NCBI RefSeq assembly: GCF_001485215.1
Contig: NZ_BBWW01000001.1
Location: 3,596,001 to 3,660,000, forward strand
From: Leptolyngbya sp. NIES-2104
GTDB taxonomy: Bacteria; Cyanobacteriota; Cyanobacteriia; Leptolyngbyales; Leptolyngbyaceae
Length of the DNA stretch: 64,000 nucleotides
Direction of reading: 5' to 3'
In this document: positions 1 to 64,000 of the stretch, piece after piece
Layout: the number at the start of each line of letters is the position of its first letter
How positions within the stretch are numbered: the stretch's first letter is position 1
Program-made: the position numbers and the translations under genes
The notes under the pieces: generated by a model
Database searches by the model: none
Seen by the model: only the letters and a program-made list of their open reading frames with translations
What the model was told of the DNA's origin: nothing

Positions 1-411
1 TGAGCCAACCGTTTCGTGCAGGACGATAATCGGTTCATTATTCACAGGGCGACCAGAGAGATCCTGCGTGAAGCGCCGTCCGAAGTTAGAGGGATGCGCG
101 AGAGCAACCTCTTCTCTGGGTTGATAGATAGAATTTGGTGATGAGGCTTGCCGAAATCGGCTGAGGGGTGTTGTTCCTCGAATGGCAGGGAGATTTCTCA
201 GCCTGCCTCCTCTAGGAATCGGTTTAATTGCACAGGCGCTGGAGAGGAGATTATTTGCCTCTTCAATGTCTTGCTGAAAACTCAGGAGTTGAGGCTCAGA
301 GGGCTTGATCCGGAGACCATCGAGCCATTCAGCTTGCCCTGATTGAATGGCAATTAAAAATGTGGCGAATCCGGCAAGAACGATCGCAGAAACCTGAAAA
401 AGCCTCTTCAT
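1..411 (-). CDS. N-acetylmuramoyl-L-alanine amidase-like protein (3' end cut by window)
   Basis: The gene reads leftwards off the window start, so only the first 137 codons are present. It begins at an ATG at 411-409 and opens with a signal peptide (MKRLFQVSAIVLAGFATFLI, ending near QSGQA-EW). A low-complexity linker follows. The last visible residues, about 127-137, read PIIVLHETVGS, which is the start of the amidase_2/PGRP fold, where the His of the HET motif is a zinc ligand. The family cleaves the amide bond between MurNAc and L-Ala in peptidoglycan, in the periplasm. It lies 137 bp downstream of the small secreted protein gene in the same direction and may share its transcript. The catalytic core is outside the window, so activity cannot be judged. 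Confidence 0.8.
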   Translation of the reverse strand, partial: MKRLFQVSAIVLAGFATFLIAIQSGQAEWLDGLRIKPSEPQLLSFQQDIEEANNLLSSACAIKPIPRGGRLRNLPAIRGTTPLSRFRQASSPNSIYQPREEVALAHPSNFGRRFTQDLSGRPVNNEPIIVLHETVGS

Positions 412-548
412 GCGCTTGTGTGAGTTTGATCAGAGAGTGTTTGTAGTTGTGGAACAAGATAGAGTTTTTTTGGGTTTAGTTCCAGAGAGGAGTTAATCAG
501 ATTAAGCGTGATTTAGTATACGTTGTTAAGAGAAAAGTACGCAGAAAA

Positions 549-881
549 TCATCGTCTCTCCAGCTTTGCGACTCTATCTTCGAGTGCTTTAGTGCGATCG
601 CGAGATTCGATCACTAAGGTCGCAAGTCGATCGAATTGGGCATCCGAAAATCTCGAAGGGCGAGATGGAATCGGAAGATTTGAGGGAGCAGGCACAGAAA
701 CACCTGGAGCGGAACGATTCCCAGAGAGTTGATTTAACTGAGATCGAATCCCAATCAGTTCAGATTCAACTCGCGTTAGTCGTGATTCGACCAGTCCAAT
801 TTGTGCCTGAGCGGGCGAAAATAGCTGAATGACGGTGAGGATCAGAGCGCTGATGCCTGCAATGATGAGAAGTCGTTTCAT
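549..881 (-). CDS. Small secreted coiled-coil protein, unknown function
   Basis: This 110-residue protein has a clear N-terminal signal peptide (hydrophobic residues 4-20, cleavage likely after SPAQA). Two short heptad-rich segments follow: residues 30-53 (LVESRLTRVESELIGIRSQL) and the C-terminus (RDRTKALEDRVAKLERR), separated by a Pro/Ser-rich linker. I do not recognise a family. The gene sits 35 bp after the TPR gene and ahead of the amidase gene, all on the minus strand, so an envelope-related operon is plausible. The coding call rests on the intact signal peptide and coiled-coil pattern and on the fact that the other frames show nothing comparable. Confidence 0.7.
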   Translation of the reverse strand: MKRLLIIAGISALILTVIQLFSPAQAQIGLVESRLTRVESELIGIRSQLNQLSGNRSAPGVSVPAPSNLPIPSRPSRFSDAQFDRLATLVIESRDRTKALEDRVAKLERR

Positions 882-916
882 GAACTAAGGATTAGGCTTT
901 CTTTGATCCAATGAAA

Positions 917-2296
917 TTAACCTATCTCTGTCATCACGCTTGCGACAGAACACGAATGAATCAGGGCTTGAAACCGAAAATCCTGATGCAGTTTCTCAAA
1001 CACAGAATCATTTGCAGCAATTTCTCGGTATCCAGGAGCAAGCGCGATCGCACGTCTTAAATGTTCTAACGCCCAATCTGGATTATTCTGCATCGCGTAA
1101 CAGCAAGCCTCGTAATAGAAGACTCCTGCATCATCTGGCTCGATCCCTAACGCTTTGTCATAAGAGACGATCGCTTCATCGAATCGTCCGGCATTTTGAA
1201 GGGCAGAACCGAGAGAAACCCAGCCTTCCGAATCATACGGCTCGATCATTAAGGCGCGAATGTAGCTACCGATCGCTTCATCATGCCGCTGGATGCTGTC
1301 TAAGATCGTGCCGCGATACTGCCAAACTTTCGGGTGATTGAGATGAAGGAGAAGTGCACGATCGAGGCTTTTCAGCGCTTCTTCCACTCGTTTGAGTTCC
1401 CACAAGATCAGCGCACGAACCACCCAGAGTTTAAAGTTTTGGGGATCGATCGTTAATGCGTGATCGATGTAGCTCAGAGCCGCTTCGAGTCGTCCGAGTT
1501 TGCGAAGTACGATCGCTTGATTTAACAGCGCAGACATTTCATTCGGCTGCATTTCCAAAGCTTGCGTAAAACTTGCACTTGCTCGTTCAAACTCGCCCAT
1601 CGAACCGAGAATCATTCCCCGCATACACCAAGGCTGGTAGCTTTTTGGTGTGAGTGCGTTTCCTTTGGGAAGCAAAGCTAGTGCTGTATTAATACTTTCC
1701 AACGCTTCAGAATGCTGATCAAGCTTCCATAATCCGTAAGCTTTGAAGTTCCAGAGATGAACATCGTCAGGCTCAAATCTCAGCGCTTGATTCACGCTCT
1801 TGATGGCTTCGTGGTATGAGCCAAGTTTGCCGAGAATTTGCGCTCGATAGCCCCAAGCTTTGTAATACTTTGGCTGCAATTCGACTGTTTTTTCTAAACT
1901 TCGGAGTGCTTCTTGATAGCGTCCCAAGTAGGCAAGGGCTTTTCCTCGCTGATACCAGGGTTTAGGATTCTGGGGATCGAGTTTGATCGCTTGATCGTAT
2001 TGTGCGATCGCTGTGTCGTAGCGTTTCAGTTTGATCAAGGCTTGCCCACAGTTGTACCAGGCTTTTGCGTCGGTGCATCCGAGTTCAAAGGTTTTTTCAT
2101 AGCAAGCGATCGCGGCTTCAAATCGTCCGAGTTTGCCCAGAACATAGCCGCGATACTGCCAAGCATCGGGGTCGGTGGTTTCGGCGTGATCGAGACAAGC
2201 GATCGCGGCTTCGTACCAACCGTTCTGGCAAAGTGCGATCGCACGTCCCAGCCAACCTTGAGAAGCGTTTTTGTTATCGCAGCTTATGTTTGTCAT
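917..2296 (-). CDS. Tetratricopeptide repeat protein
   Basis: The 459-residue protein consists almost entirely of about 12 tandem 34-residue TPR units. Each shows the W/G/Y/A/P signature, for example AWYNCGQALIKLKRYDTAIA and WYQRGKALAYLGRYQEALR. TPR arrays are protein-protein interaction scaffolds; the partner cannot be told from sequence. No signal peptide or membrane segment is visible, so it is probably cytoplasmic. A strong Shine-Dalgarno (GGAGGTG, plus-strand complement at 2299-2305) sits just before the ATG and fixes the start. The gene heads a minus-strand series with the small secreted protein and the amidase. A perfect inverted repeat lies just upstream of its start. Confidence 0.9.
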   Translation of the reverse strand: MTNISCDNKNASQGWLGRAIALCQNGWYEAAIACLDHAETTDPDAWQYRGYVLGKLGRFEAAIACYEKTFELGCTDAKAWYNCGQALIKLKRYDTAIAQYDQAIKLDPQNPKPWYQRGKALAYLGRYQEALRSLEKTVELQPKYYKAWGYRAQILGKLGSYHEAIKSVNQALRFEPDDVHLWNFKAYGLWKLDQHSEALESINTALALLPKGNALTPKSYQPWCMRGMILGSMGEFERASASFTQALEMQPNEMSALLNQAIVLRKLGRLEAALSYIDHALTIDPQNFKLWVVRALILWELKRVEEALKSLDRALLLHLNHPKVWQYRGTILDSIQRHDEAIGSYIRALMIEPYDSEGWVSLGSALQNAGRFDEAIVSYDKALGIEPDDAGVFYYEACCYAMQNNPDWALEHLRRAIALAPGYREIAANDSVFEKLHQDFRFQALIHSCSVASVMTEIG

Positions 2297-2672
2297 AGCA
2301 CCTCCAAATCACACTAAACCTACGTTTAGTGGTTTCATTAAGTTATGTTTGATTACGTTGAAGGTGATGCAACCCGATTTTGGGAATTCAACCAGACCCC
2401 TGAGTGATGAGCTAAGATCAGCGTTCTTGCTGACCCCTGACTCGAAATCTCCGTAAGGTGATACGTAATGCTATACCTTACTTCCGTAATTCTGCTTAGA
2501 TATCCGGGGAACGTCAACGGAGTTTACACATCTTTCATTAAGCGGCTGTGATTACGAACTCCAGACAAACGACTGATTCAGATCACTGAAGCCTTGCATT
2601 GCCTCTATCTATTTATCGTTTGTTGCTAGTCTTAATAATCTGTTACATAATAGGTGGAGCTAGATAAACAAA
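2297..2672. other. Divergent intergenic region, 376 bp
   Basis: This gap separates the minus-strand TPR gene from the plus-strand DUF2993 gene and must hold both promoters. Apart from the inverted repeat at 2312-2331 I see only an imperfect direct repeat of GACCCCTGA (around 2393-2403 and 2430-2440). No tRNA, riboswitch or small gene is evident. Confidence 0.5.
2312..2331. promoter_or_regulatory. Perfect 8 bp inverted repeat upstream of the TPR gene
   Basis: CACTAAAC and GTTTAGTG are separated by CTAC. The dyad lies 16 bp upstream of the TPR start codon, inside what would be its 5' leader. It could be an operator or a leader hairpin limiting translation; there is no T-tract in the minus-strand direction to call it a terminator. 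Confidence 0.4.
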
Positions 2673-3473
2673 ATGCTTATGTTCGGCGGATTTACTGGCT
2701 TTAAGCCCCCTTCCAATAAAACGGATTTTGGCGAACAAATGCTGAACTCTGTCCTGAGCCAATCGATTCGCCACTTATTTACGCAAAGTGAATCTGTGGA
2801 TGTCGCCTTGAAATGTTTTCCATCGAGCAAGCTACTGCAAGGAAGTATTGATAGTTTCAAGATGAGCGGGCGTGGGTTGCTGATTCGCCGCGAGTTCTGG
2901 GTTGAGGAGATGTGGTTTGAAACCGATGCGGTGTCGATCGATTTCGGTTCTGTTCTCTCTGGAAAGATCCGCCTCAAACAAGCCGCGCAAGCAGTCGCGA
3001 AAGTGATTTTGACCGAGGCAGGAATTAACAAGGCGTTTCGATCGGAACTCGTCAAGCCTCGAATGGAAAATGTAACTGATCCTGCTTTGATGAATCTTTC
3101 TGGAGGCGAACCCGTCTCGTTTTCGGATGTCGAATTGAAGTTGCTTCCCGAAAATCAGATTCAGATTTTTGCAAAAGCAAGCTTACCGAATGGGTTAATT
3201 CCGATTAATTTGACTGCCACGATCGAGATCGAACGTCGTCGCCGCATTCTGTTCCAAAATCCTCAATTTGTCGGCGGTGAGATTCCTGAAGACCAACGGG
3301 GCGTTTCAGAGCTTTTAAGCAATACATTTGCTGAGATTCTGAATAACATGGTGGATCTCGATCGCTTTAATCTTGATGGCGTAACAATGCGCCTGAATCG
3401 ATTGGAAACCGAAGGCGATAAGCTAATTTTCAGCGGTTATGCAGAAGTAACACATTTTCCAAAACAGGGTTAA
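2673..3473 (+). CDS. DUF2993 (LmeA-type phospholipid-binding) protein
   Basis: The 266-residue protein matches the pattern of DUF2993 proteins common in cyanobacteria: an early SESVDV segment, VSIDFGSVLSGKIRLKQAAQA, and late LDRFNLDGVTMRLNRLETEGDKLIFSG. Actinobacterial members such as LmeA bind phospholipid and act in the envelope; a specific role in cyanobacteria is not established. I see no typical signal peptide at the proposed ATG (an alternative ATG lies two codons later at 2679), so it may work on the cytoplasmic side. A GGTGGAG lies about 14 bp upstream of the start, rather far. The downstream methyltransferase begins 32 bp after its stop, suggesting co-transcription. Confidence 0.75.
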   Translation: MLMFGGFTGFKPPSNKTDFGEQMLNSVLSQSIRHLFTQSESVDVALKCFPSSKLLQGSIDSFKMSGRGLLIRREFWVEEMWFETDAVSIDFGSVLSGKIRLKQAAQAVAKVILTEAGINKAFRSELVKPRMENVTDPALMNLSGGEPVSFSDVELKLLPENQIQIFAKASLPNGLIPINLTATIEIERRRRILFQNPQFVGGEIPEDQRGVSELLSNTFAEILNNMVDLDRFNLDGVTMRLNRLETEGDKLIFSGYAEVTHFPKQG

Positions 3474-3505
3474 TATTGAGCCTCGTGGTTTATCATTCCG
3501 AATCG

Positions 3506-4258
3506 ATGGAACAGGAAATCTACGAGTCTTGGAACCAGAAAGCTCAGGATTGGGACATTCAGGTTGGGGATTTGGGCGATCGTAATCGCATTCTCAATTC
3601 TGATCCGGTGTTGTGGCAATTTGTTGGCGATGTCAACGAGCGGCTTGTTTTGGATGCAGGTTGTGGAACTGGGTATCTATCGCGCCAACTTGCTCAGAAA
3701 GGTGCGATTGTCACCGGGATTGATTTGTCTTCTGAAATGATCGCGCTCGCTCAACAAAAATCGGCAGGATCATCGATCGACTTTCACCAAGATTCTTGCT
3801 CAGAACTCAGAACACTTCCAGATGAAGACTTCGATTTGCTTGTTTCTAACTATGTTCTGATGGATCTACCCGATTTAGAAGAGGCAATTCAAGCTTTCTA
3901 CCGAGTCTTGAAACCGGGCGGAGTCGCAGTTTTAGTGTTTTCACATCCTTGTTTTGATCAAGGAGCGGCGGTTTTGCATGACGATCGATCCATCATTTAT
4001 CACTGGAAAGAATCGTACTTCGGGCGGCAGAAACGTCAAGACCTACCGTGGAAGCACTTTACCAGCGATTTCATTTGGTTTCACCGACCTCTATCGGATT
4101 ATTGGAAAGCATTTAAGGCAGCGGGCTTCGATGTGATTGATTTTGAGGAGCCGAGACTAAAGGGTGATCGAGCACATCTCGCCAAAAACGAACAAGAATT
4201 ATTCAAGTGTCAGAATCTTCCTTATTCTGTCGTTTTCAAGTTGTCGAAGCCGTCCTGA
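3506..4258 (+). CDS. Class I SAM-dependent methyltransferase
   Basis: A 250-residue protein from the ATG at 3506; an upstream in-frame TTG (3476) would add ten residues but lies only 2 bp from the previous stop and is less likely. Motif I (LDAGCGTGYLSRQLA, about residues 48-62) binds SAM, followed by the acidic loop GIDLSSEMIALAQ and motif II/post-II (DLLVSNYVLMDLPDLEEA; YRVLKPGGVAVLVFSHPCF). This is the methyltransf_11/25 fold acting on small molecules. The substrate cannot be deduced. It follows the DUF2993 gene in the same direction. Confidence 0.85.
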   Translation: MEQEIYESWNQKAQDWDIQVGDLGDRNRILNSDPVLWQFVGDVNERLVLDAGCGTGYLSRQLAQKGAIVTGIDLSSEMIALAQQKSAGSSIDFHQDSCSELRTLPDEDFDLLVSNYVLMDLPDLEEAIQAFYRVLKPGGVAVLVFSHPCFDQGAAVLHDDRSIIYHWKESYFGRQKRQDLPWKHFTSDFIWFHRPLSDYWKAFKAAGFDVIDFEEPRLKGDRAHLAKNEQELFKCQNLPYSVVFKLSKPS

Positions 4259-4363
4259 CCTTGGATAGAGTGCTCAAAAATTGCAAAACTACGAGAATCT
4301 GTCAGTTTTGAATTCTGACAATTCGCCTAGAATGACCCTGCTAAATATAGTTTGCAGAAAGAC

Positions 4364-5413
4364 ATGAGCAAAATTTTGCAGGGTTTGATTCGTCTGACAC
4401 TTCTTTTTTCTTGCTGTTTGCTAGTTTCTAGCGCGTTTCCGCAGGCTATCGCCGCAGAACAGTATGACGACATCGCACAACAGGAAATTCCTTCACCAAT
4501 CTACGCTTGCTGGCGGCTTTCTTATTCATTCAATGGCACGATCGCTGAAAGAGAATTGAAGCTAGAAGGCGATCGAGGAATGCTCTCGACTCTTACGGCA
4601 AAACCATCTGTCATTCCGGTAAAAGTCAGTGATGTAGACACGGATGGATGGTTACGGCGACAAATGTTTCTATGGTCGAATCGGTTAAAGCAGCGATCGA
4701 CAACTGAGTATGAACTTGCACAAGTGAAGCAGCGAATTGAAAGTGGAAGTCTGAACGGTGAAGCGTTAGAGCGTGCAAAGAAAATTCAGCAAAATCTTCA
4801 GATGATTCTAAGCGATCCGAATGCTCAAGCTACTGTGCTCAAAGATGCCAAAGCGGATGTAGTTTTGGGATTTCGGCAGACACAGCAAAAGATTGAATCA
4901 GAATCAAAATTGGCAGAACAACAACTTGAAGAACAAATCAAACAGCGGACTGCACAAATTCGATCATTGCTAAGTGACGAAAAACAGCGATCGCAACTCG
5001 ATGACCAAATCAAACAACTTAATGCAGCGATTAGTTCAGGTCAGTTGAAAGACGAACAATTGCAACAAGCCAAACGTACGCTGAGTGAGCTGCAAACGCT
5101 CCGATCGAATCCAAGCTCGATCGATCAACGCGCTAAAGAATTTCGGACTCTACAGCTTCAGAACGTTCAGCGCCGCAAGCGCGACCTACTTGATCAAGCG
5201 CAAACCGAGTTAAGCAAGCAAATGTTGATTTTGGACAATTCTGATAATGTCTTGATGCTTGTGACTGCTCAACCAGAGAAGGAGCAAAAAGCTGGAGGTT
5301 TCAGCCCTCAAGCTTTCTCACTGCAACTCAAAGACGGGAACTACAGCGCTAAGACTTGTAATGTTCAAGGCGAGTGCTTTCCGGTTGAAGTCAAAGCTTG
5401 TCCGAAGCGTTAA
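4364..5413 (+). CDS. Secreted protein with central coiled coil, unknown function
   Basis: Starting at ATG 4364 the product has 349 residues; an upstream TTG (4352) is possible but the signal peptide fits the ATG. The signal peptide runs to about residue 31 (FPQAIAA-EQYD). Residues about 100-290 are rich in Gln, Glu, Lys and Leu in heptads, interrupted by two similar segments (RIESGSLNGEALERAKKIQQ and AISSGQLKDEQLQQAKRTLS), so the central part is an internal duplication of a helical unit. A short cysteine-containing domain ends the protein (CNVQGECFPVEVKACPKR), likely disulphide-bonded in the periplasm. I do not recognise the family. A stable hairpin follows the stop. Confidence 0.75.
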   Translation: MSKILQGLIRLTLLFSCCLLVSSAFPQAIAAEQYDDIAQQEIPSPIYACWRLSYSFNGTIAERELKLEGDRGMLSTLTAKPSVIPVKVSDVDTDGWLRRQMFLWSNRLKQRSTTEYELAQVKQRIESGSLNGEALERAKKIQQNLQMILSDPNAQATVLKDAKADVVLGFRQTQQKIESESKLAEQQLEEQIKQRTAQIRSLLSDEKQRSQLDDQIKQLNAAISSGQLKDEQLQQAKRTLSELQTLRSNPSSIDQRAKEFRTLQLQNVQRRKRDLLDQAQTELSKQMLILDNSDNVLMLVTAQPEKEQKAGGFSPQAFSLQLKDGNYSAKTCNVQGECFPVEVKACPKR

Positions 5414-5422
5414 TTTCTTAGA

Positions 5423-5451
5423 CTTTGTACCAGTATTAATCTGGTACAAAG
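5423..5451 (+). terminator. Perfect 11 bp hairpin after the secreted coiled-coil gene
   Basis: CTTTGTACCAG pairs exactly with CTGGTACAAAG around a 7-base loop, 10 bp after the stop codon. The following bases (CTTTAGTGAA) are a poor T-tract, so it may be an RNA 3' end stabiliser or weak terminator. Confidence 0.5.
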
Positions 5452-5527
5452 CTTTAGTGAATAGTGAACGATTGCACTAAATTGATACGACGAAGTTCAT
5501 GCAGAGCATGGCAAGGAGACTTGAAGA

Positions 5528-5794
5528 ATGACGACTGGTATCAAAACTCCTAGTGATTTTTACTTACGGTTGGTAATAGAGTTTCCGCCGCGCCCAATTC
5601 AAGATGAAGCATTGCTACGAGCAACGCAAGATCGGATTAATCAAGTCTTGAACCATCCTTTGAATGATGATACTCGCGATTATCTGCGGGTTCTAGGGAT
5701 GTTGATTTATGAGTATGAAGAACAGACAGAAGCGTTTCCCAAACTAACGGATGAAGAGCGTATCCAGGCATTAGAGGAAGATTCAGCTAGTTAA
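5528..5794 (+). CDS. Small acidic protein, unknown function
   Basis: An 88-residue, acidic, probably cytoplasmic protein with no membrane segment. GGAGAC at 5515-5520 gives a plausible ribosome binding site 7 bp before the ATG. The pattern FYLRLVIEFPPRPIQDE...RVLGMLIYEYEE resembles small cyanobacterial/toxin-linked hypothetical proteins, but I cannot name a family. The neighbours are unrelated (secreted protein upstream, ExbB downstream). Confidence 0.6.
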   Translation: MTTGIKTPSDFYLRLVIEFPPRPIQDEALLRATQDRINQVLNHPLNDDTRDYLRVLGMLIYEYEEQTEAFPKLTDEERIQALEEDSAS

Positions 5795-5887
5795 GAATAC
5801 GATCGCCAAAAAACACCCGCTTCAAACTGTCACGATCGAACTTCCTTCCTTCATAATGGGTGATTGTTCAAACGATCGTGATTGCTC

Positions 5888-6505
5888 ATGCCCAATTGGT
5901 TGATTGCTGGTGGATTTGTGATGATTCCGCTGCTGCTGTTTTCGATCCTGGCAGTGGTACTGATTCTGGAACGATCGCTGTTCTGGGTTAAGATTTCTCA
6001 GCGTCAACAGCGAGTCGCGAGAGAAGTCCTGAGCGTGTATAAACGCAATCCGATCGCGGCATTTCAAATGCTGGAAAAAAATGCAGATTTGCCGATCGCT
6101 AGAATTTTCATTGCGGCTCTGGAACTCGAACAAGCGACCCCTGAAGAATTTCGATTAGCACTCGAAAGCGCGGGACTGGCAGAGATTCCATTGCTGAAAC
6201 GATTTAATACAATCTTCGATACGATCGTCGGTCTTGCTCCCTTACTCGGATTGCTTGGAACGATCACAGGGTTGATCACTTCATTTTCTTCATTGGGAAT
6301 CGGTGACATCGCTGGAACGAATACTAGAGGTGTGACAGGCGGGATTAGTGAAGCGCTTGTTTCAACGGCATCCGGCTTAGTAGTCGCGATCTTCACTTTA
6401 TTTTTTGCCAATATGTTCCGGGGACTCTATACCCGCCAACTAGCGTTAATTCAAGAATATGGCGGGCAATTAGAATTGCTGTACCGCCGCCGTCATGCAA
6501 TGTGA
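5888..6505 (+). CDS. MotA/TolQ/ExbB proton channel family protein
   Basis: The 205-residue protein starts at ATG 5888 (an in-frame TTG two codons earlier is disfavoured). It has the family's three-helix layout: one membrane span near residues 7-29 (IAGGFVMIPLLLFSILAVVLIL), a cytoplasmic loop, and two further spans around residues 112-135 (FDTIVGLAPLLGLLGTITGLI) and 155-178 (ALVSTASGLVVAIFTLFFANM). The segment GLAPLLGLLGTITGLI is the family signature. With the ExbD partner 9 bp downstream it forms a proton-motive-force-driven motor in the inner membrane. No TonB or transporter gene is adjacent, so the system powered is unknown. Confidence 0.9.
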   Translation: MPNWLIAGGFVMIPLLLFSILAVVLILERSLFWVKISQRQQRVAREVLSVYKRNPIAAFQMLEKNADLPIARIFIAALELEQATPEEFRLALESAGLAEIPLLKRFNTIFDTIVGLAPLLGLLGTITGLITSFSSLGIGDIAGTNTRGVTGGISEALVSTASGLVVAIFTLFFANMFRGLYTRQLALIQEYGGQLELLYRRRHAM

Positions 6506-6514
6506 GGTTAAACA

Positions 6515-6916
6515 ATGCGCCTACCTGAAGAACCGGATCTGCCACCCCAAATTTATATTGCACCGCTGATCGATGTGGTGTTTGCGCTGCTGACCTTCTT
6601 TATTATTTCGACTTTGTTTTTAACGCGATCGCAAGGTCTGCCCGTTGCACTTCCCAGAGCCGTTACCGCTGAATCTCAGAAAGCGCCTCAAATCGTGGTG
6701 ACGATCGATCAAAAAGGAGAAATTGCCGTCGATAAAAAGTCGATCGTCATTGATACGCTTCCGGCTGCCGTTCGGGAAATTCTCACCCGCAATCCTAAAT
6801 CGGTTGTTATTATCCAAGCCGATGAACGAGTTCCACATGGGCAAGTGATTACCGTGATGGATCGATTGCGATCAATTCCTGGGATTCGCCTCGGTATCGC
6901 AACTCGCCAACCATAA
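6515..6916 (+). CDS. ExbD/TolR family biopolymer transport protein
   Basis: A 133-residue protein with the ExbD layout: short N-terminus, one membrane helix about residues 17-36 containing the conserved channel Asp (D20 in PLIDVVFALLTFF), then a periplasmic domain (IVVTIDQKGEIAVDKKSI...VVIIQADERVPHGQVITVMDRLRS). It starts 9 bp after the ExbB-like gene and the two are surely co-transcribed and co-assembled. Length is normal for the family. Confidence 0.9.
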   Translation: MRLPEEPDLPPQIYIAPLIDVVFALLTFFIISTLFLTRSQGLPVALPRAVTAESQKAPQIVVTIDQKGEIAVDKKSIVIDTLPAAVREILTRNPKSVVIIQADERVPHGQVITVMDRLRSIPGIRLGIATRQP

Positions 6917-7308
6917 CGAAAGCTGAACAATTCTGAGAAAAATCCTAATGTGATCTGGTTGACATCAAGCGCATCTTCTGGTGCAAATGAGCTGCTTAAA
7001 GATTTCTTAAGCTTTCATCCGCCAAACGTAACATTTCCACAGTTCTCATAACATTTTTTTATTAATGAACACAGATTCTCTTAAGTGAAGCTTATTGAAA
7101 TCCTGATATGATTCAGATCGTCCGAGCCTATGCACCGGAGAACAGTCGGAATAAACAAACTGTCTCCAAACATGGGATCATGTATGGCAAGCTGATCCCC
7201 AGTGATTAGGTATGAATGCCGACCACATTCGGTCAGGGAATTTTCCTGGTCACTGTTGGTGATGTCTGCTCAAGGTTTTCCATCGTTTTTCATTACAGGA
7301 AGGGAGAT
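6917..7308 (+). promoter_or_regulatory. rbc operon upstream/leader region
   Basis: These 392 bp between exbD and rbcL carry no gene. An upstream in-frame extension of the rbcL frame to 7216 exists, but the conserved Rubisco N-terminus and the ribosome site AGGAAGGGA (7298-7306) fix the start at 7309, so the region is promoter plus leader. The only obvious element is the TTAA dyad at 6994-7012; a second partial match (CTTAAGTGAAGCTTA) lies around 7080-7095. I could not assign a confident -10/-35 pair. Confidence 0.5.
6994..7012. promoter_or_regulatory. Candidate LysR-type operator upstream of rbcL
   Basis: GCTTAA and TTAAGC form a perfect 6 bp dyad with a 7-base spacer, about 300 bp before rbcL. 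LysR-type carbon regulators of cyanobacteria (RbcR/CcmR/CmpR) bind TTA/TAA-type interrupted dyads, so this is a reasonable candidate site, but it is short enough to be chance. Confidence 0.3.
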
Positions 7309-8739
7309 ATGTCCTACGCTCAAACCCAAACCCAAGCGAAAGCTGGGTATAAGGCTGGGGTACAAGATTACCGCTTAACGTACTACACCCCAGACTACAC
7401 GCCTAAAGATACCGATATTTTGGCAGCGTTCCGGGTGACTCCTCAACCTGGCGTTCCTCCCGAAGAAGCTGCTGCTGCTGTTGCTGCTGAATCCTCGACG
7501 GGCACATGGACGACCGTTTGGACGGACTTGTTAACCGACCTCGATCGCTACAAAGGACGCTGCTACGATATCGAGCCTGTCCGTGGCGAAGATAGCCAAT
7601 TCATCGCTTACATTGCATATCCGCTCGACCTGTTTGAAGAAGGATCGGTCACGAACCTGCTGACTTCGTTAGTGGGTAATGTCTTCGGCTTCAAAGCGTT
7701 GAAAGCGCTGCGTCTTGAAGATTTGCGGATTCCCGTTGCTTACTTGAAAACCTTCCAAGGTCCTCCTCACGGAATTCAAGTCGAGCGCGACAAAATCAAC
7801 AAATATGGTCGCCCGCTGCTCGGCTGTACCATCAAGCCAAAACTCGGTCTGTCCGCGAAGAACTACGGACGTGCAGTGTACGAATGTCTGCGCGGCGGTT
7901 TGGACTTCACCAAAGACGACGAAAACATCAACTCGCAGCCGTTCCAACGGTGGCGCGATCGCTTCTTGTTCGTGGCTGATGCCATCCACAAGTCGCAAGC
8001 AGAAACAGGTGAAATCAAAGGTCACTACCTCAACGTGACCGCTGCGACCTGCGAAGATATGCTCGAACGTGCAGCATTTGCGAAAGAACTCGAAATGCCG
8101 ATCATCATGCACGACTTCTTGACCGCAGGTTTCACCGCAAACACCACCTTGGCGAAATGGTGCCGTGCGAACGGTGTGCTGTTGCACATTCACCGTGCAA
8201 TGCACGCTGTGATTGACCGTCAGAAGAACCACGGTATCCACTTCCGCGTGTTGTCCAAGTGCTTGCGGATGTCGGGCGGAGACCATATCCACACCGGAAC
8301 CGTTGTGGGTAAACTCGAAGGCGACAAAGCGATCACCCTTGGTTTCATCGACTTGCTGCGTGAAAACTATGTTGAGCGTGATCCGTCCCGTGGTGTCTAC
8401 TTCACTCAAGACTGGGCATCGATGCCGGGTGTGATGGCGGTTGCTTCGGGTGGTATTCACGTCTGGCACATGCCTGCACTGGTTGAAATCTTCGGAGATG
8501 ACTCCGTGCTTCAGTTCGGTGGTGGAACCCTCGGACACCCCTGGGGTAACGCGCCGGGTGCAACCGCGAACCGTGTTGCGCTTGAAGCTTGCGTCCAAGC
8601 TCGGAACGAAGGTCGTGACCTCATGCGTGAAGGCGGCGACATTATTCGTGAAGCTTGCCGCTGGTCACCTGAATTGGCAACAGCTTGTGAACTGTGGAAA
8701 GAAATCAAGTTCGAGTTTGAAGCTGTTGATACCGTCTGA
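7309..8739 (+). CDS. rbcL: Ribulose-1,5-bisphosphate carboxylase/oxygenase large subunit
   Basis: The 476-residue product is a full-length form IB Rubisco large subunit, which fixes CO2 onto RuBP in carboxysomes. Key residues are present: the carbamylated lysine K202 with D204 and E205 in DFTKDDEN, loop-6 K335 in [10 protein letters not shown], and the phosphate-binding [11 protein letters not shown] and [17 protein letters not shown] segments. The start is the ATG at 7309 ([20 protein letters not shown]), with a good ribosome site just before it. Codon use is strongly biased (C-ending), typical of a highly expressed gene, which also leaves long antisense open frames that are artefacts. It is followed by rbcX and rbcS in the usual cyanobacterial order. 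Confidence 0.99.
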
Positions 8740-8755
8740 TGACCAATTGATCGCG

Positions 8756-8794
8756 GATTTTAGAGTTTGGGCAGTCTGTCCAGGCTCTAAAATC
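8756..8794 (+). ncRNA. Stem-loop between rbcL and rbcX
   Basis: GATTTTAGAG (8756-8765) pairs perfectly with CTCTAAAATC (8785-8794), enclosing a loop that can itself fold (GGGCA/TGTCC). No T-tract follows. It lies 17 bp after the rbcL stop and 21 bp before rbcX. Such a structure may protect the abundant rbcL message or attenuate downstream genes; that role is inference. Confidence 0.5.
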
Positions 8795-8814
8795 TAAAAC
8801 TCATCATCCACATC

Positions 8815-9192
8815 ATGGATCTGAAGCGAATTGCGAAAGATACGTCGAAGACGCTGATTAGCTACTTGACGTATCAGGCTGTCCGAGTTGTTTATGCTCA
8901 GCTAGACGAAACTGATCCAAAAAAGGCTTACTGGCTGCACAAGTTTTCCTCACGGGAAAGTATCACAGACGGGGAAGCGTTTATGGAAGCAATGTTTCGA
9001 GAACGGCAAGATTTAGCGTTTCGGATTTTGACGGTGAGAGAACATCTTGCTGAAGAGATCGCGGATGTACTGCCGGAAATGTTGCGATCGTCAATGCAGC
9101 AATCGAACATGGAACAACGCCGCAAACAGCTCGAACGCATGACGCAAGTCGATTTAACGATCGAATCACAAGATTCCGACCCTGATCACTAA
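8815..9192 (+). CDS. rbcX: Rubisco assembly chaperone RbcX
   Basis: A 125-residue, helix-rich protein. RbcX dimers bind the C-terminal peptide of newly folded RbcL and stabilise the assembly intermediate before the small subunit joins. The family signature is visible: the conserved tyrosine pair in [20 protein letters not shown] near residues 17-20, and [26 protein letters not shown]. The acidic C-terminal tail is variable in the family. Its position between rbcL and rbcS is diagnostic. Confidence 0.97.
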
Positions 9193-9208
9193 CATTCTTG
9201 AGGATTTC

Positions 9209-9559
9209 ATGAAAACTCTACCCAAAGAGCAGCGTTTTGAGACGTTTTCTTATCTGCCTGCTTTGACCGACGCTCAAATCGCGCGTCAGATTCAATATAC
9301 GATCGACCAAGGTTATTTCCCTTGCGTCGAGTTCAACGAATCTTCTGCACCAGAAATCTACTACTGGACAATGTGGAAGTTGCCGCTGTTCAGTGCCAAA
9401 AATCCCCAAGAAGTCTTGAACGAAGTGCAACAGTGCCGCTCTGAATACTCAAACTGCTACATCCGTGTAGTTGCGTTTGACAATATTAAACAGTGCCAAG
9501 TGATGAGCTTTATCGTTCACAAACCGGGTTCTTCTAGTGGCAGCGGTTATCGCTATTAA
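9209..9559 (+). CDS. rbcS: Ribulose-1,5-bisphosphate carboxylase small subunit
   Basis: The 116-residue protein has the RbcS landmarks [17 protein letters not shown], the QGYFPCVEF strand, [11 protein letters not shown] and [15 protein letters not shown]. It caps the L8 core of form I Rubisco. It begins 16 bp after rbcX with a Shine-Dalgarno-like GAGG, and ends the operon: a strong intrinsic terminator follows 34 bp after the stop. Confidence 0.99.
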
Positions 9560-9593
9560 TTTTTGATTCGCAGAGTTAGTTCTGCAAATTCGA

Positions 9594-9621
9594 GGAGGTG
9601 GATTGTTCCATCTCCTTTTTT
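9594..9621 (+). terminator. Intrinsic terminator of the rbc operon
   Basis: A 9 bp stem (GGAGGTGGA with TCCATCTCC, one G-U pair), a 4-base TTGT loop and a run of six T directly after the stem. Confidence 0.9.
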
Positions 9622-9698
9622 ATTGTGAAAATGGGGATGAATCAAGAAATTCTAGAAGCAATAGCTTAAAGTAGTCTAGAAGTTCTTGATCCAGTGCC

Positions 9699-10535
9699 GT
9701 GAGAGATGATTTTGATTCAAAGACAAAGCATACACTTGCTCTTCGTGTAGGTCATCGCTGTTCTAATCCAAACTGCCGAAAGTCAACAAGTGGACCGCAA
9801 GAAGATGCCACAGGAGCAGTAAATATTGGAGTTGCAGCGCATATCTCAGCAGCTTCACCAGGTGGAAAGCGATATGATTTGCGTATGACATCCCAAGAAA
9901 GAAAATCTATAGATAATGGAATATGGCTTTGTCAAAACTGCGCCAAGCTAATTGATAGTGACGAAAGAAGATTTTCAGGTGATTTGCTCATTGCTTGGAA
10001 ACAAACTTCTGAACGTGCTGCACTTCTAGCAGTTGAGAACTCAGCACCCTTGCCCGGATCAACGCAAGATGAAGATATTGAACTTGTAAGATTTTATTCG
10101 CAATGTTTTGATCGACCTGCTTTTCAAGATCCTTTTCACGAGGAGGGTTCGATGGAGGCGTTTGATAAAGCAATTGAAGATACTATTACTGCGATCAGTA
10201 CAGGTTCTTTACGTGCAAGAGATGGTGTGGTACTGACCCAATCTAAGGGCAAGTCCTACATATCTAACCTGCAATGGCGAGAGAGAATGGATGTAATTGT
10301 TGATCTTCTACGCGCTACTCGTTCTAGATATTCCTTAGCAGTACAAAAGGGGCAAATTCATATCGGTCCCGAACACGAAGGGCGCAGATTCTATCATATT
10401 CGCGATTCTCAAGTAGGAGAGTGGATGAATAGTACCAGATCCGAAATTATTCAGCTTTTTTCTGGATTATGCGAAGAGGTAGGAATACCGCCTCTACAGT
10501 TTCCCAGACATTACAGAAAATCCAAATATTGGTAA
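9699..10535 (+). CDS. HNH-type zinc domain protein with unknown C-terminal domain
   Basis: The frame starts at GTG 9699 and encodes 278 residues. Residues about 8-105 match a zinc-binding HNH-like module found fused to varied domains in accessory genes: C21-x4-C26, H48 in VAAHISAASPGG, ERKSIDNGIWLC with N73, and C78-x2-C81. This module resembles HNH nucleases, but I cannot tell whether it cuts DNA. The C-terminal half (about 115-278: ELVRFYSQCFDRPAF..., WRERMDVIVDLLRATRSRYSL, a basic tail ending HYRKSKYW) is a soluble alpha/beta segment I do not recognise. The gene is more AT-rich, with less biased codon use, than the rbc operon beside it, and it opens a toxin-antitoxin island, which suggests acquisition by transfer and possibly a defence role. 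Confidence 0.7.
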   Translation: MRDDFDSKTKHTLALRVGHRCSNPNCRKSTSGPQEDATGAVNIGVAAHISAASPGGKRYDLRMTSQERKSIDNGIWLCQNCAKLIDSDERRFSGDLLIAWKQTSERAALLAVENSAPLPGSTQDEDIELVRFYSQCFDRPAFQDPFHEEGSMEAFDKAIEDTITAISTGSLRARDGVVLTQSKGKSYISNLQWRERMDVIVDLLRATRSRYSLAVQKGQIHIGPEHEGRRFYHIRDSQVGEWMNSTRSEIIQLFSGLCEEVGIPPLQFPRHYRKSKYW

Positions 10536-10626
10536 CACAGCTTAGTTAAAAATCTTCTTTGATAGCTCTGAGATCTCATTCTGGTTTCTCAGCAATAATT
10601 GAAGGAATGATTTAAGGGAGAATGCC

Positions 10627-10875
10627 ATGCCAGCGATCGTCAAATTACAATTGAGCCTTGAAGAACTTTTAGAAGTGATTGCTTCACTTGACCTAGAAGA
10701 AAAGCGGCAACTTCAAGAAATGCTTGAGCAGAAAATCTTTGAAGATGAAGAAGCGGATTATGAAGATGATCCGGAGACTTTAGCAGAAATTCAAGCTGTT
10801 GAAGACGAGTATGCAGCAGGTGACTATTTGACTTACGATGAATATCTAGCGCAAAGAAAAAGTAAAGCATCATGA
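10627..10875 (+). CDS. Putative antitoxin of a RelE-type toxin
   Basis: An 82-residue, very acidic protein (DLEEKRQLQEMLEQKIFEDEEADYEDD). It has no recognisable DNA-binding fold, but the N-terminus (LSLEELLEVIASLDLEEKRQL) resembles small cyanobacterial antitoxin-like proteins placed before RelE genes. Its stop overlaps the toxin start by 4 bp (ATGA at 10872-10875), the usual coupled arrangement. A GGGAG ribosome site lies 7 bp before the ATG. Function is inferred from the partner. Confidence 0.65.
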   Translation: MPAIVKLQLSLEELLEVIASLDLEEKRQLQEMLEQKIFEDEEADYEDDPETLAEIQAVEDEYAAGDYLTYDEYLAQRKSKAS

Positions 10876-11132
10876 GTTACGTCATCATCGTTTCAAAAGC
10901 TACTCAGAAACAGATTGATGATTTACCTCAGGACATTCAAGAGCGCGTTGATGAGAAGATTCAATCCCTCGCAGATGAACCACGCCCTAGCGGGACTGTG
11001 AAATTGAAAGGCTCTAAAAATGAGTATCGGCTTCGTGTGGGTGATTATCGGATTCGATACAGAATCGATGATGCAGAGCAAACGATTCGGATTTCGCAGT
11101 GCAGACACCGAAGAGATGTCTATCGAAAATGA
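10872..11132 (+). CDS. RelE/ParE-family toxin
   Basis: An 86-residue basic protein of RelE type: N-terminal strand YVIIVSKATQKQIDDLP, helix DIQERVDEKIQSLADEPRP, then GTVKLKGSKNEYRLRVGDYRIRYRIDDAEQTIRISQCRHRRDVYRK, where the GDYRIRY core and the terminal RRDVYRK are the family's mRNA-binding/catalytic region. RelE toxins cleave mRNA on the ribosome. It is translationally coupled to the acidic upstream gene and also overlaps the S1 gene downstream (ATGA at 11129-11132). It looks intact. Confidence 0.88.
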   Translation: MSYVIIVSKATQKQIDDLPQDIQERVDEKIQSLADEPRPSGTVKLKGSKNEYRLRVGDYRIRYRIDDAEQTIRISQCRHRRDVYRK

Positions 11133-11473
11133 GTGATTTGATTCAGGAAATGAGTGATCCGTTTTGGAATCAAGTGAAGTCAACTTATCGACTCGGTGAA
11201 CTGATTCATGGCAAAGTTGAGCATCATGCACCGTTTGGCATCTTTGTAGACATTAGTGATGAAAGGGTGCGAGGACTGGTTCAGATTACGGATTTTGTCG
11301 ATCGTGGTGATATGACTCCAGAGATGTATCCGGATATTGGTTCGCCGATCGGTGCAGTTGTAATTGGGTATATCGAAGACGATCGCAATCAAATTTGGTT
11401 AAGCGTGAAGCCAAGCGTGTTGCAAAAAGCATTAGTTCGGCTCAAAATTTCAGCGACAAGTGAACAATCCTGA
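11129..11473 (+). CDS. Single S1-domain RNA-binding protein
   Basis: A 114-residue protein from the ATG at 11129, which overlaps the RelE stop codon; an upstream ATG at 11099 lies inside relE and is less likely. Residues about 25-95 form an S1 OB-fold: GELIHGKVEHHAPFGIFVDI, RGLVQITDF, IGAVVIGYIEDDRNQIWLSVKP. Being the third gene of a coupled antitoxin-toxin-S1 transcript, it may bind RNA in connection with the toxin, but S1 proteins of this type also occur alone, so the link is inference. Confidence 0.8.
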   Translation: MSDLIQEMSDPFWNQVKSTYRLGELIHGKVEHHAPFGIFVDISDERVRGLVQITDFVDRGDMTPEMYPDIGSPIGAVVIGYIEDDRNQIWLSVKPSVLQKALVRLKISATSEQS

Positions 11474-11484
11474 TCTTTTCTCAT

Positions 11485-11562
11485 GCGATCGCACAAAGCC
11501 AATTTCTCGATCGATGTGAGAAATTAGAGAAATCATTCGAGCAAAATCCGATGAGCGCGATC
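11485..11562 (+). repeat. Degenerate direct repeat, copy 1 (left of hicAB)
   Basis: A 78 bp segment repeated at 12070-12147 with roughly 11 mismatches. In both copies one frame stays open and many differences are synonymous or conservative (SQFLDRCEKLEKSFEQNPMS here; SQFLDRYERLEKSFEENLMS in copy 2), so it looks like two remnants of the end of one coding sequence. The pair brackets hicAB. Confidence 0.75.
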
Positions 11563-11566
11563 AACG

Positions 11567-11824
11567 ATGAGCAAGCGAGAAAAGCTGCGTGAACGGTTAA
11601 AGAATAATCCCAACAACGCCACATTCTCAGATATTCGGAAACTTTTGGAACAGGAGGGATTCACACTCGATCGTATTACTGGTAGCCATCATATTTTTGT
11701 GAAAGATGAAATCACATTTGTTGTTCCCGTTCATAACAACAAGGTTAAAACGATTTATGTTAAACGAGTGATTGAACTCATTGAGCAGATAGATACTACA
11801 ACAGATGAAGAGGAGCAACCGTGA
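11567..11824 (+). CDS. hicA: HicA-type mRNA interferase toxin
   Basis: An 85-residue protein with a dsRBD-like fold: SDIRKLLEQEGFTLDRITGSHHIFVKDEITFVVPVHNNKVKTIYVKRVIELI. The His in GSHH is the conserved catalytic residue. HicA cuts mRNA independently of translation. Its stop overlaps the hicB start (GTGA at 11821-11824). The N-terminal 20 residues and acidic tail make it slightly longer than typical HicA (about 60-80 residues). The upstream repeat ends five bases before the start codon. Confidence 0.88.
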   Translation: MSKREKLRERLKNNPNNATFSDIRKLLEQEGFTLDRITGSHHIFVKDEITFVVPVHNNKVKTIYVKRVIELIEQIDTTTDEEEQP

Positions 11825-12051
11825 ATTATCCGATCGTGATCTATCCCGCTAACGAAGGTGGCTATATTGCAGAAATTCCCGCACTCAAAGGATGTTTAGC
11901 TCAAGGTGAGACTCTGCATGAAACCTTAGAAGAACTGGAAGTCGTTAAAGGATTGTGGATTGAAACCGCAGAAAAGCACGGTCAATCTCTACCGGATATT
12001 GAAGGTGCAATTCAAAAGGTGAAAGCTTTGAGCTATAGCAATTCTCGCTAA
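11821..12051 (+). CDS. hicB: HicB-type antitoxin
   Basis: A 76-residue protein with the HicB degenerate RNase H-like fold: YPIVIYPANEGGYIAEIPALKGCLAQGETLHETLEELEVVKGLWIETAEKHG. It neutralises HicA. It begins with GTG overlapping the hicA stop. It lacks the C-terminal ribbon-helix-helix or HTH domain of longer HicB proteins, so any autoregulation must act differently. Confidence 0.88.
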   Translation: MNYPIVIYPANEGGYIAEIPALKGCLAQGETLHETLEELEVVKGLWIETAEKHGQSLPDIEGAIQKVKALSYSNSR

Positions 12052-12069
12052 TACAAGATCTGATCACAG

Positions 12070-12147
12070 GCGATCGCACCAAGCCAATTTCTCGATCGGT
12101 ATGAGAGATTAGAGAAATCATTTGAGGAAAATCTGATGAGCGCAATC
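12070..12147 (+). repeat. Degenerate direct repeat, copy 2 (right of hicAB)
   Basis: The partner of 11485-11562, starting 19 bp after the hicB stop. The same frame is open and then ends at a TAA around 12154-12156. The two copies enclose a cassette of about 0.5 kb containing only hicA and hicB. Confidence 0.75.
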
Positions 12148-12152
12148 GCTTT

Positions 12153-12551
12153 CTAAGACTTTCCTGCTTTGAGAATCGAAACGTCGTATTGCTTAAATAC
12201 AGAATCTGAGCTTACGAGTACCATTGACTCGATTTAAGCTTGAGCAATCAGCATTCGATCGAATGGGTCGTTATGATGTCGAGGAAGCGCAGCCGCACGT
12301 AGAGCATGAGCAGCACTAATTTCCAGTGATCGCGCACCCAATTGTTGCATTCGACTTGAAAAATAGGTTTCGGGCGGTTCAGGAAGAGGAAGCTTTGAGA
12401 TCGCGAACTTGATACCAACCTCCCAAACGCTTGCAACCGAAAGCCAGACTTCATTGCTTTCATTAGCAATCTGATCAATCGCTGACGCACTTAATCGCTC
12501 AGGTTGAGCAAACCACCATAACTAGCACTGTGTATCGAGGAGAAGTTTCAA
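12153..12551 (-). pseudogene. PIN-domain (VapC) toxin with two in-frame nonsense codons
   Basis: Reading the minus strand from TTG 12551 gives a nearly full-length PIN toxin of about 132 codons: LKLLLDTQC-stop-LWWFAQPERLS, SNEVWLSVASVWEVGIKFA, LEISAAHALRAAALPRHHNDPFDRMLIAQA-stop-IES, then LVSSDSVFKQYDVSIL and a normal stop. The catalytic Asp in LLDT and the later E and D residues (SVWE, HNDPFD) are in place. The TAG at 12524-12522 falls where VapC proteins have an ordinary residue of the DTH-x-x-LWW motif, and the TAA at 12236-12234 replaces what looks like a CAA in AQAQ. Frame is otherwise kept over the whole length, so decay is recent. The toxin follows its antitoxin gene by 5 bp. Confidence 0.85.
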
Positions 12552-12556
12552 GCTTA

Positions 12557-12787
12557 TTATTCCTCGAAAGCTGACAAGATATCGTCTGGTAAAGGGTCGT
12601 TGAAATCTTCTGGCACAACAAATTTGCCTTGATCGACTCCTAAGCTCGATCGACGACGTGAAGCTGTGCCAACTGGAACTAACTTCGTAACTGGAACTCC
12701 TTGATCTGAAATTACGATTTCTTCTCCCTGCTCTACACGCGACAACAGTTGAGATAAATTTGCGTTCGCTTGATCGATACTGTCCAT
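12557..12787 (-). CDS. Phd/YefM-type antitoxin (partner of the broken PIN toxin)
   Basis: From ATG 12787 the product has 76 residues; an upstream frame extension to 12844 is possible but the family starts at MDSIDQANANLSQLLSRVEQGEEIVI. The following SDQGVPVTKLVPV completes the Phd/YefM DNA-binding and dimerisation domain, and the C-terminal DDILSAFEE would bind the toxin. The reading frame is intact although the toxin it should neutralise is a pseudogene, so it is now an orphan antitoxin, perhaps kept for repression or to counter related toxins. Confidence 0.85.
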   Translation of the reverse strand: MDSIDQANANLSQLLSRVEQGEEIVISDQGVPVTKLVPVGTASRRRSSLGVDQGKFVVPEDFNDPLPDDILSAFEE

Positions 12788-12907
12788 TTTTCTTAGAGGG
12801 TTTGCATCATTTTTAATCTTAGATCCGTAAACTGCGATCGCCAAAAATAACCTCGATCGCTTCCCATCCCGCGCTACAGTAAAACGGTGATTTGCAAGGA
12901 AAGATCA

Positions 12908-14050
12908 ATGCGCCGTTGGATTTCTTGGTTTGCTATGCTGCTCTGTGTTTTGGGCTTAACAGGGTGCAGTTTGCCGCGTGTGACCGCAGAGGATCGATTG
13001 TTTTTGCCGCTGTCGATCGAGTTTCTCGGTAGCTATACTCTCACCGATAAGCAGTTCAAAGATACAACAGTTGGGGGACTCTCAGGGATTACGTACGATC
13101 GCAAAAAAGACCTTTATTACGTCGTTTCGGACGATCGTAGCGATCGACAACCTGCCCGGTTTTATACAGTGAAATTGCAGATTGATCAGAACGCGCTTCA
13201 ATCGGTTGATGTGCAGAATGTCACGACTTTGACCGATGAGAATGGTCAACCTTACGGGAAAAACAAAATTGACCCGGAAGGAATTGCACTTTCGCCGCTT
13301 GGTTCTGTGTTCATTTCGAGTGAAGGAGCGGTGAAAGAAGAGGTTCCAGCGTTCATCGGAGAGTTTGATCTGCAAACTGGGAAACTGAAGCGGAAACTGA
13401 CCCTACCGGAATCGTACTCGCCGGATGCAAAGATTATTGGGCAGACTCGTGGTATTCAGGATAATCGAGCGTTTGAATCACTGACTTTGAATGCTGGGGC
13501 TTCGACGGCTCCACCTGCTGAACCGTTTCGATTGTTTAGTGTGGTTGAGGCTCCTTTAGTTCAAGATCTGGAATTGCCGAATACCAAGGAAAGCTTGATG
13601 AATCGGATGCTGCATTATCAGCTTTGGGAAGGACGATCAACACTTATTTCTGAACACGCTTACCCGTTAGATCCGAAACCGACTGGGATGATCGACCATG
13701 GATTGAGTGAATTTTTATCGATCGACCAAGGCGGACATTTTTTAAGTCTAGAGCGATCGTTTGGATTAGCTGGATTTCGGATCAAACTTTTTCAAGTGAC
13801 CACCGGAACCGCAAGTGATATCTCGACATTTGGGACACTCCGCAACGCACAGATGAAACCTGCGGCAAAGGAACTGTTACTGGATCTCAATCAGTTGGGG
13901 ACGCGGTTGGATAACTTGGAAGGAATGACGATCGGCGCACGATTTCCAGATGGGTCACATAGTTTGGTGATGGTTAGCGACGATAACTTTAACAATTTGG
14001 GACAGATTACTCAGTTTTTGCTGTTCAAAATTAAAGGTCTGAAAGGTTGA
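12908..14050 (+). CDS. Esterase-like/phytase-like lipoprotein
   Basis: A 380-residue protein beginning at ATG 12908, where AAGGAAAG gives a good ribosome site. The first 22 residues are a lipoprotein signal peptide with lipobox LTGC. The rest fits the 'esterase-like activity of phytase' beta-propeller family: GGLSGITYDRKKDLYYVVSDDRS, IDPEGIALSPLGSVFISSEGAVKE, GMIDHGLSEFLSIDQGGHFLSLERSFG and LEGMTIGARFPDGSHSLVMVSDDNF, with repeated acidic calcium-type loops. It probably hydrolyses phosphoesters at the membrane surface; the substrate is not established. Confidence 0.85.
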   Translation: MRRWISWFAMLLCVLGLTGCSLPRVTAEDRLFLPLSIEFLGSYTLTDKQFKDTTVGGLSGITYDRKKDLYYVVSDDRSDRQPARFYTVKLQIDQNALQSVDVQNVTTLTDENGQPYGKNKIDPEGIALSPLGSVFISSEGAVKEEVPAFIGEFDLQTGKLKRKLTLPESYSPDAKIIGQTRGIQDNRAFESLTLNAGASTAPPAEPFRLFSVVEAPLVQDLELPNTKESLMNRMLHYQLWEGRSTLISEHAYPLDPKPTGMIDHGLSEFLSIDQGGHFLSLERSFGLAGFRIKLFQVTTGTASDISTFGTLRNAQMKPAAKELLLDLNQLGTRLDNLEGMTIGARFPDGSHSLVMVSDDNFNNLGQITQFLLFKIKGLKG

Positions 14051-14104
14051 TTTCTTGTTACCCGCAACACCGTACAATAAATTCCAGATTTCGATAGGAC
14101 GACC

Positions 14105-14695
14105 ATGACACACTCTACCGATATTGCAACATTGGCACGTTGGATGGCAGCTGATTTTAGCAATCAGCAACAAGCATTTGAAAATCCGCCGATGTATGCT
14201 CACATTCGCGTCTGTATGCGACCATTGCCGAAAGAAGTGCTGGGTGGAATGGGTTTCTTTATCGAGCAGGCGTATGACTATATGTTGAATGATCCGTATC
14301 GGTTGCGGGTGCTGAAACTAATCGAGAAGAACGATCGCATTGAGATTGAGAACTATCAAGTGCGCGATGAGAAGAAGTTTTACGGGGCATCACGCGATTT
14401 GAATCGATTAAAGGAATTGAACGCGGATCAATTAGAGAAACTTCCAGGATGCAACATGATTGTGGAATGGACGGGGCAGGGTTTTAAAGGACAAGTCGAA
14501 CCAGGAAAGGCTTGTATGGTGACGCGCAAAGGGAAAGAGACTTACTTGGATAGTGAATTTGAGATTGATGCAGAGCGGTTTACGAGTCTCGATCGAGGAC
14601 GCGACCCTGAAACCGATGAACATGTTTGGGGATCGGTGGCGGGACCGTTTGACTTTGTGCGGTGGGCGAGTTTTGCGGATGAAGTGCAAGTTTAG
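14105..14695 (+). CDS. cpcT: Phycobiliprotein chromophore lyase CpcT/CpeT
   Basis: A 196-residue member of the T-type lyase family, which attaches phycocyanobilin to Cys-153 of beta-phycocyanin (or related sites). Landmarks are ARWMAADFSNQQQAFENPPMYAHIRVCMRPLP, FFIEQAYDY, YRLRVLKL and GCNMIVEW...CMVTRKGKETYLDSEFEI. The length is standard. It stands alone, away from phycobilisome structural genes. CpcT and CpeT are hard to separate by eye, so the symbol is the likelier one for a phycocyanin-based organism. Confidence 0.92.
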   Translation: MTHSTDIATLARWMAADFSNQQQAFENPPMYAHIRVCMRPLPKEVLGGMGFFIEQAYDYMLNDPYRLRVLKLIEKNDRIEIENYQVRDEKKFYGASRDLNRLKELNADQLEKLPGCNMIVEWTGQGFKGQVEPGKACMVTRKGKETYLDSEFEIDAERFTSLDRGRDPETDEHVWGSVAGPFDFVRWASFADEVQV

Positions 14696-14860
14696 GTGAT
14701 CTGTAATACACAGATTGAACAATCAAACTTAGTCCGTTAGATAGATATTTGCGCGAATTGGAAAATTACAGTCAGGAATTCGCGCAATGTCGTTATGAAT
14801 TGCGATCTTCTCGGTGCCGAAACCTGGTAGATTTGGCAAAGTATCCGCAGAAAAGATTGA

Positions 14861-16018
<1,158 letters not shown>

Positions 16019-16028
16019 CTCAATTTGG

Positions 16029-16060
16029 AAAGCGATGGTTTTCGGATCATCGCTTTTTTT
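16029..16060 (+). terminator. Intrinsic terminator between sqdB and sqdX
   Basis: AAAGCGATG pairs with CATCGCTTT around a 10-base loop, ending in a run of T to 16060. Read-through would be needed for sqdB-sqdX co-transcription, so sqdX may be partly uncoupled. Confidence 0.8.
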
Positions 16061-16085
16061 GCGATCGACCCCTGCACAGACATTT

Positions 16086-17219
16086 ATGCGAATTGCTTTA
16101 TTTACAGAAACGTTTCTGCCAAAAGTTGATGGTATTGTGACTCGGTTAAAACATACGGTTGATCATCTCCAGAGACAGGGCAATGATGTTCTGATCTTTT
16201 CACCGGATGGCGGTTTGACTGAGTACAAAGGTGCAAAAATTTACGGCGTTTCAGGGTTTCCGCTGCCGTTGTATCCAGAATTGAAGTTAGCATTACCGCG
16301 ACCTGCGATCGGGGATGAAATTTCTCGTTTCAAACCGGATCTGATTCATATTGTGAATCCTGCTGTTTTAGGATTAGCAGGACTGTTTTACAGCAAGCTC
16401 TACAGCATTCCGTTAGTCGCTTCTTATCACACACATTTACCCGAATATCTTCAACACTATGGGTTAGGGGCTTTGGAAGGGTTGCTCTGGGAATTGCTCA
16501 AAGCGGGACACAATCAAGCTGTGATTAATCTTTGCACGTCAACCGCAATGATGCAGGCGTTGAGCGAACATGGAATCGAACGGGTGAATCTTTGGCAGCG
16601 GGGCGTGGATACGGAAACGTTTCAGCCGCATTTAGCCAGTTTGGAAATGCGATCGCGCCTTTCTCAAGGTCATCCCGAAGATCCGCTCTTGCTCTATGTC
16701 GGTCGATTGTCGGCGGAAAAAGAAGTCGATCAAATTAAACCTGTGCTCGAATCGATTCCGAATGCTCGATTGGCATTGGTGGGAGATGGTCCCAATCGCC
16801 AAACGTTAGAAAAGCATTTTGCGGGAACGAATACGAACTTTGTCGGTTACTTGGGGGGTCAAGAATTAGCTTCTGCGTTTGCGTCTGCCGATGCGTTTGT
16901 GTTTCCGTCTCGGACTGAGACATTAGGGCTAGTTTTGCTTGAAGCAATGGCGGCAGGATGTCCGGTAGTGGCGGCGCGATCAGGTGGCATTCCCGATATT
17001 GTCGAAGATGGGGTGAATGGGTATTTATTTGATCCAACTGATGAAAAGGGCGCGATCGCGGCAACGCAATTATTGTTATCTCGCCCTGAAGAACGTGAAC
17101 AACTCCGACAAAATGCCCGAACCGAAGCGGAGCGCTGGAGTTGGTCAGCCGCTACTAAACAATTGGAGAACTATTACGAAAACGTTTTAGAAAAATCGAA
17201 GATGACTTGTGCTCGATGA
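16086..17219 (+). CDS. sqdX: Sulfoquinovosyltransferase (SQDG synthase)
   Basis: A 377-residue GT4-family GT-B glycosyltransferase that transfers sulfoquinovose from UDP-sulfoquinovose to diacylglycerol. The start is ATG 16086 (MRIALFTETFLPKVDGIV), since the upstream extension overlaps the terminator. Visible motifs are ASYHTHLPEYLQHYG in the acceptor domain, LYVGRLSAEKEVD and ALVGDGPNR in the donor domain, and the E-x7-E motif FVFPSRTETLGLVLLEAMAAG. It follows sqdB directly, a conserved cyanobacterial pairing. Confidence 0.96.
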   Translation: MRIALFTETFLPKVDGIVTRLKHTVDHLQRQGNDVLIFSPDGGLTEYKGAKIYGVSGFPLPLYPELKLALPRPAIGDEISRFKPDLIHIVNPAVLGLAGLFYSKLYSIPLVASYHTHLPEYLQHYGLGALEGLLWELLKAGHNQAVINLCTSTAMMQALSEHGIERVNLWQRGVDTETFQPHLASLEMRSRLSQGHPEDPLLLYVGRLSAEKEVDQIKPVLESIPNARLALVGDGPNRQTLEKHFAGTNTNFVGYLGGQELASAFASADAFVFPSRTETLGLVLLEAMAAGCPVVAARSGGIPDIVEDGVNGYLFDPTDEKGAIAATQLLLSRPEEREQLRQNARTEAERWSWSAATKQLENYYENVLEKSKMTCAR

Positions 17220-17254
17220 TTAGAATAGAACAGGTCAAAAATCGGTAAATTACT

Positions 17255-18643
17255 GTGCCTCCAGAGTTAGAGACAATTGAAGCGACGTGGAAACAAGGCG
17301 AACTGCTTGAAGTGACGATCGTGGATTTAAGCGATCGCGGCGATGGTGTGGGACGTGCCGGATCGCGTGTGGTGTTTGTGCCGGATACCGTGACAGGCGA
17401 TCGTGCGATCGTCCGTTTGATGCACGTGAAGCCGAATTTCGCTCATGCAAAGATCCATGAACTCCTTGAAGCTTCTCCGTATGGGGTTCGTCCTAGTTGT
17501 ATCGTGGCGGATAAGTGTGGCGGGTGTCAGTGGCAGCACGTCGATTATGAATATCAGCTTGAGGCGAAACGCAATCAGGTTGTGCAAGCGTTGGCGCGAA
17601 TCGGAGGATTTGATCAAGCAGTGGTTGATCCGGTTTTCAATGTTAGTGAACCGCTACACTACCGCAATAAAGCGACTTATCCGCTGGGAGTCTCGCAACA
17701 TCGACAAGTACAGGCAGGATACTATCAGAAAGGCACTCATCAGATTGTGAACCTTAATCAGTGTCCGATTCAGGATGAGCGCTTAAATCCATTTTTAGCT
17801 GAGATTAAACAAGACATTCAGCGGCAAGGATGGCGGGTTTACGATGAGAAATATCATCGGGGACAATTGCGACATTTGTCTTTGAGAATTGGACAGCGAA
17901 CCGGTGAAGTTTTACTCACCTTGATCACGACTGATCCAGAGTTGCCGAACTTAGAATCTCAAGCGCAGGAATGGTTAGAGCGTTATCCGAATTTAGTGGG
18001 CGTGTCGATCAATCTGCAACGCGATCGCACAAACACAATCTTTGGTACAGAAACATACTGCATTGCAGGTCAGCCCTTCTTGAGCGAACAGTTTGCAGGG
18101 TTAACTTTTCACATTCGAGCCGATACCTTCTTCCAAGTGCATACCGAACAAGCAGAAGCGCTGTTATTCGCGATTGTGGAACAATTGAAATTACAAGGGA
18201 ATGAAACCTTTGTTGATGCTTATTGTGGGATTGGCACGATGACATTACCGATCGCGCAACGAGTCAAAACTGCGATCGGAATCGAAATTCAACCCGAAGC
18301 GATCGAGCAGGCACAACAAAATGCAACTCTAAACGGCATCGAAAATGTCAGTTTTGAAGTGGGATCTGTGGAAAAAGTACTGCAATCTCTTTCTGTTGAA
18401 CCGGATTTAGTCATGCTTGATCCGCCCCGTAAAGGATGTGATGGCATTGTTTTAGAAACGCTCCGACAACAGAAACCTAAACAGATTGTTTACGTCAGTT
18501 GTAACCCTGCAACACTTGCGAGAGACTTAAAACTGTTGTGCGCGGATAATGCGTATCAACTCACACGAGTACAACCTGCGGACTTTTTCCCGCAAACGGC
18601 TCATGTCGAATGTGCAGCATTTCTGAAACGGGTGGAGGAGTAA
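17255..18643 (+). CDS. rlmD: 23S rRNA (uracil-5-)-methyltransferase, RlmD/RumA type
   Basis: A 462-residue protein from GTG 17255. It has an N-terminal TRAM domain (about 10-65), a 4Fe-4S cysteine set (PSCIVADKCGGCQWQH and later NQCPIQ), and a C-terminal Rossmann domain with FVDAYCGIGTMTLPIA, the LDPPRKGCD motif and the catalytic Cys in VYVSCNPATLARDL. The family methylates U1939 (RlmD) or U747 (RlmC) of 23S rRNA or tRNA U54; the exact target base cannot be assigned by eye. Its stop codon abuts the lpxD start with no gap. Confidence 0.9.
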   Translation: MPPELETIEATWKQGELLEVTIVDLSDRGDGVGRAGSRVVFVPDTVTGDRAIVRLMHVKPNFAHAKIHELLEASPYGVRPSCIVADKCGGCQWQHVDYEYQLEAKRNQVVQALARIGGFDQAVVDPVFNVSEPLHYRNKATYPLGVSQHRQVQAGYYQKGTHQIVNLNQCPIQDERLNPFLAEIKQDIQRQGWRVYDEKYHRGQLRHLSLRIGQRTGEVLLTLITTDPELPNLESQAQEWLERYPNLVGVSINLQRDRTNTIFGTETYCIAGQPFLSEQFAGLTFHIRADTFFQVHTEQAEALLFAIVEQLKLQGNETFVDAYCGIGTMTLPIAQRVKTAIGIEIQPEAIEQAQQNATLNGIENVSFEVGSVEKVLQSLSVEPDLVMLDPPRKGCDGIVLETLRQQKPKQIVYVSCNPATLARDLKLLCADNAYQLTRVQPADFFPQTAHVECAAFLKRVEE

Positions 18644-19678
18644 ATGCGGTTTCAGGATTTGGTTGAAAAACTGGGCATATCAGTCACCAGTAGCAGTGAC
18701 ACACCGGAATTAGAAATTACTGGCGTGAGCGCGATCGCAGATGCCACTCCAAATACGCTAACGTATGCAGAAAGCACGAAATACATTGAGCAATTGAAAG
18801 CAACACAGGCGAGCGCAGTGATTCTGCCTGCGAATGAAACATTGCAAGGAATTGCAATCGATCGCGGTTTAGCGTGGATTGTGGTTTCTCAGCCGCGATT
18901 GGTGTTTGCAAGTGCGATCGCGCTTTTTTACCAACCCTACAAGCCTGCGCCTCGAATTCATCCCACTGCTGTTATCGATCCATCTGCTCAGATTGGCGAA
19001 TCAGTTTCGATTGGTGCTCATGTTGTCATTGAATCGGGTGTTAAAGTTGGCAATCACGTTTGTATTCATCCGAATGTTGTTGTTTATCCGGATGTAGTGA
19101 TTGGCGATCGTACAGTCCTTCATGCAAACTGCACCATTCAAGAACGGAGTCAAATCGGTGCGGATTGTGTGATCCATTCCGGTGCAGTGATTGGATCAGA
19201 GGGATTCGGGTTTGTGCCGACTCGTGAAGGCTGGCTGAAAATGGAACAAGCGGGCTACACCGTGTTAGAAGATGGGGTCGAAATTGGCTGCAATTCAGCA
19301 GTCGATCGTCCTGCCGTTGGAGAAACTCGCATCGGACGCAATACTAAGCTCGACAACTTCGTGCAGATTGGACACGGCGTGAAAGTTGGGGAAGCTTGCG
19401 CGTTTGCGGCTCAGGTTGGAATTGCAGGCGGATCGACGATCGGGAATCGGGTGATTTTAGCGGGGCAGGTTGGAGTCGGAAACGAGGCGAAAATGGGAGA
19501 TGGCTCGATCGCTTCTGCTAGAACGGGCGTTCATAGCGATGTGAAATCTGGTGTCACGGTGTCCGGCTATCCTGCGGTTGAACATCGAACATTTCTGAGA
19601 GCTTGGGCGCTCTACACTCGATTACCTGAGATGTATCAAGCGATTAAGCAGATTCAGAAGCGATTAGATGAATCTTGA
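18644..19678 (+). CDS. lpxD: UDP-3-O-(3-hydroxymyristoyl)glucosamine N-acyltransferase
   Basis: A 344-residue acyltransferase that adds the second acyl chain in lipid A synthesis. After a UDP-binding N-terminal domain (about 1-100) it shows left-handed beta-helix hexapeptide repeats (IHPTAVIDPSAQIGESVSIG onwards), the GSEGFGFV loop and the catalytic His in NFVQIGHGVKVG. A C-terminal helix (LYTRLPEMYQAIKQIQKRL) trimerises and binds ACP. It starts immediately after the rlmD stop (TAAATG), so translation is likely coupled. Confidence 0.95.
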   Translation: MRFQDLVEKLGISVTSSSDTPELEITGVSAIADATPNTLTYAESTKYIEQLKATQASAVILPANETLQGIAIDRGLAWIVVSQPRLVFASAIALFYQPYKPAPRIHPTAVIDPSAQIGESVSIGAHVVIESGVKVGNHVCIHPNVVVYPDVVIGDRTVLHANCTIQERSQIGADCVIHSGAVIGSEGFGFVPTREGWLKMEQAGYTVLEDGVEIGCNSAVDRPAVGETRIGRNTKLDNFVQIGHGVKVGEACAFAAQVGIAGGSTIGNRVILAGQVGVGNEAKMGDGSIASARTGVHSDVKSGVTVSGYPAVEHRTFLRAWALYTRLPEMYQAIKQIQKRLDES

Positions 19679-19709
19679 CCGGACAGATGGGTTTTAACTG
19701 AATTGCCTG

Positions 19710-20390
19710 TCAGGAGCGGCGCAGTTCTTGAAGACTCTGGCGAATCAGGGGAATCGTTGAAACTAAAATCAGAACCGCGATCGCTAAACTAATCGCACCA
19801 TCCGCCCACATCCAATGAAAGACTGCAACCGCGATCGCGGCAAAAATCACGCCAATTGCTCCCAACGCATCAGCAACGACATGCAGAAATGCCGCTCGTA
19901 AGTTCAAATCGTGGTCGCTGCCTTGGTGCAGAATCGTGATGTTGATGCCGTTGACAATCAGACCAACGATCGCGGTAATCAACATCGGTAAGCTGGAAAT
20001 TTCAGGGCTTGCAGTTTGGAACCGCTCGATCGCTTCCCAAATAATCCACAGCGAGACGAGAACGAGTCCAAATCCATTCAATAGTGCTGCCCAGGTTTCC
20101 GGCGATCGACTGGGTTTAACGGAAACCGTATTTTCGCCAATCCAACCCCACTGCATCGGAGATTGGGCGATTCGGGTCGCGAGTAGTGCTAACACCAATG
20201 CAAAACAATCGGAAACGAGATGTCCTGCCTCTGCAACCAGTGCCAGACTGTGACTCGATACGCCGATCGCACCTTCTACACCTGCAAAAATCCCTACCAC
20301 AATTAGCGCCGATAAAAGCTGACGCTGTTTAGTTCGGGGATCGTGGACGGGACAGGAACAGTTCACAGAATGAGGAGCGATCATCGGCAT
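19710..20390 (-). CDS. Cation diffusion facilitator family transporter, short form
   Basis: A 226-residue membrane protein with about six helices. The CDF signature is clear: GVSSHSLALVAEAGHLVSDCFALVLALLATRIA in helices I-II and NLRAAFLHVVADALGAIGVIFAA in helix V, giving the H-x3-D metal site. It ends just after helix VI (LRRS), so the cytoplasmic C-terminal metal-sensing domain of full CDF proteins (about 300 residues) is absent. Its N-terminus carries CSCPVHD, a possible extra metal ligand. Metal is probably Zn, Co or Ni. It is the last of three minus-strand genes after thf1 and cynS. Confidence 0.88.
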   Translation of the reverse strand: MPMIAPHSVNCSCPVHDPRTKQRQLLSALIVVGIFAGVEGAIGVSSHSLALVAEAGHLVSDCFALVLALLATRIAQSPMQWGWIGENTVSVKPSRSPETWAALLNGFGLVLVSLWIIWEAIERFQTASPEISSLPMLITAIVGLIVNGINITILHQGSDHDLNLRAAFLHVVADALGAIGVIFAAIAVAVFHWMWADGAISLAIAVLILVSTIPLIRQSLQELRRS

Positions 20391-20458
20391 TTCACGTACA
20401 CAGTGGGATCAATGACTCTGACCAGTGTAGATGAGTTTCCGATGAACGCCCTAAAAAT

Positions 20459-20899
20459 CTACCACTTCTTATAAGGCAGGAATTTACCATTCATCGTGAC
20501 TTTGACGCGATCGCCTTTCGGGTCTTCGATCTTTTCGATGTCGAGGGTGAAATCGATCGCGCTCATGATGCCATCGCCGAATTTTTCTTGGATGACATCT
20601 TTCATCGGCATTCCATAGACCTGCATGATTTCGTAGAATCGATAAATCAGCGGGTCAGTTGGGACAATGGGACCTAATCCTTTGACCGGGCACTGAGTCA
20701 ATTCAGCAGCCAGATCTTCACTCAATCCCAGCGCATTTAATAATTTTGAGGCTTCGTCTTCAGTGGCAGTGGATTGACGATAAAACAATGAAGCGATCCA
20801 AACTTCATCGCGCCCTAGTACCGCTTCGAGGTCGGTGAAAGTCAGCCCTTTCGCTTTCTTTGCGGCTAGGAGTTTCTGTGTAATTTCTGGAATGGTCAT
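20459..20899 (-). CDS. cynS: Cyanate hydratase (cyanase)
   Basis: A 146-residue enzyme from ATG 20899; a longer frame to 21010 adds 37 residues without similarity to the family. It converts cyanate and bicarbonate to CO2 and carbamate, which gives ammonia. The N-terminal helical domain reads [21 protein letters not shown], and the C-terminal catalytic part holds the Arg and Glu of [14 protein letters not shown] and the Ser of [10 protein letters not shown], matching the R/E/S triad. The protein ends in [10 protein letters not shown], the conserved terminus. It starts 107 bp after the thf1 stop. In cyanobacteria cynS is often under nitrogen control; I did not find a clear NtcA site. Confidence 0.96.
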
Positions 20900-21006
20900 T
20901 GTGTCTATCAAATTCGGGTCGGTTTTAGTTTTATGCGAATTCGATGACTTGAGATTGTTTCGATCGATACAAATTAGAGGAACGATTTCTCGCTCCTCTG
21001 AATCAA

Positions 21007-21726
21007 TCAAGATTCGGATGTTGCTTCGTCTTTTGGAACTTCTGCTTTGGCTTGGGCGCGTTCTTCGCGTTTCTTGCGATCGGCTGCCAGCGCATCCGCC
21101 ATCACAGCCTGGACTTGCGTCATTTTCTCTAGATTGCTGCGGTACAGTTCTAGGTCTTTCTGCGCTTTATCTTCAGAGATGTTCAACGCCTGGCAAGCTT
21201 GCTTCAGGGCTTCGGTCAGTTTAGCGGCATCTTTGACCGTCTCTGGGCTAGAGGTTTCGATCACGGTGTAAAGACCGACAGCAAAGAGGCGACTGTATTT
21301 GAATTTGGGATTGGATGCGATCGCGCTGAGCGTGTCGCGAAATTCTCCAGATTTTTCAGGAATCAAGACAGAATCCCAAGCGTTCTGAGATGCCGCAGAA
21401 ACCAGACGCTGAGCATCTCCGCGATATTGCTGCGGGTCAGATTCGATCGATCGACACAGCGCATTGAAAATCGAGTCTTTATCCGCTTCAGGGCGATATC
21501 CCTGCATGAAGCGATCGAACGTCGTCACCACACCCAGTGCATAGAAGGGGTCGTAGCGGAAGTCCGTGTTGACGGCAAGCAAGTGCATTTCGACCATTAA
21601 TTCCTCGACCACACGACGGTAAATCGAGTTCACCGGACGGGTGTGGAGGCTGTAAAACGATCGCTTGGTATCAGAAACGGTACGGACACTATTCACGGGA
21701 TTTTTCGGTGATCTACGTTGAACCAT
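21007..21726 (-). CDS. thf1: Thylakoid formation protein THF1/Psb29
   Basis: A 239-residue protein from ATG 21726 ([22 protein letters not shown]); the frame extends to 21798 but the family begins near VRTVSDTKR. The core [20 protein letters not shown] and [17 protein letters not shown] is unmistakable, with a charged C-terminal coiled coil. THF1/Psb29 is needed for FtsH-dependent photosystem II repair and thylakoid biogenesis. It lies divergent from the secreted protein gene at 21838. Confidence 0.95.
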
Positions 21727-21837
21727 TGTAAAGGGTAATGGGGGATCGATATTCTTTTTGCCAGGATTCGTCTGCGATCGGGAACTCGAATCTGTCAAAA
21801 TCGTTCATGCCCCTCGTTCTTTCGCCTCAGAGATTCT

Positions 21838-22290
21838 ATGAAAACGGTTGCGATGATCGCTTTTTCGGTTGTGGTTCTGGGTCAAGGAGTGGCTGTTGCT
21901 GCTCTTCCCGATGTGGAAACCTATAATTTTGTAATTAGAAAATACGATCTACTGATGCGTCAGAGTCGAGATGGTTGTGCGTTCTACGCTGATCCAGAAT
22001 TCATCGTGGGACGCAGCGAGAAGCCGAATGGGACTGATAAGAACGTTCGGCAGTTGATTGTGCTACAAACAGCGGATAAAAATAGTGGATCGGGCTGTAG
22101 TGGCGTGTTTCAGTTCCTCTATGCGGATGTGAATTGCAGAACAAATCAGATTATCTATACGGATGGAATTGGTTCTCCGGCAGCTTGGAAAACGACTCGC
22201 TATTCTGATCCAGCCATGTCGAAAAAGATTTGTGCGCTGCCGACAGTTGAGTTTGCCACCCCTACTCAGAATCTGCCGCCTGCAAAGTAG
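21838..22290 (+). CDS. Small secreted protein, unknown function
   Basis: A 150-residue protein with a signal peptide ending at VAVAA-LPDVE. The mature part has cysteines that could pair (DGCAFYADPE, GSGCSGVFQFLYADVNC, KKICALP), pointing to the periplasm. I do not recognise the family. Its 3' end overlaps the convergent VWA gene by 29 bp. Confidence 0.7.
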   Translation: MKTVAMIAFSVVVLGQGVAVAALPDVETYNFVIRKYDLLMRQSRDGCAFYADPEFIVGRSEKPNGTDKNVRQLIVLQTADKNSGSGCSGVFQFLYADVNCRTNQIIYTDGIGSPAAWKTTRYSDPAMSKKICALPTVEFATPTQNLPPAK

Positions 22291-23515
22291 TTTTCGAGAC
22301 GAGTCGGGTGATTTTACGATCTGCTTCTGAGAGTTCCTCACCCGAATTCAGTTGAGTGGCATTGTTTTGTAAAACGGTTGCCGCTGTTCGATCGCCCATT
22401 TGTAGTGCCGTTTTTGCTGCTGTTTGTAGCATTGTGACGGCTCCGTGTCGATCGCCTTGTTTTAATCTCGTTTCAGCGATTTGAGTTTGACGATATTTCG
22501 CGAGTGCCAGAATGCTTTGCTGAACGTTGGCATCGATCGCGGGTTGATATTGCGCCTGAGAAGCAATTTCGATCGGGAATGTTTCAGACACTAACTCGGA
22601 TTGTCCGATCGCTGGGTCGTCGTATTTGATTTGAATTTCAGCGATCGTATTTTTTCCTTCTGGCAATTGATTCATATAAAGATTCGCCAAAATTACACGC
22701 GGAGAATCGATCATCAAATCGCCTAATCGAACGATCGCTAAATCGCCTTCTTGCTGTACGAGAAGTTCGATCGTTTCCGGAGCCACTTGCGCGATCGGTT
22801 TCAATTCCGCTAGTCGAGTTCCGGGAGCGAGAGCCAATCTTAAAAAAGCATTCGTCAGACCGATCGACTGAACGCGATCGAATAATCGCCCAAATTCCTT
22901 GATCGCTTGTTCCGGTTCTTGAATGTACGAGAGCGCACCACAGCCTGCGTCAGCAATTTTTTCTAAAATATCTTGATTCCAATGATCGCCAAATCCGAGC
23001 GAATTAATGGATAAACCGTAGCCAGTCGCGACTTGAGCAAGTTTGACAGCGCGATCGTTATCTCCATGTTCGTTCTCACCATCAGTTAGCACAAACATTT
23101 GAGAAACGGTTTCTTTCTTGCCTTTAGCAGTTTCTTCGATTCCGAGTCGGATACCTTCATCGATCGCGGTTCCGCCTGCTGCTTCGAGTCGCTCTAAGGC
23201 AGATTTCAAACGATTTGGATCATCGACGATTTGATTTGGTAGAAGAACTTTCGCTTTGTGATTGAACGTCACGATCGACAATCGATCTCCGGGAGAGAGT
23301 CGATCGATTAATCTTGCTGCGGCTTGTTTGACGGTAGAGAGCGATCGACCTTCCATCGAGCCGCTTTGGTCGAGAACCAGGCAAAGATTGAGGGGAATAT
23401 CGCGGCGAGTGGAATCGGGGAGGGCTTCGATCGCGATCGAAATCTGACGCTGACTGCTTAACTGCATTGCGTCTAGATGAACATCACTCAGCGCACATTT
23501 CAAACCGACTTGCAT
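22262..23515 (-). CDS. von Willebrand factor A domain protein
   Basis: A 417-residue protein whose VWA domain spans about residues 40-215. The MIDAS metal site is LVLDQSGSMEG (DxSxS), with the Thr in GGTAID and the Asp in FVLTDGENEHGD. A beta-sandwich and a helical C-terminus follow (QQSILALAKYRQTQIAETRLKQGDRHGAV). No signal peptide is visible. VWA proteins of this type in cyanobacteria are often single genes of unknown partner. It ends overlapping the convergent secreted protein gene; a palindromic element lies 85 bp upstream of its start. Confidence 0.88.
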   Translation of the reverse strand: MQVGLKCALSDVHLDAMQLSSQRQISIAIEALPDSTRRDIPLNLCLVLDQSGSMEGRSLSTVKQAAARLIDRLSPGDRLSIVTFNHKAKVLLPNQIVDDPNRLKSALERLEAAGGTAIDEGIRLGIEETAKGKKETVSQMFVLTDGENEHGDNDRAVKLAQVATGYGLSINSLGFGDHWNQDILEKIADAGCGALSYIQEPEQAIKEFGRLFDRVQSIGLTNAFLRLALAPGTRLAELKPIAQVAPETIELLVQQEGDLAIVRLGDLMIDSPRVILANLYMNQLPEGKNTIAEIQIKYDDPAIGQSELVSETFPIEIASQAQYQPAIDANVQQSILALAKYRQTQIAETRLKQGDRHGAVTMLQTAAKTALQMGDRTAATVLQNNATQLNSGEELSEADRKITRLVSKTTLQAADSE

Positions 23516-23599
23516 AAGAAAGCTCCGTCTGTCGAGAACTCAAACATGCCAACAACTACAGCTTATCTCGATCGCCCTCCGCATTCGGATAACCGAATC

Positions 23600-23815
23600 T
23601 TTAGAGGGTGTTTGAAAAGTACATAAAGTTTATTCGCTTCGATTGCATCTCGCCCTGAAATGAATTTCGGGCTAACCGACGAAAGTCTACTGAAGTAGAC
23701 TGGGAGCCAGTTTCAGTCTCTTAGTCCTTTTCAAAGGACTTGCGCCGATTAGCCCGAAATTCCATTTCAGGGCGGGATGTGGCAACGAACGACAACTTTT
23801 CAAACATCCTCTTAG
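23600..23815. repeat. MITE-like palindromic element, copy 1
   Basis: A 216 bp element whose reverse complement is about 90% identical to 57225-57436. It has imperfect terminal inverted repeats (GAGGGTGTTTGAAAAG left; CTTTTCAAACATCCTC right), an inner inverted repeat of about 25 bp (23651-23675 with 23749-23773, core GCCCTGAAAT/ATTTCAGGGC) and two small hairpins in the middle (AGTCTACTGAAGTAGACT and AGTCCTTTTCAAAGGACT). No protein is encoded. It fills most of the 395 bp gap between the VWA gene and the winged-helix gene; I see nothing else there. Confidence 0.88.
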
Positions 23816-23910
23816 ATCAATGCGATCGAGCGTATCTCAAGACTTCCTAGCAGTCTTGAAAATTTGCATTTTAGGCAAAATTGGCTTTTCTTCTTGATCC
23901 AAACTTCAGC

Positions 23911-24465
23911 CTAGCTAACGTTCTCAGGCAATTTTATGGTCACGTTGAACTGACCGGATAGAAATCGCACAGTTTCGATAAAGACCTCTGCCTGATCTGT
24001 CTGCTGGATTACAGGAAGGGCAGTTCCCACGAGCGCGAGAAAATATGCTCTAATCCGTTGCGGTTTGCGGCGATAAGCAACTTTGACTTCGTTCTGTAAA
24101 TCTTCAAGATAAACCGAGGCAACTTCAGCCCGATCGCTGGGTAACTGTTCGACGATCGGCGCAATGCGATCGAGCGCTTCAATAATTAGCCCCATCTCAT
24201 CAACGGGAGCGACAACCACTGGGGAAGGTATTTTTACGATCGTTGCTTTTCCCTTGTCTGTCAAATACGCCCGAACCACTTGAAATTCGCGGGTGGCATT
24301 GTCGTAGACTTTGGCAACTTTGAGATAGCCATCTTCGGACAGCGTATCGAGATAGTAGCGAATCATCTGCATCGAAGAGCCGATCGCGCTGGCAATACCC
24401 TCTCCTGTTGTATTTCCGGCATCAATGATTTCTAAAATGCGCTGTTGTTTTTCGTTCAATAGCAT
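23911..24465 (-). CDS. Winged-helix transcriptional regulator-like protein
   Basis: A 184-residue protein. Residues 1-75 look like a winged helix-turn-helix: EKQQRILEIIDAGNTTGEGIASAIGSSMQMIRYYLDTLSEDGYLKVAKVYDN, with a wing ending in YLTDKGKA. The remainder is helical (MGLIIEALDRIAPIVEQLPSDRAEVASVYLEDLQNEVKVAYR) and may be a ligand or dimer domain. I cannot name the family. It is transcribed away from psbN; the 140 bp between them would contain both promoters. Confidence 0.7.
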   Translation of the reverse strand: MLLNEKQQRILEIIDAGNTTGEGIASAIGSSMQMIRYYLDTLSEDGYLKVAKVYDNATREFQVVRAYLTDKGKATIVKIPSPVVVAPVDEMGLIIEALDRIAPIVEQLPSDRAEVASVYLEDLQNEVKVAYRRKPQRIRAYFLALVGTALPVIQQTDQAEVFIETVRFLSGQFNVTIKLPENVS

Positions 24466-24622
24466 GGAGAGTCGCTCTATCCCTGGCAGGATGTTTACTC
24501 TAGCAAATTCGTCTGATCTTTAGCTAGTGCCAGAAAGCATTCTGAGCGATGTCTGTACAGTCTGTTAAAATTTGTAATAATTTCGTAATACTACTAAGAG
24601 ATTTCTCATGGATTTATCCCAA

Positions 24623-24754
24623 ATGGAACCTGCATTCGCGCTAAATATTTCGATTTGCGCGGCGATCGTTGGACTCACCGGATTCGCGATTTACACCGCG
24701 TTTGGTCCTCCTTCTGCCAATTTGGAAGACCCGTTTGAAGACCATGAAGACTAA
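24623..24754 (+). CDS. psbN: Photosystem II biogenesis protein PsbN
   Basis: A 43-residue single-span thylakoid protein: MEPAFALNISICAAIVGLTG, then FAIYTAFGPPSANLEDPFEDHED, which matches the conserved PsbN C-terminus GPPS-x-x-LEDPFEDHED. An in-frame ATG at 24608 would add five residues; the 43-residue start is the family length. PsbN is needed for assembly and repair of photosystem II reaction centres rather than being a stable subunit. In most cyanobacteria it lies opposite psbH; no psbH is seen in the flanking 150 bp here. Confidence 0.93.
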   Translation: MEPAFALNISICAAIVGLTGFAIYTAFGPPSANLEDPFEDHED

Positions 24755-24759
24755 AAATC

Positions 24760-24786
24760 AGAGGGTGTCAGGTGATGCCCTCTTTC
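24760..24786. terminator. Hairpin between psbN and the alpha-mannosidase gene
   Basis: AGAGGG pairs with CCCTCT around a 12-base loop, followed by TTTCT on the plus strand. It sits between the convergent psbN and alpha-mannosidase stop codons and could serve psbN. Confidence 0.55.
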
Positions 24787-27700
24787 TAATTTTGCCTCTT
24801 CTTAATTCTATAAGTCCGAATTTCCCAAGGTCGGATTTCGGCGCGAGCTTGGATAGGACGTTCGAGTAAATCAACCGATTCAATGATCTCGAAGTCGCCT
24901 TTTAGGTTGAGTTCTGCGGGTTCGCCGTGGCATTCGTAACAGCGCAAAATGTATTCGTTGGGGTTGTCTTCGGACTGCTTCAAGCTTGTGAGGATGAGAT
25001 TGTCGGCTTGGAGGTCGAGGGAGGAATGAACGGGCGGGAGAGTGCCGTTTTCGGGGAGTTGGTCGAGTGTGAAGACTTCCAAGGGCTGTAGAAGTTCAAA
25101 CGCTCTCCGGGTGGTTTGAGCAGTTTTCCAGGTTCCAGCATGAGGATACAGCGCGTACGTAAATTCATGAGAACCTAAATCGGCTTCAGAATCCGGAAAT
25201 TCTGAGCCGCGCAGTAAGGTAAGCCGAATTTGGTCTGATTGGCAATCGAAACCATGTTTGCAATCACTTAAAAGACTAACGCCATATTTGCCATCATTTA
25301 GATCCGTCCATCCAAGTGCGGAAACTTCCCATTTAGCTTTTTCGGCTTCGGTTTCGGGGCGAGTCGTTCGCTTGATCGCGCCACCTGCCATTTCATAAGT
25401 CGCGAAATTGGCTTTTAGGTTAAGCGGAAATGCAGCTTTTACTAAAACGTGTCGCTCTTTCCAATTGACTGATGTATAAATCTTCAAGACGGGTGAATCA
25501 GGCTCCAAGTAATACCAATGCCGAAAGATAGATTCTCCGATCGCTCGTTTAACTTCAATTCCAGGAATCAGAGATATCCATTTTCGATATTTAATCTCTA
25601 GCAATCTAGGACGATCGAGAGGGTGAGCCGCGTAGTTCGGATCAATATTCCATGCGTCCCAGTATTGCCCACTATCTTGAAAAGCCTGAAGATCATTTCC
25701 AAGCCCGTTTAGGATTTCGCGATCGTTCACTTTATCAACGACACTAGACAAGCTACCTGTTTCAGGATCAACGATCGCTTTGATGAACTCATTCTCTAAG
25801 ACGAAATCATCGGAAAATACATTCGCATCAAGTAACAGAGGCTCGCCGGGATAAAGCCAAAAGCATCGGTAGCCAATCGAGGGAATTGTCTCTGCCCAGA
25901 ATGAGTAACAATAAATGCGAAACTCACCTGTGTTAATCCAAGATTTCTCGATTTGAACTTGAATATCTTCACCGTCCAAACTGCAAATCTTCCAGCTTCG
26001 TTCATCTGAAATAGACCTTACTAAATCTGCCGTAACAATTCCAGATCTTTCCCAGCTTGATGGATTAAAAACTACAACAAGCACCGCTTCTAGATGGGGC
26101 GGAATAGGGAGCTTTATTTGCATTCCAATATTCGACTTGCCGTAAACTTTATCGAGAATATCTCCAAACTCAAACTGCTTAACAAGTGCAGTATTGTAAA
26201 CTTCACGAATCGATGAGCCTGGCAAAATATCATGGAACTGATTAAATAGAACAATTTTCCAAGCTTCTTCTAGATCTGTCTTCAAGTAGGTTGAGTTTGT
26301 CAAGCTCGAAGACAAAGAAGCATCCATTTCGACAAGGTGCAGCCGAGCTTCTGCTTCCCGATTAAACCTTTTTTGGTCGCCATGTGTCGTATAGCAACCG
26401 CGATGAAACTCTAAATAAAGCTCATCATTCCAAGTTTCTTTTGGAGCTTCTAAGCTTTCTAAATAGTCCAATGCAGTGGTAAATTCTAATCTTGGAAAAA
26501 AGGGCGATCGCTTCCATCGTTCCGCAATTTCCAACATATCCCGCGTCGGACCTCCCCCATGATCGCCCACGCCAAATAGCCACAGTGCATGAGGTTTCCC
26601 GGTTTTATTCACCCAGTCCCAAGCGAATTTCGCCATTTTGATCGGCTCGATCGCTTCCCCGATCGGCGATGACATCAAACTTTTAACCTGACTACCATCG
26701 GGTGCTTGCCAGTTAAACCATTCATACGGAAACTGTGTCGTATCGTTCCAGCGAAGTTTCTGAGTGACGAAGTAATCAATGCCTGCAAGTTTGAGAAATT
26801 GCGGAGTTTGCCAATTGAAACCGAAAGTATCGGGAAGCCATGCAACGCGGCAGATTTCACCAAACTTTTCTTGACAGTAGCGTTGCCCGTATAAGAGATG
26901 ACGTGCGATCGATTCTGCATTGATCAAATTCATCTCTGGTTCTACCCACATTCCGCCCACAACTTCCCATTTCCCAGCTTTCACTTGTGACTGAATTTGA
27001 GCAAAAATCTCCGGTCGATTTTGTTCAATCCATTCGTATAAAGCGGGTGTGGTATGACAAAACGTAAGCTCAGGATAATCTTTCTGTAGGTTTAGAACTG
27101 AAATGAATGTGCGTTCTGCGGCTCTCCAAGTTTCTTCAACATCCCAGAGCCAAGCCATATCTAAGTGGGCATGACCGAGTAAGAAAATTGTGTGTTGTTT
27201 GATTCTTGAACTAATCGGTAGAAGGGCAGTTCTTAGGGATTCTAGGGATTGATGGAATTGATTGCGATCGTGAATTTTCCAGTCAAATTTGATCTCTGAT
27301 ATTGAAGATTTCTCGCTTCGTTTCGGTAACGCCCCGGAATGGAATTCGGGGCTGTCGGTGCGAAGTCCGTTAGAAACGGACTGAAGATCTGGTTCTGCGT
27401 CTTCAGTCCCCTTCAGTGGACTTCGTTCTGTTAGCCCCGAATTCCATTCCGGGGCGGGTGAACGCAATGAACGCGAATCTTCAAACACTTCCGCATCATT
27501 TTCTAATTCGGATGAGCACGAATTTCTAAATACTCCCTGAATATTCTCTAATCCAAACGCATCAATATAACTCTGAATAACTTCTAATTCATCCGCAACA
27601 AATCCCGGATCACTCTCATCGTAATTCGATTCATAAATAAGGCGCGATCGCATTAATCCCCCAATGTCATGTCCCGGACTGATCAATCGAATCGCAACCG

Positions 27701-28082
27701 CAACTTTTTCACCCGGAACCACACTAGAACTTAAAACTACTCGACAAGAATGATCAAATAAATCGCCTTCTTGAACTTTCTCACCATTCACGTAAACTTC
27801 TGCAAATTCCGCCCACCAAGTTAACGCCAATCTCAGCGTCAATCCTGCTAACGGATACTCATTTAATGCTTCAGGCAAAACGAACTCTTGATAAAACCAG
27901 CGGACTTTTTGCCCTTTTTCCCACACCAGATAGCGCTTCTCGTTCAGTTCAATTTTTGTAAACGACTGTGACGGAACATCGGAAATCGCGCAATCTTCGC
28001 AGACTTGCCAATGCTCGATCGCGTCTTGTTGGACTAAGTTGCGTAAACGCTCGATAAATGATGCAGTAAGAACGTCTGTCAT
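24786..28082 (-). CDS. GH38 alpha-mannosidase with in-frame palindromic insertion
   Basis: A 1098-residue glycoside hydrolase of family 38. The N-terminal beta domain (about 1-200) precedes the catalytic (beta/alpha) domain: zinc ligands in LLGHAHLDMAWLWDVEETWR near residue 304, the nucleophile Asp in VAWLPDTFGFNWQTPQFLK near 417, and FGVGDHGGGPTRDML. The helical bundle (DQKRFNREAEARLHLVEMDASL...FNQFHDILPGSSIREVYN) and a long beta-rich C-terminus (TLYPHAGTW-like segment YALYPHAGTWK) follow. GH38 enzymes remove alpha-linked mannose from glycans; no signal peptide is seen, so a cytoplasmic role is likely. Residues about 200-261 are encoded by a 183 bp palindromic element and are of low complexity (Ser, Glu, Arg, Pro). 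The frame is intact throughout. Confidence 0.93.
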   Translation of the reverse strand: MTDVLTASFIERLRNLVQQDAIEHWQVCEDCAISDVPSQSFTKIELNEKRYLVWEKGQKVRWFYQEFVLPEALNEYPLAGLTLRLALTWWAEFAEVYVNGEKVQEGDLFDHSCRVVLSSSVVPGEKVAVAIRLISPGHDIGGLMRSRLIYESNYDESDPGFVADELEVIQSYIDAFGLENIQGVFRNSCSSELENDAEVFEDSRSLRSPAPEWNSGLTERSPLKGTEDAEPDLQSVSNGLRTDSPEFHSGALPKRSEKSSISEIKFDWKIHDRNQFHQSLESLRTALLPISSRIKQHTIFLLGHAHLDMAWLWDVEETWRAAERTFISVLNLQKDYPELTFCHTTPALYEWIEQNRPEIFAQIQSQVKAGKWEVVGGMWVEPEMNLINAESIARHLLYGQRYCQEKFGEICRVAWLPDTFGFNWQTPQFLKLAGIDYFVTQKLRWNDTTQFPYEWFNWQAPDGSQVKSLMSSPIGEAIEPIKMAKFAWDWVNKTGKPHALWLFGVGDHGGGPTRDMLEIAERWKRSPFFPRLEFTTALDYLESLEAPKETWNDELYLEFHRGCYTTHGDQKRFNREAEARLHLVEMDASLSSSLTNSTYLKTDLEEAWKIVLFNQFHDILPGSSIREVYNTALVKQFEFGDILDKVYGKSNIGMQIKLPIPPHLEAVLVVVFNPSSWERSGIVTADLVRSISDERSWKICSLDGEDIQVQIEKSWINTGEFRIYCYSFWAETIPSIGYRCFWLYPGEPLLLDANVFSDDFVLENEFIKAIVDPETGSLSSVVDKVNDREILNGLGNDLQAFQDSGQYWDAWNIDPNYAAHPLDRPRLLEIKYRKWISLIPGIEVKRAIGESIFRHWYYLEPDSPVLKIYTSVNWKERHVLVKAAFPLNLKANFATYEMAGGAIKRTTRPETEAEKAKWEVSALGWTDLNDGKYGVSLLSDCKHGFDCQSDQIRLTLLRGSEFPDSEADLGSHEFTYALYPHAGTWKTAQTTRRAFELLQPLEVFTLDQLPENGTLPPVHSSLDLQADNLILTSLKQSEDNPNEYILRCYECHGEPAELNLKGDFEIIESVDLLERPIQARAEIRPWEIRTYRIKKRQN
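27302..27484. repeat. Palindromic element inserted in frame in the GH38 gene
   Basis: A 183 bp (61-codon) element with 9 bp perfect terminal inverted repeats (TTGAAGATT and AATCTTCAA), an inner perfect 23 bp inverted repeat (27331-27353 with 27433-27455, core CCCCGGAATGGAATTCGGGG), and two small central hairpins (AGTCCGTT/AACGGACT and AGTCC/GGACT). The layout is the same as the elements at 23600 and 57225, with sequence divergence. Being a multiple of three and free of stops in the gene's frame, it adds 61 residues without breaking the protein. Confidence 0.88.
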
Positions 28083-28123
28083 ACCGATATGATGAGGGTG
28101 AGAAATGCGATGTCCCCCAGTCT

Positions 28124-29602
28124 ATGACTTCTCGACGCTACCAGAGCCAATTTTTTAAGTTTGTCACACAGCAGACTCAGAAGCTTGCTGACAAAAGCGC
28201 GACTCTCCTCAGACACGCCAAAGTGACCGCCATTTGGACAACTCAGATTTTGCTGTACCCAGTCTATGCCGCGTTTCAGGGCACAAGAGCGATCGGGCAA
28301 CAGATTGGACGCACTGTGGAAAAAGCCGTGTTGCGCCTGCGAATGAGTCGAGAAGAAATCGCCATTGACTCCAAAAACCTAAGCGATGCACCGATTCAGA
28401 ATGTTTTGACAGCGGTGAAACGGGCACTGGTTAGCGGTGGCAAGTTGCCTATTCTGCGCGATCGTCATCCACTGGTGTTGATTGGACGATTCATTCTGCG
28501 GCGAGAAGAAAGCTCGATCACGTCAAATCCTTATCAAATTCAAGCGATCGCTTGTGCGATCGATACTCGAAAATTCGTTCTCATTCTCGAAGGCAATGTC
28601 ATTTTCGACATTCTCACCCCCGAACAACAACAGCAAATCGAACATCGGATTCGGTTAGAACTAGCGCGATATTGGCAGTGGAAACGGAAGCTTTATCTCA
28701 AATCTGCACCGCTCGGATTGCCAGAAGATCGAGAAACGTTACTGCCGCCGATTCGTGTGTTTCGACAATTAATGGCTTGGGTGCAATCGAGTCCAGTCGC
28801 GATCGCGATCAATCTGTTCCAGGAAGCTGAAATCATCGCGCAACCCGGAGAACTTAACTGGTTCGTTCCTTCTGTTCCTCTCTCTGCTTGGAATCCAGGA
28901 ACTTTAATTCCAAAAGCTCCAAATCCAAGAAATGTCACCTCTTGGTTTGCTCAATTACCGAACTTGGCAGATCTAGAAGCCTTAATCTGGGCAGCAATTC
29001 ACTACTTTTTTGGGGAACGCACTCGATTCGCTCCGGCACATGGCGCACTATCAGGAACCGCAGAAGCTTCGACGAATTTGGGATTCCGGGATTTGTTTCG
29101 CGTTTCAGGGCGAGATTCAAGAGCAATCGCAACTCCAGAAACGATGATCTTAGAAGGAACGGCGAACGGATTTGGCGAAACGCGATCGTTCTCATTCGCT
29201 CCCTCGTTAACCCAGAAAATTCGCGAGTATTTGCGAAAACTGTCGGGTGTGATCGTGCATCAAAAGAAAGTTGTAGTGTGGGAAGAGACTTCGATCGTCA
29301 TTTCTCAAACTGAGGAAATCGTGACTGAAACGCGATCGAACTTGATTAGCATTGAATCTGATCTCATCAGCACCGAATCGAATCCTACCGAAATTACCTC
29401 AACTCAAACACACACGCTCACCGTAGAAGCTCCAGAACGTTTTGATGTCGAAACGGCATTCGACTGGATCGAAACTCCAGCAACTCATGTCGAATACGTT
29501 CTCACCCCGTGGCAAAAATTCCTGCAATGGATCGATTCTGGCTTCGTCTGGGTCGAACACCGAATCATCTTTCTCTGGCGGTGGCTCACTCGCAGCCATT
29601 AA
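28124..29602 (+). CDS. Conserved cyanobacterial-type protein, unknown function
   Basis: A 492-residue protein divergent from the mannosidase gene (41 bp gap). The N-terminus is basic with a hydrophobic patch (KVTAIWTTQILLYPVYAAFQGTRAIGQQIG). The middle has ordered segments (PYQIQAIACAIDTRKFVLILEGNVIFDILTPEQQQQIEHRIRLELARYW). The C-terminus is Thr/Ser/Glu-rich and ends with an aromatic amphipathic segment (WIDSGFVWVEHRIIFLWRWL) that may associate with a membrane. I do not recognise a domain; nothing suggests an enzyme. Confidence 0.75.
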   Translation: MTSRRYQSQFFKFVTQQTQKLADKSATLLRHAKVTAIWTTQILLYPVYAAFQGTRAIGQQIGRTVEKAVLRLRMSREEIAIDSKNLSDAPIQNVLTAVKRALVSGGKLPILRDRHPLVLIGRFILRREESSITSNPYQIQAIACAIDTRKFVLILEGNVIFDILTPEQQQQIEHRIRLELARYWQWKRKLYLKSAPLGLPEDRETLLPPIRVFRQLMAWVQSSPVAIAINLFQEAEIIAQPGELNWFVPSVPLSAWNPGTLIPKAPNPRNVTSWFAQLPNLADLEALIWAAIHYFFGERTRFAPAHGALSGTAEASTNLGFRDLFRVSGRDSRAIATPETMILEGTANGFGETRSFSFAPSLTQKIREYLRKLSGVIVHQKKVVVWEETSIVISQTEEIVTETRSNLISIESDLISTESNPTEITSTQTHTLTVEAPERFDVETAFDWIETPATHVEYVLTPWQKFLQWIDSGFVWVEHRIIFLWRWLTRSH

Positions 29603-29674
29603 AAACGATCCCGCACTCCTGTAAGATAAAAGGACGATTCCCAAACCTCTTCCATCGCCATTGGAGTTATTGAC

Positions 29675-29791
29675 ATGATCACGCTCAAAATTGTTGTTTA
29701 TATTACCGTCGCCTTCTTTGTGGGTTTATTCGTCTTCGGGTTCCTCTCAAACGACCCTGCACGGAACCCCAACCGCCGCGACTTAGAATAA
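29675..29791 (+). CDS. psbI: Photosystem II reaction centre protein I
   Basis: A 38-residue single-span subunit of photosystem [22 protein letters not shown] then [18 protein letters not shown]. The C-terminal SNDPARNP-x-R-x-DLE is the family hallmark. PsbI binds D1 early in reaction-centre assembly. The gene is monocistronic, with a Shine-Dalgarno-like GGAG (29662-29665) and a terminator 24 bp after the stop. Confidence 0.97.
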
Positions 29792-29814
29792 TCTTTCTCG
29801 CATTTGAGAACGAG

Positions 29815-29839
29815 AGGGCAGACGACCTGCCCTTTTTTT
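29815..29839 (+). terminator. Intrinsic terminator of psbI
   Basis: AGGGCAG pairs with CTGCCCT around a 5-base loop, followed by a run of seven T. Confidence 0.88.
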
Positions 29840-29939
29840 ATAGGAAAAACCAACGGAATCAATTTTGCGATCGCGCTCGTCATCCGTTAAAGTGCCTATG
29901 CGGTTCACTATTTTTAGCCTGAAGACGAATTTATAAAAT

Positions 29940-32090
29940 ATGCCTTATCCGGTTCCCCCTCCTGAACCCCCTGCGATCGTCCAACCTGCTCCCATGACTT
30001 CAACGAAGGTCGAGCTTGCAAAACCAACTCCACCTGAAAAAATGCCAATGGAGCAGACTTCTAACCGAGCAGAAGACTTAACGGGAACCGAATCGATCGC
30101 GGCTTCAGAACCCAATTGGAGTTTTGCAGAAACTCCGATCGCTCAAACACCCCCTCCGCCCACAAATACCCCTTCTAGCCCGCTTCCAATTCCAACACCT
30201 GCCCCAACACCCCCTCCGAGCAATATTCCAACTCAGCAATTGAATGCTGAAGGGATTCTAGAACTCAAAGCCGATCGACAGGAATTCGATCAGTTTCGTC
30301 GAGTGTTTACGGCTGAGGGTCGGGTGACGCTGCGGTTTCGAGGGGCGTTACTAACAAGCGATCGCTTACAAGTGAATTTGATCAATCGGCTTGCCGTAGC
30401 AGATGGAAATGTCGCACTCACTAGAGGCGAACAAGTCTTGCGGGGAGCGCGATTTCGCTACAACTTAGTTCAAGAAGAAGGAACGATCGATCAAGCCAGC
30501 GGTGAAATCTTTATTCCGACCGCAGGAACGGATCTTAATCCAAATTTACCTACGAATATTACGGCGGGCGTGGTTCCGGTTGGATCAGTGGGCGATCGCG
30601 CTTTGGCAACTCAGAATAATATTTCTCAAGCAGGCTCCGTCCGAATTACCGTCGGTTCGCAGCGAAATCCTAGCGGCATTCCAGGATTACCTCAAGAAGG
30701 GGGAAGTGTCCGACGATTGCGATTTGAGGCGGCTCAGATTGCATTCTATCCAGAGGGGTTTCAGGCAAATAATATTCGGATTACAAATGATCCATTTTCG
30801 CCACCGGAATTAGAACTGAGAGCTGAACGCGCTGAACTCAGAAGAGTTGCACCTTTGCGCGATGAAATTCGCACAACTCGAAATCGCTTGGTGTTTGATC
30901 AGGGCTTTTCTTTGCCCTTACCAAGTCGAACGCTCGTGCTTGATCGAAATCAGCGATCGCCTGCTTTATTCAATTTCGGATTCGATGGCAACGATCGCGG
31001 CGGTGTCTTCATCGAGCGCGAGTTCAATGTCTTACCGCAATCGCCCATTCAATTTACGATTACACCTCAGTTCTTTGTTCAAAGAGCAATTCAAGACCGC
31101 AGTAATATCGCCGATCTGTTTGGTGTCCGAAGTCAGCTATCCGCACGATTAACTCCTCGAACATTGATTCGAGGGGATGGCGTTTTGACGAGCTTAGATT
31201 TTAGTCGAGTTGAAGAATCACTGCGGGGAAGCTTGCGGGCGCAGCAGTTGATCGGAACGCATACCCTGAGTTTAGAGGCGAGTTATCGCGATCGCTTATT
31301 CAATAATTCGCTCGGTTTCCAAGATGTCCAAAGTAGTATCGGTGCTGTGTTCTTCTCGCCTGTTGTGCCGATCGCAAACACCGGAATTAATCTAAGCTAT
31401 CAAGTCGGCTATCAATACGTCACCGCAGACACCGATCGATTAGATTTGCTAGAACCTGTTCGATCGAACAATCGCATTAGTCTAGGACGCTTTCAAGCAA
31501 GTGCGGCTCTGAGTCGTGCTTTTCCCCTCTGGCAAGGTGAACCTCTACCCGCAACCCCAGAACAAGGCTTGAAATATTCTCCAACTCCGATTCGTCCCTT
31601 TCTAGCGCTGGCGGTCGGTGTCACAGGTGTAGGAACGTCTTACAGCAATGGCGACAATCAAAATAGTATTAGTGGTGCGGTTAGTTTGATCGGTCAGTTT
31701 GGGCGATTTTCTCGTCCGTTCTTGGATTACACCGCGTTCAACATCACGTATTCTCAAGCATTTCGATCGGGATTATCGCCGTTCTTGTTTGATCGATTAG
31801 CTGACGATCGCATTCTCTATGCTGGCATCACCCAACAGATTTACGGTCCATTTCGCGTCGGCTTTCAAACTGCTTTCAACGTGGGCAACGGTCGAGAGAT
31901 CAGCACCGACTACTTTTTAGAATACAAACGTCGCACCTATGGAATTACTTTGAGATACAATCCGGTGCAAGAATTAGGATCAGTCGGATTTGAAATTAGT
32001 GATTTCAACTGGAATCGTGGCAGTCGAGAGCCATTTGCCGGAAGTGGTGTCATTCCAGTAGAAAGCGGCGTGATCCGATCGCCACAATAA
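29940..32090 (+). CDS. DUF3769 / LptD-like outer membrane protein
   Basis: A 716-residue protein. A Pro/Thr-rich N-terminus (1-105) is followed by an OstA/LptA-like beta-jellyroll (LELKADRQEFDQFRRVFTAEGRVTLRFRGALLTSDRLQVNL, about 103-290) and a long beta-barrel region rich in alternating strands (GVGTSYSNGDNQNSISGAVSL, RIGFQTAFNVGNGREISTDYF-like). This is the layout of LptD, which inserts lipopolysaccharide in the outer membrane, and of the cyanobacterial DUF3769 family. No signal peptide is visible at the only reasonable ATG and an in-frame stop closes the upstream region, which is odd for an outer-membrane protein. The functional call is by layout. Confidence 0.8.
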   Translation: MPYPVPPPEPPAIVQPAPMTSTKVELAKPTPPEKMPMEQTSNRAEDLTGTESIAASEPNWSFAETPIAQTPPPPTNTPSSPLPIPTPAPTPPPSNIPTQQLNAEGILELKADRQEFDQFRRVFTAEGRVTLRFRGALLTSDRLQVNLINRLAVADGNVALTRGEQVLRGARFRYNLVQEEGTIDQASGEIFIPTAGTDLNPNLPTNITAGVVPVGSVGDRALATQNNISQAGSVRITVGSQRNPSGIPGLPQEGGSVRRLRFEAAQIAFYPEGFQANNIRITNDPFSPPELELRAERAELRRVAPLRDEIRTTRNRLVFDQGFSLPLPSRTLVLDRNQRSPALFNFGFDGNDRGGVFIEREFNVLPQSPIQFTITPQFFVQRAIQDRSNIADLFGVRSQLSARLTPRTLIRGDGVLTSLDFSRVEESLRGSLRAQQLIGTHTLSLEASYRDRLFNNSLGFQDVQSSIGAVFFSPVVPIANTGINLSYQVGYQYVTADTDRLDLLEPVRSNNRISLGRFQASAALSRAFPLWQGEPLPATPEQGLKYSPTPIRPFLALAVGVTGVGTSYSNGDNQNSISGAVSLIGQFGRFSRPFLDYTAFNITYSQAFRSGLSPFLFDRLADDRILYAGITQQIYGPFRVGFQTAFNVGNGREISTDYFLEYKRRTYGITLRYNPVQELGSVGFEISDFNWNRGSREPFAGSGVIPVESGVIRSPQ

Positions 32091-32183
32091 TTTGAATCGA
32101 TTACACTCAAATCATGTCGATTCTAAAAAGAATGGTTCTAGATAGAGGAAATCAATTCCGATTTTGCCCTAAAATAGCGGGTT

Positions 32184-33008
32184 ATGACGACAGATCAGAA
32201 CGGTTCTTCTGGCGATTCTAATGCGTCTCTGTGGCGTGAGACTGCAACCCAAGTGGTGGATTTATTAATTCACTACAGCTTTGATTTGGGCGGAAATAAT
32301 GCGCGGCAGTTAATCGATCGATGGCAATCGACCTACGCTCAGAATTGGATCAGATGGGCAGTAATCGAAGCCCTCTATCAAGGTCGATATAAAGCCGTAT
32401 CTGTTGAACAAATTCTGCAACTTTGGCATCGCCGTCAACAACCCCGCTATCACTTCAATTACGAGTTTGAACGGTTAGTTTGCAACAAATTTCCACGCGA
32501 TCTATCGCAACCTCTATGCTCAAAATCACCCCCTGATACAACCCTCCTTCCGGATCTTCCAGCACCGAGTCGAGCAAGTTTCCCCACCCCGAAGCCATCA
32601 GCAAATCCTTCTATTTCAGAACCTCCTCCTTGGGCAGAGTTGGCAGAACAAATTCAACAAGAAGAACCTCCTGAACTTGTGCCATCAAATAGTGCGATCG
32701 TGCCTTTGAAGGTTGATCACATCGAAGCTCCAGAAATTCTTTTAAACCGAGTCGCCAAACTTCAAGCAGGAGTCGAAGCTTTAATCGAGCAAGCTACTTC
32801 AAGCTTGAATGCGTCGAATGAAGCAATGAAAATCAAGTTGCAGCCGGAAGAAACGAAAGAGAAATCGATCGCTCCTGAAGAAGTGCCTCTAGAAATCACC
32901 GAAGAAGTTCATCCACCAATCCATCAATTCATGCCAACCGCAGCCGAAACGGAGTTTCACAGCAAATTGAAATCGGTTGTCGAGCAGGAAACCGCGATCG
33001 ATTCTTAA
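32184..33008 (+). CDS. Conserved cyanobacterial-type hypothetical protein
   Basis: A 274-residue acidic protein. Residues 15-110 form a compact helical domain (WRETATQVVDLLIHYSFDLGGNNARQLIDRWQSTYAQNWIRWAVIEALYQGRYKAVSVEQILQLWHRR...FNYEFERLVC) reminiscent of the DnaD-like replication fold found in cyanobacterial hypothetical proteins, though I cannot confirm that. The rest is Pro/Glu-rich and probably disordered. It lies 93 bp after the DUF3769 gene. Function unknown. Confidence 0.75.
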   Translation: MTTDQNGSSGDSNASLWRETATQVVDLLIHYSFDLGGNNARQLIDRWQSTYAQNWIRWAVIEALYQGRYKAVSVEQILQLWHRRQQPRYHFNYEFERLVCNKFPRDLSQPLCSKSPPDTTLLPDLPAPSRASFPTPKPSANPSISEPPPWAELAEQIQQEEPPELVPSNSAIVPLKVDHIEAPEILLNRVAKLQAGVEALIEQATSSLNASNEAMKIKLQPEETKEKSIAPEEVPLEITEEVHPPIHQFMPTAAETEFHSKLKSVVEQETAIDS

Positions 33009-33071
33009 TTGTTTCGGAGTGATGAAATTCGCTTGACTCGCTCAAATAAATCCTCTAAGCTTGCGAATTAA

Positions 33072-33261
33072 GTTATCCTGCTGCGTTGAAAACTAAAGGA
33101 TAACGCTGCCCAACAACTGAGCCAGCGTCGCCCAAAGAAGATCTCACCCAACTTTGAGCGACTAACCCCCAACGCTGTGAACACCAGCGCGGAGGCTTGA
33201 GGGATGATAACATCTCTTTGCCGCCCTGCTTCACGCTGCGAACCGGGGCGGCTTAGTTTTT
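33072..33261 (+). ncRNA. Candidate structured non-coding RNA with terminator
   Basis: Between the genes at 33008 and 33310 there are five hairpins in tandem: GTTATCC/GGATAAC (33072-33104), CGCTG/CAGCG (33104-33127), GTCGC..CAAAG/CTTTG.GCGAC (33127-33162), CGCTG/CAGCG (33173-33189), and a GC-rich GCCGCCC/GGGCGGC stem (33220-33252) followed by TTAGTTTTT. No long reading frame is present. It does not show tmRNA, RNase P, SRP or 6S landmarks I know. It could also be the structured 3' end of the upstream message. Confidence 0.5.
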
Positions 33262-33309
33262 GGGCTTTTTTCCATTAGAATTGGTACTCACGTATTAAAG
33301 GCTAAGCGA

Positions 33310-34293
33310 ATGTTCCCGTTTCCAGCGATCGCTCCAGATGTTCTACTTCAGCAAGAATTAAAACAAGTTTATGCAAGTAAGCATGGAATTTTGTATCAAG
33401 GAGATTGCCTTAAGTTGCTATCAATCCTGCCAGATGACTCGATTGATCTAATATTTGCTGATCCTCCTTTCAACTTAGGCAAAGAATACGGAAAAGGTGT
33501 AAACGATCAGATGCAGGTCGATCAATATTTAGCTTGGTCATATCAGTGGCTTGATCAGAGCATTCGAGTTCTTAAACCAGGCGGCAGCTTATTTGTTTTC
33601 AATCTGCCTAGGTGGTGCATCGATCACGGTGCATATCTCAATCAAAAAGGAATGCTATTCCGACATTGGATCGCTTGTCGGATGCCAAAAGCCTTTCCAA
33701 GAGGCAAAAAAATGTCTCCGGCTCACTATGGACTGATTTATTACACTAAAGGAGAACCCGCCGTTTTTAACAAAGTCTACACACCCATTCAAGTCTGTCG
33801 CCATTGTGGAGGCGAGATTCGAGACTATGGCGGACATCGCAAGAGCCTCAACGAAAAAGGAATTAACTTGATGGATGTTTGGGATCTGCCAGAGGATGTT
33901 TGGGAAGACGCTTCTGAAGCTGCTCCAAATGAAGTGTTATGGACGATCGCTGAAGAGATGTGGACAGATATTCCTCCAGTTCGACATCGACGACATAAAA
34001 AACGCATCCCAAACGAATTGGCTCCAATCATGCTGGAGAGAATTATCGCAATGGCATCCATTCCAGGTCAGGTCGTACTTGATCCCTTTGGAGGGTCAGG
34101 AACAACCTTTTATGCCGCTGAGAAACTACACCGCTATTGGATCGGTTCAGAGATCGGCGATGTTGAACCTGCGATCGAGCGACTGACCGACCTCGCAAAT
34201 GGCATCGTCGAACAGTGGGAATCAGCAAGAGGCAGCAAGAAACAGAAGCCCCGAAAACCAACTCCTTCACAGCTTCCAATTCCCTATTCCTAA
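33310..34293 (+). CDS. Type II DNA methyltransferase, class beta (partner of BamHI-like nuclease)
   Basis: A 327-residue amino-methyltransferase. Catalytic motif IV comes first (DLIFADPPFNLGKEYG, about residue 50), the target-recognition region follows, and SAM-binding motif I is near the C-terminus (VVLDPFGGSGTTFYAAEKL, about 258-276): this order defines class beta. The DPPF tetrapeptide is the form usual for N6-adenine enzymes, whereas N4-cytosine enzymes mostly have SPP(Y/F). The recognition region contains a CRHCGG zinc-like pair. The final codons overlap those of the convergent nuclease gene by 4 bp, the tail-to-tail layout of many type II systems. Confidence 0.9.
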   Translation: MFPFPAIAPDVLLQQELKQVYASKHGILYQGDCLKLLSILPDDSIDLIFADPPFNLGKEYGKGVNDQMQVDQYLAWSYQWLDQSIRVLKPGGSLFVFNLPRWCIDHGAYLNQKGMLFRHWIACRMPKAFPRGKKMSPAHYGLIYYTKGEPAVFNKVYTPIQVCRHCGGEIRDYGGHRKSLNEKGINLMDVWDLPEDVWEDASEAAPNEVLWTIAEEMWTDIPPVRHRRHKKRIPNELAPIMLERIIAMASIPGQVVLDPFGGSGTTFYAAEKLHRYWIGSEIGDVEPAIERLTDLANGIVEQWESARGSKKQKPRKPTPSQLPIPYS

Positions 34294-34883
34294 ATCAGAG
34301 CACGTCCGTCTGTTCCTTTCACGATCGTCGGTACATTGCTATCGATGTGGTCGTGCTCGATGACAAAAATGGCTAAAAAACCTTCTTCGATTCGCATCGA
34401 TCGCCAAACATCGAAGTATGGCTCTAATTCTTCATAGTTACCAATGCGATCGGTAAGGTAGGGATAAAGCTTTCGACTTGGCAGAACCAAGACAGTTCCT
34501 AGAAAAACACCTCGTAGCAATCCAAGCACCATTTTATTCATCGATCGATGACTTGAAGAAATATTCCCTGTTTCCCATTCGAGCGCAAAAAGATGACTAT
34601 CAAGTGCTTTCGTCGCGTCTACTTTGCCTGGGGAGCGAGTTGCATATTGGACTGAAGTTTCCAACTGCCAGCCAAATCGATCCTTTAAGGCAATCATGCA
34701 GGCTTCTTTAATCGGCTTAACTCCATTGCCGTGTTTTGCTGGGTTAATAGTAAAACCTTCAGACCCAGGAGGATGCACGATTAAGGCAATTGCTTGGCGA
34801 ATTTCAGTCCGAATGATAGCCCAATCATTTGACTCTTCAAAATTTCCAACGCTAACTAAGGCGACTTCCTGAACAATCTTCAT
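34290..34883 (-). CDS. BamHI-family type II restriction endonuclease
   Basis: From ATG 34883 the product has 197 residues (BamHI has 213); the frame is open to 34922 but this start matches BamHI in distance to the FTIN motif. The catalytic set is conserved: E75, D89 and the E102-W-E104 pair in LEWETGNISSSHRSMNK, corresponding to BamHI E77, D94, E111 and E113. BamHI base-contacting residues N116, S118, R122 and D154-R155 correspond to N107, S109, R113 and the DR of YLTDRIGNYEELEPYF. The C-terminal DSNVPTIVKGTDG also matches. I therefore predict cleavage at GGATCC. The alignment is from memory of the BamHI sequence. Confidence 0.9.
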   Translation of the reverse strand: MKIVQEVALVSVGNFEESNDWAIIRTEIRQAIALIVHPPGSEGFTINPAKHGNGVKPIKEACMIALKDRFGWQLETSVQYATRSPGKVDATKALDSHLFALEWETGNISSSHRSMNKMVLGLLRGVFLGTVLVLPSRKLYPYLTDRIGNYEELEPYFDVWRSMRIEEGFLAIFVIEHDHIDSNVPTIVKGTDGRALI

Positions 34884-34927
34884 GGCGATTATTTGATAAA
34901 TTGCCATGCAAGAATAGAGCAATTTTG

Positions 34928-35812
34928 CTAATTTGCTTGATTGATGTTCTCACAATCGATAGATTTTCGTTCTGCAATTCGTAATTTTGCCGATCGAGAT
35001 CTCACGTTTTCCTGAATCTCATCTTCTTGAGCCACGATCGGCTTTTTCGTAATCACGGTTAGAAGCTCCGATTCTTTCATTCGATGTTTCACGATTCGGT
35101 CTTCCAAACTGTGAAAACTAATAATCGCTAATCGCCCCCCTGGTTTTAACCAAGTCGGCGCTTTTTGCATCAACGTTTCTAAAACCTCAAGCTCTCGATT
35201 CACCGCAATTCGCAAGCCTTGAAAGACACGAGTTGCCGGATGAATTCGACCGTAGCGATATTGTTTTGGAACAGAGTGCGCGATCGCGTCTGCGAGTTCT
35301 ATCGTCGTCTTAAACGGTCGCCGTTCTACAATTCGTCTCGCAATTCGTCGCGATAATCTTTCCTCGCCGTAGGTGTAAAAGATATCGGCTAACTTCGACT
35401 CTTCCCAATGATTAATGATCTCGGCTGCGGTTAATTCCTGCCGCTGATTCATCCGCATATCGAGCGCCGCTTCGTGTCGGAAACTGAAACCTCGATCGGC
35501 AATATCAAACTGAGCCGAACTCACCCCCAAATCCGCCAAAATTCCATCAAACTTCGCTTCACCCGGATCAAACTCCGCGAAATTCGTATGGAAAAAGGTG
35601 ACACGATCGCCTAACTTCTCCCGCGCTGCCGAGAGCGCAAATTCATCTTGATCGATCGCGGTTAATTTCACATCTGAAGCCGCTGCCAAAATCAGCGAAC
35701 TATGCCCCCCTCCGCCGACCGTCGCATCGAGATACTCCCCGCCGCTGTGAATCGCCAGCTCTTCAATCACTTCGCGACTCAGCACAGGAACATGGAAAAA
35801 CTCAGAACTCAT
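34928..35812 (-). CDS. rsmH: 16S rRNA (cytosine-1402-N4)-methyltransferase
   Basis: A 294-residue enzyme that methylates N4 of C1402 in the 16S rRNA decoding centre. Landmarks: [15 protein letters not shown] at the N-terminus, SAM-binding [28 protein letters not shown], the [22 protein letters not shown] block and [15 protein letters not shown]. It starts with ATG 35812. The restriction gene lies downstream in the same direction but with its own start 45 bp away. Confidence 0.96.
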
Positions 35813-36009
35813 GATAATTTCGCGATCGAGCCACGCACGACTATTGATTTCATTCTATTCGCGTCTAAGTGTAAATTGAATCCTGCACAAATTGATTCCA
35901 AACCCTTTGATCCGGCAAGATTCTCTATAATTAAGAAAGTGCAACAAGTGCCCACCAAGCCTTATTCCACAAGCTTGCCCTGAACCGTGAATCGAGAGGC
36001 AGAACACCG

Positions 36010-37194
36010 ATGGCAATGATCGAAACCAAGACAGAACCCATGATCCTCAACATGGGTCCGCACCATCCCTCGATGCACGGGGTGATGCGCCTGATCGTCA
36101 CGCTCGACGGCGAGAACGTGGTCGATTGTGAACCTGTAATTGGCTATCTCCACCGAGGCATGGAGAAAATCGCCGAAAACCGCACGACAATTATGTTCGT
36201 GCCTTATGTCAGTCGCTGGGATTATGCAGCGGGTATGTTCAACGAAGCGATCGTTGTCAATGCCGTTGAAAAACTTGCTGGGGTTGATGTTCCCAAACGT
36301 GCTAGTTATTTGCGGGTGATCATGCTGGAACTCAACCGCATCGCCAATCACCTACTGTGGCTTGGTCCGTTTATGGCGGATGTCGGCGCACAGACCCCAT
36401 TTTTCTACATCTTCCGTGAACGCGAACTGATTTACGATCTGTGGGAAGCCGTTGCTGGCTACCGCATGATCAACCACAACTATTTCCGCATTGGCGGTTT
36501 GGCTGCTGATGTACCGTATGGCTGGGTCGATAAGTGTGCAGATTTCTGTGACTACTTTATGCCCAAAGTCGATGAGTACGAGCGCTTAATCACCGAAAAC
36601 CCGATCTTTCGTCGTCGAGTGGATGGTGTGGGTGTGATCACTCGCGAAGATGCGATTAACTGGAGCTTATCCGGTCCGATGCTGCGGGCTTCGGGCGTGA
36701 AGTGGGACTTGCGAAAAGTTGACCACTACGAAAGCTACGATGACTTTGATTGGGATGTGCACTGGGAAACGGCAGGAGACTGCTACGCCCGTTACATCGT
36801 CCGAATCCGGGAAATGCGCGAATCGGTCAAGATTATCCGACAAGCACTGAAGGCACTTCCGGGCGGTCCGTTCGAGAACCTAGAAGCGAAACGGATGGCA
36901 GAAGGACCGAAATCTGAGTGGAATGGTCCTGAGTATCAATTCCTCGGTAAGAAGCTGGCACCGACTTTCAAAATTCCGAAAGGCGAACACTATGTTCGTT
37001 TGGAAAGCGGTAAAGGGGAATTGGGCGTGTATATCATCGGCGATGATAACGTCTTCCCGTGGCGGTTCAAAGTGCGGGCAGCCGACTTTAACAATGTTCA
37101 GATTCTCCCTTACTTAGTCAAGGGAATGAAGGTGGCGGATATTGTGACGATTCTCGGTAGTATCGACATCATTATGGGATCAGTCGATCGCTAA
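36010..37194 (+). CDS. ndhH: NAD(P)H-quinone oxidoreductase subunit H
   Basis: A 394-residue subunit of the NDH-1 (photosynthetic complex I) hydrophilic arm, homologous to NuoD/49 kDa/NDUFS2. It forms part of the quinone site with NdhK. Clear blocks: [69 protein letters not shown] and the C-terminal DIIMGSVDR. The arginine of YLHRGMEK (R49) corresponds, as I align it, to the arginine of NDUFS2 that is dimethylated in mitochondria. The start [10 protein letters not shown] is normal. A terminator follows. Confidence 0.97.
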
Positions 37195-37217
37195 ATTTTT
37201 CCTCAACTCATCGCGCT

Positions 37218-37246
37218 CAGGCAGGTGTAACAAACCTGCCTGTTTT
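37218..37246 (+). terminator. Intrinsic terminator of ndhH
   Basis: CAGGCAGGT pairs with ACCTGCCTG (9 bp) around a 7-base loop and is followed by TTTT. Confidence 0.85.
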
Positions 37247-37900
37247 ATTGCTGGGTGTAACGGGTTCGATAAATCACCACATAAAGGGACGCGATCGACT
37301 CATTTTGCGCTAGGATGAGTCTCAGTCAATCTTAAGCATTCAATAAACTCTTTTTAATCGCTCTGCATCGTCGCAGAGTCGATATTCAGTTCTGATCCAA
37401 AGCGAAGAACTGAGCGATAAAACATCAATGTGATCTTTGTTATCGTCTGCTCACGGATATTCCTGCTGTTGCGTTAATTCGCTTGTATTAAGCCATGAGA
37501 GCGCTTCAGGTGTGAATCTATCGGACGATCAAGATTAGCGATGATCCCAATTATCGGAATTTGGTCGAGGCGGTTCTATTCGATTGAGCGTGTTTGATTT
37601 AACACTCTAAACTTCTGCGGCGGTGGCTGACAATCCTACTTTAGTCGGATTTCTTTTTGACTGGGGATCAGTAAGCGTAAGCCAGTTTTCGACTGCTTGC
37701 GGTTCGCACTGTAATTTCAGCAAAAACACTGAGTGAATGCACGAACATGCACTCTTGCAGAAAAAGATTGACTTTTTCTAAGTTAGACGCTATCAATAGT
37801 ATGTGAACTGAAACGAAACCCTAGATGTAGCGTTTCACCTCAAGAGACCGTTTGAGTGCTTATCTATTTCTCGTAATCCCACTATCCTCACTGTTGAACC
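37247..37900. other. Long intergenic region with candidate small RNA
   Basis: No convincing gene is present in these 654 bp. At 37586-37658 there is a short hairpin (GTGTT/AACAC) followed by an imperfect hairpin AATCC-T-ACT/AGT-C-GGATT (37632-37651) and TCTTTTT, which looks like the 3' end of a small RNA. At 37759-37779 AGAAAAAG pairs with CTTTTTCT. The rest should contain the promoter of the small gene at 37901. None of it matches an RNA I know. Confidence 0.35.
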
Positions 37901-38110
37901 ATGAAGTACCAAGAGCAGCTAACTCCCTGGGTTGTCTATCAAATCACTCCTGATATGCAACGCCAAGTTGTGATCCGGTTCCGTCGTCGTAACGATGCAG
38001 ATTCTTATCTGAAAGTTTTGACTCAGACCCGTCCGAGCGCCAAGTTTATCGTGGCTTTCGATGCACCTCCGGTTGCGGCTCAATCTGCCAGCGAAGCAGC
38101 ATTAGTGTAG
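37901..38110 (+). CDS. Small basic protein, unknown function
   Basis: A 69-residue protein: MKYQEQLTPWVVYQITPDMQ, then RQVVIRFRRRNDADSYLKVLTQ, with an Ala/Pro-rich tail. The strand-helix pattern and the RFRRRNDADSYLKVL motif recall small cyanobacterial proteins of unknown function. There is no signal peptide or membrane helix. The preceding gap is unusually long, which suggests regulated or leader-controlled expression. Confidence 0.65.
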   Translation: MKYQEQLTPWVVYQITPDMQRQVVIRFRRRNDADSYLKVLTQTRPSAKFIVAFDAPPVAAQSASEAALV

Positions 38111-38316
38111 TTTAGAAACACTAGGCGGACTGTGGTGTGACTCTAGTTTACGCACGATCGATTTCCTGGACACTAGACATAAGGCTAGATCTCGCTTCGA
38201 TGAAATGACTTCGATTCGATTATTCTTTCCAGCTTGTTCAGTTTAGTACAGATACTCTACTCTGACTGACTGAAAAATGCAATAGATTAGAAGCGATCGT
38301 TTCTAGTGTTCAGGTC

Positions 38317-39504
38317 ATGTTTGCTCAAGAAAATCAGTTTGTGGATGATTCGAGTCCACTTTACAATTTCATATCGCAACATCTTCGTGATGTCGGGCGA
38401 ATTACGTTTGCAGAATTTATGGATCTGGCGTTGTATTGTCCACAGTTGGGCTACTACACCAGACCAAGAGAGAAAATTGGGGCGCAGGGTGATTTTTTCA
38501 CCTCGCCCCATTTGTCTTCTGATTTTGGCGAATTAGTTGCGGAACAGTTGGCGGAGATGTGGCAGATTCTCGGTCAGCCTGATCCCTTTACTGTGGTTGA
38601 ATTGGGCGCAGGACAGGGATTACTCGCGGCGGATGTGTTGCGATATCTTGATTTTAAGTATTCGGATTGTTTTCATTGCCTCACGTACGTCATCGGGGAA
38701 AAAGCAGCCGCGCACGTGGTGGAGCAGCGGTATCGATTGCGGCGTTGGACGGAGGCGGGAGTGCGGATCGAATGGACACCGATCGAGGAAATTCCCACCA
38801 ATTCGATCACGGGTTGCGTTTTCTCGAATGAATTAATCGATGCGTTTCCGGTGCATTTAGTCGAAATTCGCGATCGTACGCTCAAAGAAATTTACGTTCA
38901 GCTTGAAGAGAATCGATTTGCCGAAACGATCGGTGATCTTTCTACTGAGCAATTAGCCGATTATTTTAAGTTCATTGGCGTTGATGTTTTGAATTTTGCC
39001 GATGGTTACCGGACTGAGGTGAATTTAGCAGCATTGGATTGGATTGAGACGATCGCGCAAAAGATCGATCGCGGATTTATTTTAACGATCGATTATGGCT
39101 ACCCTGCGAATCGGTATTACAATCCGATGCGATCGCAAGGAACATTACAGTGCTATTACCAGCATAGTCATCACAACGATCCCTATATATATGTGGGAGA
39201 GCAGGATATTACGGCTCATGTGGACTTTACCGGGCTGCAATTAGCGGGAGAGCGATCGGGATTACGAACAGAAGGATTTACGCAGCAGGGATTATTTTTG
39301 ATGTCGTTGGGATTGGGCGATCGATTGATGGAAATTACGCAAACGGAAGCCACCAGCACCCAGGATTTACAAAACCGATTACAACGCCGCGACGCATTAC
39401 ATCAGTTAATGAATCCAATGGGATTAGGTGGCTTTGGTGTTCTGATTCAAAGCAAGAATTTGAGTCAAGACATTCAATTGAAAGGGTTGATGCAGCGAAT
39501 TTGA
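38317..39504 (+). CDS. MidA/NDUFAF7-type SAM-dependent methyltransferase
   Basis: A 395-residue member of the DUF185 family. Landmarks: ITFAEFMDLALYCPQLGYYT, GDFFTSPHLSSDFGELVAEQL, SAM-binding TVVELGAGQGLLAADVL, CVFSNELIDAFPVHLVE, FILTIDYGYPANRYYNPMR, GTLQCYYQH and PYIYVGEQDITAHVDFTGL. The mitochondrial members (NDUFAF7/MidA) symmetrically dimethylate an arginine of NDUFS2 during complex I assembly. Here the gene lies 1.1 kb downstream of ndhH, the NDUFS2 homologue, with one small gene between. The bacterial target has not, to my knowledge, been settled; the connection is inference. Confidence 0.9.
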   Translation: MFAQENQFVDDSSPLYNFISQHLRDVGRITFAEFMDLALYCPQLGYYTRPREKIGAQGDFFTSPHLSSDFGELVAEQLAEMWQILGQPDPFTVVELGAGQGLLAADVLRYLDFKYSDCFHCLTYVIGEKAAAHVVEQRYRLRRWTEAGVRIEWTPIEEIPTNSITGCVFSNELIDAFPVHLVEIRDRTLKEIYVQLEENRFAETIGDLSTEQLADYFKFIGVDVLNFADGYRTEVNLAALDWIETIAQKIDRGFILTIDYGYPANRYYNPMRSQGTLQCYYQHSHHNDPYIYVGEQDITAHVDFTGLQLAGERSGLRTEGFTQQGLFLMSLGLGDRLMEITQTEATSTQDLQNRLQRRDALHQLMNPMGLGGFGVLIQSKNLSQDIQLKGLMQRI

Positions 39505-39525
39505 GCGATCGTGGGTTGATAAATT

Positions 39526-39756
39526 TTTCGCTTCGCTTTGGGTGGGTTGCGCCCCCTAAATCCCCCATTCTGGGGGACTTTGAAGGATGAGCAAGTTCAG
39601 GTTTCGGTGGCATTCTTTTGGAGAAGACCATTCTGCTGTCTAAGCCCGAAAGCATCTGTTATGTGAGCCTTCCCTCGACTACAGATTTTTTCTGTTGTCA
39701 AAGTCCCCCACTCGTGGGGGATTTAGGGGGCTTCCCGGATTTTGAACGAAGCGAAA
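39526..39756. repeat. Long imperfect inverted-repeat element
   Basis: A 231 bp element with terminal inverted repeats TTTCGCTTCG/CGAAGCGAAA and inner arms CCCCCTAAATCCCCC.../...GGGGGATTTAGGGGG. Each arm is itself a hairpin (CCCCCATTCTGGGGG; CCCCCACTCGTGGGGG), and ACTTTG/CAAAGT extends the pairing. CCCCCTAAATCCCCC motifs are common in dispersed cyanobacterial repeats. It sits between the convergent MidA-like gene and rlpA. Confidence 0.8.
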
Positions 39757-39817
39757 CTCTACCGATCGCATCAAAAAGGAGTGAACGAATTAAACGATCG
39801 CTGCATCAAGTCTGCTG

Positions 39818-40870
39818 CTAGTTTCCTGCAACCCGTCTCGAATCTCTGATTTCCAAGCGAACGGGAGCAACGCCGCTATCCATCAGACCCAGAACACGAG
39901 CCGCACCTGCCGACAAATCAATCACGCGACCCCCGGAGAAAGGACCTCGATCGTTGATTCGTACTGATACTGTGCGCCCGTTATCGAGATTTGTCACTTG
40001 TACGATCGTGCCAAACGGTAACGTTCTGTGAGCCGCAGTTAAAGCATTTTGATTAAAACGCTCACCACTCGCGCTCATATTGCCGTGGAAACCGGGACCG
40101 TACCAGGATGCCATCCCTGTCACGCGAAACCGGATGGGACCCAGTGCAACCTCTTGAGGGGCGCGTCTGGGACGGTTCGCCACTTGGCGTAGGGGTTCAG
40201 CATTGCCGAGTAAGCGGCGGAGACGATTCGCGACTTGGAGCGCGTCTTGTTCTGGATTGCGGGTCGTATCCGGGAGCATCGTCTGAGGATCGACCGCAAC
40301 GATCGTTTGTTTGTTTGCCTCGATCACGAATTGATCGCCGGACTTGGTTTCGTTCCATCGAACGGTGATTTTGCGGGCATCGACACCCTCCCGTTCGAGT
40401 TGATTTAAGCGGGCTGCGATCGCGGTTGCACGAGCGATCGGGTCTTGAGATGGATTGGAAGAATTCTGGCGCGGCTGGGTGCTGGATTCGACCGGGGTAG
40501 TGGCACCGTATTTGAGCTTCGCGGCTTGGGTAGGAGTCGCCTGCACTTCACCGACTTTCACTTCGGTAGAGGAGTTGCGGGACTGACCGACAAAGGTAAG
40601 AACTGGAATGTTTCGGACATAGAGGGTGGCGGCTTTACGCCCGTTGACCTCGTGCGAGTGGATGGTCGCGATCGAGTCATCGGCTTGAGTATTCTGTTGT
40701 TCGCCGAGCTTCACCGTATCGGACGATCGCGGGGAAGACGGTCGGGGAGTTTCAGGCTCCGTAGATCCTTGGCTGGCTGCTGGAGTAGATTCTGCGAGGA
40801 CAGAAGCGACTCCGATCGTACTGGTTGCCAGTAACGCGGCAGTCAAACCGCTAATCAATTTCTGATTCAT
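39818..40870 (-). CDS. rlpA: Septal ring lytic transglycosylase RlpA family protein
   Basis: A 350-residue secreted protein. The signal peptide ends near VASVLAES, a long Ser/Pro/Gln-rich linker and an undefined domain (about 75-230) follow, and the RlpA double-psi beta-barrel is C-terminal (about 245-340): [63 protein letters not shown]. RlpA cleaves denuded glycan strands at the septum in other bacteria. No SPOR domain is visible, unlike in the E. coli protein. Confidence 0.9.
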
Positions 40871-41212
40871 ATATCCTTTGTGAGATTCACTTCAAACTTT
40901 GAGTCCGAGATGTGGCGGTTTGCCAACTGACACAACTTAAGCTGTGCTAACTCGTACTCGCTCCGTGTTCACTCCTGAGTTCAGAACTGCAACAGACTAG
41001 CATGAAGTTTTTACCCAGGGGATCAGGGTAATGTCTGTCTGAAATAAAACTTCACACTTTCTTTAAATTTTGATAAGGGCTGAAATCGTTGCTCTGAGGC
41101 ACTTTTACCGCATAGTAGCGGAAATGAACCTTTTCTAGCTTCATCAGAACTTTACGATAACTTCATACAACTTGTGAGGTATGCTGATGTTTTGCAGATT
41201 TAATCGGCAAGC
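40871..41212. other. Divergent intergenic region rlpA-purM, 342 bp
   Basis: It must hold the promoters of rlpA and purM. I see AT-rich stretches and a weak dyad CCGC/GCGG near 41110, but no confident promoter, RNA or small gene. Confidence 0.4.
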
Positions 41213-42241
41213 ATGGATTATCGGGAAGCGGGCGTAGATGTTGAAGCGGGACGGGCGTTTGTCGATCGCATTCGCGATTCTGTCAAGCGTACATACCGTT
41301 CTGAGGTTTTAGGCGGGTTAGGTGGATTTAGCGGTTTGTTTCAGTTGCCTTCCGGGTATCAAGAGCCTGTCTTAGTTTCAGGAACCGATGGCGTTGGGAC
41401 GAAGTTAAAACTGGCACATCAGTTAGATATTCACAACACGGTTGGAATCGATTTAGTGGCGATGTGTGTGAATGATGTTCTGACGTGTGGAGCGGAGCCG
41501 CTGTTTTTCCTTGATTACGTTGCAACGGGAAAATTGCTACCGGAACAGCTTGCAGCGGTCGTTGAAGGAATTGCTCAGGGCTGTGAGGCGGCTGGCTGTG
41601 CGCTTTTAGGCGGCGAAACTGCGGAAATGCCCGGATTTTATCAGCAGAATGAGTATGACTTGGCGGGCTTTTGTGTGGGAATTGCTGAGAAGAGTCGGAT
41701 TTTGAATGGATCGCAGGTGCAGATTGGCGATGTCGCGATCGCATTTCCCAGTTCCGGCGTTCACAGCAACGGCTTTAGTTTGGTGCGGAAGATTGTGATC
41801 GATCGAGGTTTTGATTGGAGCGATCGACCCTCCGGACTGGGTGGCGCAACATTAGGAGAAGTGCTACTTACACCGACGCAAATTTACGTAAAACCAATTT
41901 TGGCGGCGTTAAAGGCTGGAATTGAAATTCACGGGATGGCTCATATCACTGGGGGCGGATTGCCTGAGAATTTACCTCGGTGTTTGGGTCCGAATCAGAC
42001 GATCGACGTTGATCCGCACTCGTGGGAGACTCTACCGATTTTTCATTGGTTAGCCAGTGAAGGGAAAGTCTCACCCAATGCGATGTTCAATACCTTTAAT
42101 ATGGGGGTGGGATTCGTGGTGGTTGTTCCGAGTGAGAGCGTTGATCGGACTTTGGAATTTTTCCAGTCTGAAGGGTTGAAGCCTACTCAAATTGGAACGG
42201 TTGTTCCCGGATCTGGTGAATTATTAGGATTGCCTGAATAA
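41213..42241 (+). CDS. purM: Phosphoribosylformylglycinamidine cyclo-ligase
   Basis: A 342-residue AIR synthetase, step five of purine synthesis. Landmarks: [88 protein letters not shown] and [14 protein letters not shown]. The stop codon directly abuts the GTG start of rsmA (TAAGTG at 42239-42244), so the two are coupled. Confidence 0.97.
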
Positions 42242-43078
42242 GTGCCAAAAGCAAGAAAACAATTCGGTCAACATTGGCTAAAAAGCGAAAAAGCTTTGAA
42301 TAAGATTGTCAGTTCTGCCGAATTGACAGACAGCGATCGCATTCTCGAAATCGGTCCCGGAACGGGCATTCTCACCCGTCAGTTATTGACACAAGCTGGT
42401 GCAGTGATTTCAGTTGAAATCGATCGAGATTTGTGCCCGATCTTAGTGCAGAAGTTTGGAAAGTTTGAGAATTTCCTATTACTTCAAGGCGACTTTCTAA
42501 CACTTGATATTGATCAATTATTAGAGCCATTTCCCGCGTTTCAAAATCCTCGAAAAGTTGTTGCGAATATTCCTTACAACATTACAGGACCGATTTTAGA
42601 GAAATTATTGGGCACGATCGCTGATCCAAATCTGCATCCGTTTGACTCGATCGTCTTGCTGCTTCAAAGAGAAGTTGCACTCCGAATCTGTGCCAATTCA
42701 AATTCATCTCACTATGGCGCGTTGTCGATTCGAGTTCAATATTTAGCGGATGCTGAATTTATTTGTGATGTGCCAGCGAAGGCATTTTCGCCACCTCCGA
42801 AGGTCGATTCTGCGGTGATTCGATTGAAACCAAGAGCGATCGACAATCCCGCCGCAGATCCTCAAAAATTAGAAACCTTGATCAAACTCGGCTTTTCCAG
42901 TCGGCGAAAAATGCTGCGAAATAATCTGAAAAGCGTGATTGAAGTTGAAGAATTGAACGCTTTACTAGAGCAATTAAATATCAATCCACAATCACGGGCA
43001 GAAGATTTAAGCGTTCGAGAATGGATTGAATTAAGTGATGCGTTCGTTAGGAACACGTCCGCTCGTAATATCCGCTAA
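42242..43078 (+). CDS. rsmA: 16S rRNA dimethyladenosine transferase
   Basis: A 278-residue KsgA homologue starting at GTG 42242 (MPKARKQFGQHWLKSEKALNKI). It dimethylates A1518 and A1519 of 16S rRNA. Motifs: ILEIGPGTGILTRQLL, VISVEIDRDLC, the catalytic VVANIPYNITGPIL and AFSPPPKVDSAVIRLKPR. Its last 32 bp overlap, tail to tail, the gene at 43047. The order purM-rsmA then ispE is compact apart from that reversed gene. Confidence 0.96.
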   Translation: MPKARKQFGQHWLKSEKALNKIVSSAELTDSDRILEIGPGTGILTRQLLTQAGAVISVEIDRDLCPILVQKFGKFENFLLLQGDFLTLDIDQLLEPFPAFQNPRKVVANIPYNITGPILEKLLGTIADPNLHPFDSIVLLLQREVALRICANSNSSHYGALSIRVQYLADAEFICDVPAKAFSPPPKVDSAVIRLKPRAIDNPAADPQKLETLIKLGFSSRRKMLRNNLKSVIEVEELNALLEQLNINPQSRAEDLSVREWIELSDAFVRNTSARNIR

Positions 43079-43643
43079 CTCGTTCTTTCACACAGCGCTT
43101 TTTCTCATACCTAACACAATATTTTGTTTCTCGCCAAACTAATCTTGCATCTCGCTCCTGCTCAAACGTTCTGCTGTCAAACGTTGCGGAAAACTTGCCA
43201 GTTTCGATCGATTGTTTTCCGCGTCTAATTTCATATTCAAACTGATTCTCGCCTGGTCGAACTGCGAGAAATTTTCCTTCATGTCGATCGCCAAATCGAA
43301 TCACAAACCCTTCAGAAACATCGCCGTTAAAATATTCTCGATCGGTAAACGGCTTTTGTTCCCCCGCAAATCCAAACGTGACATTCCGAACCACTGCCCG
43401 TAATTCTGGTGCAGGTTGAGTCGATTTCGAGAAAAATCGTGCACTGGTTGAAGGTGACAGTTCTCCCGGACATTCACCCGTGAACCGAATTCCAACTAAG
43501 GAAACCGCAGCCTGACGGGAATCTCCAGCGCTTCGACCATCAAATAAAAATCCTACCAGCGGTAAATCTTGTGCGTGTCCTGTTGTTACCGCAACCATCA
43601 CCGCAACGATCGCTAAACTGATTAAGCCTAGAATTTTTTTCAT
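43047..43643 (-). CDS. Secreted protein, unknown function
   Basis: From ATG 43643 it encodes 198 residues; the frame is open to 43694 but the signal peptide (MKKILGLISLAIVAVMVAVTTGHA-QDL) fixes this start. The mature protein has single cysteines in FTGECPGELS and a C-terminal basic segment with paired cysteines (WRETKYCVRYEKKRCVKERVSGYYERTCS). I do not recognise a domain. It is inserted on the opposite strand between rsmA and ispE, and its 3' end runs 32 bp into rsmA. Confidence 0.7.
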   Translation of the reverse strand: MKKILGLISLAIVAVMVAVTTGHAQDLPLVGFLFDGRSAGDSRQAAVSLVGIRFTGECPGELSPSTSARFFSKSTQPAPELRAVVRNVTFGFAGEQKPFTDREYFNGDVSEGFVIRFGDRHEGKFLAVRPGENQFEYEIRRGKQSIETGKFSATFDSRTFEQERDARLVWRETKYCVRYEKKRCVKERVSGYYERTCS

Positions 43644-43793
43644 TACTCTTACCGTTGTGAATGAAGCAGGATTTCTATCTATTTCTTTCTTCACGTAACC
43701 TTAGAAAGATCGGTGAAAAATGTCGTAAAAATTAACGGGTGAAATGATTCCAACCGTCCCTGATAATGAAATAGGTCTTGAAGCGGCGAAGTT

Positions 43794-44735
43794 ATGCGAT
43801 CGTATTCTCTAATTGCACCTGCCAAAATTAATCTCTATCTGCAAATCGTCGGCGATCGTCCCGATGGCTTCCACGAGTTGGTTATGGTGCTGCAAAGTAT
43901 TGAACTGGCGGATCGAGTCACCGTACGATCGCGCTCGGTGGAAGGCGTTCTAGTGCATTGTGATCATCCTGCGGTTCCGGTGGATCAGACGAATTTAGCG
44001 TATCGAGCCGCAGAATTGATGATGCGAGAATTTCCAGATGTCTATGCGAAATTTGGCGGAGTTGAAATCGATTTAGAAAAGAGAATTCCAATGGGCGCGG
44101 GATTAGCAGGCGGTTCGAGTAATGCCGCTGCGGTTCTCGTTGGAATTGATCTGATGTGGAACTTGGGATTAACGCAGTCTGAACTGCAAGATTTAGGAGC
44201 AAAACTTGGATCAGACATTCCATTTTGCGTCTCCGGTGGAACAGCGCTCGCAACCGGAAGAGGCGAAAAGCTTGCACCTTTAACGGGGTTAGACAACTTC
44301 TATGTTGTGTTAGCAAAATATCGAGAGTTGTCTGTTTCAACGCCTTGGGCTTATCAAACTTATCGCAAGAATTTTGGAGAAACTTATCCAAAAACACCGC
44401 AGGAAATTGACGCGAAAAAAGCTCGATCGAGAGAAATCCTAAATGCGATCGCGCACCGTGATCTTAAACAAATCGGTCAGCATCTACACAACGATTTAGA
44501 GCAGGTTGTATTGCCGGAATTCGGCAAAGTTCAACAGTTACGGGAGCAGTTTGCACAATTAAGCTCAGTTGGCACGATGATGTCAGGATCAGGATCGACC
44601 GTGTTTGCACTGGCGGAATCGCGATCGCAAGCTGAGGAAATGAAGAACGCAATGCGATCGAACATTCCTGATTCAGATCTCGATCTTTGGGTGACAAAAT
44701 TGAGTCAGTGCGGCGTACATTTAGCAAATCATTAA
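43794..44735 (+). CDS. ispE: 4-diphosphocytidyl-2-C-methyl-D-erythritol kinase
   Basis: A 313-residue GHMP kinase of the MEP isoprenoid pathway. Visible motifs: SLIAPAKINLYLQIVGDRPDGFHEL, the ATP loop PMGAGLAGGSSNAAAVL, LGSDIPFCVSGGTALATGRGE and MMSGSGSTVFAL. It phosphorylates CDP-ME, and ispF, which acts next, is also in this window at 56720. The DUF3082 gene follows after 11 bp. Confidence 0.96.
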   Translation: MRSYSLIAPAKINLYLQIVGDRPDGFHELVMVLQSIELADRVTVRSRSVEGVLVHCDHPAVPVDQTNLAYRAAELMMREFPDVYAKFGGVEIDLEKRIPMGAGLAGGSSNAAAVLVGIDLMWNLGLTQSELQDLGAKLGSDIPFCVSGGTALATGRGEKLAPLTGLDNFYVVLAKYRELSVSTPWAYQTYRKNFGETYPKTPQEIDAKKARSREILNAIAHRDLKQIGQHLHNDLEQVVLPEFGKVQQLREQFAQLSSVGTMMSGSGSTVFALAESRSQAEEMKNAMRSNIPDSDLDLWVTKLSQCGVHLANH

Positions 44736-44746
44736 AAGGAAAACCG

Positions 44747-45049
44747 ATGACAAATTCACCAGAAAAATCTCAAATGCCAACGCCGTTACGGTGTTTTATT
44801 GGCGCGATCGTGGCGGGCGCTTTGGCGTATGCGATGTATAACATGACAAGTGCGATCGGGCTTTCATTTGCAACAAAACCGATTCATGCTGATAGTTTAG
44901 TGGTTCAACGCCTTTCTTCAGCGGTTAGAACTTTGGTTGTTGGAATGAGTGCGATGGCAACTGGAATTTTCGGACTTGCTACGCTCGGACTATCTGGTTT
45001 AGGAATTCAGTTAATTTTTCAGAAACCTGAGAGTCAATCTGATAAGTAA
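44747..45049 (+). CDS. DUF3082 membrane protein
   Basis: A 100-residue protein from ATG 44747 with a Shine-Dalgarno AAAGGAAA upstream. Two membrane helices are visible: about residues 13-36 (CFIGAIVAGALAYAMYNMTSAIGLSFA) and 58-86 (LVVGMSAMATGIFGLATLGLSGLGIQLIF). This fits DUF3082, a small cyanobacterial/plastid membrane family that commonly follows ispE. Function unknown. Confidence 0.8.
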   Translation: MTNSPEKSQMPTPLRCFIGAIVAGALAYAMYNMTSAIGLSFATKPIHADSLVVQRLSSAVRTLVVGMSAMATGIFGLATLGLSGLGIQLIFQKPESQSDK

Positions 45050-45096
45050 TCGCAATTCTGAAAATGATTCGGGATTGCGACAGTTCGAGATTAGGT

Positions 45097-45181
45097 GTTT
45101 TAGAAATCTTGCGCTTCGTTTATCTTCCGCCCCGAATTCCATTCCGGGACGGAAGATAAACGAAGCGAGTCACTCTAAAAC
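45097..45181. repeat. Short palindromic element between DUF3082 gene and ilvD
   Basis: A 17 bp perfect stem (45113-45129 with 45150-45166; GCTTCGTTTATCTTCCG and its complement) enclosing CCCGAATTCCATTCCGGG, with outer GTTTTAGA/TCTAAAAC (45097-45104, 45174-45181). The inner core is the same AATTCCATTCCGGGG motif as the element in the mannosidase gene, so it is probably a reduced member of that family. It may also act as a bidirectional terminator. Confidence 0.75.
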
Positions 45182-45186
45182 GTGCT

Positions 45187-46872
45187 TTAATCCAAACCCC
45201 GATCGGTAACCGCACCCAAACTACTCGACGACACCAATTTGGCGTATTTCGCTAACACACCTCTGGTATATCTCGGTGCAGGAGGTTGCCACGCTGCACG
45301 ACGCTTCTCTAGTTCCTCTTCCGGCACATTCAATTGCAGCAATCGAGCGTGAGCATCGATCGTAATCTCATCGCCTTCTTGCACAAGCGCGATCGTTCCT
45401 CCAACAAAAGCTTCTGGCGCAACGTGACCGACCACCATTCCATAAGTCCCACCAGAGAACCGCCCGTCGGTGATCAATCCAACCGAATCACCCAAGCCTG
45501 CACCAATAATCGCAGAAGTTGGAGCCAGCATTTCCCGCATTCCCGGACCGCCTTTTGGACCTTCATAGCGAATAACGAGGACATCACCTGCATTGATCTT
45601 GTTTGCCAAGATTGCGGTTAAACAATCTTCCTCGGATTCAAACACCCGTGCAGGTCCCGTAATCTTCGGATTTTTTACACCCGTGATTTTTGCGACTGAT
45701 CCTTCAAGCGCTAAATTGCCCTTGAGAATGGCTAAGTGTCCGGTTGCGTACATAGGCTTATCCCAAGGACGAATCACATCTTGATCGGCTCTCGGTTCAG
45801 TGGGAATGTCTTTTAGCCGTTCCTCGATCGTTTCTCCCGTAATCGTCAAACAATCGCCGTGAAGCAATCCATGCGCTAACAGCATTTTCATCACCTGCGG
45901 AATTCCGCCCGCTCGATGTAAATCTGTTGCCACATAGCGTCCGGACGGTTTGAGATCGCACAGTACCGGAACCCGTTCGCGAATCACTTCAAAATCGTCG
46001 ATCGTTAAAGGAACACCCGCAGAATGTGCGATCGCTAAAAAGTGCAACACTGCATTGGTCGATCCACCGACTGCCATGATGACCGAAATCGCATTCTCGA
46101 TCGATTTCCGAGTAATGATGTCACGCGGCAAAATCTGATTCCGAATTGCCTCAACTAAAACCTTTCCAGCGAGTGCAGTATTTTCCGCTTTCTCAGGATC
46201 AACAGCGGACATCGTAGAGGAATACATCAAACTCATGCCCATCGCTTCAAACGCCGATGACATCGTATTCGCCGTATACATTCCGCCACAGGAACCCGCA
46301 CCCGGACACGCACTTCGCTCCACCGCATACAGCATCGATTCTTCGATCTTGCCTGCGCTGTACTGTCCAACTGCTTCAAACGAACTCACAACGGTTAAAT
46401 CTTGTCCGTCTAAATGTCCAGGTTTGATCGTGCCACCGTAGACAAAAACTGCTGGAATATTCATTCGCGCCATCGCGATCATGGCTCCCGGCATATTCTT
46501 ATCGCAACCACCGATCGCTAAAACTCCATCCATACTCTGAGCATTACAGGCAGTCTCGATCGAGTCTGCGATCACATCCCGCGACACGAGCGAGTATTTC
46601 ATGCCCTCGGTTCCCATCGAAATGCCATCGCTCACCGTAATCGTGCCAAACATCTGAGGCATTCCGCCTGCCGCTCGAATTCCAGTTTCAGCTTCGACCG
46701 CTAGAGGAGCAATTCCCATATTGCAGGGGGTAATCGTACTATGGGCACTCGCAACACCGACGATCGGCTTGGTGAAATCGGTATCACTAAATCCGACAGC
46801 ACGAAGCATGGCGCGATTAGGAGAGCGCTGAACGCCTTGAGTAATGGCTTGACTTCTTAAGTTTTCGGGCAT
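45187..46872 (-). CDS. ilvD: Dihydroxy-acid dehydratase
   Basis: A 561-residue Fe-S enzyme of valine and isoleucine synthesis. Landmarks: [31 protein letters not shown] with a cluster Cys, [89 protein letters not shown] and [18 protein letters not shown]. Full length. Confidence 0.98.
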
Positions 46873-46940
46873 GGTAGTTCTCTCGATCGGAGGATCACAG
46901 ATCGATCATTCTAGAGCGATTCTGTTCCAAACCGCAGAAC

Positions 46941-47525
46941 TTACCAACGTCGTTTAGAAATCTGGCGGGCTGCAAAAATTCCACCAAGGAAACCAAATAA
47001 ATGTCCTTCCCAAGAAATGCCAAATTGTCCCGGCAACACGCCCCAGATAATCCCGCCGTAGAGTAAACCGACTGCGAGAGAAAGCGCGATCGATAACGCA
47101 CTCCGCTCAAAATAAGCCCGCGACAGTAAAAATCCGAAATACCCAAAAATCACGCCGCTTGCCCCAATATGCAAGCCCGATGCGCCCAATACCCAAACGC
47201 CAAGCCCACTCAAAACGGTTACGAGCGCTGTCACTTTGAAGAACTCAGGAATGCCGCGCAGCATGACAAACCAGCCCATCACAACGAATGGGATTGTATT
47301 GCTGATTAAATGCCGAAAATCGCGATGTAAAAATGGTGCTAATAAAACACCTCGTAACCCAACAAAGTTACGAGGATAAATTCCCAGATAATTCAGTCTG
47401 CCACCGAGGGCAATATCGACCACTTCGACGAGCCACATGATTCCAACGAGCGTTCCGAGGATTGCAATGTGGGCTTTAATTTCGTCTCCGATGCTGCTCG
47501 GATTGTTGGGATCTCGTCGCGTCAT
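46941..47525 (-). CDS. Rhomboid family intramembrane serine protease
   Basis: A 194-residue, six-helix membrane protein. It carries the rhomboid set RGVLLAPFLHRDFRHLISNTIPFVVMG (H and N of the oxyanion region), catalytic Ser in HIGASGVIFGYFGFLLSR and catalytic His in SWEGHLFGFLGG. It cleaves membrane proteins within the bilayer; substrate unknown. It lies 51 bp upstream of the reversed end of htpX and 68 bp from ilvD, all on the minus strand. Confidence 0.93.
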   Translation of the reverse strand: MTRRDPNNPSSIGDEIKAHIAILGTLVGIMWLVEVVDIALGGRLNYLGIYPRNFVGLRGVLLAPFLHRDFRHLISNTIPFVVMGWFVMLRGIPEFFKVTALVTVLSGLGVWVLGASGLHIGASGVIFGYFGFLLSRAYFERSALSIALSLAVGLLYGGIIWGVLPGQFGISWEGHLFGFLGGIFAARQISKRRW

Positions 47526-47576
47526 AAAGGGTTCTGTGTTAGAGGTAATCCTGTTGTAGCACAGACTTCTTAGCGG

Positions 47577-48458
47577 TTAGGACGCAATTGCTGGAGTTTG
47601 TATTTGTTGTGCATATTGCATCAATCGACGAATCCGTTCTTCGGTCGGGGGATGGGTGCGAAACAGCGATTGCAATCCTTGAGTTGAAAGCGGATTCACG
47701 ATCAAGAGCGGTGACATTGCTGGATTACCGTGCATCGGAATTTCATGCCCGATCGTTTCTAATTTCTCTAGCGCACTCGCCAACGCTAACGGGTTTCCGG
47801 TGATTTCTGCTGATCCTTGATCCGCTGCAAATTCACGAGTCCGAGAAATTGCAAATTGAATCAATGCCGCCGATAACGGAGCCAGAATAATCAGAAATAA
47901 CAGCCCGATCGGGTTTGAGCCGCGTCGGCTATCTCGATAGACCGGACCATACAGCGCTCCGAAGGTTAGTATCCGACCGAGAAACGTAATCGCACCTGCG
48001 ATCGTGCCCACAACCGCTTGCGTTAACGTATCGCGATTCTTGACGTGAGTTAATTCGTGAGCCAGAACGCTTTCTAATTCTTCAGGCGATAACAGTTCGA
48101 TAATGCCTTGTGTGACTGCTACAGCAGCATGATTTGGATCGCGTCCGGTCGCGAACGCATTCGGGGATTTGGTCGGAACCAAGAAAACTCGCGGCATCGG
48201 GAGTTCAGCTCGATCGCAGAGTCGTTGTACCATGTCGAACAATTCTGGAGCTTCGGAACGCTCGATCGGTTGTGCCGCATACGAAGCGAGAGCCACTCGA
48301 TCCGAGTAGTACCAAGAGCCTAAACTGCTAAATGCCGCGAAAATAAGTCCTAGAATAAGACCTTGTTCATCACCCACGAGATAGTATCCGGCAAGTACAA
48401 AAATCCCGCTCAAGAGTCCGAGCAGTGCCGCTGTTTTAATCTGATTTCCACCAAACAT
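47577..48458 (-). CDS. htpX: M48 family zinc metalloprotease HtpX
   Basis: A 293-residue membrane protease. Two N-terminal helices (residues 7-55) and two later ones bracket the catalytic domain with the zinc motif VLAHELTHVKNRD, the third ligand Glu in REFAADQGSAEITGNP, and the C-terminal FRTHPPTEERIRRLMQYA. HtpX degrades damaged membrane proteins. Length and layout are standard. Confidence 0.95.
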   Translation of the reverse strand: MFGGNQIKTAALLGLLSGIFVLAGYYLVGDEQGLILGLIFAAFSSLGSWYYSDRVALASYAAQPIERSEAPELFDMVQRLCDRAELPMPRVFLVPTKSPNAFATGRDPNHAAVAVTQGIIELLSPEELESVLAHELTHVKNRDTLTQAVVGTIAGAITFLGRILTFGALYGPVYRDSRRGSNPIGLLFLIILAPLSAALIQFAISRTREFAADQGSAEITGNPLALASALEKLETIGHEIPMHGNPAMSPLLIVNPLSTQGLQSLFRTHPPTEERIRRLMQYAQQIQTPAIAS

Positions 48459-48565
48459 ATCTAAAGCATTACGTTTAATGTGCGCTCTGATTATCGGATT
48501 CTCAAACGTGGATGAACTCTATCAGGTGAATGAATCGCTGTTGTTCTAGAGGATGAATTTTAACC

Positions 48566-49408
48566 ATGACATTTCGGATCGGCTGTGCAATTTGGGCGTA
48601 TAAACCGTGGGTGGGCGATCTATTTCCACCTAAAAGTAAGCCGAGCGATTTTCTCAATCTCTACAGTCGGCGGTTTACCTGTGTCGAGGGCAATACGACC
48701 TTTTATTCAATTCCCGATCGCACAATCGTCGATCGCTGGAAGTCCGAAACGCCATCCGGTTTCAAATTCTGTCCGAAACTTCCAAAAACATTGACGCATT
48801 CTGGGAAGCTTGCTTCTTCAATTTCTGGAGCCTTGCAATTTTTAGAATTGATGCAGCGATTAGACGATCGCTTAGGCGTTCTATTTGCACAATTGCCTCC
48901 AAGCTACAGTCCCGCAAATTTCAACGATTTAGAAACTTTCTTACGCGGTTGGAAAGGTGCAAAGTTAGCGTTAGAAGTTCGACACCAGCAATGGTTCAAA
49001 GAGCCATACCGCGCCCAATTAAATGAACTATTAAAAGAACTCAATATTGGGCGGGTTCTGCTCGATACTCGTCCGATTTACGAATGCGAAGACGATCCGC
49101 AGTTAGAGAGTGAACGTAAAAAGCCGAGAGTGCCATTACAGCCAGATATCACTGCACCATTTAGCTTAGTTCGCTACATTAGCCATCCAGAGATCAATCA
49201 AACGTATTTAGAAGAATGGGTGAAATGGGTCGATCGAACTTTAAAGCAGGAAACTGAAGTCTATTTTTTCGTGCATTGCCCAGTAGAAGAGCGCTCTCCC
49301 CAGAATGCCCGTGAGTTCCAGCAACTCCTCGAACAAGCTTCAGTTTCGGTGCCTTCCTTACCTTGGAATCAGCTTGAACCCCCAACTTCACAGATGAGCT
49401 TGTTTTAA
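48566..49408 (+). CDS. DUF72 domain protein (YecE-like)
   Basis: A 280-residue TIM-barrel-like DUF72 protein: RIGCAIWAYKPWVGDLFPPK, FTCVEGNTTFYSIPDRTIVDRWKSETPSGFKFCPKLPKTLTH, LGVLFAQLPPSYSP and VYFFVHCPVEERSPQNAREFQQLL. The biochemical function of the family is not established. The last codons overlap the convergent trpE stop by 4 bp. Confidence 0.92.
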   Translation: MTFRIGCAIWAYKPWVGDLFPPKSKPSDFLNLYSRRFTCVEGNTTFYSIPDRTIVDRWKSETPSGFKFCPKLPKTLTHSGKLASSISGALQFLELMQRLDDRLGVLFAQLPPSYSPANFNDLETFLRGWKGAKLALEVRHQQWFKEPYRAQLNELLKELNIGRVLLDTRPIYECEDDPQLESERKKPRVPLQPDITAPFSLVRYISHPEINQTYLEEWVKWVDRTLKQETEVYFFVHCPVEERSPQNAREFQQLLEQASVSVPSLPWNQLEPPTSQMSLF

Positions 49409-50931
49409 CCCTGCAAACAGCGGATCGCCTCTAACAATCCCCGTGCCTTGTTCAGGGTTTCCTGATACTCGCTCTCTGGGACAGAATCTGCAACCAATCC
49501 TGCACCTGCTTGGACTTGGACTCGATGTTTTCCATTGCCCTGATCGCGTACGACCATTGTCCGAATCGCGATCGCGCTATTCAATTGCCCCTCAAAATCG
49601 TAGTACCCGTAAGCTCCAGAATAAACGCCACGCCGACAAGGTTCAAGAGTGTGAATAATCTCCATGGCTCGAATCTTCGGCGCACCGCTCACGGTTCCCG
49701 CCGGGAATCCCGCCTTCAACAAGTCCCAAGCCGTTTTATCCGGTGATAGCTGTCCGATCACATTACTCACAATGTGCATCACATGAGAGTAACGCTCAAT
49801 CACCATCAATTCATCGACTTTCACCGTTCCATTAATGCAGACGCGCCCTAAATCATTGCGCCCTAAATCCACTAACATGACGTGCTCTGCCACTTCTTTA
49901 GGATCAGCCAGTAAGTCTTGTTCTAGAGCGAGATCTTCCGCGTGAGTTTTCCCCCGTTTGCGCGTTCCAGCGATCGGGCGAACGGTTGCGATCTTCGGTT
50001 CAGTCGGATCGATCGATTGTTCTGCTTTGACCAGAACTTCTGGACTTGATCCAATGATTTGCCAATTGTTGAAGTGAAAATATCCCATGTACGGCGAGGG
50101 ATTGATCAATCTGAGCGATCGATATAATGCAAACGGTTCTCCGATAAATTCCGAGTTCAACTGTTGAGAAATCACGACTTGGAAGATGTCGCCCGCTTTG
50201 ATGTGTGCTTTTGCGGTTTCAACACTGGCGCAGTATTGTTCTTTGGTCGTGTTGCTTGTCCAGGAAATCGCAGAATCATTGTTCGGCTGCCAAGAAAGCA
50301 ATCGCGTTTTCTCAGGCAGCGGAGATTGCAGTTTACTCACCAATTGAGAAACGCGATCGCAGGCTTGCTGATAAGCAGTTTCTAAATCGGTATTCGGATC
50401 GCGCAAATCTGCATAAGCGATCGCCCAAATTTTCCGCTTCACCTGATCAAAGATCAACACCTGATCGATCTGCATCCACAATCCATCCGGCAAATCGTCT
50501 TCAGTGGCTTCATAAATCGGCACACGCGGCTCGATCCATTTGATTAGCTCATATCCCCAAAATCCGAACAATCCCCCAATTCCTGGCGGCAATTCTGGCA
50601 GTTTCACCGGATGATACGGCGCTAAACATTGGGACAATGCCGCAAACGGATCACCCTCGAAAACTTGCTGAGTTCCGTCTCGATGCGTTTGCGTTGTGCG
50701 ATCGCCTTTTGCTTCCAAAACCCACAGCGGATCGCATCCCAAAAAACTATATCGCCCGATCGTTTCTCCGCCTTCAACTGATTCGAGCAAAAAACTATAC
50801 GGTTGCCCATCACAGACGCGATACCACGCGGAAACAGGCGTATCCAAATCGGCAACCCATTCCTGATAAACCGGGACAAAATTTCCTTGCTGTGCGAGTT
50901 GTTTGAACTGAGAAAAATCAGGAGAAATCAT
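49405..50931 (-). CDS. trpE: Anthranilate synthase component I
   Basis: A 508-residue chorismate-using enzyme, first step of tryptophan synthesis. The N-terminal regulatory part contains the LLESVEGGETIGRYSFLG tryptophan-binding motif, and the chorismate domain contains GDIFQVVISQQL, SPYMGYFHF, IGSSPEVLVK, RPIAGTRKRG, EHVMLVDLGRNDLGRV and PAGTVSGAPKIRAMEII. It lies downstream of psaD on the same strand, the same neighbour order as in Synechocystis 6803 (slr0737-slr0738, from memory). Confidence 0.95.
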   Translation of the reverse strand: MISPDFSQFKQLAQQGNFVPVYQEWVADLDTPVSAWYRVCDGQPYSFLLESVEGGETIGRYSFLGCDPLWVLEAKGDRTTQTHRDGTQQVFEGDPFAALSQCLAPYHPVKLPELPPGIGGLFGFWGYELIKWIEPRVPIYEATEDDLPDGLWMQIDQVLIFDQVKRKIWAIAYADLRDPNTDLETAYQQACDRVSQLVSKLQSPLPEKTRLLSWQPNNDSAISWTSNTTKEQYCASVETAKAHIKAGDIFQVVISQQLNSEFIGEPFALYRSLRLINPSPYMGYFHFNNWQIIGSSPEVLVKAEQSIDPTEPKIATVRPIAGTRKRGKTHAEDLALEQDLLADPKEVAEHVMLVDLGRNDLGRVCINGTVKVDELMVIERYSHVMHIVSNVIGQLSPDKTAWDLLKAGFPAGTVSGAPKIRAMEIIHTLEPCRRGVYSGAYGYYDFEGQLNSAIAIRTMVVRDQGNGKHRVQVQAGAGLVADSVPESEYQETLNKARGLLEAIRCLQG

Positions 50932-50989
50932 AGAACTATTTTGAGCTTGGCTTTAAAGCATACAAGCTGACTTCGCTCAGAAACACAAG

Positions 50990-51030
50990 AGGAGCCAAAC
51001 CTTAACCGGGTGGGCTAAAATCTGGCTCCT
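50990..51030 (-). terminator. Hairpin between psaD and trpE
   Basis: AGGAGCCA pairs with TGGCTCCT (8 bp) around a 25-base loop; on the minus strand it is followed by CTTGTGTTT. It is a plausible partial terminator after psaD, allowing much lower expression of trpE. Confidence 0.55.
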
Positions 51031-51052
51031 AAAAGCACGATCGAATTAGAAA

Positions 51053-51475
51053 TTAAGGATCGTAGGGTTTACGACCGCTGAATTTCATCTTGGCGGGTTC
51101 GCCGTTTGCTCCGATGTTACGAGGAACGCTGTTCACCGCGACACGACCCGGATTGACCTTCTCAGGGAAGACACCATCATTGGGGTGCAGGTACTGGATT
51201 TCACCATCAGGGAAAATGCGATAGACCTTGTAGTTGGTGATCTTGAACTTCGTGCGAAGTTGTCCACCCAAGGCAAGGCAATGTTCCTTTCTGGCTAAAT
51301 ACAGCAAGTTGTCGCCTTGGCGCATCTTGGCTGCACCACCCATGGGCATTTCAAAGACTTGCTCTTTGGGGCTGCTCCATGTGATGGCATATTTCTCTTC
51401 AATTAAGGCTTTGGTCAGCAGTCCGCCTGTACTGCCTCCGAACAAAGGTGCTTGTCCAGTAAGAGTCTCTGACAT
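51053..51475 (-). CDS. psaD: Photosystem I subunit II
   Basis: A 140-residue stromal/cytoplasmic photosystem I subunit that docks ferredoxin. Landmarks: [65 protein letters not shown] split across the core, [27 protein letters not shown] and the C-terminal GRKPYDP. Codon bias is strong, as expected for high expression. Confidence 0.98.
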
Positions 51476-51648
51476 AAGGTCTCGCTCTAAACGTTTTTAG
51501 GCATCCTATCACCGAGCGTTTACAGGTCGAACCAAACCGTTACAGTTGTTAATAGGGCGAATCTCATTGTTCGTGGAGATTGCGAAGGGTGAAGCGTAGT
51601 CCTGTAGATTGGGGCATAGTGACATAGTAAGTTGCTCATTTATTTGAG

Positions 51649-51906
51649 ATGGGAAGACCTCGGAAATACGGTGGATTATACGATCGACAAAAAGCCTATA
51701 AAGCGCGATCAGGTTATGACAAGAAAGATGAACGCTGCGGGTATCGTGCGGGTTACAATCAAGCGAAAGCTGGCAGAGAAAAGCCTGATATTCGTGATCG
51801 TTCATCGGAGTATCAAGCAGGTTATGAAAAAGGGTACGCAGCAGGACAAATCGCTTTCAATAAAACAGCCGAACAAAAACGCGGCTCATTGATTTCGCAC
51901 CAATGA
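51649..51906 (+). CDS. Small basic Gly/Tyr-repeat protein with AT-hook-like start
   Basis: An 85-residue, very basic protein. It opens with MGRPRKYGG, which has the GRP-R/K core of an AT-hook, then shows repeated GY units (SGYDKKDERCGYRAGYNQAKAG and YQAGYEKGYAAGQ). It may bind nucleic acid; that is inference. A frame shifted by one (51632) is also open, but this frame has the ordered repeats and a proper ATG. Its last 21 bp overlap the convergent DUF433 gene. Confidence 0.6.
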   Translation: MGRPRKYGGLYDRQKAYKARSGYDKKDERCGYRAGYNQAKAGREKPDIRDRSSEYQAGYEKGYAAGQIAFNKTAEQKRGSLISHQ

Positions 51907-52167
51907 ATCAATTAACTGATCAGGAATTCGGTTTCGCTCAATGTAAGCATTGATTTCTTCTTGGTGATCGCTGTAATAGCTCAAGGCATCGAATACCTGT
52001 GCCAAGGTGAGATGCGGTAATCCCTTCGGAATTTCTTCGGGAGCAACACCCATGCGCCAGGTTTCTACGATCGCTCTAACAGGTGTGCGCGTTCCTGTGA
52101 TAATCGGCTCACTGTTTAAGATTTGCTCGTCTCTGACAATGTATCGGTGTTCTGTGTTTTGAACCAT
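51886..52167 (-). CDS. DUF433 protein, antitoxin-like
   Basis: A 93-residue protein with the DUF433 core DEQILNSEPIITGTRTPVRAIVETWRMGVAPEEIPKGLPHLTLAQVFDALSYYSDHQEEINAYIERN. DUF433 is a winged-helix-like domain (VapB45 type) usually followed by a DUF5615 PIN-like toxin. No such toxin follows: the small basic protein gene lies there on the opposite strand. It starts 2 bp after the stop of the histidine kinase gene, so the two are almost certainly one transcript. Confidence 0.88.
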   Translation of the reverse strand: MVQNTEHRYIVRDEQILNSEPIITGTRTPVRAIVETWRMGVAPEEIPKGLPHLTLAQVFDALSYYSDHQEEINAYIERNRIPDQLIDSLVRNQ

Positions 52168-52169
52168 GT

Positions 52170-54158
52170 TTATTCTCTCGATCGAGAAGTTTTCTTCCGC
52201 TGCACCGTTCGCTTACTCTCCCCACTCGGCACGATCGGAATTGTAAAGTGAAATTCACTGCCTTGATCTTTGCCGCTTGATTCTGCCCAGATGCGACCGC
52301 CCCAGTTGGTGATAATTTGGCGACAGATGGCGAGTCCGAGTCCGGTTCCGCCTGTTGTGCGGCGGAGTGCGCCTTCTTCTTGATAAAAGCGATCGAACAC
52401 TGTTTCGAGTCGATTTTCTTCAATACCGCGCCCAGTATCGGCAACAATTACTTCGAGCATTGCACCTTCAATTTGTTTGGCTCGAATCGTCACTCTGCCT
52501 TGAGCATCGGTGAATTTACAAGCATTGTCGAGGAGTTTGGTTAGGACTTCCACGAGCCATTCGCCATCGACTTGAACGAGCGGTAATTCGGTTGAAAGCT
52601 GCGTCACAATTTGCGGTAGAGACGTTGTACTTCTTCGGGCTTGCAGGCTACTGAGTGAAAGATCGACACATTCCCACAACGGCACAGGCTCGATGCGCCA
52701 TTCGACTCGTCCACTTTCGAGCCGCGACAAGGTGAGAAAGTCTTGAATTAGTTTCCGCATTCGTTCCGCGTCAGCTAGCGCAGAATTTAACATCACTTGC
52801 CGCAAGTCTTGAGACATATCCGGTTCGCTGGCAAGGCTTTCTAAACAGACCTGAATGGTTGAAAGTGGGGTGCGAAGTTCGTGTCCGGTGATGGCGATCA
52901 AATTGCTGCGAGTGCGATCGAGCGCTTCTAATTGCTGATTGAGGTCTTCTAAGTTTGCAAACGATTCGGCTTGAATTAATGCCACACCGACTTGAGTTGC
53001 GATCGCTTCGACCATTTCAACTTCATCGCGCTCCAAAACGTGTGGAGCCGTACCACAGTAATGCAATTCAACCATGCCCAAAGGTTGGTTTTGATGCAGC
53101 ACCGGAACCATTAACCACGATCGAATATCCCATTCTTGAGTCAGGGATTTTAATGTGCGATCGCCGTCTTTGATCATAGAAAAGCGGGCATCGGTTTGTG
53201 TGTCTTCGATAAACACCGCTTCTTGTCGCTGCACTACTTCTTCAAACAGTGGGTTGCCTTGTAAAGTCCAAGTTCGACCCGCGAGAGAAGGAACCGAATC
53301 GAGCAAATATTCGTGATGCAAAGTGGCAGAAGAATCGGTCGATTTACAGCGATAAATCAAACAGCGTCCTGCACCGAGAACTTTTCCCAATTCTTCAGCC
53401 GCGACATTGAGAATGTCATCGGGATTGAGCGATCGACGAACTGCCGCCGTGATCGAATTCACTAAGCGTTCTTTGCGTTCTTTAGCGGCAATTGATCGAT
53501 ATGCTTTCGCGAGTTTGTACTGTCCGGCTTGCAAATAGGTGACTAAGCGATCGGCAAATGGAGCCGGATCGACTTGGTTCATTCCGGTGATCGATCCGGT
53601 TGAAATTTGTGCCAGCATCGGAAAAATCTTGCTTTGAAGCTCTGGGCGATATTGCACAATTCGATTCAGCAGGATTTCAGCCGATTTGAGAACGATCGTG
53701 CGATCGAATGTCCAAATTCCTTCAAATCTCCGGGACTGATCAACGTGAAGCAGCGGAACTGTCGGATTTTCTGCACTTAAATCGCGTTCGCGGCAAATTA
53801 GGCAAGAGGCGTACTGTTCGCCCATGACGATCAAATGCCATTCCTGGCTCAAACCATCTGTGGGTTCAAACGCGATCGTTTCATAATGCTCAGAGCGGTT
53901 CGTAAAATCGGTTTCGGGAGCCGCCAGCACATAGACTTGATCGGTACGATCGGAGATTCTCAGATACCGATGTGCTTCTTGACGGTAAAACCGTTCGCGC
54001 TGAAAACTGGCAATTACAAGCGGGCGATCATTGCCTGCTAAAACCTGGTCTTCCATCGCATGGGACAATGCCGTGAGGGAAGACTTAAAGTAAATTTGAG
54101 GTCGCACCTGGGGAAGTGCTTTGAGCAGTGCCTCCAGGACTGAATCAGGAATGATCAT
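52170..54158 (-). CDS. DICT-GAF sensor histidine kinase
   Basis: A 662-residue soluble hybrid sensor. Residues about 15-220 contain a DICT domain (LSHAMEDQVLAGNDRPLVIASFQRERFYRQEAHRY, QEWHLIVMGEQYASCLICRERDL), a module found in cyanobacterial two-component and c-di-GMP proteins. A GAF domain follows (about 240-400; LNVAAEELGKVLGAGRCLIYR, SWLMVPVLHQNQPLGMVELHYCG), then HisKA with phospho-acceptor His in AITGHELRTPLSTI near residue 425, and HATPase_c with N box DNACKFTDAQGRV, ADTGRGIEENRL and TGGTGLGLAICRQII. No cognate response regulator is adjacent. Confidence 0.93.
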   Translation of the reverse strand: MIIPDSVLEALLKALPQVRPQIYFKSSLTALSHAMEDQVLAGNDRPLVIASFQRERFYRQEAHRYLRISDRTDQVYVLAAPETDFTNRSEHYETIAFEPTDGLSQEWHLIVMGEQYASCLICRERDLSAENPTVPLLHVDQSRRFEGIWTFDRTIVLKSAEILLNRIVQYRPELQSKIFPMLAQISTGSITGMNQVDPAPFADRLVTYLQAGQYKLAKAYRSIAAKERKERLVNSITAAVRRSLNPDDILNVAAEELGKVLGAGRCLIYRCKSTDSSATLHHEYLLDSVPSLAGRTWTLQGNPLFEEVVQRQEAVFIEDTQTDARFSMIKDGDRTLKSLTQEWDIRSWLMVPVLHQNQPLGMVELHYCGTAPHVLERDEVEMVEAIATQVGVALIQAESFANLEDLNQQLEALDRTRSNLIAITGHELRTPLSTIQVCLESLASEPDMSQDLRQVMLNSALADAERMRKLIQDFLTLSRLESGRVEWRIEPVPLWECVDLSLSSLQARRSTTSLPQIVTQLSTELPLVQVDGEWLVEVLTKLLDNACKFTDAQGRVTIRAKQIEGAMLEVIVADTGRGIEENRLETVFDRFYQEEGALRRTTGGTGLGLAICRQIITNWGGRIWAESSGKDQGSEFHFTIPIVPSGESKRTVQRKKTSRSRE

Positions 54159-54499
54159 TGATAGTTTATTTACCCGCCAACTGTGAAAGATCCAGTAGGT
54201 CGAGAGATAGGGTCAATTGACTTAAGCCAATAACCAAGACCATAGTAGAGCTTTGTTTATGGAAGTAGAAATCACTTCCTCAGCTATTGTAAAGGGTTGG
54301 CGGGATCGATGACCGATTCGCGTTTCGTTTCTTAACCCAGAAGTATTTTCTAGAGTCAGCGGAAACCGAAGATACAAAAATTAATAGTTCTACCTAAAAC
54401 AGTAGGGGTTTGTCCATTCAAGTCTTTCGGAATGATGACGGTGAACGGAATCAGAGTTTCTAGGGTTAAGACGATCGCAATTGTCCCTCACCTACTGTT
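54159..54499. other. Divergent intergenic region, 341 bp
   Basis: It separates the kinase and DUF2600 genes and must hold both promoters. A small hairpin GGAAGT/ACTTCC lies at 54261-54279; otherwise I see no RNA, repeat or small gene. Confidence 0.4.
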
Positions 54500-55549
54500 A
54501 TGAACATTCCGCTTTCGCCTTGGTCGTTGATGTCGGAAACTTACTTCAAAGTGCTTCCCGCTGTTCGGAGCAATTTAAATCACTGGAAAATTCAAGCACA
54601 GCAAATTCCTAATCCTGAATTGCGTCAACAAGCATTAGCAAGTCTGACAGATAAACAGTTTCATTGTGAAGGCGGCGCGATTTATGGATTGTTGGCAAAA
54701 CGTCAGTGGCGGGAAGCGATTCGATTTATTGTGGCGTATCAAACGATTAGTGATTATTTAGATAATTTGTGCGATCGTAGTACTTCGCTTGATCCAGAAG
54801 ATTTTCGTGCCTTGCATGAAGCCATGATCGCGGCTCTTACACCAGATGCGGAGATCAAAAACTACTACCGACTACGAGACGATCAAGAAGATGGCGGGTA
54901 CTTACAAAATTTGGTGAGAACTTGCCAAGATGTTTTACGCCAATTGCCGAATCATTCCAATCTTGTGCCTGTCCTACATGAGCTTGCGAACTATTACTGC
55001 GATTTGCAAGTTCATAAGCACGTCACTGTAGAAGAGCGAGTTCCTCGATTAAAGCTCTGGTTTGATTTGTACCAGAAACAACTCCCAGAACTTTACTGGT
55101 ATGAGTTCTCTGCCTGTGCAGGATCGACGCTCGGAATTTTTTGTTTAGTCGCTTATGCGTTTCATCAAGATTTATCAGAAACCTTTACCAATCAAGTGAA
55201 GAATAGCTATTTTCCTTGGGTTCAAGGGTTACACATTCTGCTGGATTATTTGATTGACCAGGAAGAAGATCGAATTCACGGCGATCTGAACTTCTGTTTT
55301 TACTACAACAGTTCTGATGAAATGCTCGATCGATTTAAGCACTTCATTCAGAACGCTAAGCAGAGTGTTGCCCACCTGCCCAATCCCCAATTTCATCAGT
55401 TAATTAATCAGGCGTTACTGGGAGTTTATTTATCGAATAAAAAGGTGAGAGGACAGCGAGAAGTTCAGCGCATGGCGAAACAATTGATTGAGATCGGTGG
55501 CAAACCTGCATCGTTTTTCTTCCGTAGTCGTCTCCTGCTTTCTCATTGA
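54500..55549 (+). CDS. DUF2600 family, large-terpene (class IB) synthase homologue
   Basis: A 349-residue all-helical protein matching the DUF2600/YtpB family. The Asp-rich region reads AYQTISDYLDNLCDRSTSLDPEDFRALHEAM (about 85-115) and a second acidic cluster reads LHILLDYLIDQEEDRIHGDLNFCFYY (about 245-270). In Bacillus, YtpB makes tetraprenyl-beta-curcumene from a C35 prenyl diphosphate. The substrate here is unknown; cyanobacteria could supply C20 to C45 chains. The alpha/beta hydrolase gene begins 78 bp downstream and the MEP-pathway gene ispF is convergent just beyond, which supports an isoprenoid role. Confidence 0.82.
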   Translation: MNIPLSPWSLMSETYFKVLPAVRSNLNHWKIQAQQIPNPELRQQALASLTDKQFHCEGGAIYGLLAKRQWREAIRFIVAYQTISDYLDNLCDRSTSLDPEDFRALHEAMIAALTPDAEIKNYYRLRDDQEDGGYLQNLVRTCQDVLRQLPNHSNLVPVLHELANYYCDLQVHKHVTVEERVPRLKLWFDLYQKQLPELYWYEFSACAGSTLGIFCLVAYAFHQDLSETFTNQVKNSYFPWVQGLHILLDYLIDQEEDRIHGDLNFCFYYNSSDEMLDRFKHFIQNAKQSVAHLPNPQFHQLINQALLGVYLSNKKVRGQREVQRMAKQLIEIGGKPASFFFRSRLLLSH

Positions 55550-55627
55550 GAAGTCTAACTCTAGAGGGTGACACGGATTTCGGACTTTCTCTTAATCTCA
55601 GGACACTCTTAAAAAGGTGAACGATCG

Positions 55628-56737
55628 ATGTTCATGCCCCTTGATTTTTTATTGCGATCGCTGACTGGTTTGCTTTCAGTGGCTCTTATTGGCGGAAGCG
55701 CTTACGTTTTGCGTCAGTGGTATGAAGGGGAATTGATTAGCGATCGCTGGTTGTATCTGGGCATTGGACTCTCATTGTGGTCGTTCTTAGGCTTTCTACC
55801 ACTATTACTGTTTCGTCGGGCTGGACGCGATGAACCGAAACCGTTTCGCAGCAATCAAGTTCAACGCTTAGTCCGACCGGATGGCAGCGAAATTCAAGTT
55901 GAATTTTATGGCGCTGAATCCGCTCCGCCGATCATTCTCACCCATGGATGGGGACCGGATAGCACCGTATGGTACTACGCCAAAAAGCAGCTTGCCCAAC
56001 AGTTTCGTGTGATTGTGTGGGATCTTCCAGGATTGGGCAAATCGAAAAAGCCGAAAAATCGGGACTACTCTTTAGAGAAATATGCGCGTGATCTCGATGC
56101 GGTTCTAGGTTTGGCAGGCGATCGACCTGCGGTTTTACTCGGTCACAGTATGGGCGCGATGATTTTACTCACCTTCTGCCGATTGTTTCCAGAACGGTTA
56201 GAAAATCGAGTTGCAGGTTTGATCTTAGTGGATGGAACTTATACAAATCCAGCGCACACAGCGATTTTGAGTCGGTTACTCCTGGCATTACAAAAACCAT
56301 TACTTGAACCGTTATTGCATTTAGCGATCGTGCTTTCTCCGTTACTTCATCTCACCAGTTGGCTCAGCTATCTCAACGGTTCCACTTTACTAACCACTGA
56401 AATTTCCGGCTTCACAGGCAGAGAAACCCGTGGACAGCTTAATTTCTCTAGTTTGATCGGCATCAAAGCGCCTCCTGGAATTTTGGCGCGTGGTGTGCTG
56501 GCGATGTTCAGATTTGACGAAACGGCAACGCTACCGAAAATCTCAGTTCCAACCCTTGTGATTGTGGGTCAGTCGGATATTGCGACGCGACCGATCGCGA
56601 GTGAGCGAATCAGCCGGGACATTCCTCGTGCCGAACTCAAGATCTTAGCTCCCGGTGGACACATGGCATTAATGGAGCGCAATCCGCAATTTGCCGAAAT
56701 GGTTCGAGCCTTCAGCGATTCACGCTTGCTCCAATAG
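55628..56737 (+). CDS. Membrane-anchored alpha/beta hydrolase
   Basis: A 369-residue protein with two N-terminal membrane helices (residues 5-25 and 43-63) and an alpha/beta hydrolase domain (about 85-365). The oxyanion HGWG is in [18 protein letters not shown], the nucleophile Ser in [15 protein letters not shown], the acid Asp in [12 protein letters not shown] and the His in [11 protein letters not shown]. The substrate is unknown. It follows the DUF2600 gene in the same direction, and its 3' end overlaps ispF by 18 bp. Confidence 0.9.
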
Positions 56738-57199
56738 CACGACCGCATGAGCGACGATCGCATCTTCACTTCCAACAGCATCCATTTTTTCATTCGTCGT
56801 TGCTTTGACTCCGACACAATCAGGCGGGAGATTAAGAGCGGTTGCGAGGCGCGATCGCATTTTTTCAATGTGCGGCTTCAATTTCGGACGCTCTGCCACG
56901 ATGACTGAATCAATGTTGCCAATCTTCCAGCCTTTTTCTTGAATCAGTTGGTGAACTTGTTCGAGTAAAACGATACTATCGGCTCCTGCCCATTTCGGAT
57001 CAGTGGGTGGAAAATAATGTCCGATGTCGCCTAAACTGAGCGCTCCGAGCATCGCATCCATGATCGCGTGAGTGAGGACATCCGCGTCACTGTGACCGAG
57101 CAACCCCGTTTCATGCTCAATTTTGATACCGCCTAGAATCAGATCGCGTCCACTGACAAGGCGATGAATGTCGTAACCGTTCCCGATGCGAATAGTCAT
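56720..57199 (-). CDS. ispF: 2-C-methyl-D-erythritol 2,4-cyclodiphosphate synthase
   Basis: A 159-residue MEP-pathway enzyme that cyclises CDP-ME-2-phosphate. Landmarks: metal ligands in [12 protein letters not shown] and [39 protein letters not shown], then [16 protein letters not shown] and [15 protein letters not shown]. Full length. A palindromic element lies 25 bp upstream of the start codon. Confidence 0.97.
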
Positions 57200-57224
57200 A
57201 AGTTGAAGAGATCGCTGCGATTTC

Positions 57225-57436
57225 AGAGGATGTTTGAAAAGTTGTCGTTCGTTGCACCGTCCCGCCCTGAAATGAATTTCGGGCTAATCGGCGCAAGTCC
57301 TTTGAAAAGGACTAAGAACTTGAGACTGGCTCCCAGTCTACTTCAGTAGACTTTCCACGATTAGCCCGAAATTCATTTCAGGGCGGGCGGCAATCGAAGC
57401 GAATAAACTTTTTATGCTTTTCAAACACCCTCTTAG
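57225..57436. repeat. MITE-like palindromic element, copy 2 (inverted relative to copy 1)
   Basis: About 212 bp; its reverse complement matches 23600-23815 at about 90%. Terminal inverted repeats are GAGGATGTTTGAAAAG and CTTTTCAAACACCCTC. Inner arms GCCCTGAAATGAATTTCGGGCTAA and its complement enclose the same two small hairpins, in reverse order. It occupies most of the gap between ispF and the BlaI-type gene, so it sits in both promoter regions. Confidence 0.88.
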
Positions 57437-57491
57437 AATATCAATTTGAGCGATTGTTATATGATCGGATCGCTAATACTCTGTTTACTGT

Positions 57492-57911
57492 ATGCCTCCG
57501 CTTCCAGAATATCGCCCGAAACAACTCTCGCTTGGTCCGCTAGAGGCTGAGATTCTTCGGATCGTTTGGGAACTCGAAACGGTCACGGTGAAAGATGTTC
57601 ACGATCGCATTCTTTCAGATCCCGATCGCGAACTCGCTTACACCTCTGTCACCACCGTTCTAAATCGATTAGTGAAAAAAGGCTGGCTTGCCTGCGATAA
57701 ACAGAATCGATCGTTTACTTGGTCGGCGATTGTCTCAGAGTCCGAAGCGAGAGCGCTTCACGCGGTAGAACAGCTCAATCAATTTCTCGCGGTGACGAAT
57801 CCCGATGTCGTTGCTGCATTTGCCGATAGTTTAGATCAAGCGAGTTGTGATCAGCTTGACGCGATCGCACAACGCCTCAAAGCCGCTCGTCAAGCACGGG
57901 AGAATCAATAA
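57492..57911 (+). CDS. BlaI/MecI/CopY-family repressor (PetR-like)
   Basis: A 139-residue winged-helix repressor: LGPLEAEILRIVWELETVTVKDVHDRILSDPDRELAYTSVTTVLNRLVKKGWLACDKQNRSFTWSAIVS, followed by a helical dimerisation tail. The overlapping downstream gene (TAATG junction at 57909-57913) encodes an M56 peptidase. In Synechocystis a BlaI-like repressor and M56 protease pair, PetR-PetP (slr0240-slr0241), controls the copper-dependent plastocyanin/cytochrome c6 switch; this pair is a likely orthologue by organisation and size. No beta-lactamase gene is nearby. Confidence 0.88.
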   Translation: MPPLPEYRPKQLSLGPLEAEILRIVWELETVTVKDVHDRILSDPDRELAYTSVTTVLNRLVKKGWLACDKQNRSFTWSAIVSESEARALHAVEQLNQFLAVTNPDVVAAFADSLDQASCDQLDAIAQRLKAARQARENQ

Positions 57912-58753
57912 TGCACTTCACTTTATTAATGGTTTCGGTCAGTGCTGCGATCGCGTTTCGATTTGCTTGGACATCTAGATCCGCAGATTGGAATACTCGC
58001 TGGCAATGGGCTTTAGGTGCGTTTCTATTTTCGCCGCTATTGTTAATTACAAGCGCGATCGCGATTCTCTGGATGGGTCCTCGTGGTCGCATGGTTCACG
58101 CTTGGGACGGGTGGGGAAGTTATGGAATTGCGATCGCGTTTCTCACGATTGGAATTCTGCTTTTCTGGCAATTAGCGATCCAGGCTCGTCGATCGCTTCA
58201 GAGGATTTATCAACTGCCCCAAAAAACAATTCTGTCAACGCCTGCTCGATTCCTTCAGCATCCAACTCCATACATTGCTCAAATTGGATTATGGAATCCT
58301 GAATTAGTCATTAGCGAAGGACTTTTAGAAACGCTAGACGAATCACATTTACAAGTCGCACTCACACACGAAAAAGCCCATCGCCATTATCGCGATACGT
58401 TCTGGTTTTTCTGGTTGGGTGGATTGCGTCGATTAACGGCTTGGCTACCGAACACCGAAGCACTCTGGCAAGAATTGATTTTCCTAAGAGAACTCCGCGC
58501 CGATCGATGGGCAGCACAGCAGACCGATGGATTGTTGCTGGCTGAGGCGTTATTGTCGATCGTGTCTGCTTCACAAGTAGAATCCGAACCCTGGATCGCA
58601 GCATTAAGCGATTCTATGCCTCACTCTCGACTCAGTGAGCGGATCGATGCGCTGTTAGATGAATCTGAGCCTGTAAAAGAGAAAAATCCTGGAATTTGGA
58701 TTGGCTTATCGATCGCGCTTTTGCCGCTTTTTATGATTCCGTTTCATTTCTAG
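57911..58753 (+). CDS. M56 (BlaR1/MecR1-type) membrane metalloprotease (PetP-like)
   Basis: A 280-residue membrane protease with helices near residues 1-20, 36-58, 75-95 and at the C-terminus (IWIGLSIALLPLFMIPF). The zinc motif is HEKAH in VALTHEKAHRHYRDTFWFFW, with the later ligand Glu in LRELRADRWAAQQTDGLLLAEALLSI. The extracellular penicillin-sensor domain of true BlaR1 is absent, as in cyanobacterial PetP. It would degrade the upstream repressor in response to a signal, possibly copper. It overlaps the repressor gene by 1 bp. Confidence 0.87.
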   Translation: MHFTLLMVSVSAAIAFRFAWTSRSADWNTRWQWALGAFLFSPLLLITSAIAILWMGPRGRMVHAWDGWGSYGIAIAFLTIGILLFWQLAIQARRSLQRIYQLPQKTILSTPARFLQHPTPYIAQIGLWNPELVISEGLLETLDESHLQVALTHEKAHRHYRDTFWFFWLGGLRRLTAWLPNTEALWQELIFLRELRADRWAAQQTDGLLLAEALLSIVSASQVESEPWIAALSDSMPHSRLSERIDALLDESEPVKEKNPGIWIGLSIALLPLFMIPFHF

Positions 58754-58770
58754 GGCTAAAATCCCTCTTC

Positions 58771-58807
58771 GCGCACGTTCGCCCCGGAATAGAATTCGGG
58801 GCACGTG
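58771..58807. repeat. Small palindrome related to the dispersed element core
   Basis: GCCCCGGAAT.AGAATTCGGGGC (58781-58802) with outer CACGT/ACGTG. It shares the GCCCCGGAAT-GAATTCGGGGC core with the element in the mannosidase gene, as a single arm. It sits between the M56 gene and the convergent GGDEF-EAL gene. Confidence 0.65.
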
Positions 58808-58839
58808 AGCACCGTGATCGAACTCACCTTCACTTAAAA

Positions 58840-60564
58840 TCAAGCAGCAGCAAGCTGGAGTCGTCGATCGTTAATCAATAAAATCTGCATTTCGTCCGGC
58901 GGAACGGGTGGACTGTAGAGAAATCCTTGGATGGCATCACAACCTCGATCGCGGAAAAACTCAAGCTGATTCGCATCTTCAACCCCTTCAGCGACAATGT
59001 GCAACTTAAGGCTTTTTGCCATCGCAATGATCGCATTAGAAATTTTAGTGGCACGATCGTTGATGTTGATTTGTTTTGAAAACGTTTGATCGATTTTCAG
59101 CGCATCGATCGGTAGGCGATCTAAACAATACAGCGAAGAATATCCAGTGCCGAAATCATCGATCGAAATTTCGATTCCAATCTTCTTCAAGGCTTCTAAA
59201 GTCAAGATTGTTGCTTGAACATCCTGCATCAAACAGCTTTCTGTTAACTCTAGAATTAGTAGGTGCGGCTCAAGTCCAGTCTCCTGCAAAATCGCTTCCA
59301 CCCGTTCCGGTAAATTCGGCTGCTGGAACTGTCGCATCGATAAATTCACCGATACTCTTAACGGCTCTAAATAGAGACTCTGCCAGCGTTTTGCCTGCTG
59401 ACACGCTGTTTTTAGCACCCATTCACCCAGCGGCACAATCAACCCCAACTCTTCCGCGATCGGAATAAATGTCCCTGGCGAAACCATGCCCCGAATCGGA
59501 TGGTGCCAGCGCATCAGTGATTCCATCCCGACAATCTGACCCGTTTGCAGATCAACCTGCGGCTGATAGTACACCTGAAACTCCGCCCGCTCGATCGCTT
59601 TGGTTAAATCCATCTCGATCAGTCGCCGCTCCATTTCCAGCGCATCTAATTCCGCATCATAGCGACGATAACCCGTCACTCCCGGCTGTTGACACCAATG
59701 TTGAGCCGTTTCCGCCTGCGTTAACAAATCCTGCGGCGTTCCTTGAAATTCATTGCTCCAAGTGATACCAGCACTCGCTTGGAATCGGATTTCGTTGCTA
59801 TCAATCAGATAAGGTAGGGTAATGCGATCGAGTACCATCTGCGTATAAGCTTCGACCTCAGTTTCAGACACATCAGACAACACAACCCCGAACTGATCGC
59901 CACTTAGCCGCGCCAAAAATCCATTGGACTGCACCACCTTACTTAGCCGATTTGCCACCATTTGCAGCACAATGTCGCCCGTTGTATGCCCAAAACTCGA
60001 ATTGATTGCATGAAATCGCTTCAGATTTAAGCACAAGACCGCAATGCTCGACGCAGATTGAGCGCTCAGTAAATTGTGGAGATGTTGATACAACAAACCC
60101 CGCGTCGGTAGATTCGTCAGAGGATCGAGCATTGCTCCACGTCGGAAGGCTGCGGTTGCTTGCTGTTGCTGTTGAGCAAATCGCTGAACGTACGCTGCCT
60201 GTTTCTTCAGCCGACAAGAAATGGCGCTGATCAATTCATTCACAGAGCAGGGTTTTACCAGATAATCATCGGCACCTAAATTCATGCCGCGTCGCATATC
60301 GCTCGATTCAGTTTTTGCCGTCAAAAATACAACGGGAATGGTCGAAGTCTGGGAAGTCGATCGCAAAGATTCGAGTACCGCGTAGCCGTCCATTTCTGGC
60401 ATACAAATATCACACAGAATCAGATCCGGGAGAAAGGCGCGTGCTTTCTGAAGCCCGACTCGACCATTTTCTGCTTCGATCGCTCGAAAGCCTTCGAGTT
60501 CTAATATTTCCAGTAGATTCTGCCGAATCAACTCATCGTCTTCAATCACAAGGATGGTCTTCAT
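58840..60564 (-). CDS. REC-GGDEF-EAL response regulator
   Basis: A 574-residue protein. The receiver domain (1-120) has the phospho-Asp in DLILCDICMPEMDGYAVLE and the Lys in DDYLVKPCS. The GGDEF domain (about 150-305) is degenerate: the signature reads SGDQF in LARLSGDQFGVVLS. The EAL domain (about 320-565) keeps the catalytic residues: GMESLMRWHHP, VSVNLSMRQF, LILELTESCL, ISIDDFGTGYSSL, DALKIDQTF and VAEGVED. It is thus predicted to be a phosphorylation-controlled c-di-GMP phosphodiesterase, with GGDEF perhaps only binding GTP. A sensor kinase is not adjacent. Confidence 0.94.
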   Translation of the reverse strand: MKTILVIEDDELIRQNLLEILELEGFRAIEAENGRVGLQKARAFLPDLILCDICMPEMDGYAVLESLRSTSQTSTIPVVFLTAKTESSDMRRGMNLGADDYLVKPCSVNELISAISCRLKKQAAYVQRFAQQQQQATAAFRRGAMLDPLTNLPTRGLLYQHLHNLLSAQSASSIAVLCLNLKRFHAINSSFGHTTGDIVLQMVANRLSKVVQSNGFLARLSGDQFGVVLSDVSETEVEAYTQMVLDRITLPYLIDSNEIRFQASAGITWSNEFQGTPQDLLTQAETAQHWCQQPGVTGYRRYDAELDALEMERRLIEMDLTKAIERAEFQVYYQPQVDLQTGQIVGMESLMRWHHPIRGMVSPGTFIPIAEELGLIVPLGEWVLKTACQQAKRWQSLYLEPLRVSVNLSMRQFQQPNLPERVEAILQETGLEPHLLILELTESCLMQDVQATILTLEALKKIGIEISIDDFGTGYSSLYCLDRLPIDALKIDQTFSKQININDRATKISNAIIAMAKSLKLHIVAEGVEDANQLEFFRDRGCDAIQGFLYSPPVPPDEMQILLINDRRLQLAAA

Positions 60565-61606
60565 TGGGTCTAGAGCAGCCTAAGCGAATCATCAACTGAA
60601 CAGGTAAAGAATATTACTGTAGGAAAGAATGTAGTAAGTCAACACCCAAAAGATTAATTGACAAAGAATCAAAAATCTGGCTGATCGGGAACTTGCAGAT
60701 GGGATTTAGGACTAAAGACTACAGTGCGGGTAATCGTTTTGCATTGAGCAACCGAAATACACGATGCAAAAATCAGGACACCGCGATCGTTTTCCTGCCA
60801 GGAGCGTCAGCGATTCCTCTACACGATCGTGCTCTTCCAAAAGCTGTTTGCGTTACAAATCGAGCTGGTTTCATAAACTCACCCCTCATGCCCTCTTGAG
60901 TATCTAAATTGGAAAGTGACCCTAGTCAGAACCCTCTTACTTGTATACCGGATTGAATTAAATCGAAACGGCATTTGGTTTCTTTCAGAGATATTTCTGA
61001 GAATGTCAGTATCGCTGGATTCTACAGAATTCGTAAAATTGCTGATGCGACTTGCCGACTATCTCTGATTAGTGTGCCCCGCAACTGAAGAATTGACTAC
61101 GAAAGATCACAAATTAAGCGCACCACTTAAGTAGGCAGTATGCACGATCGCTTTAACACAAATCAAGCACGAATTATATACAGTCGTGAAAAACTACGAT
61201 AAATCTTAGGTGAACTGTGTTTTCACTTGGCTCTTAATCGATCGCTCTGTGAAATCCAGTCTTTTAAGTTCTCCTTCTATCTTGTTATTTGTTGAGCTTA
61301 ATTAAGCGAGTTCGTAACTTTAATCAGAATACAGTGCGAAATTTCACGGATAATTCGGATTACTGCTTTAGAAGTTGAGCGCGATCGTTTTAAATGGTGA
61401 AGCTATCTCTTCATCAGCAATTCAGCGGATTAGGCGTTGCGCCTGCATACTATTCTCGAAGAGAAAGAATCAATTTCTACGAAGTTTTACCTATAGAATC
61501 TGTAGATACCTTCCTATAGGTAAAGCACTTTTCCCTAGAGGTAGAATAGAAACCGCGACTTTCCTCTGCCTGAGTTTCTTATCTTTGTCACGCTTTTGTC
61601 ACGCCT
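60565..61606. other. 1.04 kb intergenic region
   Basis: It lies between divergent genes. Short open frames exist (for example 60693-60899 and 61375-61731) but show no protein-like pattern. I find no tRNA, riboswitch or recognised repeat except the inverted repeat at 61486-61524 and two TTTGTCACGC copies 11 bp apart (about 61584-61605) just before the next start codon. The region is AT-rich and may hold an undetected small RNA or a decayed gene. Confidence 0.4.
61486..61524. promoter_or_regulatory. Candidate operator: perfect 11 bp inverted repeat
   Basis: TTTACCTATAG and CTATAGGTAAA are separated by 17 bases, 82 bp before the AAA/HTH gene. The half-sites are about two helical turns apart (28 bp between starts). 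A degenerate third copy (CTAGAGGTAGA) follows at about 61534. It could be an operator for the HTH protein itself. Confidence 0.45.
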
Positions 61607-62953
61607 ATGTTATCCATGACTTACTCTCAGCCTCCCCGCCAGCCTGCAAAACGAAAACGAGGAATCATTCTCAGCACTCGTGGATGGCAGCGCCTTCAAG
61701 CCGCCGAACAGCGATCGACGAATCAGCATAATTTTGGTAAACCGTATACACTCCAAGAACTCAGCGATCGCACTGCACTCAGTCCCAACACCTTAGCCCG
61801 TGTCCGTAGCCGCAAAGTCGCAGTTGACCAACAAACGTTAGAGAATTATTTTCGCGCCTTTGAGCTAACGCTGACCCCTGAAGACTATACCGACTCAGAC
61901 AGCGCCACCTTCACCAGCCGACAAAACATTCTCCTAAGCGGACAGCTTCCGGTCGATTCACCGTTTTACGTCTATCGTCCCCCGATCGAGAATACTTGCT
62001 ACGAAGCGCTGCTTCAATCTGGTGCCCTCGTTCGCATCAAAGCCCCCCGACAGATGGGAAAAACTTCGCTAGTCGCCAGAACCCTGACTCAGCTTAGAAA
62101 TCAGCAGTACCAAACGACGATTACCAGTTTGCAGCTTGCGGATGCGTCTGTGTTTACGGATTTGCGGCGATTTTTGCAGTGGTTTTGTGCGATCGTGTCT
62201 CAAAATCTGGGACTGCCAAATCAAGTCGATCGCTTTTGGGATGACTTGTTCGGTAATAGCTACAACTGCACGAACTATTTTGAAAACTACATTCTGACTG
62301 AAATCGAGCACCCGATCGTACTCGCGCTCGATGAAGTGGATGCGGTGTTCGAGCATCCCGAAATTGCGACCGATTTCTTTGGCATGTTGCGGGCATGGTA
62401 TGAAAAATCGCGGTACGGCGATGCGAAAAGCGAACTCTGGCAAAAACTGCGATTGATTTTGGTACACTCGACTGAAGTTTATGTGCCGCTCAATCTCAAT
62501 CAGTCGCCGTTTAATGCAGGGTTCTCGATCGAGCTACCGACCCTGAGTGCAGAACAAGTGCTAGATTTAGCGCAACGATACGGAGTAGACGACCTAGAAG
62601 CCTCTGCGGACGCGATCTTGGAACTCACAGGCGGAAATCCCTATCTCGTTCAAGTGGGACTGCACCATCTAAGTACGCAGATGATTAGCGTCGATGAACT
62701 GTTACAAACGGCTGCAACAAGCGACAGTGTATACGGAAATCATCTTCGCAATCTGCTCTGGGATCTGCAAAAATATCCGGAGTTGGTCGCAGCTTTGAAG
62801 CGGGTTGTTTTATCGACAGCTCCGGTTGAACTGGAACCAATTCAAGCCTTTAAGCTCCAGAGCAAAGGATTGGTGCGCGTCAAAGATCCGATGATTTCGC
62901 CAAGCTGTCAACTGTATCGTAAGTACTTTCAGCAAGCTCTTTCCTCAACGTGA
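61607..62953 (+). CDS. HTH-AAA-like NTPase
   Basis: A 448-residue protein (or 445 from ATG 61616). Residues about 45-92 form a helix-turn-helix (YTLQELSDRTALSPNTLARVRSRKVAVDQQTLENYFRAFEL). The AAA-like domain follows: P-loop VRIKAPRQMGKTSLVART near 145, Walker B in IVLALDEVDAVFE near 236, then a helical lid (LELTGGNPYLVQVGLHHLS). Proteins of this AAA-like/STAND type in cyanobacteria often couple a sensor or effector to the NTPase. The next gene encodes a second AAA-like domain and overlaps by 4 bp (GTGA), so the two probably work together. Confidence 0.87.
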   Translation: MLSMTYSQPPRQPAKRKRGIILSTRGWQRLQAAEQRSTNQHNFGKPYTLQELSDRTALSPNTLARVRSRKVAVDQQTLENYFRAFELTLTPEDYTDSDSATFTSRQNILLSGQLPVDSPFYVYRPPIENTCYEALLQSGALVRIKAPRQMGKTSLVARTLTQLRNQQYQTTITSLQLADASVFTDLRRFLQWFCAIVSQNLGLPNQVDRFWDDLFGNSYNCTNYFENYILTEIEHPIVLALDEVDAVFEHPEIATDFFGMLRAWYEKSRYGDAKSELWQKLRLILVHSTEVYVPLNLNQSPFNAGFSIELPTLSAEQVLDLAQRYGVDDLEASADAILELTGGNPYLVQVGLHHLSTQMISVDELLQTAATSDSVYGNHLRNLLWDLQKYPELVAALKRVVLSTAPVELEPIQAFKLQSKGLVRVKDPMISPSCQLYRKYFQQALSST

Positions 62954-64000
62954 CATCCCAACTCCTTAATTCGCGCTATCAGGTCGGGGGCAGCTTGCCA
63001 CCGAATGCAGCCTGTTACGTGGAACGCCAAGCGGATGAGGAACTTTATCGTGCTCTATTAGCGGCTGAATTTTGTTATGTATTCAACTCGCGGCAGATGG
63101 GTAAATCTAGCTTGCGAGTGCGATCGATGGCACGGCTCCGAGCCTCAGGAGTGCAGTGCTGTACGATCGATATGACCGGAATCGGGGTGCAGCAAGTGAG
63201 CGCGGAACAATGGTACGCCTCGATCGCGGCTTCGATCGTCAGTAGTTTTGGACTAAAGATTCAATTCGGGCAGTGGTGGCGTGATCGTGCTCATTTAACG
63301 TTTGTGAATCGGCTTGAACTGTTTTTGGAAACGGTATTACTGGCGCAGATTCAGCAAGACATTGTGATTTTTGTCGATGAAATCGATAGTGTTTTGGCGC
63401 TGAAGTTTCCGGCAGATGATTTTTTTGCGTTGATTCGATCGTGTTATGACCAGCGATCAGAAAAGGCGGAGTTTCGCCGCTTGAGTTTTGCGCTACTAGG
63501 AGTGACGACCCCTGCCGAATTGATCAGCGACAAGCAGCGAACTCCGTTTAATATCGGACGAGCGATCGAGCTAACGGGCTTTCGATTTTCCGAATCGGCT
63601 CCGTTGCTCACTGAGTTAAAGCGCGTTGTCAAAAATTCAGACACTGTTTTAAGAACGATTCTGAACTGGACGGGTGGACAGCCGTTTTTAACTCAGAAAT
63701 TCTGCGATATTGTGGTGCGCGAAGTTTATGAGCAGACGACACCTCACGAATTCGAGCCTGTGTCAATTTCAGCCCTGACGCTGGAGTATCTCTTTCAACT
63801 GCGCGTGATTGAAAATTGGGAAGCACAAGATCGCCCTGAACATTTGAGAACGATTCGCGATCGTCTTCTCGGTGATGAGTCGCAAACCGGACGCTTGCTT
63901 GAACTATATCAGCAAATTTTGCGATCGCCCAAACTCGAACCGGACAAAACCTATCCGCTCTTTCAACAGCGACATCAAGGCATTGAAATCGATAGCAGCG
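62950..64000 (+). CDS. AAA-like NTPase, partial (3' end outside window)
   Basis: The frame runs from GTG 62950 to the window end without a stop (350 codons visible). It contains a second AAA-like domain: YQVGGSLPPNAACYVERQADEELYRALL, P-loop FNSRQMGKSSLRVR near residue 52, Walker B in IVIFVDEIDSVLAL near 138, and ILNWTGGQPFLTQKFC. In cyanobacteria this module is commonly followed by WD40 repeats or other sensor/effector domains, which would lie beyond the window. The RQMGKS/T P-loop is shared with the upstream protein, so the two genes are distant paralogues in one operon. Confidence 0.87.
   Translation, partial: MTSQLLNSRYQVGGSLPPNAACYVERQADEELYRALLAAEFCYVFNSRQMGKSSLRVRSMARLRASGVQCCTIDMTGIGVQQVSAEQWYASIAASIVSSFGLKIQFGQWWRDRAHLTFVNRLELFLETVLLAQIQQDIVIFVDEIDSVLALKFPADDFFALIRSCYDQRSEKAEFRRLSFALLGVTTPAELISDKQRTPFNIGRAIELTGFRFSESAPLLTELKRVVKNSDTVLRTILNWTGGQPFLTQKFCDIVVREVYEQTTPHEFEPVSISALTLEYLFQLRVIENWEAQDRPEHLRTIRDRLLGDESQTGRLLELYQQILRSPKLEPDKTYPLFQQRHQGIEIDSS

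Follow-up and report, generated by a model that had tools for sequence, protein, structure and literature searches.

Our analysis makes it likely that a palindromic, MITE-like element transposed into the gene for a GH38 alpha-mannosidase in the cyanobacterium Leptolyngbya sp. NIES-2104, that it is read through as approximately 80 extra residues, that the enzyme tolerates them, and that mobilization was of the IS5 type. The palindrome belongs to a repeat family, its site is empty in relatives, the reading frame is intact, purifying selection acts on the whole gene, and the genome carries an insertion sequence (IS) with the ends of a sister subfamily, type B. In the mechanism that we propose, the element would have entered the gene once this species had diverged from those relatives whose genomes are sequenced. 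The ribosome would read through the insert and the enzyme would gain ~80 residues, which would form a disordered loop leading from the N-terminal domain to the catalytic barrel and be tolerated there. Type B elements would be moved in trans by an IS5-family transposase, and type A elements, to which the GH38 copy belongs, by the same enzyme or by a related one since lost. The window, that is, the whole 64,000-nucleotide stretch of DNA analyzed here, comprises bases 3596001–3660000 of contig 1 in a genome assembly that is nearly complete (6.39 Mb, five contigs), and coordinates below are positions in this window unless they follow the handle of another locus.

The type A copy at 27302–27484 (no strand assigned) was delimited by inspection, repeat search, and RNA folding. 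Its terminal arms, TTGAAGATT and AATCTTCAA, lie at 27302–27310 and 27476–27484, the left end of this copy being degenerate. A comparison of its left (27330–27368) and right (27418–27456) inner arms, likewise unstranded, showed 87% complementarity over 39 nt, with the outer 23 nt perfect. An earlier note on this DNA had described a 183-bp palindrome with 9-bp terminal and 23-bp perfect inner inverted repeats; re-reading the arms bore this out, as did the predicted RNA fold of 27290–27500 (–103.1 kcal/mol, z = –9.9, 0 of 200 shuffles as strong), a hairpin that brings the ends of the element close together. The 183 bp are also free of stops in the minus-strand ORF 24786–28082, as had been claimed, and code there for residues 200–261, but the encoded stretch is not strikingly low-complexity, contrary to the same description. 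Rfam gave no match above threshold, the two that it returned being MIR2118_2 (27.9 bits, cut-off 120) and Ocean-VII (14.8 bits, cut-off 53.5), and a collection of 72,556 plasmid records held no match to the element. Within the genome itself, copies occur throughout, as its earlier reading as a repeat implies: after the self match (100%), the next copies are ~84% identical over 160–176 bases (E of 6e-45 and below), and the best copies elsewhere, when 40 of 191 candidates were scored, are 80–89% identical.

The interrupted gene (24786–28082, minus strand) encodes an intact GH38 alpha-mannosidase of 1098 residues, as judged from the ORF, Pfam, and Foldseek. Pfam places Glyco_hydro_38N at residues 298–548 (1.2e-84) and also recognizes the 38C, middle, and C2 domains; Foldseek matches the predicted structure to GH38 structures such as Ams1 (Ams1-like). 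The earlier note had put the addition at 61 residues. While the 183 bp do encode residues 200–261, what is extra in comparison with orthologues is larger, namely 81 residues (182–262) or a net insert of 243 bp (27297–27539, minus strand). These residues are absent from all six same-genus orthologues that span the site (L002–L007), in which the flanking matches meet or nearly meet; a seventh (L010) begins downstream of the site and was left out of this count. In a wider alignment, the place opposite residues 184–262 is empty in 40 of 43 rows and holds 12–14 residues in the other three, so that relatives show the clean gap that the earlier reading had led one to expect. We considered whether the segment might be a linker of the ordinary kind, specific to this lineage and bearing no more than a likeness to the repeat, given that linker length at this site varies among cyanobacterial GH38 proteins. 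However, the clean gap in relatives, together with the matches to other copies (~84% over 160–176 bases, E of 6e-45 and below), refutes this explanation and leaves it with a negligible probability.

The size of the insert can be resolved further. At its gene-facing edge lie two tandem 45-bp units, a first one that spans the gene–element junction (GLENIQGVFRNSCSS, 27510–27554, minus strand) and a diverged second one (ELENDAEVFEDSRSL, 27465–27509, minus strand), which are identical at 30 of 45 positions. None of 300 shuffles of the region reached 30/45, and adjacent 45-mers equally alike occur at 4 of 63,910 positions in the window, overlapping ones included. The 48 bp that adjoin the palindrome have no repeat elsewhere in the genome and are accounted for by this duplication. 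Since 243 – 45 = 198 bp, the size of a full element (192–211 bp in rows with type A ends, mode 199), the insert probably breaks down into a 198-bp element and a 45-bp duplication. Its likely history is thus one insertion followed by the duplication, both frame-preserving.

The insert adds a whole number of codons and leaves the frame open, so that translation most likely runs through it, and we infer that the resulting loop is tolerated by the enzyme. It is unlikely, in our assessment, that the insertion has in effect silenced or truncated the gene, with the hairpin blocking translation or being cut by RNase and the open frame a matter of recent luck. The transcript could form the –103 kcal/mol hairpin, and, as far as the published account of the Anabaena sp. 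90 genome describes them, the 15 MITEs in ORFs there were all called pseudogenes, having themselves been found via pseudogenes (PMC3542288). Against this, the 836 codons on the 3' side of the insert are intact, and the branch pair shows strong purifying selection. Compared with its counterpart in the closest relative (G006), the gene has a dN/dS of 0.09 as a whole and of 0.035 for residues 298–632, no higher than in the insert-free pair G006–G007 (0.127 and 0.045, respectively), hence there is no sign of decay, although values of this pairwise kind are compatible with a recent loss of function. Purifying selection acts on the gene as a whole. Moreover, the 45-bp duplication has diverged to 30/45 with its frame still open, which argues that the insert is not brand new, and in-frame palindromes have been kept in MenE of seven of eight species (see below). 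The strength of the hairpin and the closeness of its ends could also be read to mean that the insert is removed or skipped in expression, by RNA excision or ribosomal bypass, and that the protein is normal. This we hold to be very improbable, since nothing would oblige a skipped segment to keep an open frame or a length divisible by three, whereas the GH38 copy and the other in-gene copies do both, although the discovery of those copies via open frames weakens the argument.

We return to the reading in which the insert is translated. An AlphaFold2 model of the GH38 protein, built from 29 alignment rows, has a mean pLDDT of 82.5 and, in a numbering that is one lower because the first residue was omitted, a segment with pLDDT below 50 at residues 179–258. 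This segment lies between a helix at 178–185, after the N-terminal domain, and another at 272–293, entering the catalytic part. No other row of the alignment covers the insert, hence a low pLDDT is expected there in any case. The insert is probably a disordered loop that connects the N-terminal domain to the catalytic barrel, and the earlier guess of a surface linker agrees with its modeled position between two domains.

About ten residues downstream of this site, many GH38 proteins of Nostocales (L073–L075, L077–L081, L087, L107, L123, L127, L143, L146, and L149) contain a different in-frame segment, NRRGAEDAEKE-like and encoded by AACCGCAGAGGCGCAGAGGACGC. It gave 10 matches among plasmid records, none over 80% of the query and 4 of the 10 non-cyanobacterial, and one plasmid record matches a longer segment from the GH38 of Scytonema. 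These matches lend weak support to the idea that the Nostocales segments are dispersed repeats.

To describe the family, a 22-base core pattern was searched in the whole genome with up to three mismatches, and 127 forward and 135 reverse sites were found (reversed control: 0 and 0). The examined stretches and the window contain 81 two-armed copies, classed by their cores as 72 of type A and 9 of type B. The type A consensus starts with TTAGGGTGTGTTTTAAAGCC, and the type B end, GAGGRTGTTTGAAAAG, has 40 + 43 exact sites. Both ends could be recognized, allowing up to four mismatches, in 32/72 type A and 8/9 type B copies; type B rows are 205–209 bp long, most commonly 207 bp. Four copies with an A core carry B ends, which indicates that the two types are related. 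The earlier note had assigned the architecture of the GH38 element to two intergenic elements as well. They are indeed relatives, but by sequence comparison they form part of the distinct type B subfamily, whose ends differ: the first, at 23600–23816, has ends GAGGGTGTTTGAAAAG and TTA/TTA flanks, and the second, at 57220–57438 (start also read as 57225), has mismatched flanking triplets, TCA and TTA (both unstranded). We noted in addition a 41-bp stretch at 45129–45169 that resembles element ends or arms by blastn.

Matching TNA triplets flank 5/8 type B rows and 4/4 B-ended rows with A-like cores. Of 28 rows with A ends, 14 are flanked by TA left and right, but this target is itself palindromic and the evidence for target duplication is therefore ambiguous. 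When the commonest length is added to the target duplication, the sum is 201 bp for type A (199 + 2) and 210 bp for type B (207 + 3), both multiples of three. A typical insertion would therefore be frame-preserving, which may be chance. MITEs are ~70–300 bp long, lack a transposase gene, occur in many dispersed copies, and have terminal inverted repeats; types A and B agree with this in size, copy number, and terminal inverted repeats, and we describe the family as MITE-like.

A candidate source of transposase emerged from the type B ends. Twenty-nine stretches around such ends lacked an exact partner, and 6 of these (L259, L264, L265, L266, L269, and L271) contain a 915-bp element bounded by the type B ends. 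All six copies are identical, contig 2 having one and the chromosome contig the other five, and their flanking triplets match in every case (TTA, TAA, TTA, TAA, TCA, and TAA). The element encodes an IS5-family transposase (NF033580 transpos_IS5_3, 6e-62), and the identity of its copies suggests recent activity. Both the ends and the TNA duplications are common to the 915-bp IS5 element and type B, which is probably mobilized in trans by this transposase. The ends are all that types A and B have in common with this element as far as they were compared, and the type A ends are somewhat different. A search with one exact type A end pattern (seven sites) revealed no IS with type A ends. Nevertheless, the right end of the 915-bp IS (GAGGGTGTTTTAAAAG) resembles the type A end, which makes the same transposase, or a lost relative of it, the probable mover of type A. 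Could the family instead consist of REPs, with a RAYT (Y1) transposase as their mover? REPs inside genes are on record for several bacteria (PMC3733652), but REPs as characterized in the same source are 20–40 bp long, as opposed to an element of ~199 bp with terminal repeats. The 3-bp target duplications of type B and its DDE transposase partner also speak against this origin, and we give it hardly any weight.

Apart from GH38, type A copies lie in frame in genes for a porin and a CHAT-TPR protein, which with the GH38 copy makes 3 of the 72 two-armed copies in this genome, and a truncated copy lies in frame in MenE. The porin (NCBIfam iron uptake porin, 2.2e-147) has the element in its N-terminal stretch ahead of the SLH domain, in a different element frame. 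Its orthologue in G004 matches residues 1–74 and 160–680 with 3 bases between, and the other orthologues that span the site are without the palindrome (L213 begins inside the region). In the CHAT-TPR protein, the element is found shortly downstream of a hydrophobic N-terminus and is absent from the orthologues L220–L223. The MenE gene of G004 contains a full type A element, while that of the present genome has a truncated copy adjoining a 39-bp tandem repeat. The earlier suggestion of a cyanobacterial family that tolerates coding insertion is therefore upheld in these further genes, but a share of 3/72 points to rare tolerated insertion and not to a family specialized for coding sequence. The count covers frame-preserving copies, and the in-gene copies were found mostly via open frames, so that their in-frame status is partly a matter of ascertainment. 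Among the titles and abstracts surveyed, we found no report of in-frame palindromes in cyanobacterial MenE or GH38.

The idea that the family has been selected for open frames is not supported, since 27/72 copies have one or more of their six frames open (32 of 432 copy-and-frame combinations) versus 45% of shuffles. Tandem arrays at the coding copies have periods of 45, 39, and 15, all multiples of three (3/3). However, so do 7/15 of the TRF arrays at other copies (periods 13, 9, 7, 9, 23, 16, 8, 12, 9, 21, 6, 9, 16, 8, and 8), and the argument from tandem arrays is at best weak. Long ORFs at two further copies (L033 and L062) were dismissed as coding cases because the element lies at or before the likely start codon; these copies (L033, 2515–2661; L062, 2416–2633) are directly ahead of a glycosyltransferase-like and an oxidoreductase-like gene, respectively, and in L033 the element end may supply the ATG start. 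An ORF of another species of the genus (L036, 1384–4287, 968–972 codons) was not counted, having the type A peptide but no Pfam match; it also holds pieces like the palindrome C peptide (SKSPKLGGFRGQ), palindrome C being the repeat described next.

MenE, a name that here denotes the best family match (Pfam AMP-binding passes, and the NCBIfam models for o-succinylbenzoate-CoA ligase score strongly without reaching their curated cut-offs), presents a broader picture. Its linker, directly before the P-loop motif MIPTGGTSG, was scored against the repeat consensuses with 500 shuffles. Type A was recognized in two genomes (G004, G000) and palindrome C (GCCCCCTAAATCCCCC...) in five, namely G001, G002, G006, G007, and, decayed, G005 (each 0/500); the linker of G003 matches neither. 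Palindrome C is unrelated to type A, measures ~103 bp between the outer ends of its arms, and is dispersed in all eight genomes of the genus, where its exact half-sites number between 3 and 322, as against 0–6 for the reversed control. The MenE palindrome of the CCCCCTAAATCCCCC type, which is unrelated to A, occurs in five further species of this genus as well as in two genera outside it. The latter came from a family-wide survey in which 42 genomes were searched, 41 matched, and 30 loci were read, 25 of which yielded a linker by the motif used and 5 of which did not. Nine of the 25 linkers match A or C (0/200 shuffles), 7/8 within the genus (L229, L035, L227, L230, L231, L232, and L233) and 2/17 outside it (L295 and L298). 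All nine palindromes are in frame, but only ORFs with the P-loop motif were read, hence this is not a rate. A copy of palindrome C is also present in the window at 39552–39730 (GCCCCCTAAATCCCCC ... GGGGGATTTAGGGGGC); its arms are wider apart than the usual 103 bp, and something may be nested inside.

A wider reading, which we put forward tentatively and at somewhat less than even chances, is that unrelated mobile palindromes of cyanobacteria repeatedly enter the same permissive enzyme linkers and are long kept in frame, building linkers from mobile DNA. It draws on the MenE linker, with A or C depending on the species, and on GH38, with A here and a possibly repeat-derived Nostocales segment nearby. 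If true, such palindrome-built linkers would give free-living bacteria a counterpart, with several families, of the Rickettsia system.

In that system, palindromes (RPE) of ~150–200 bp, in several families, lie in frame in unrelated genes and are expected to be translated (Ogata 2000, 2002, as summarized in PMC10969869). The elements described here resemble RPE in palindrome size, in comprising several families, and in the in-frame insertion into unrelated genes that comparison with orthologues points to for GH38, the porin, CHAT-TPR, and MenE. They differ in their free-living cyanobacterial host and in their coding share: nearly half of the palindromic elements of R. conorii are reported to lie in ORFs (PMC10969869), as against 3/72 two-armed copies here. 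Owing to this low share, we compare the family with RPE by description and do not file it there. GTAG/CGTC REPs are palindromes for which 20–82 encoded residues inside ORFs are described, and recB of two Xanthomonas species is given as a case of different REPs at about the same site (PMC3733652), a precedent for the MenE linker with its differing palindromes. REPs, at 20–40 bp, are nevertheless far from the sizes of type A (~199 bp), type B (207 bp), and palindrome C (~103 bp from arm to arm). Cyanobacterial MITEs on record include Nezha and the MITEb and MITEe of Anabaena PCC 7120 (cited in PMC10969869), as well as the 147 MITEs listed for Anabaena sp. 90 (PMC3542288). By description, they share with our family a short, non-autonomous form, terminal repeats, many copies, and mostly intergenic positions. 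The in-ORF MITEs of Anabaena sp. 90, in contrast, were called pseudogenes in the account of that genome (PMC3542288), whereas the genes here appear intact. What appears to be new is the cyanobacterial host, the IS5 partner of a sister subfamily, and a linker that takes in unrelated palindromes.

The best-known protein-coding palindromes are those of Rickettsia, an intracellular bacterium with a reduced genome, which invites the view that weak selection is a precondition for them. In a free-living cyanobacterium, in-frame copies, empty sites, and an IS5 relative make it testable how often enzymes gain transposon loops, and whether such loops serve any purpose. Sister species whose MenE linkers hold different palindromes at one site offer a ready comparative series.
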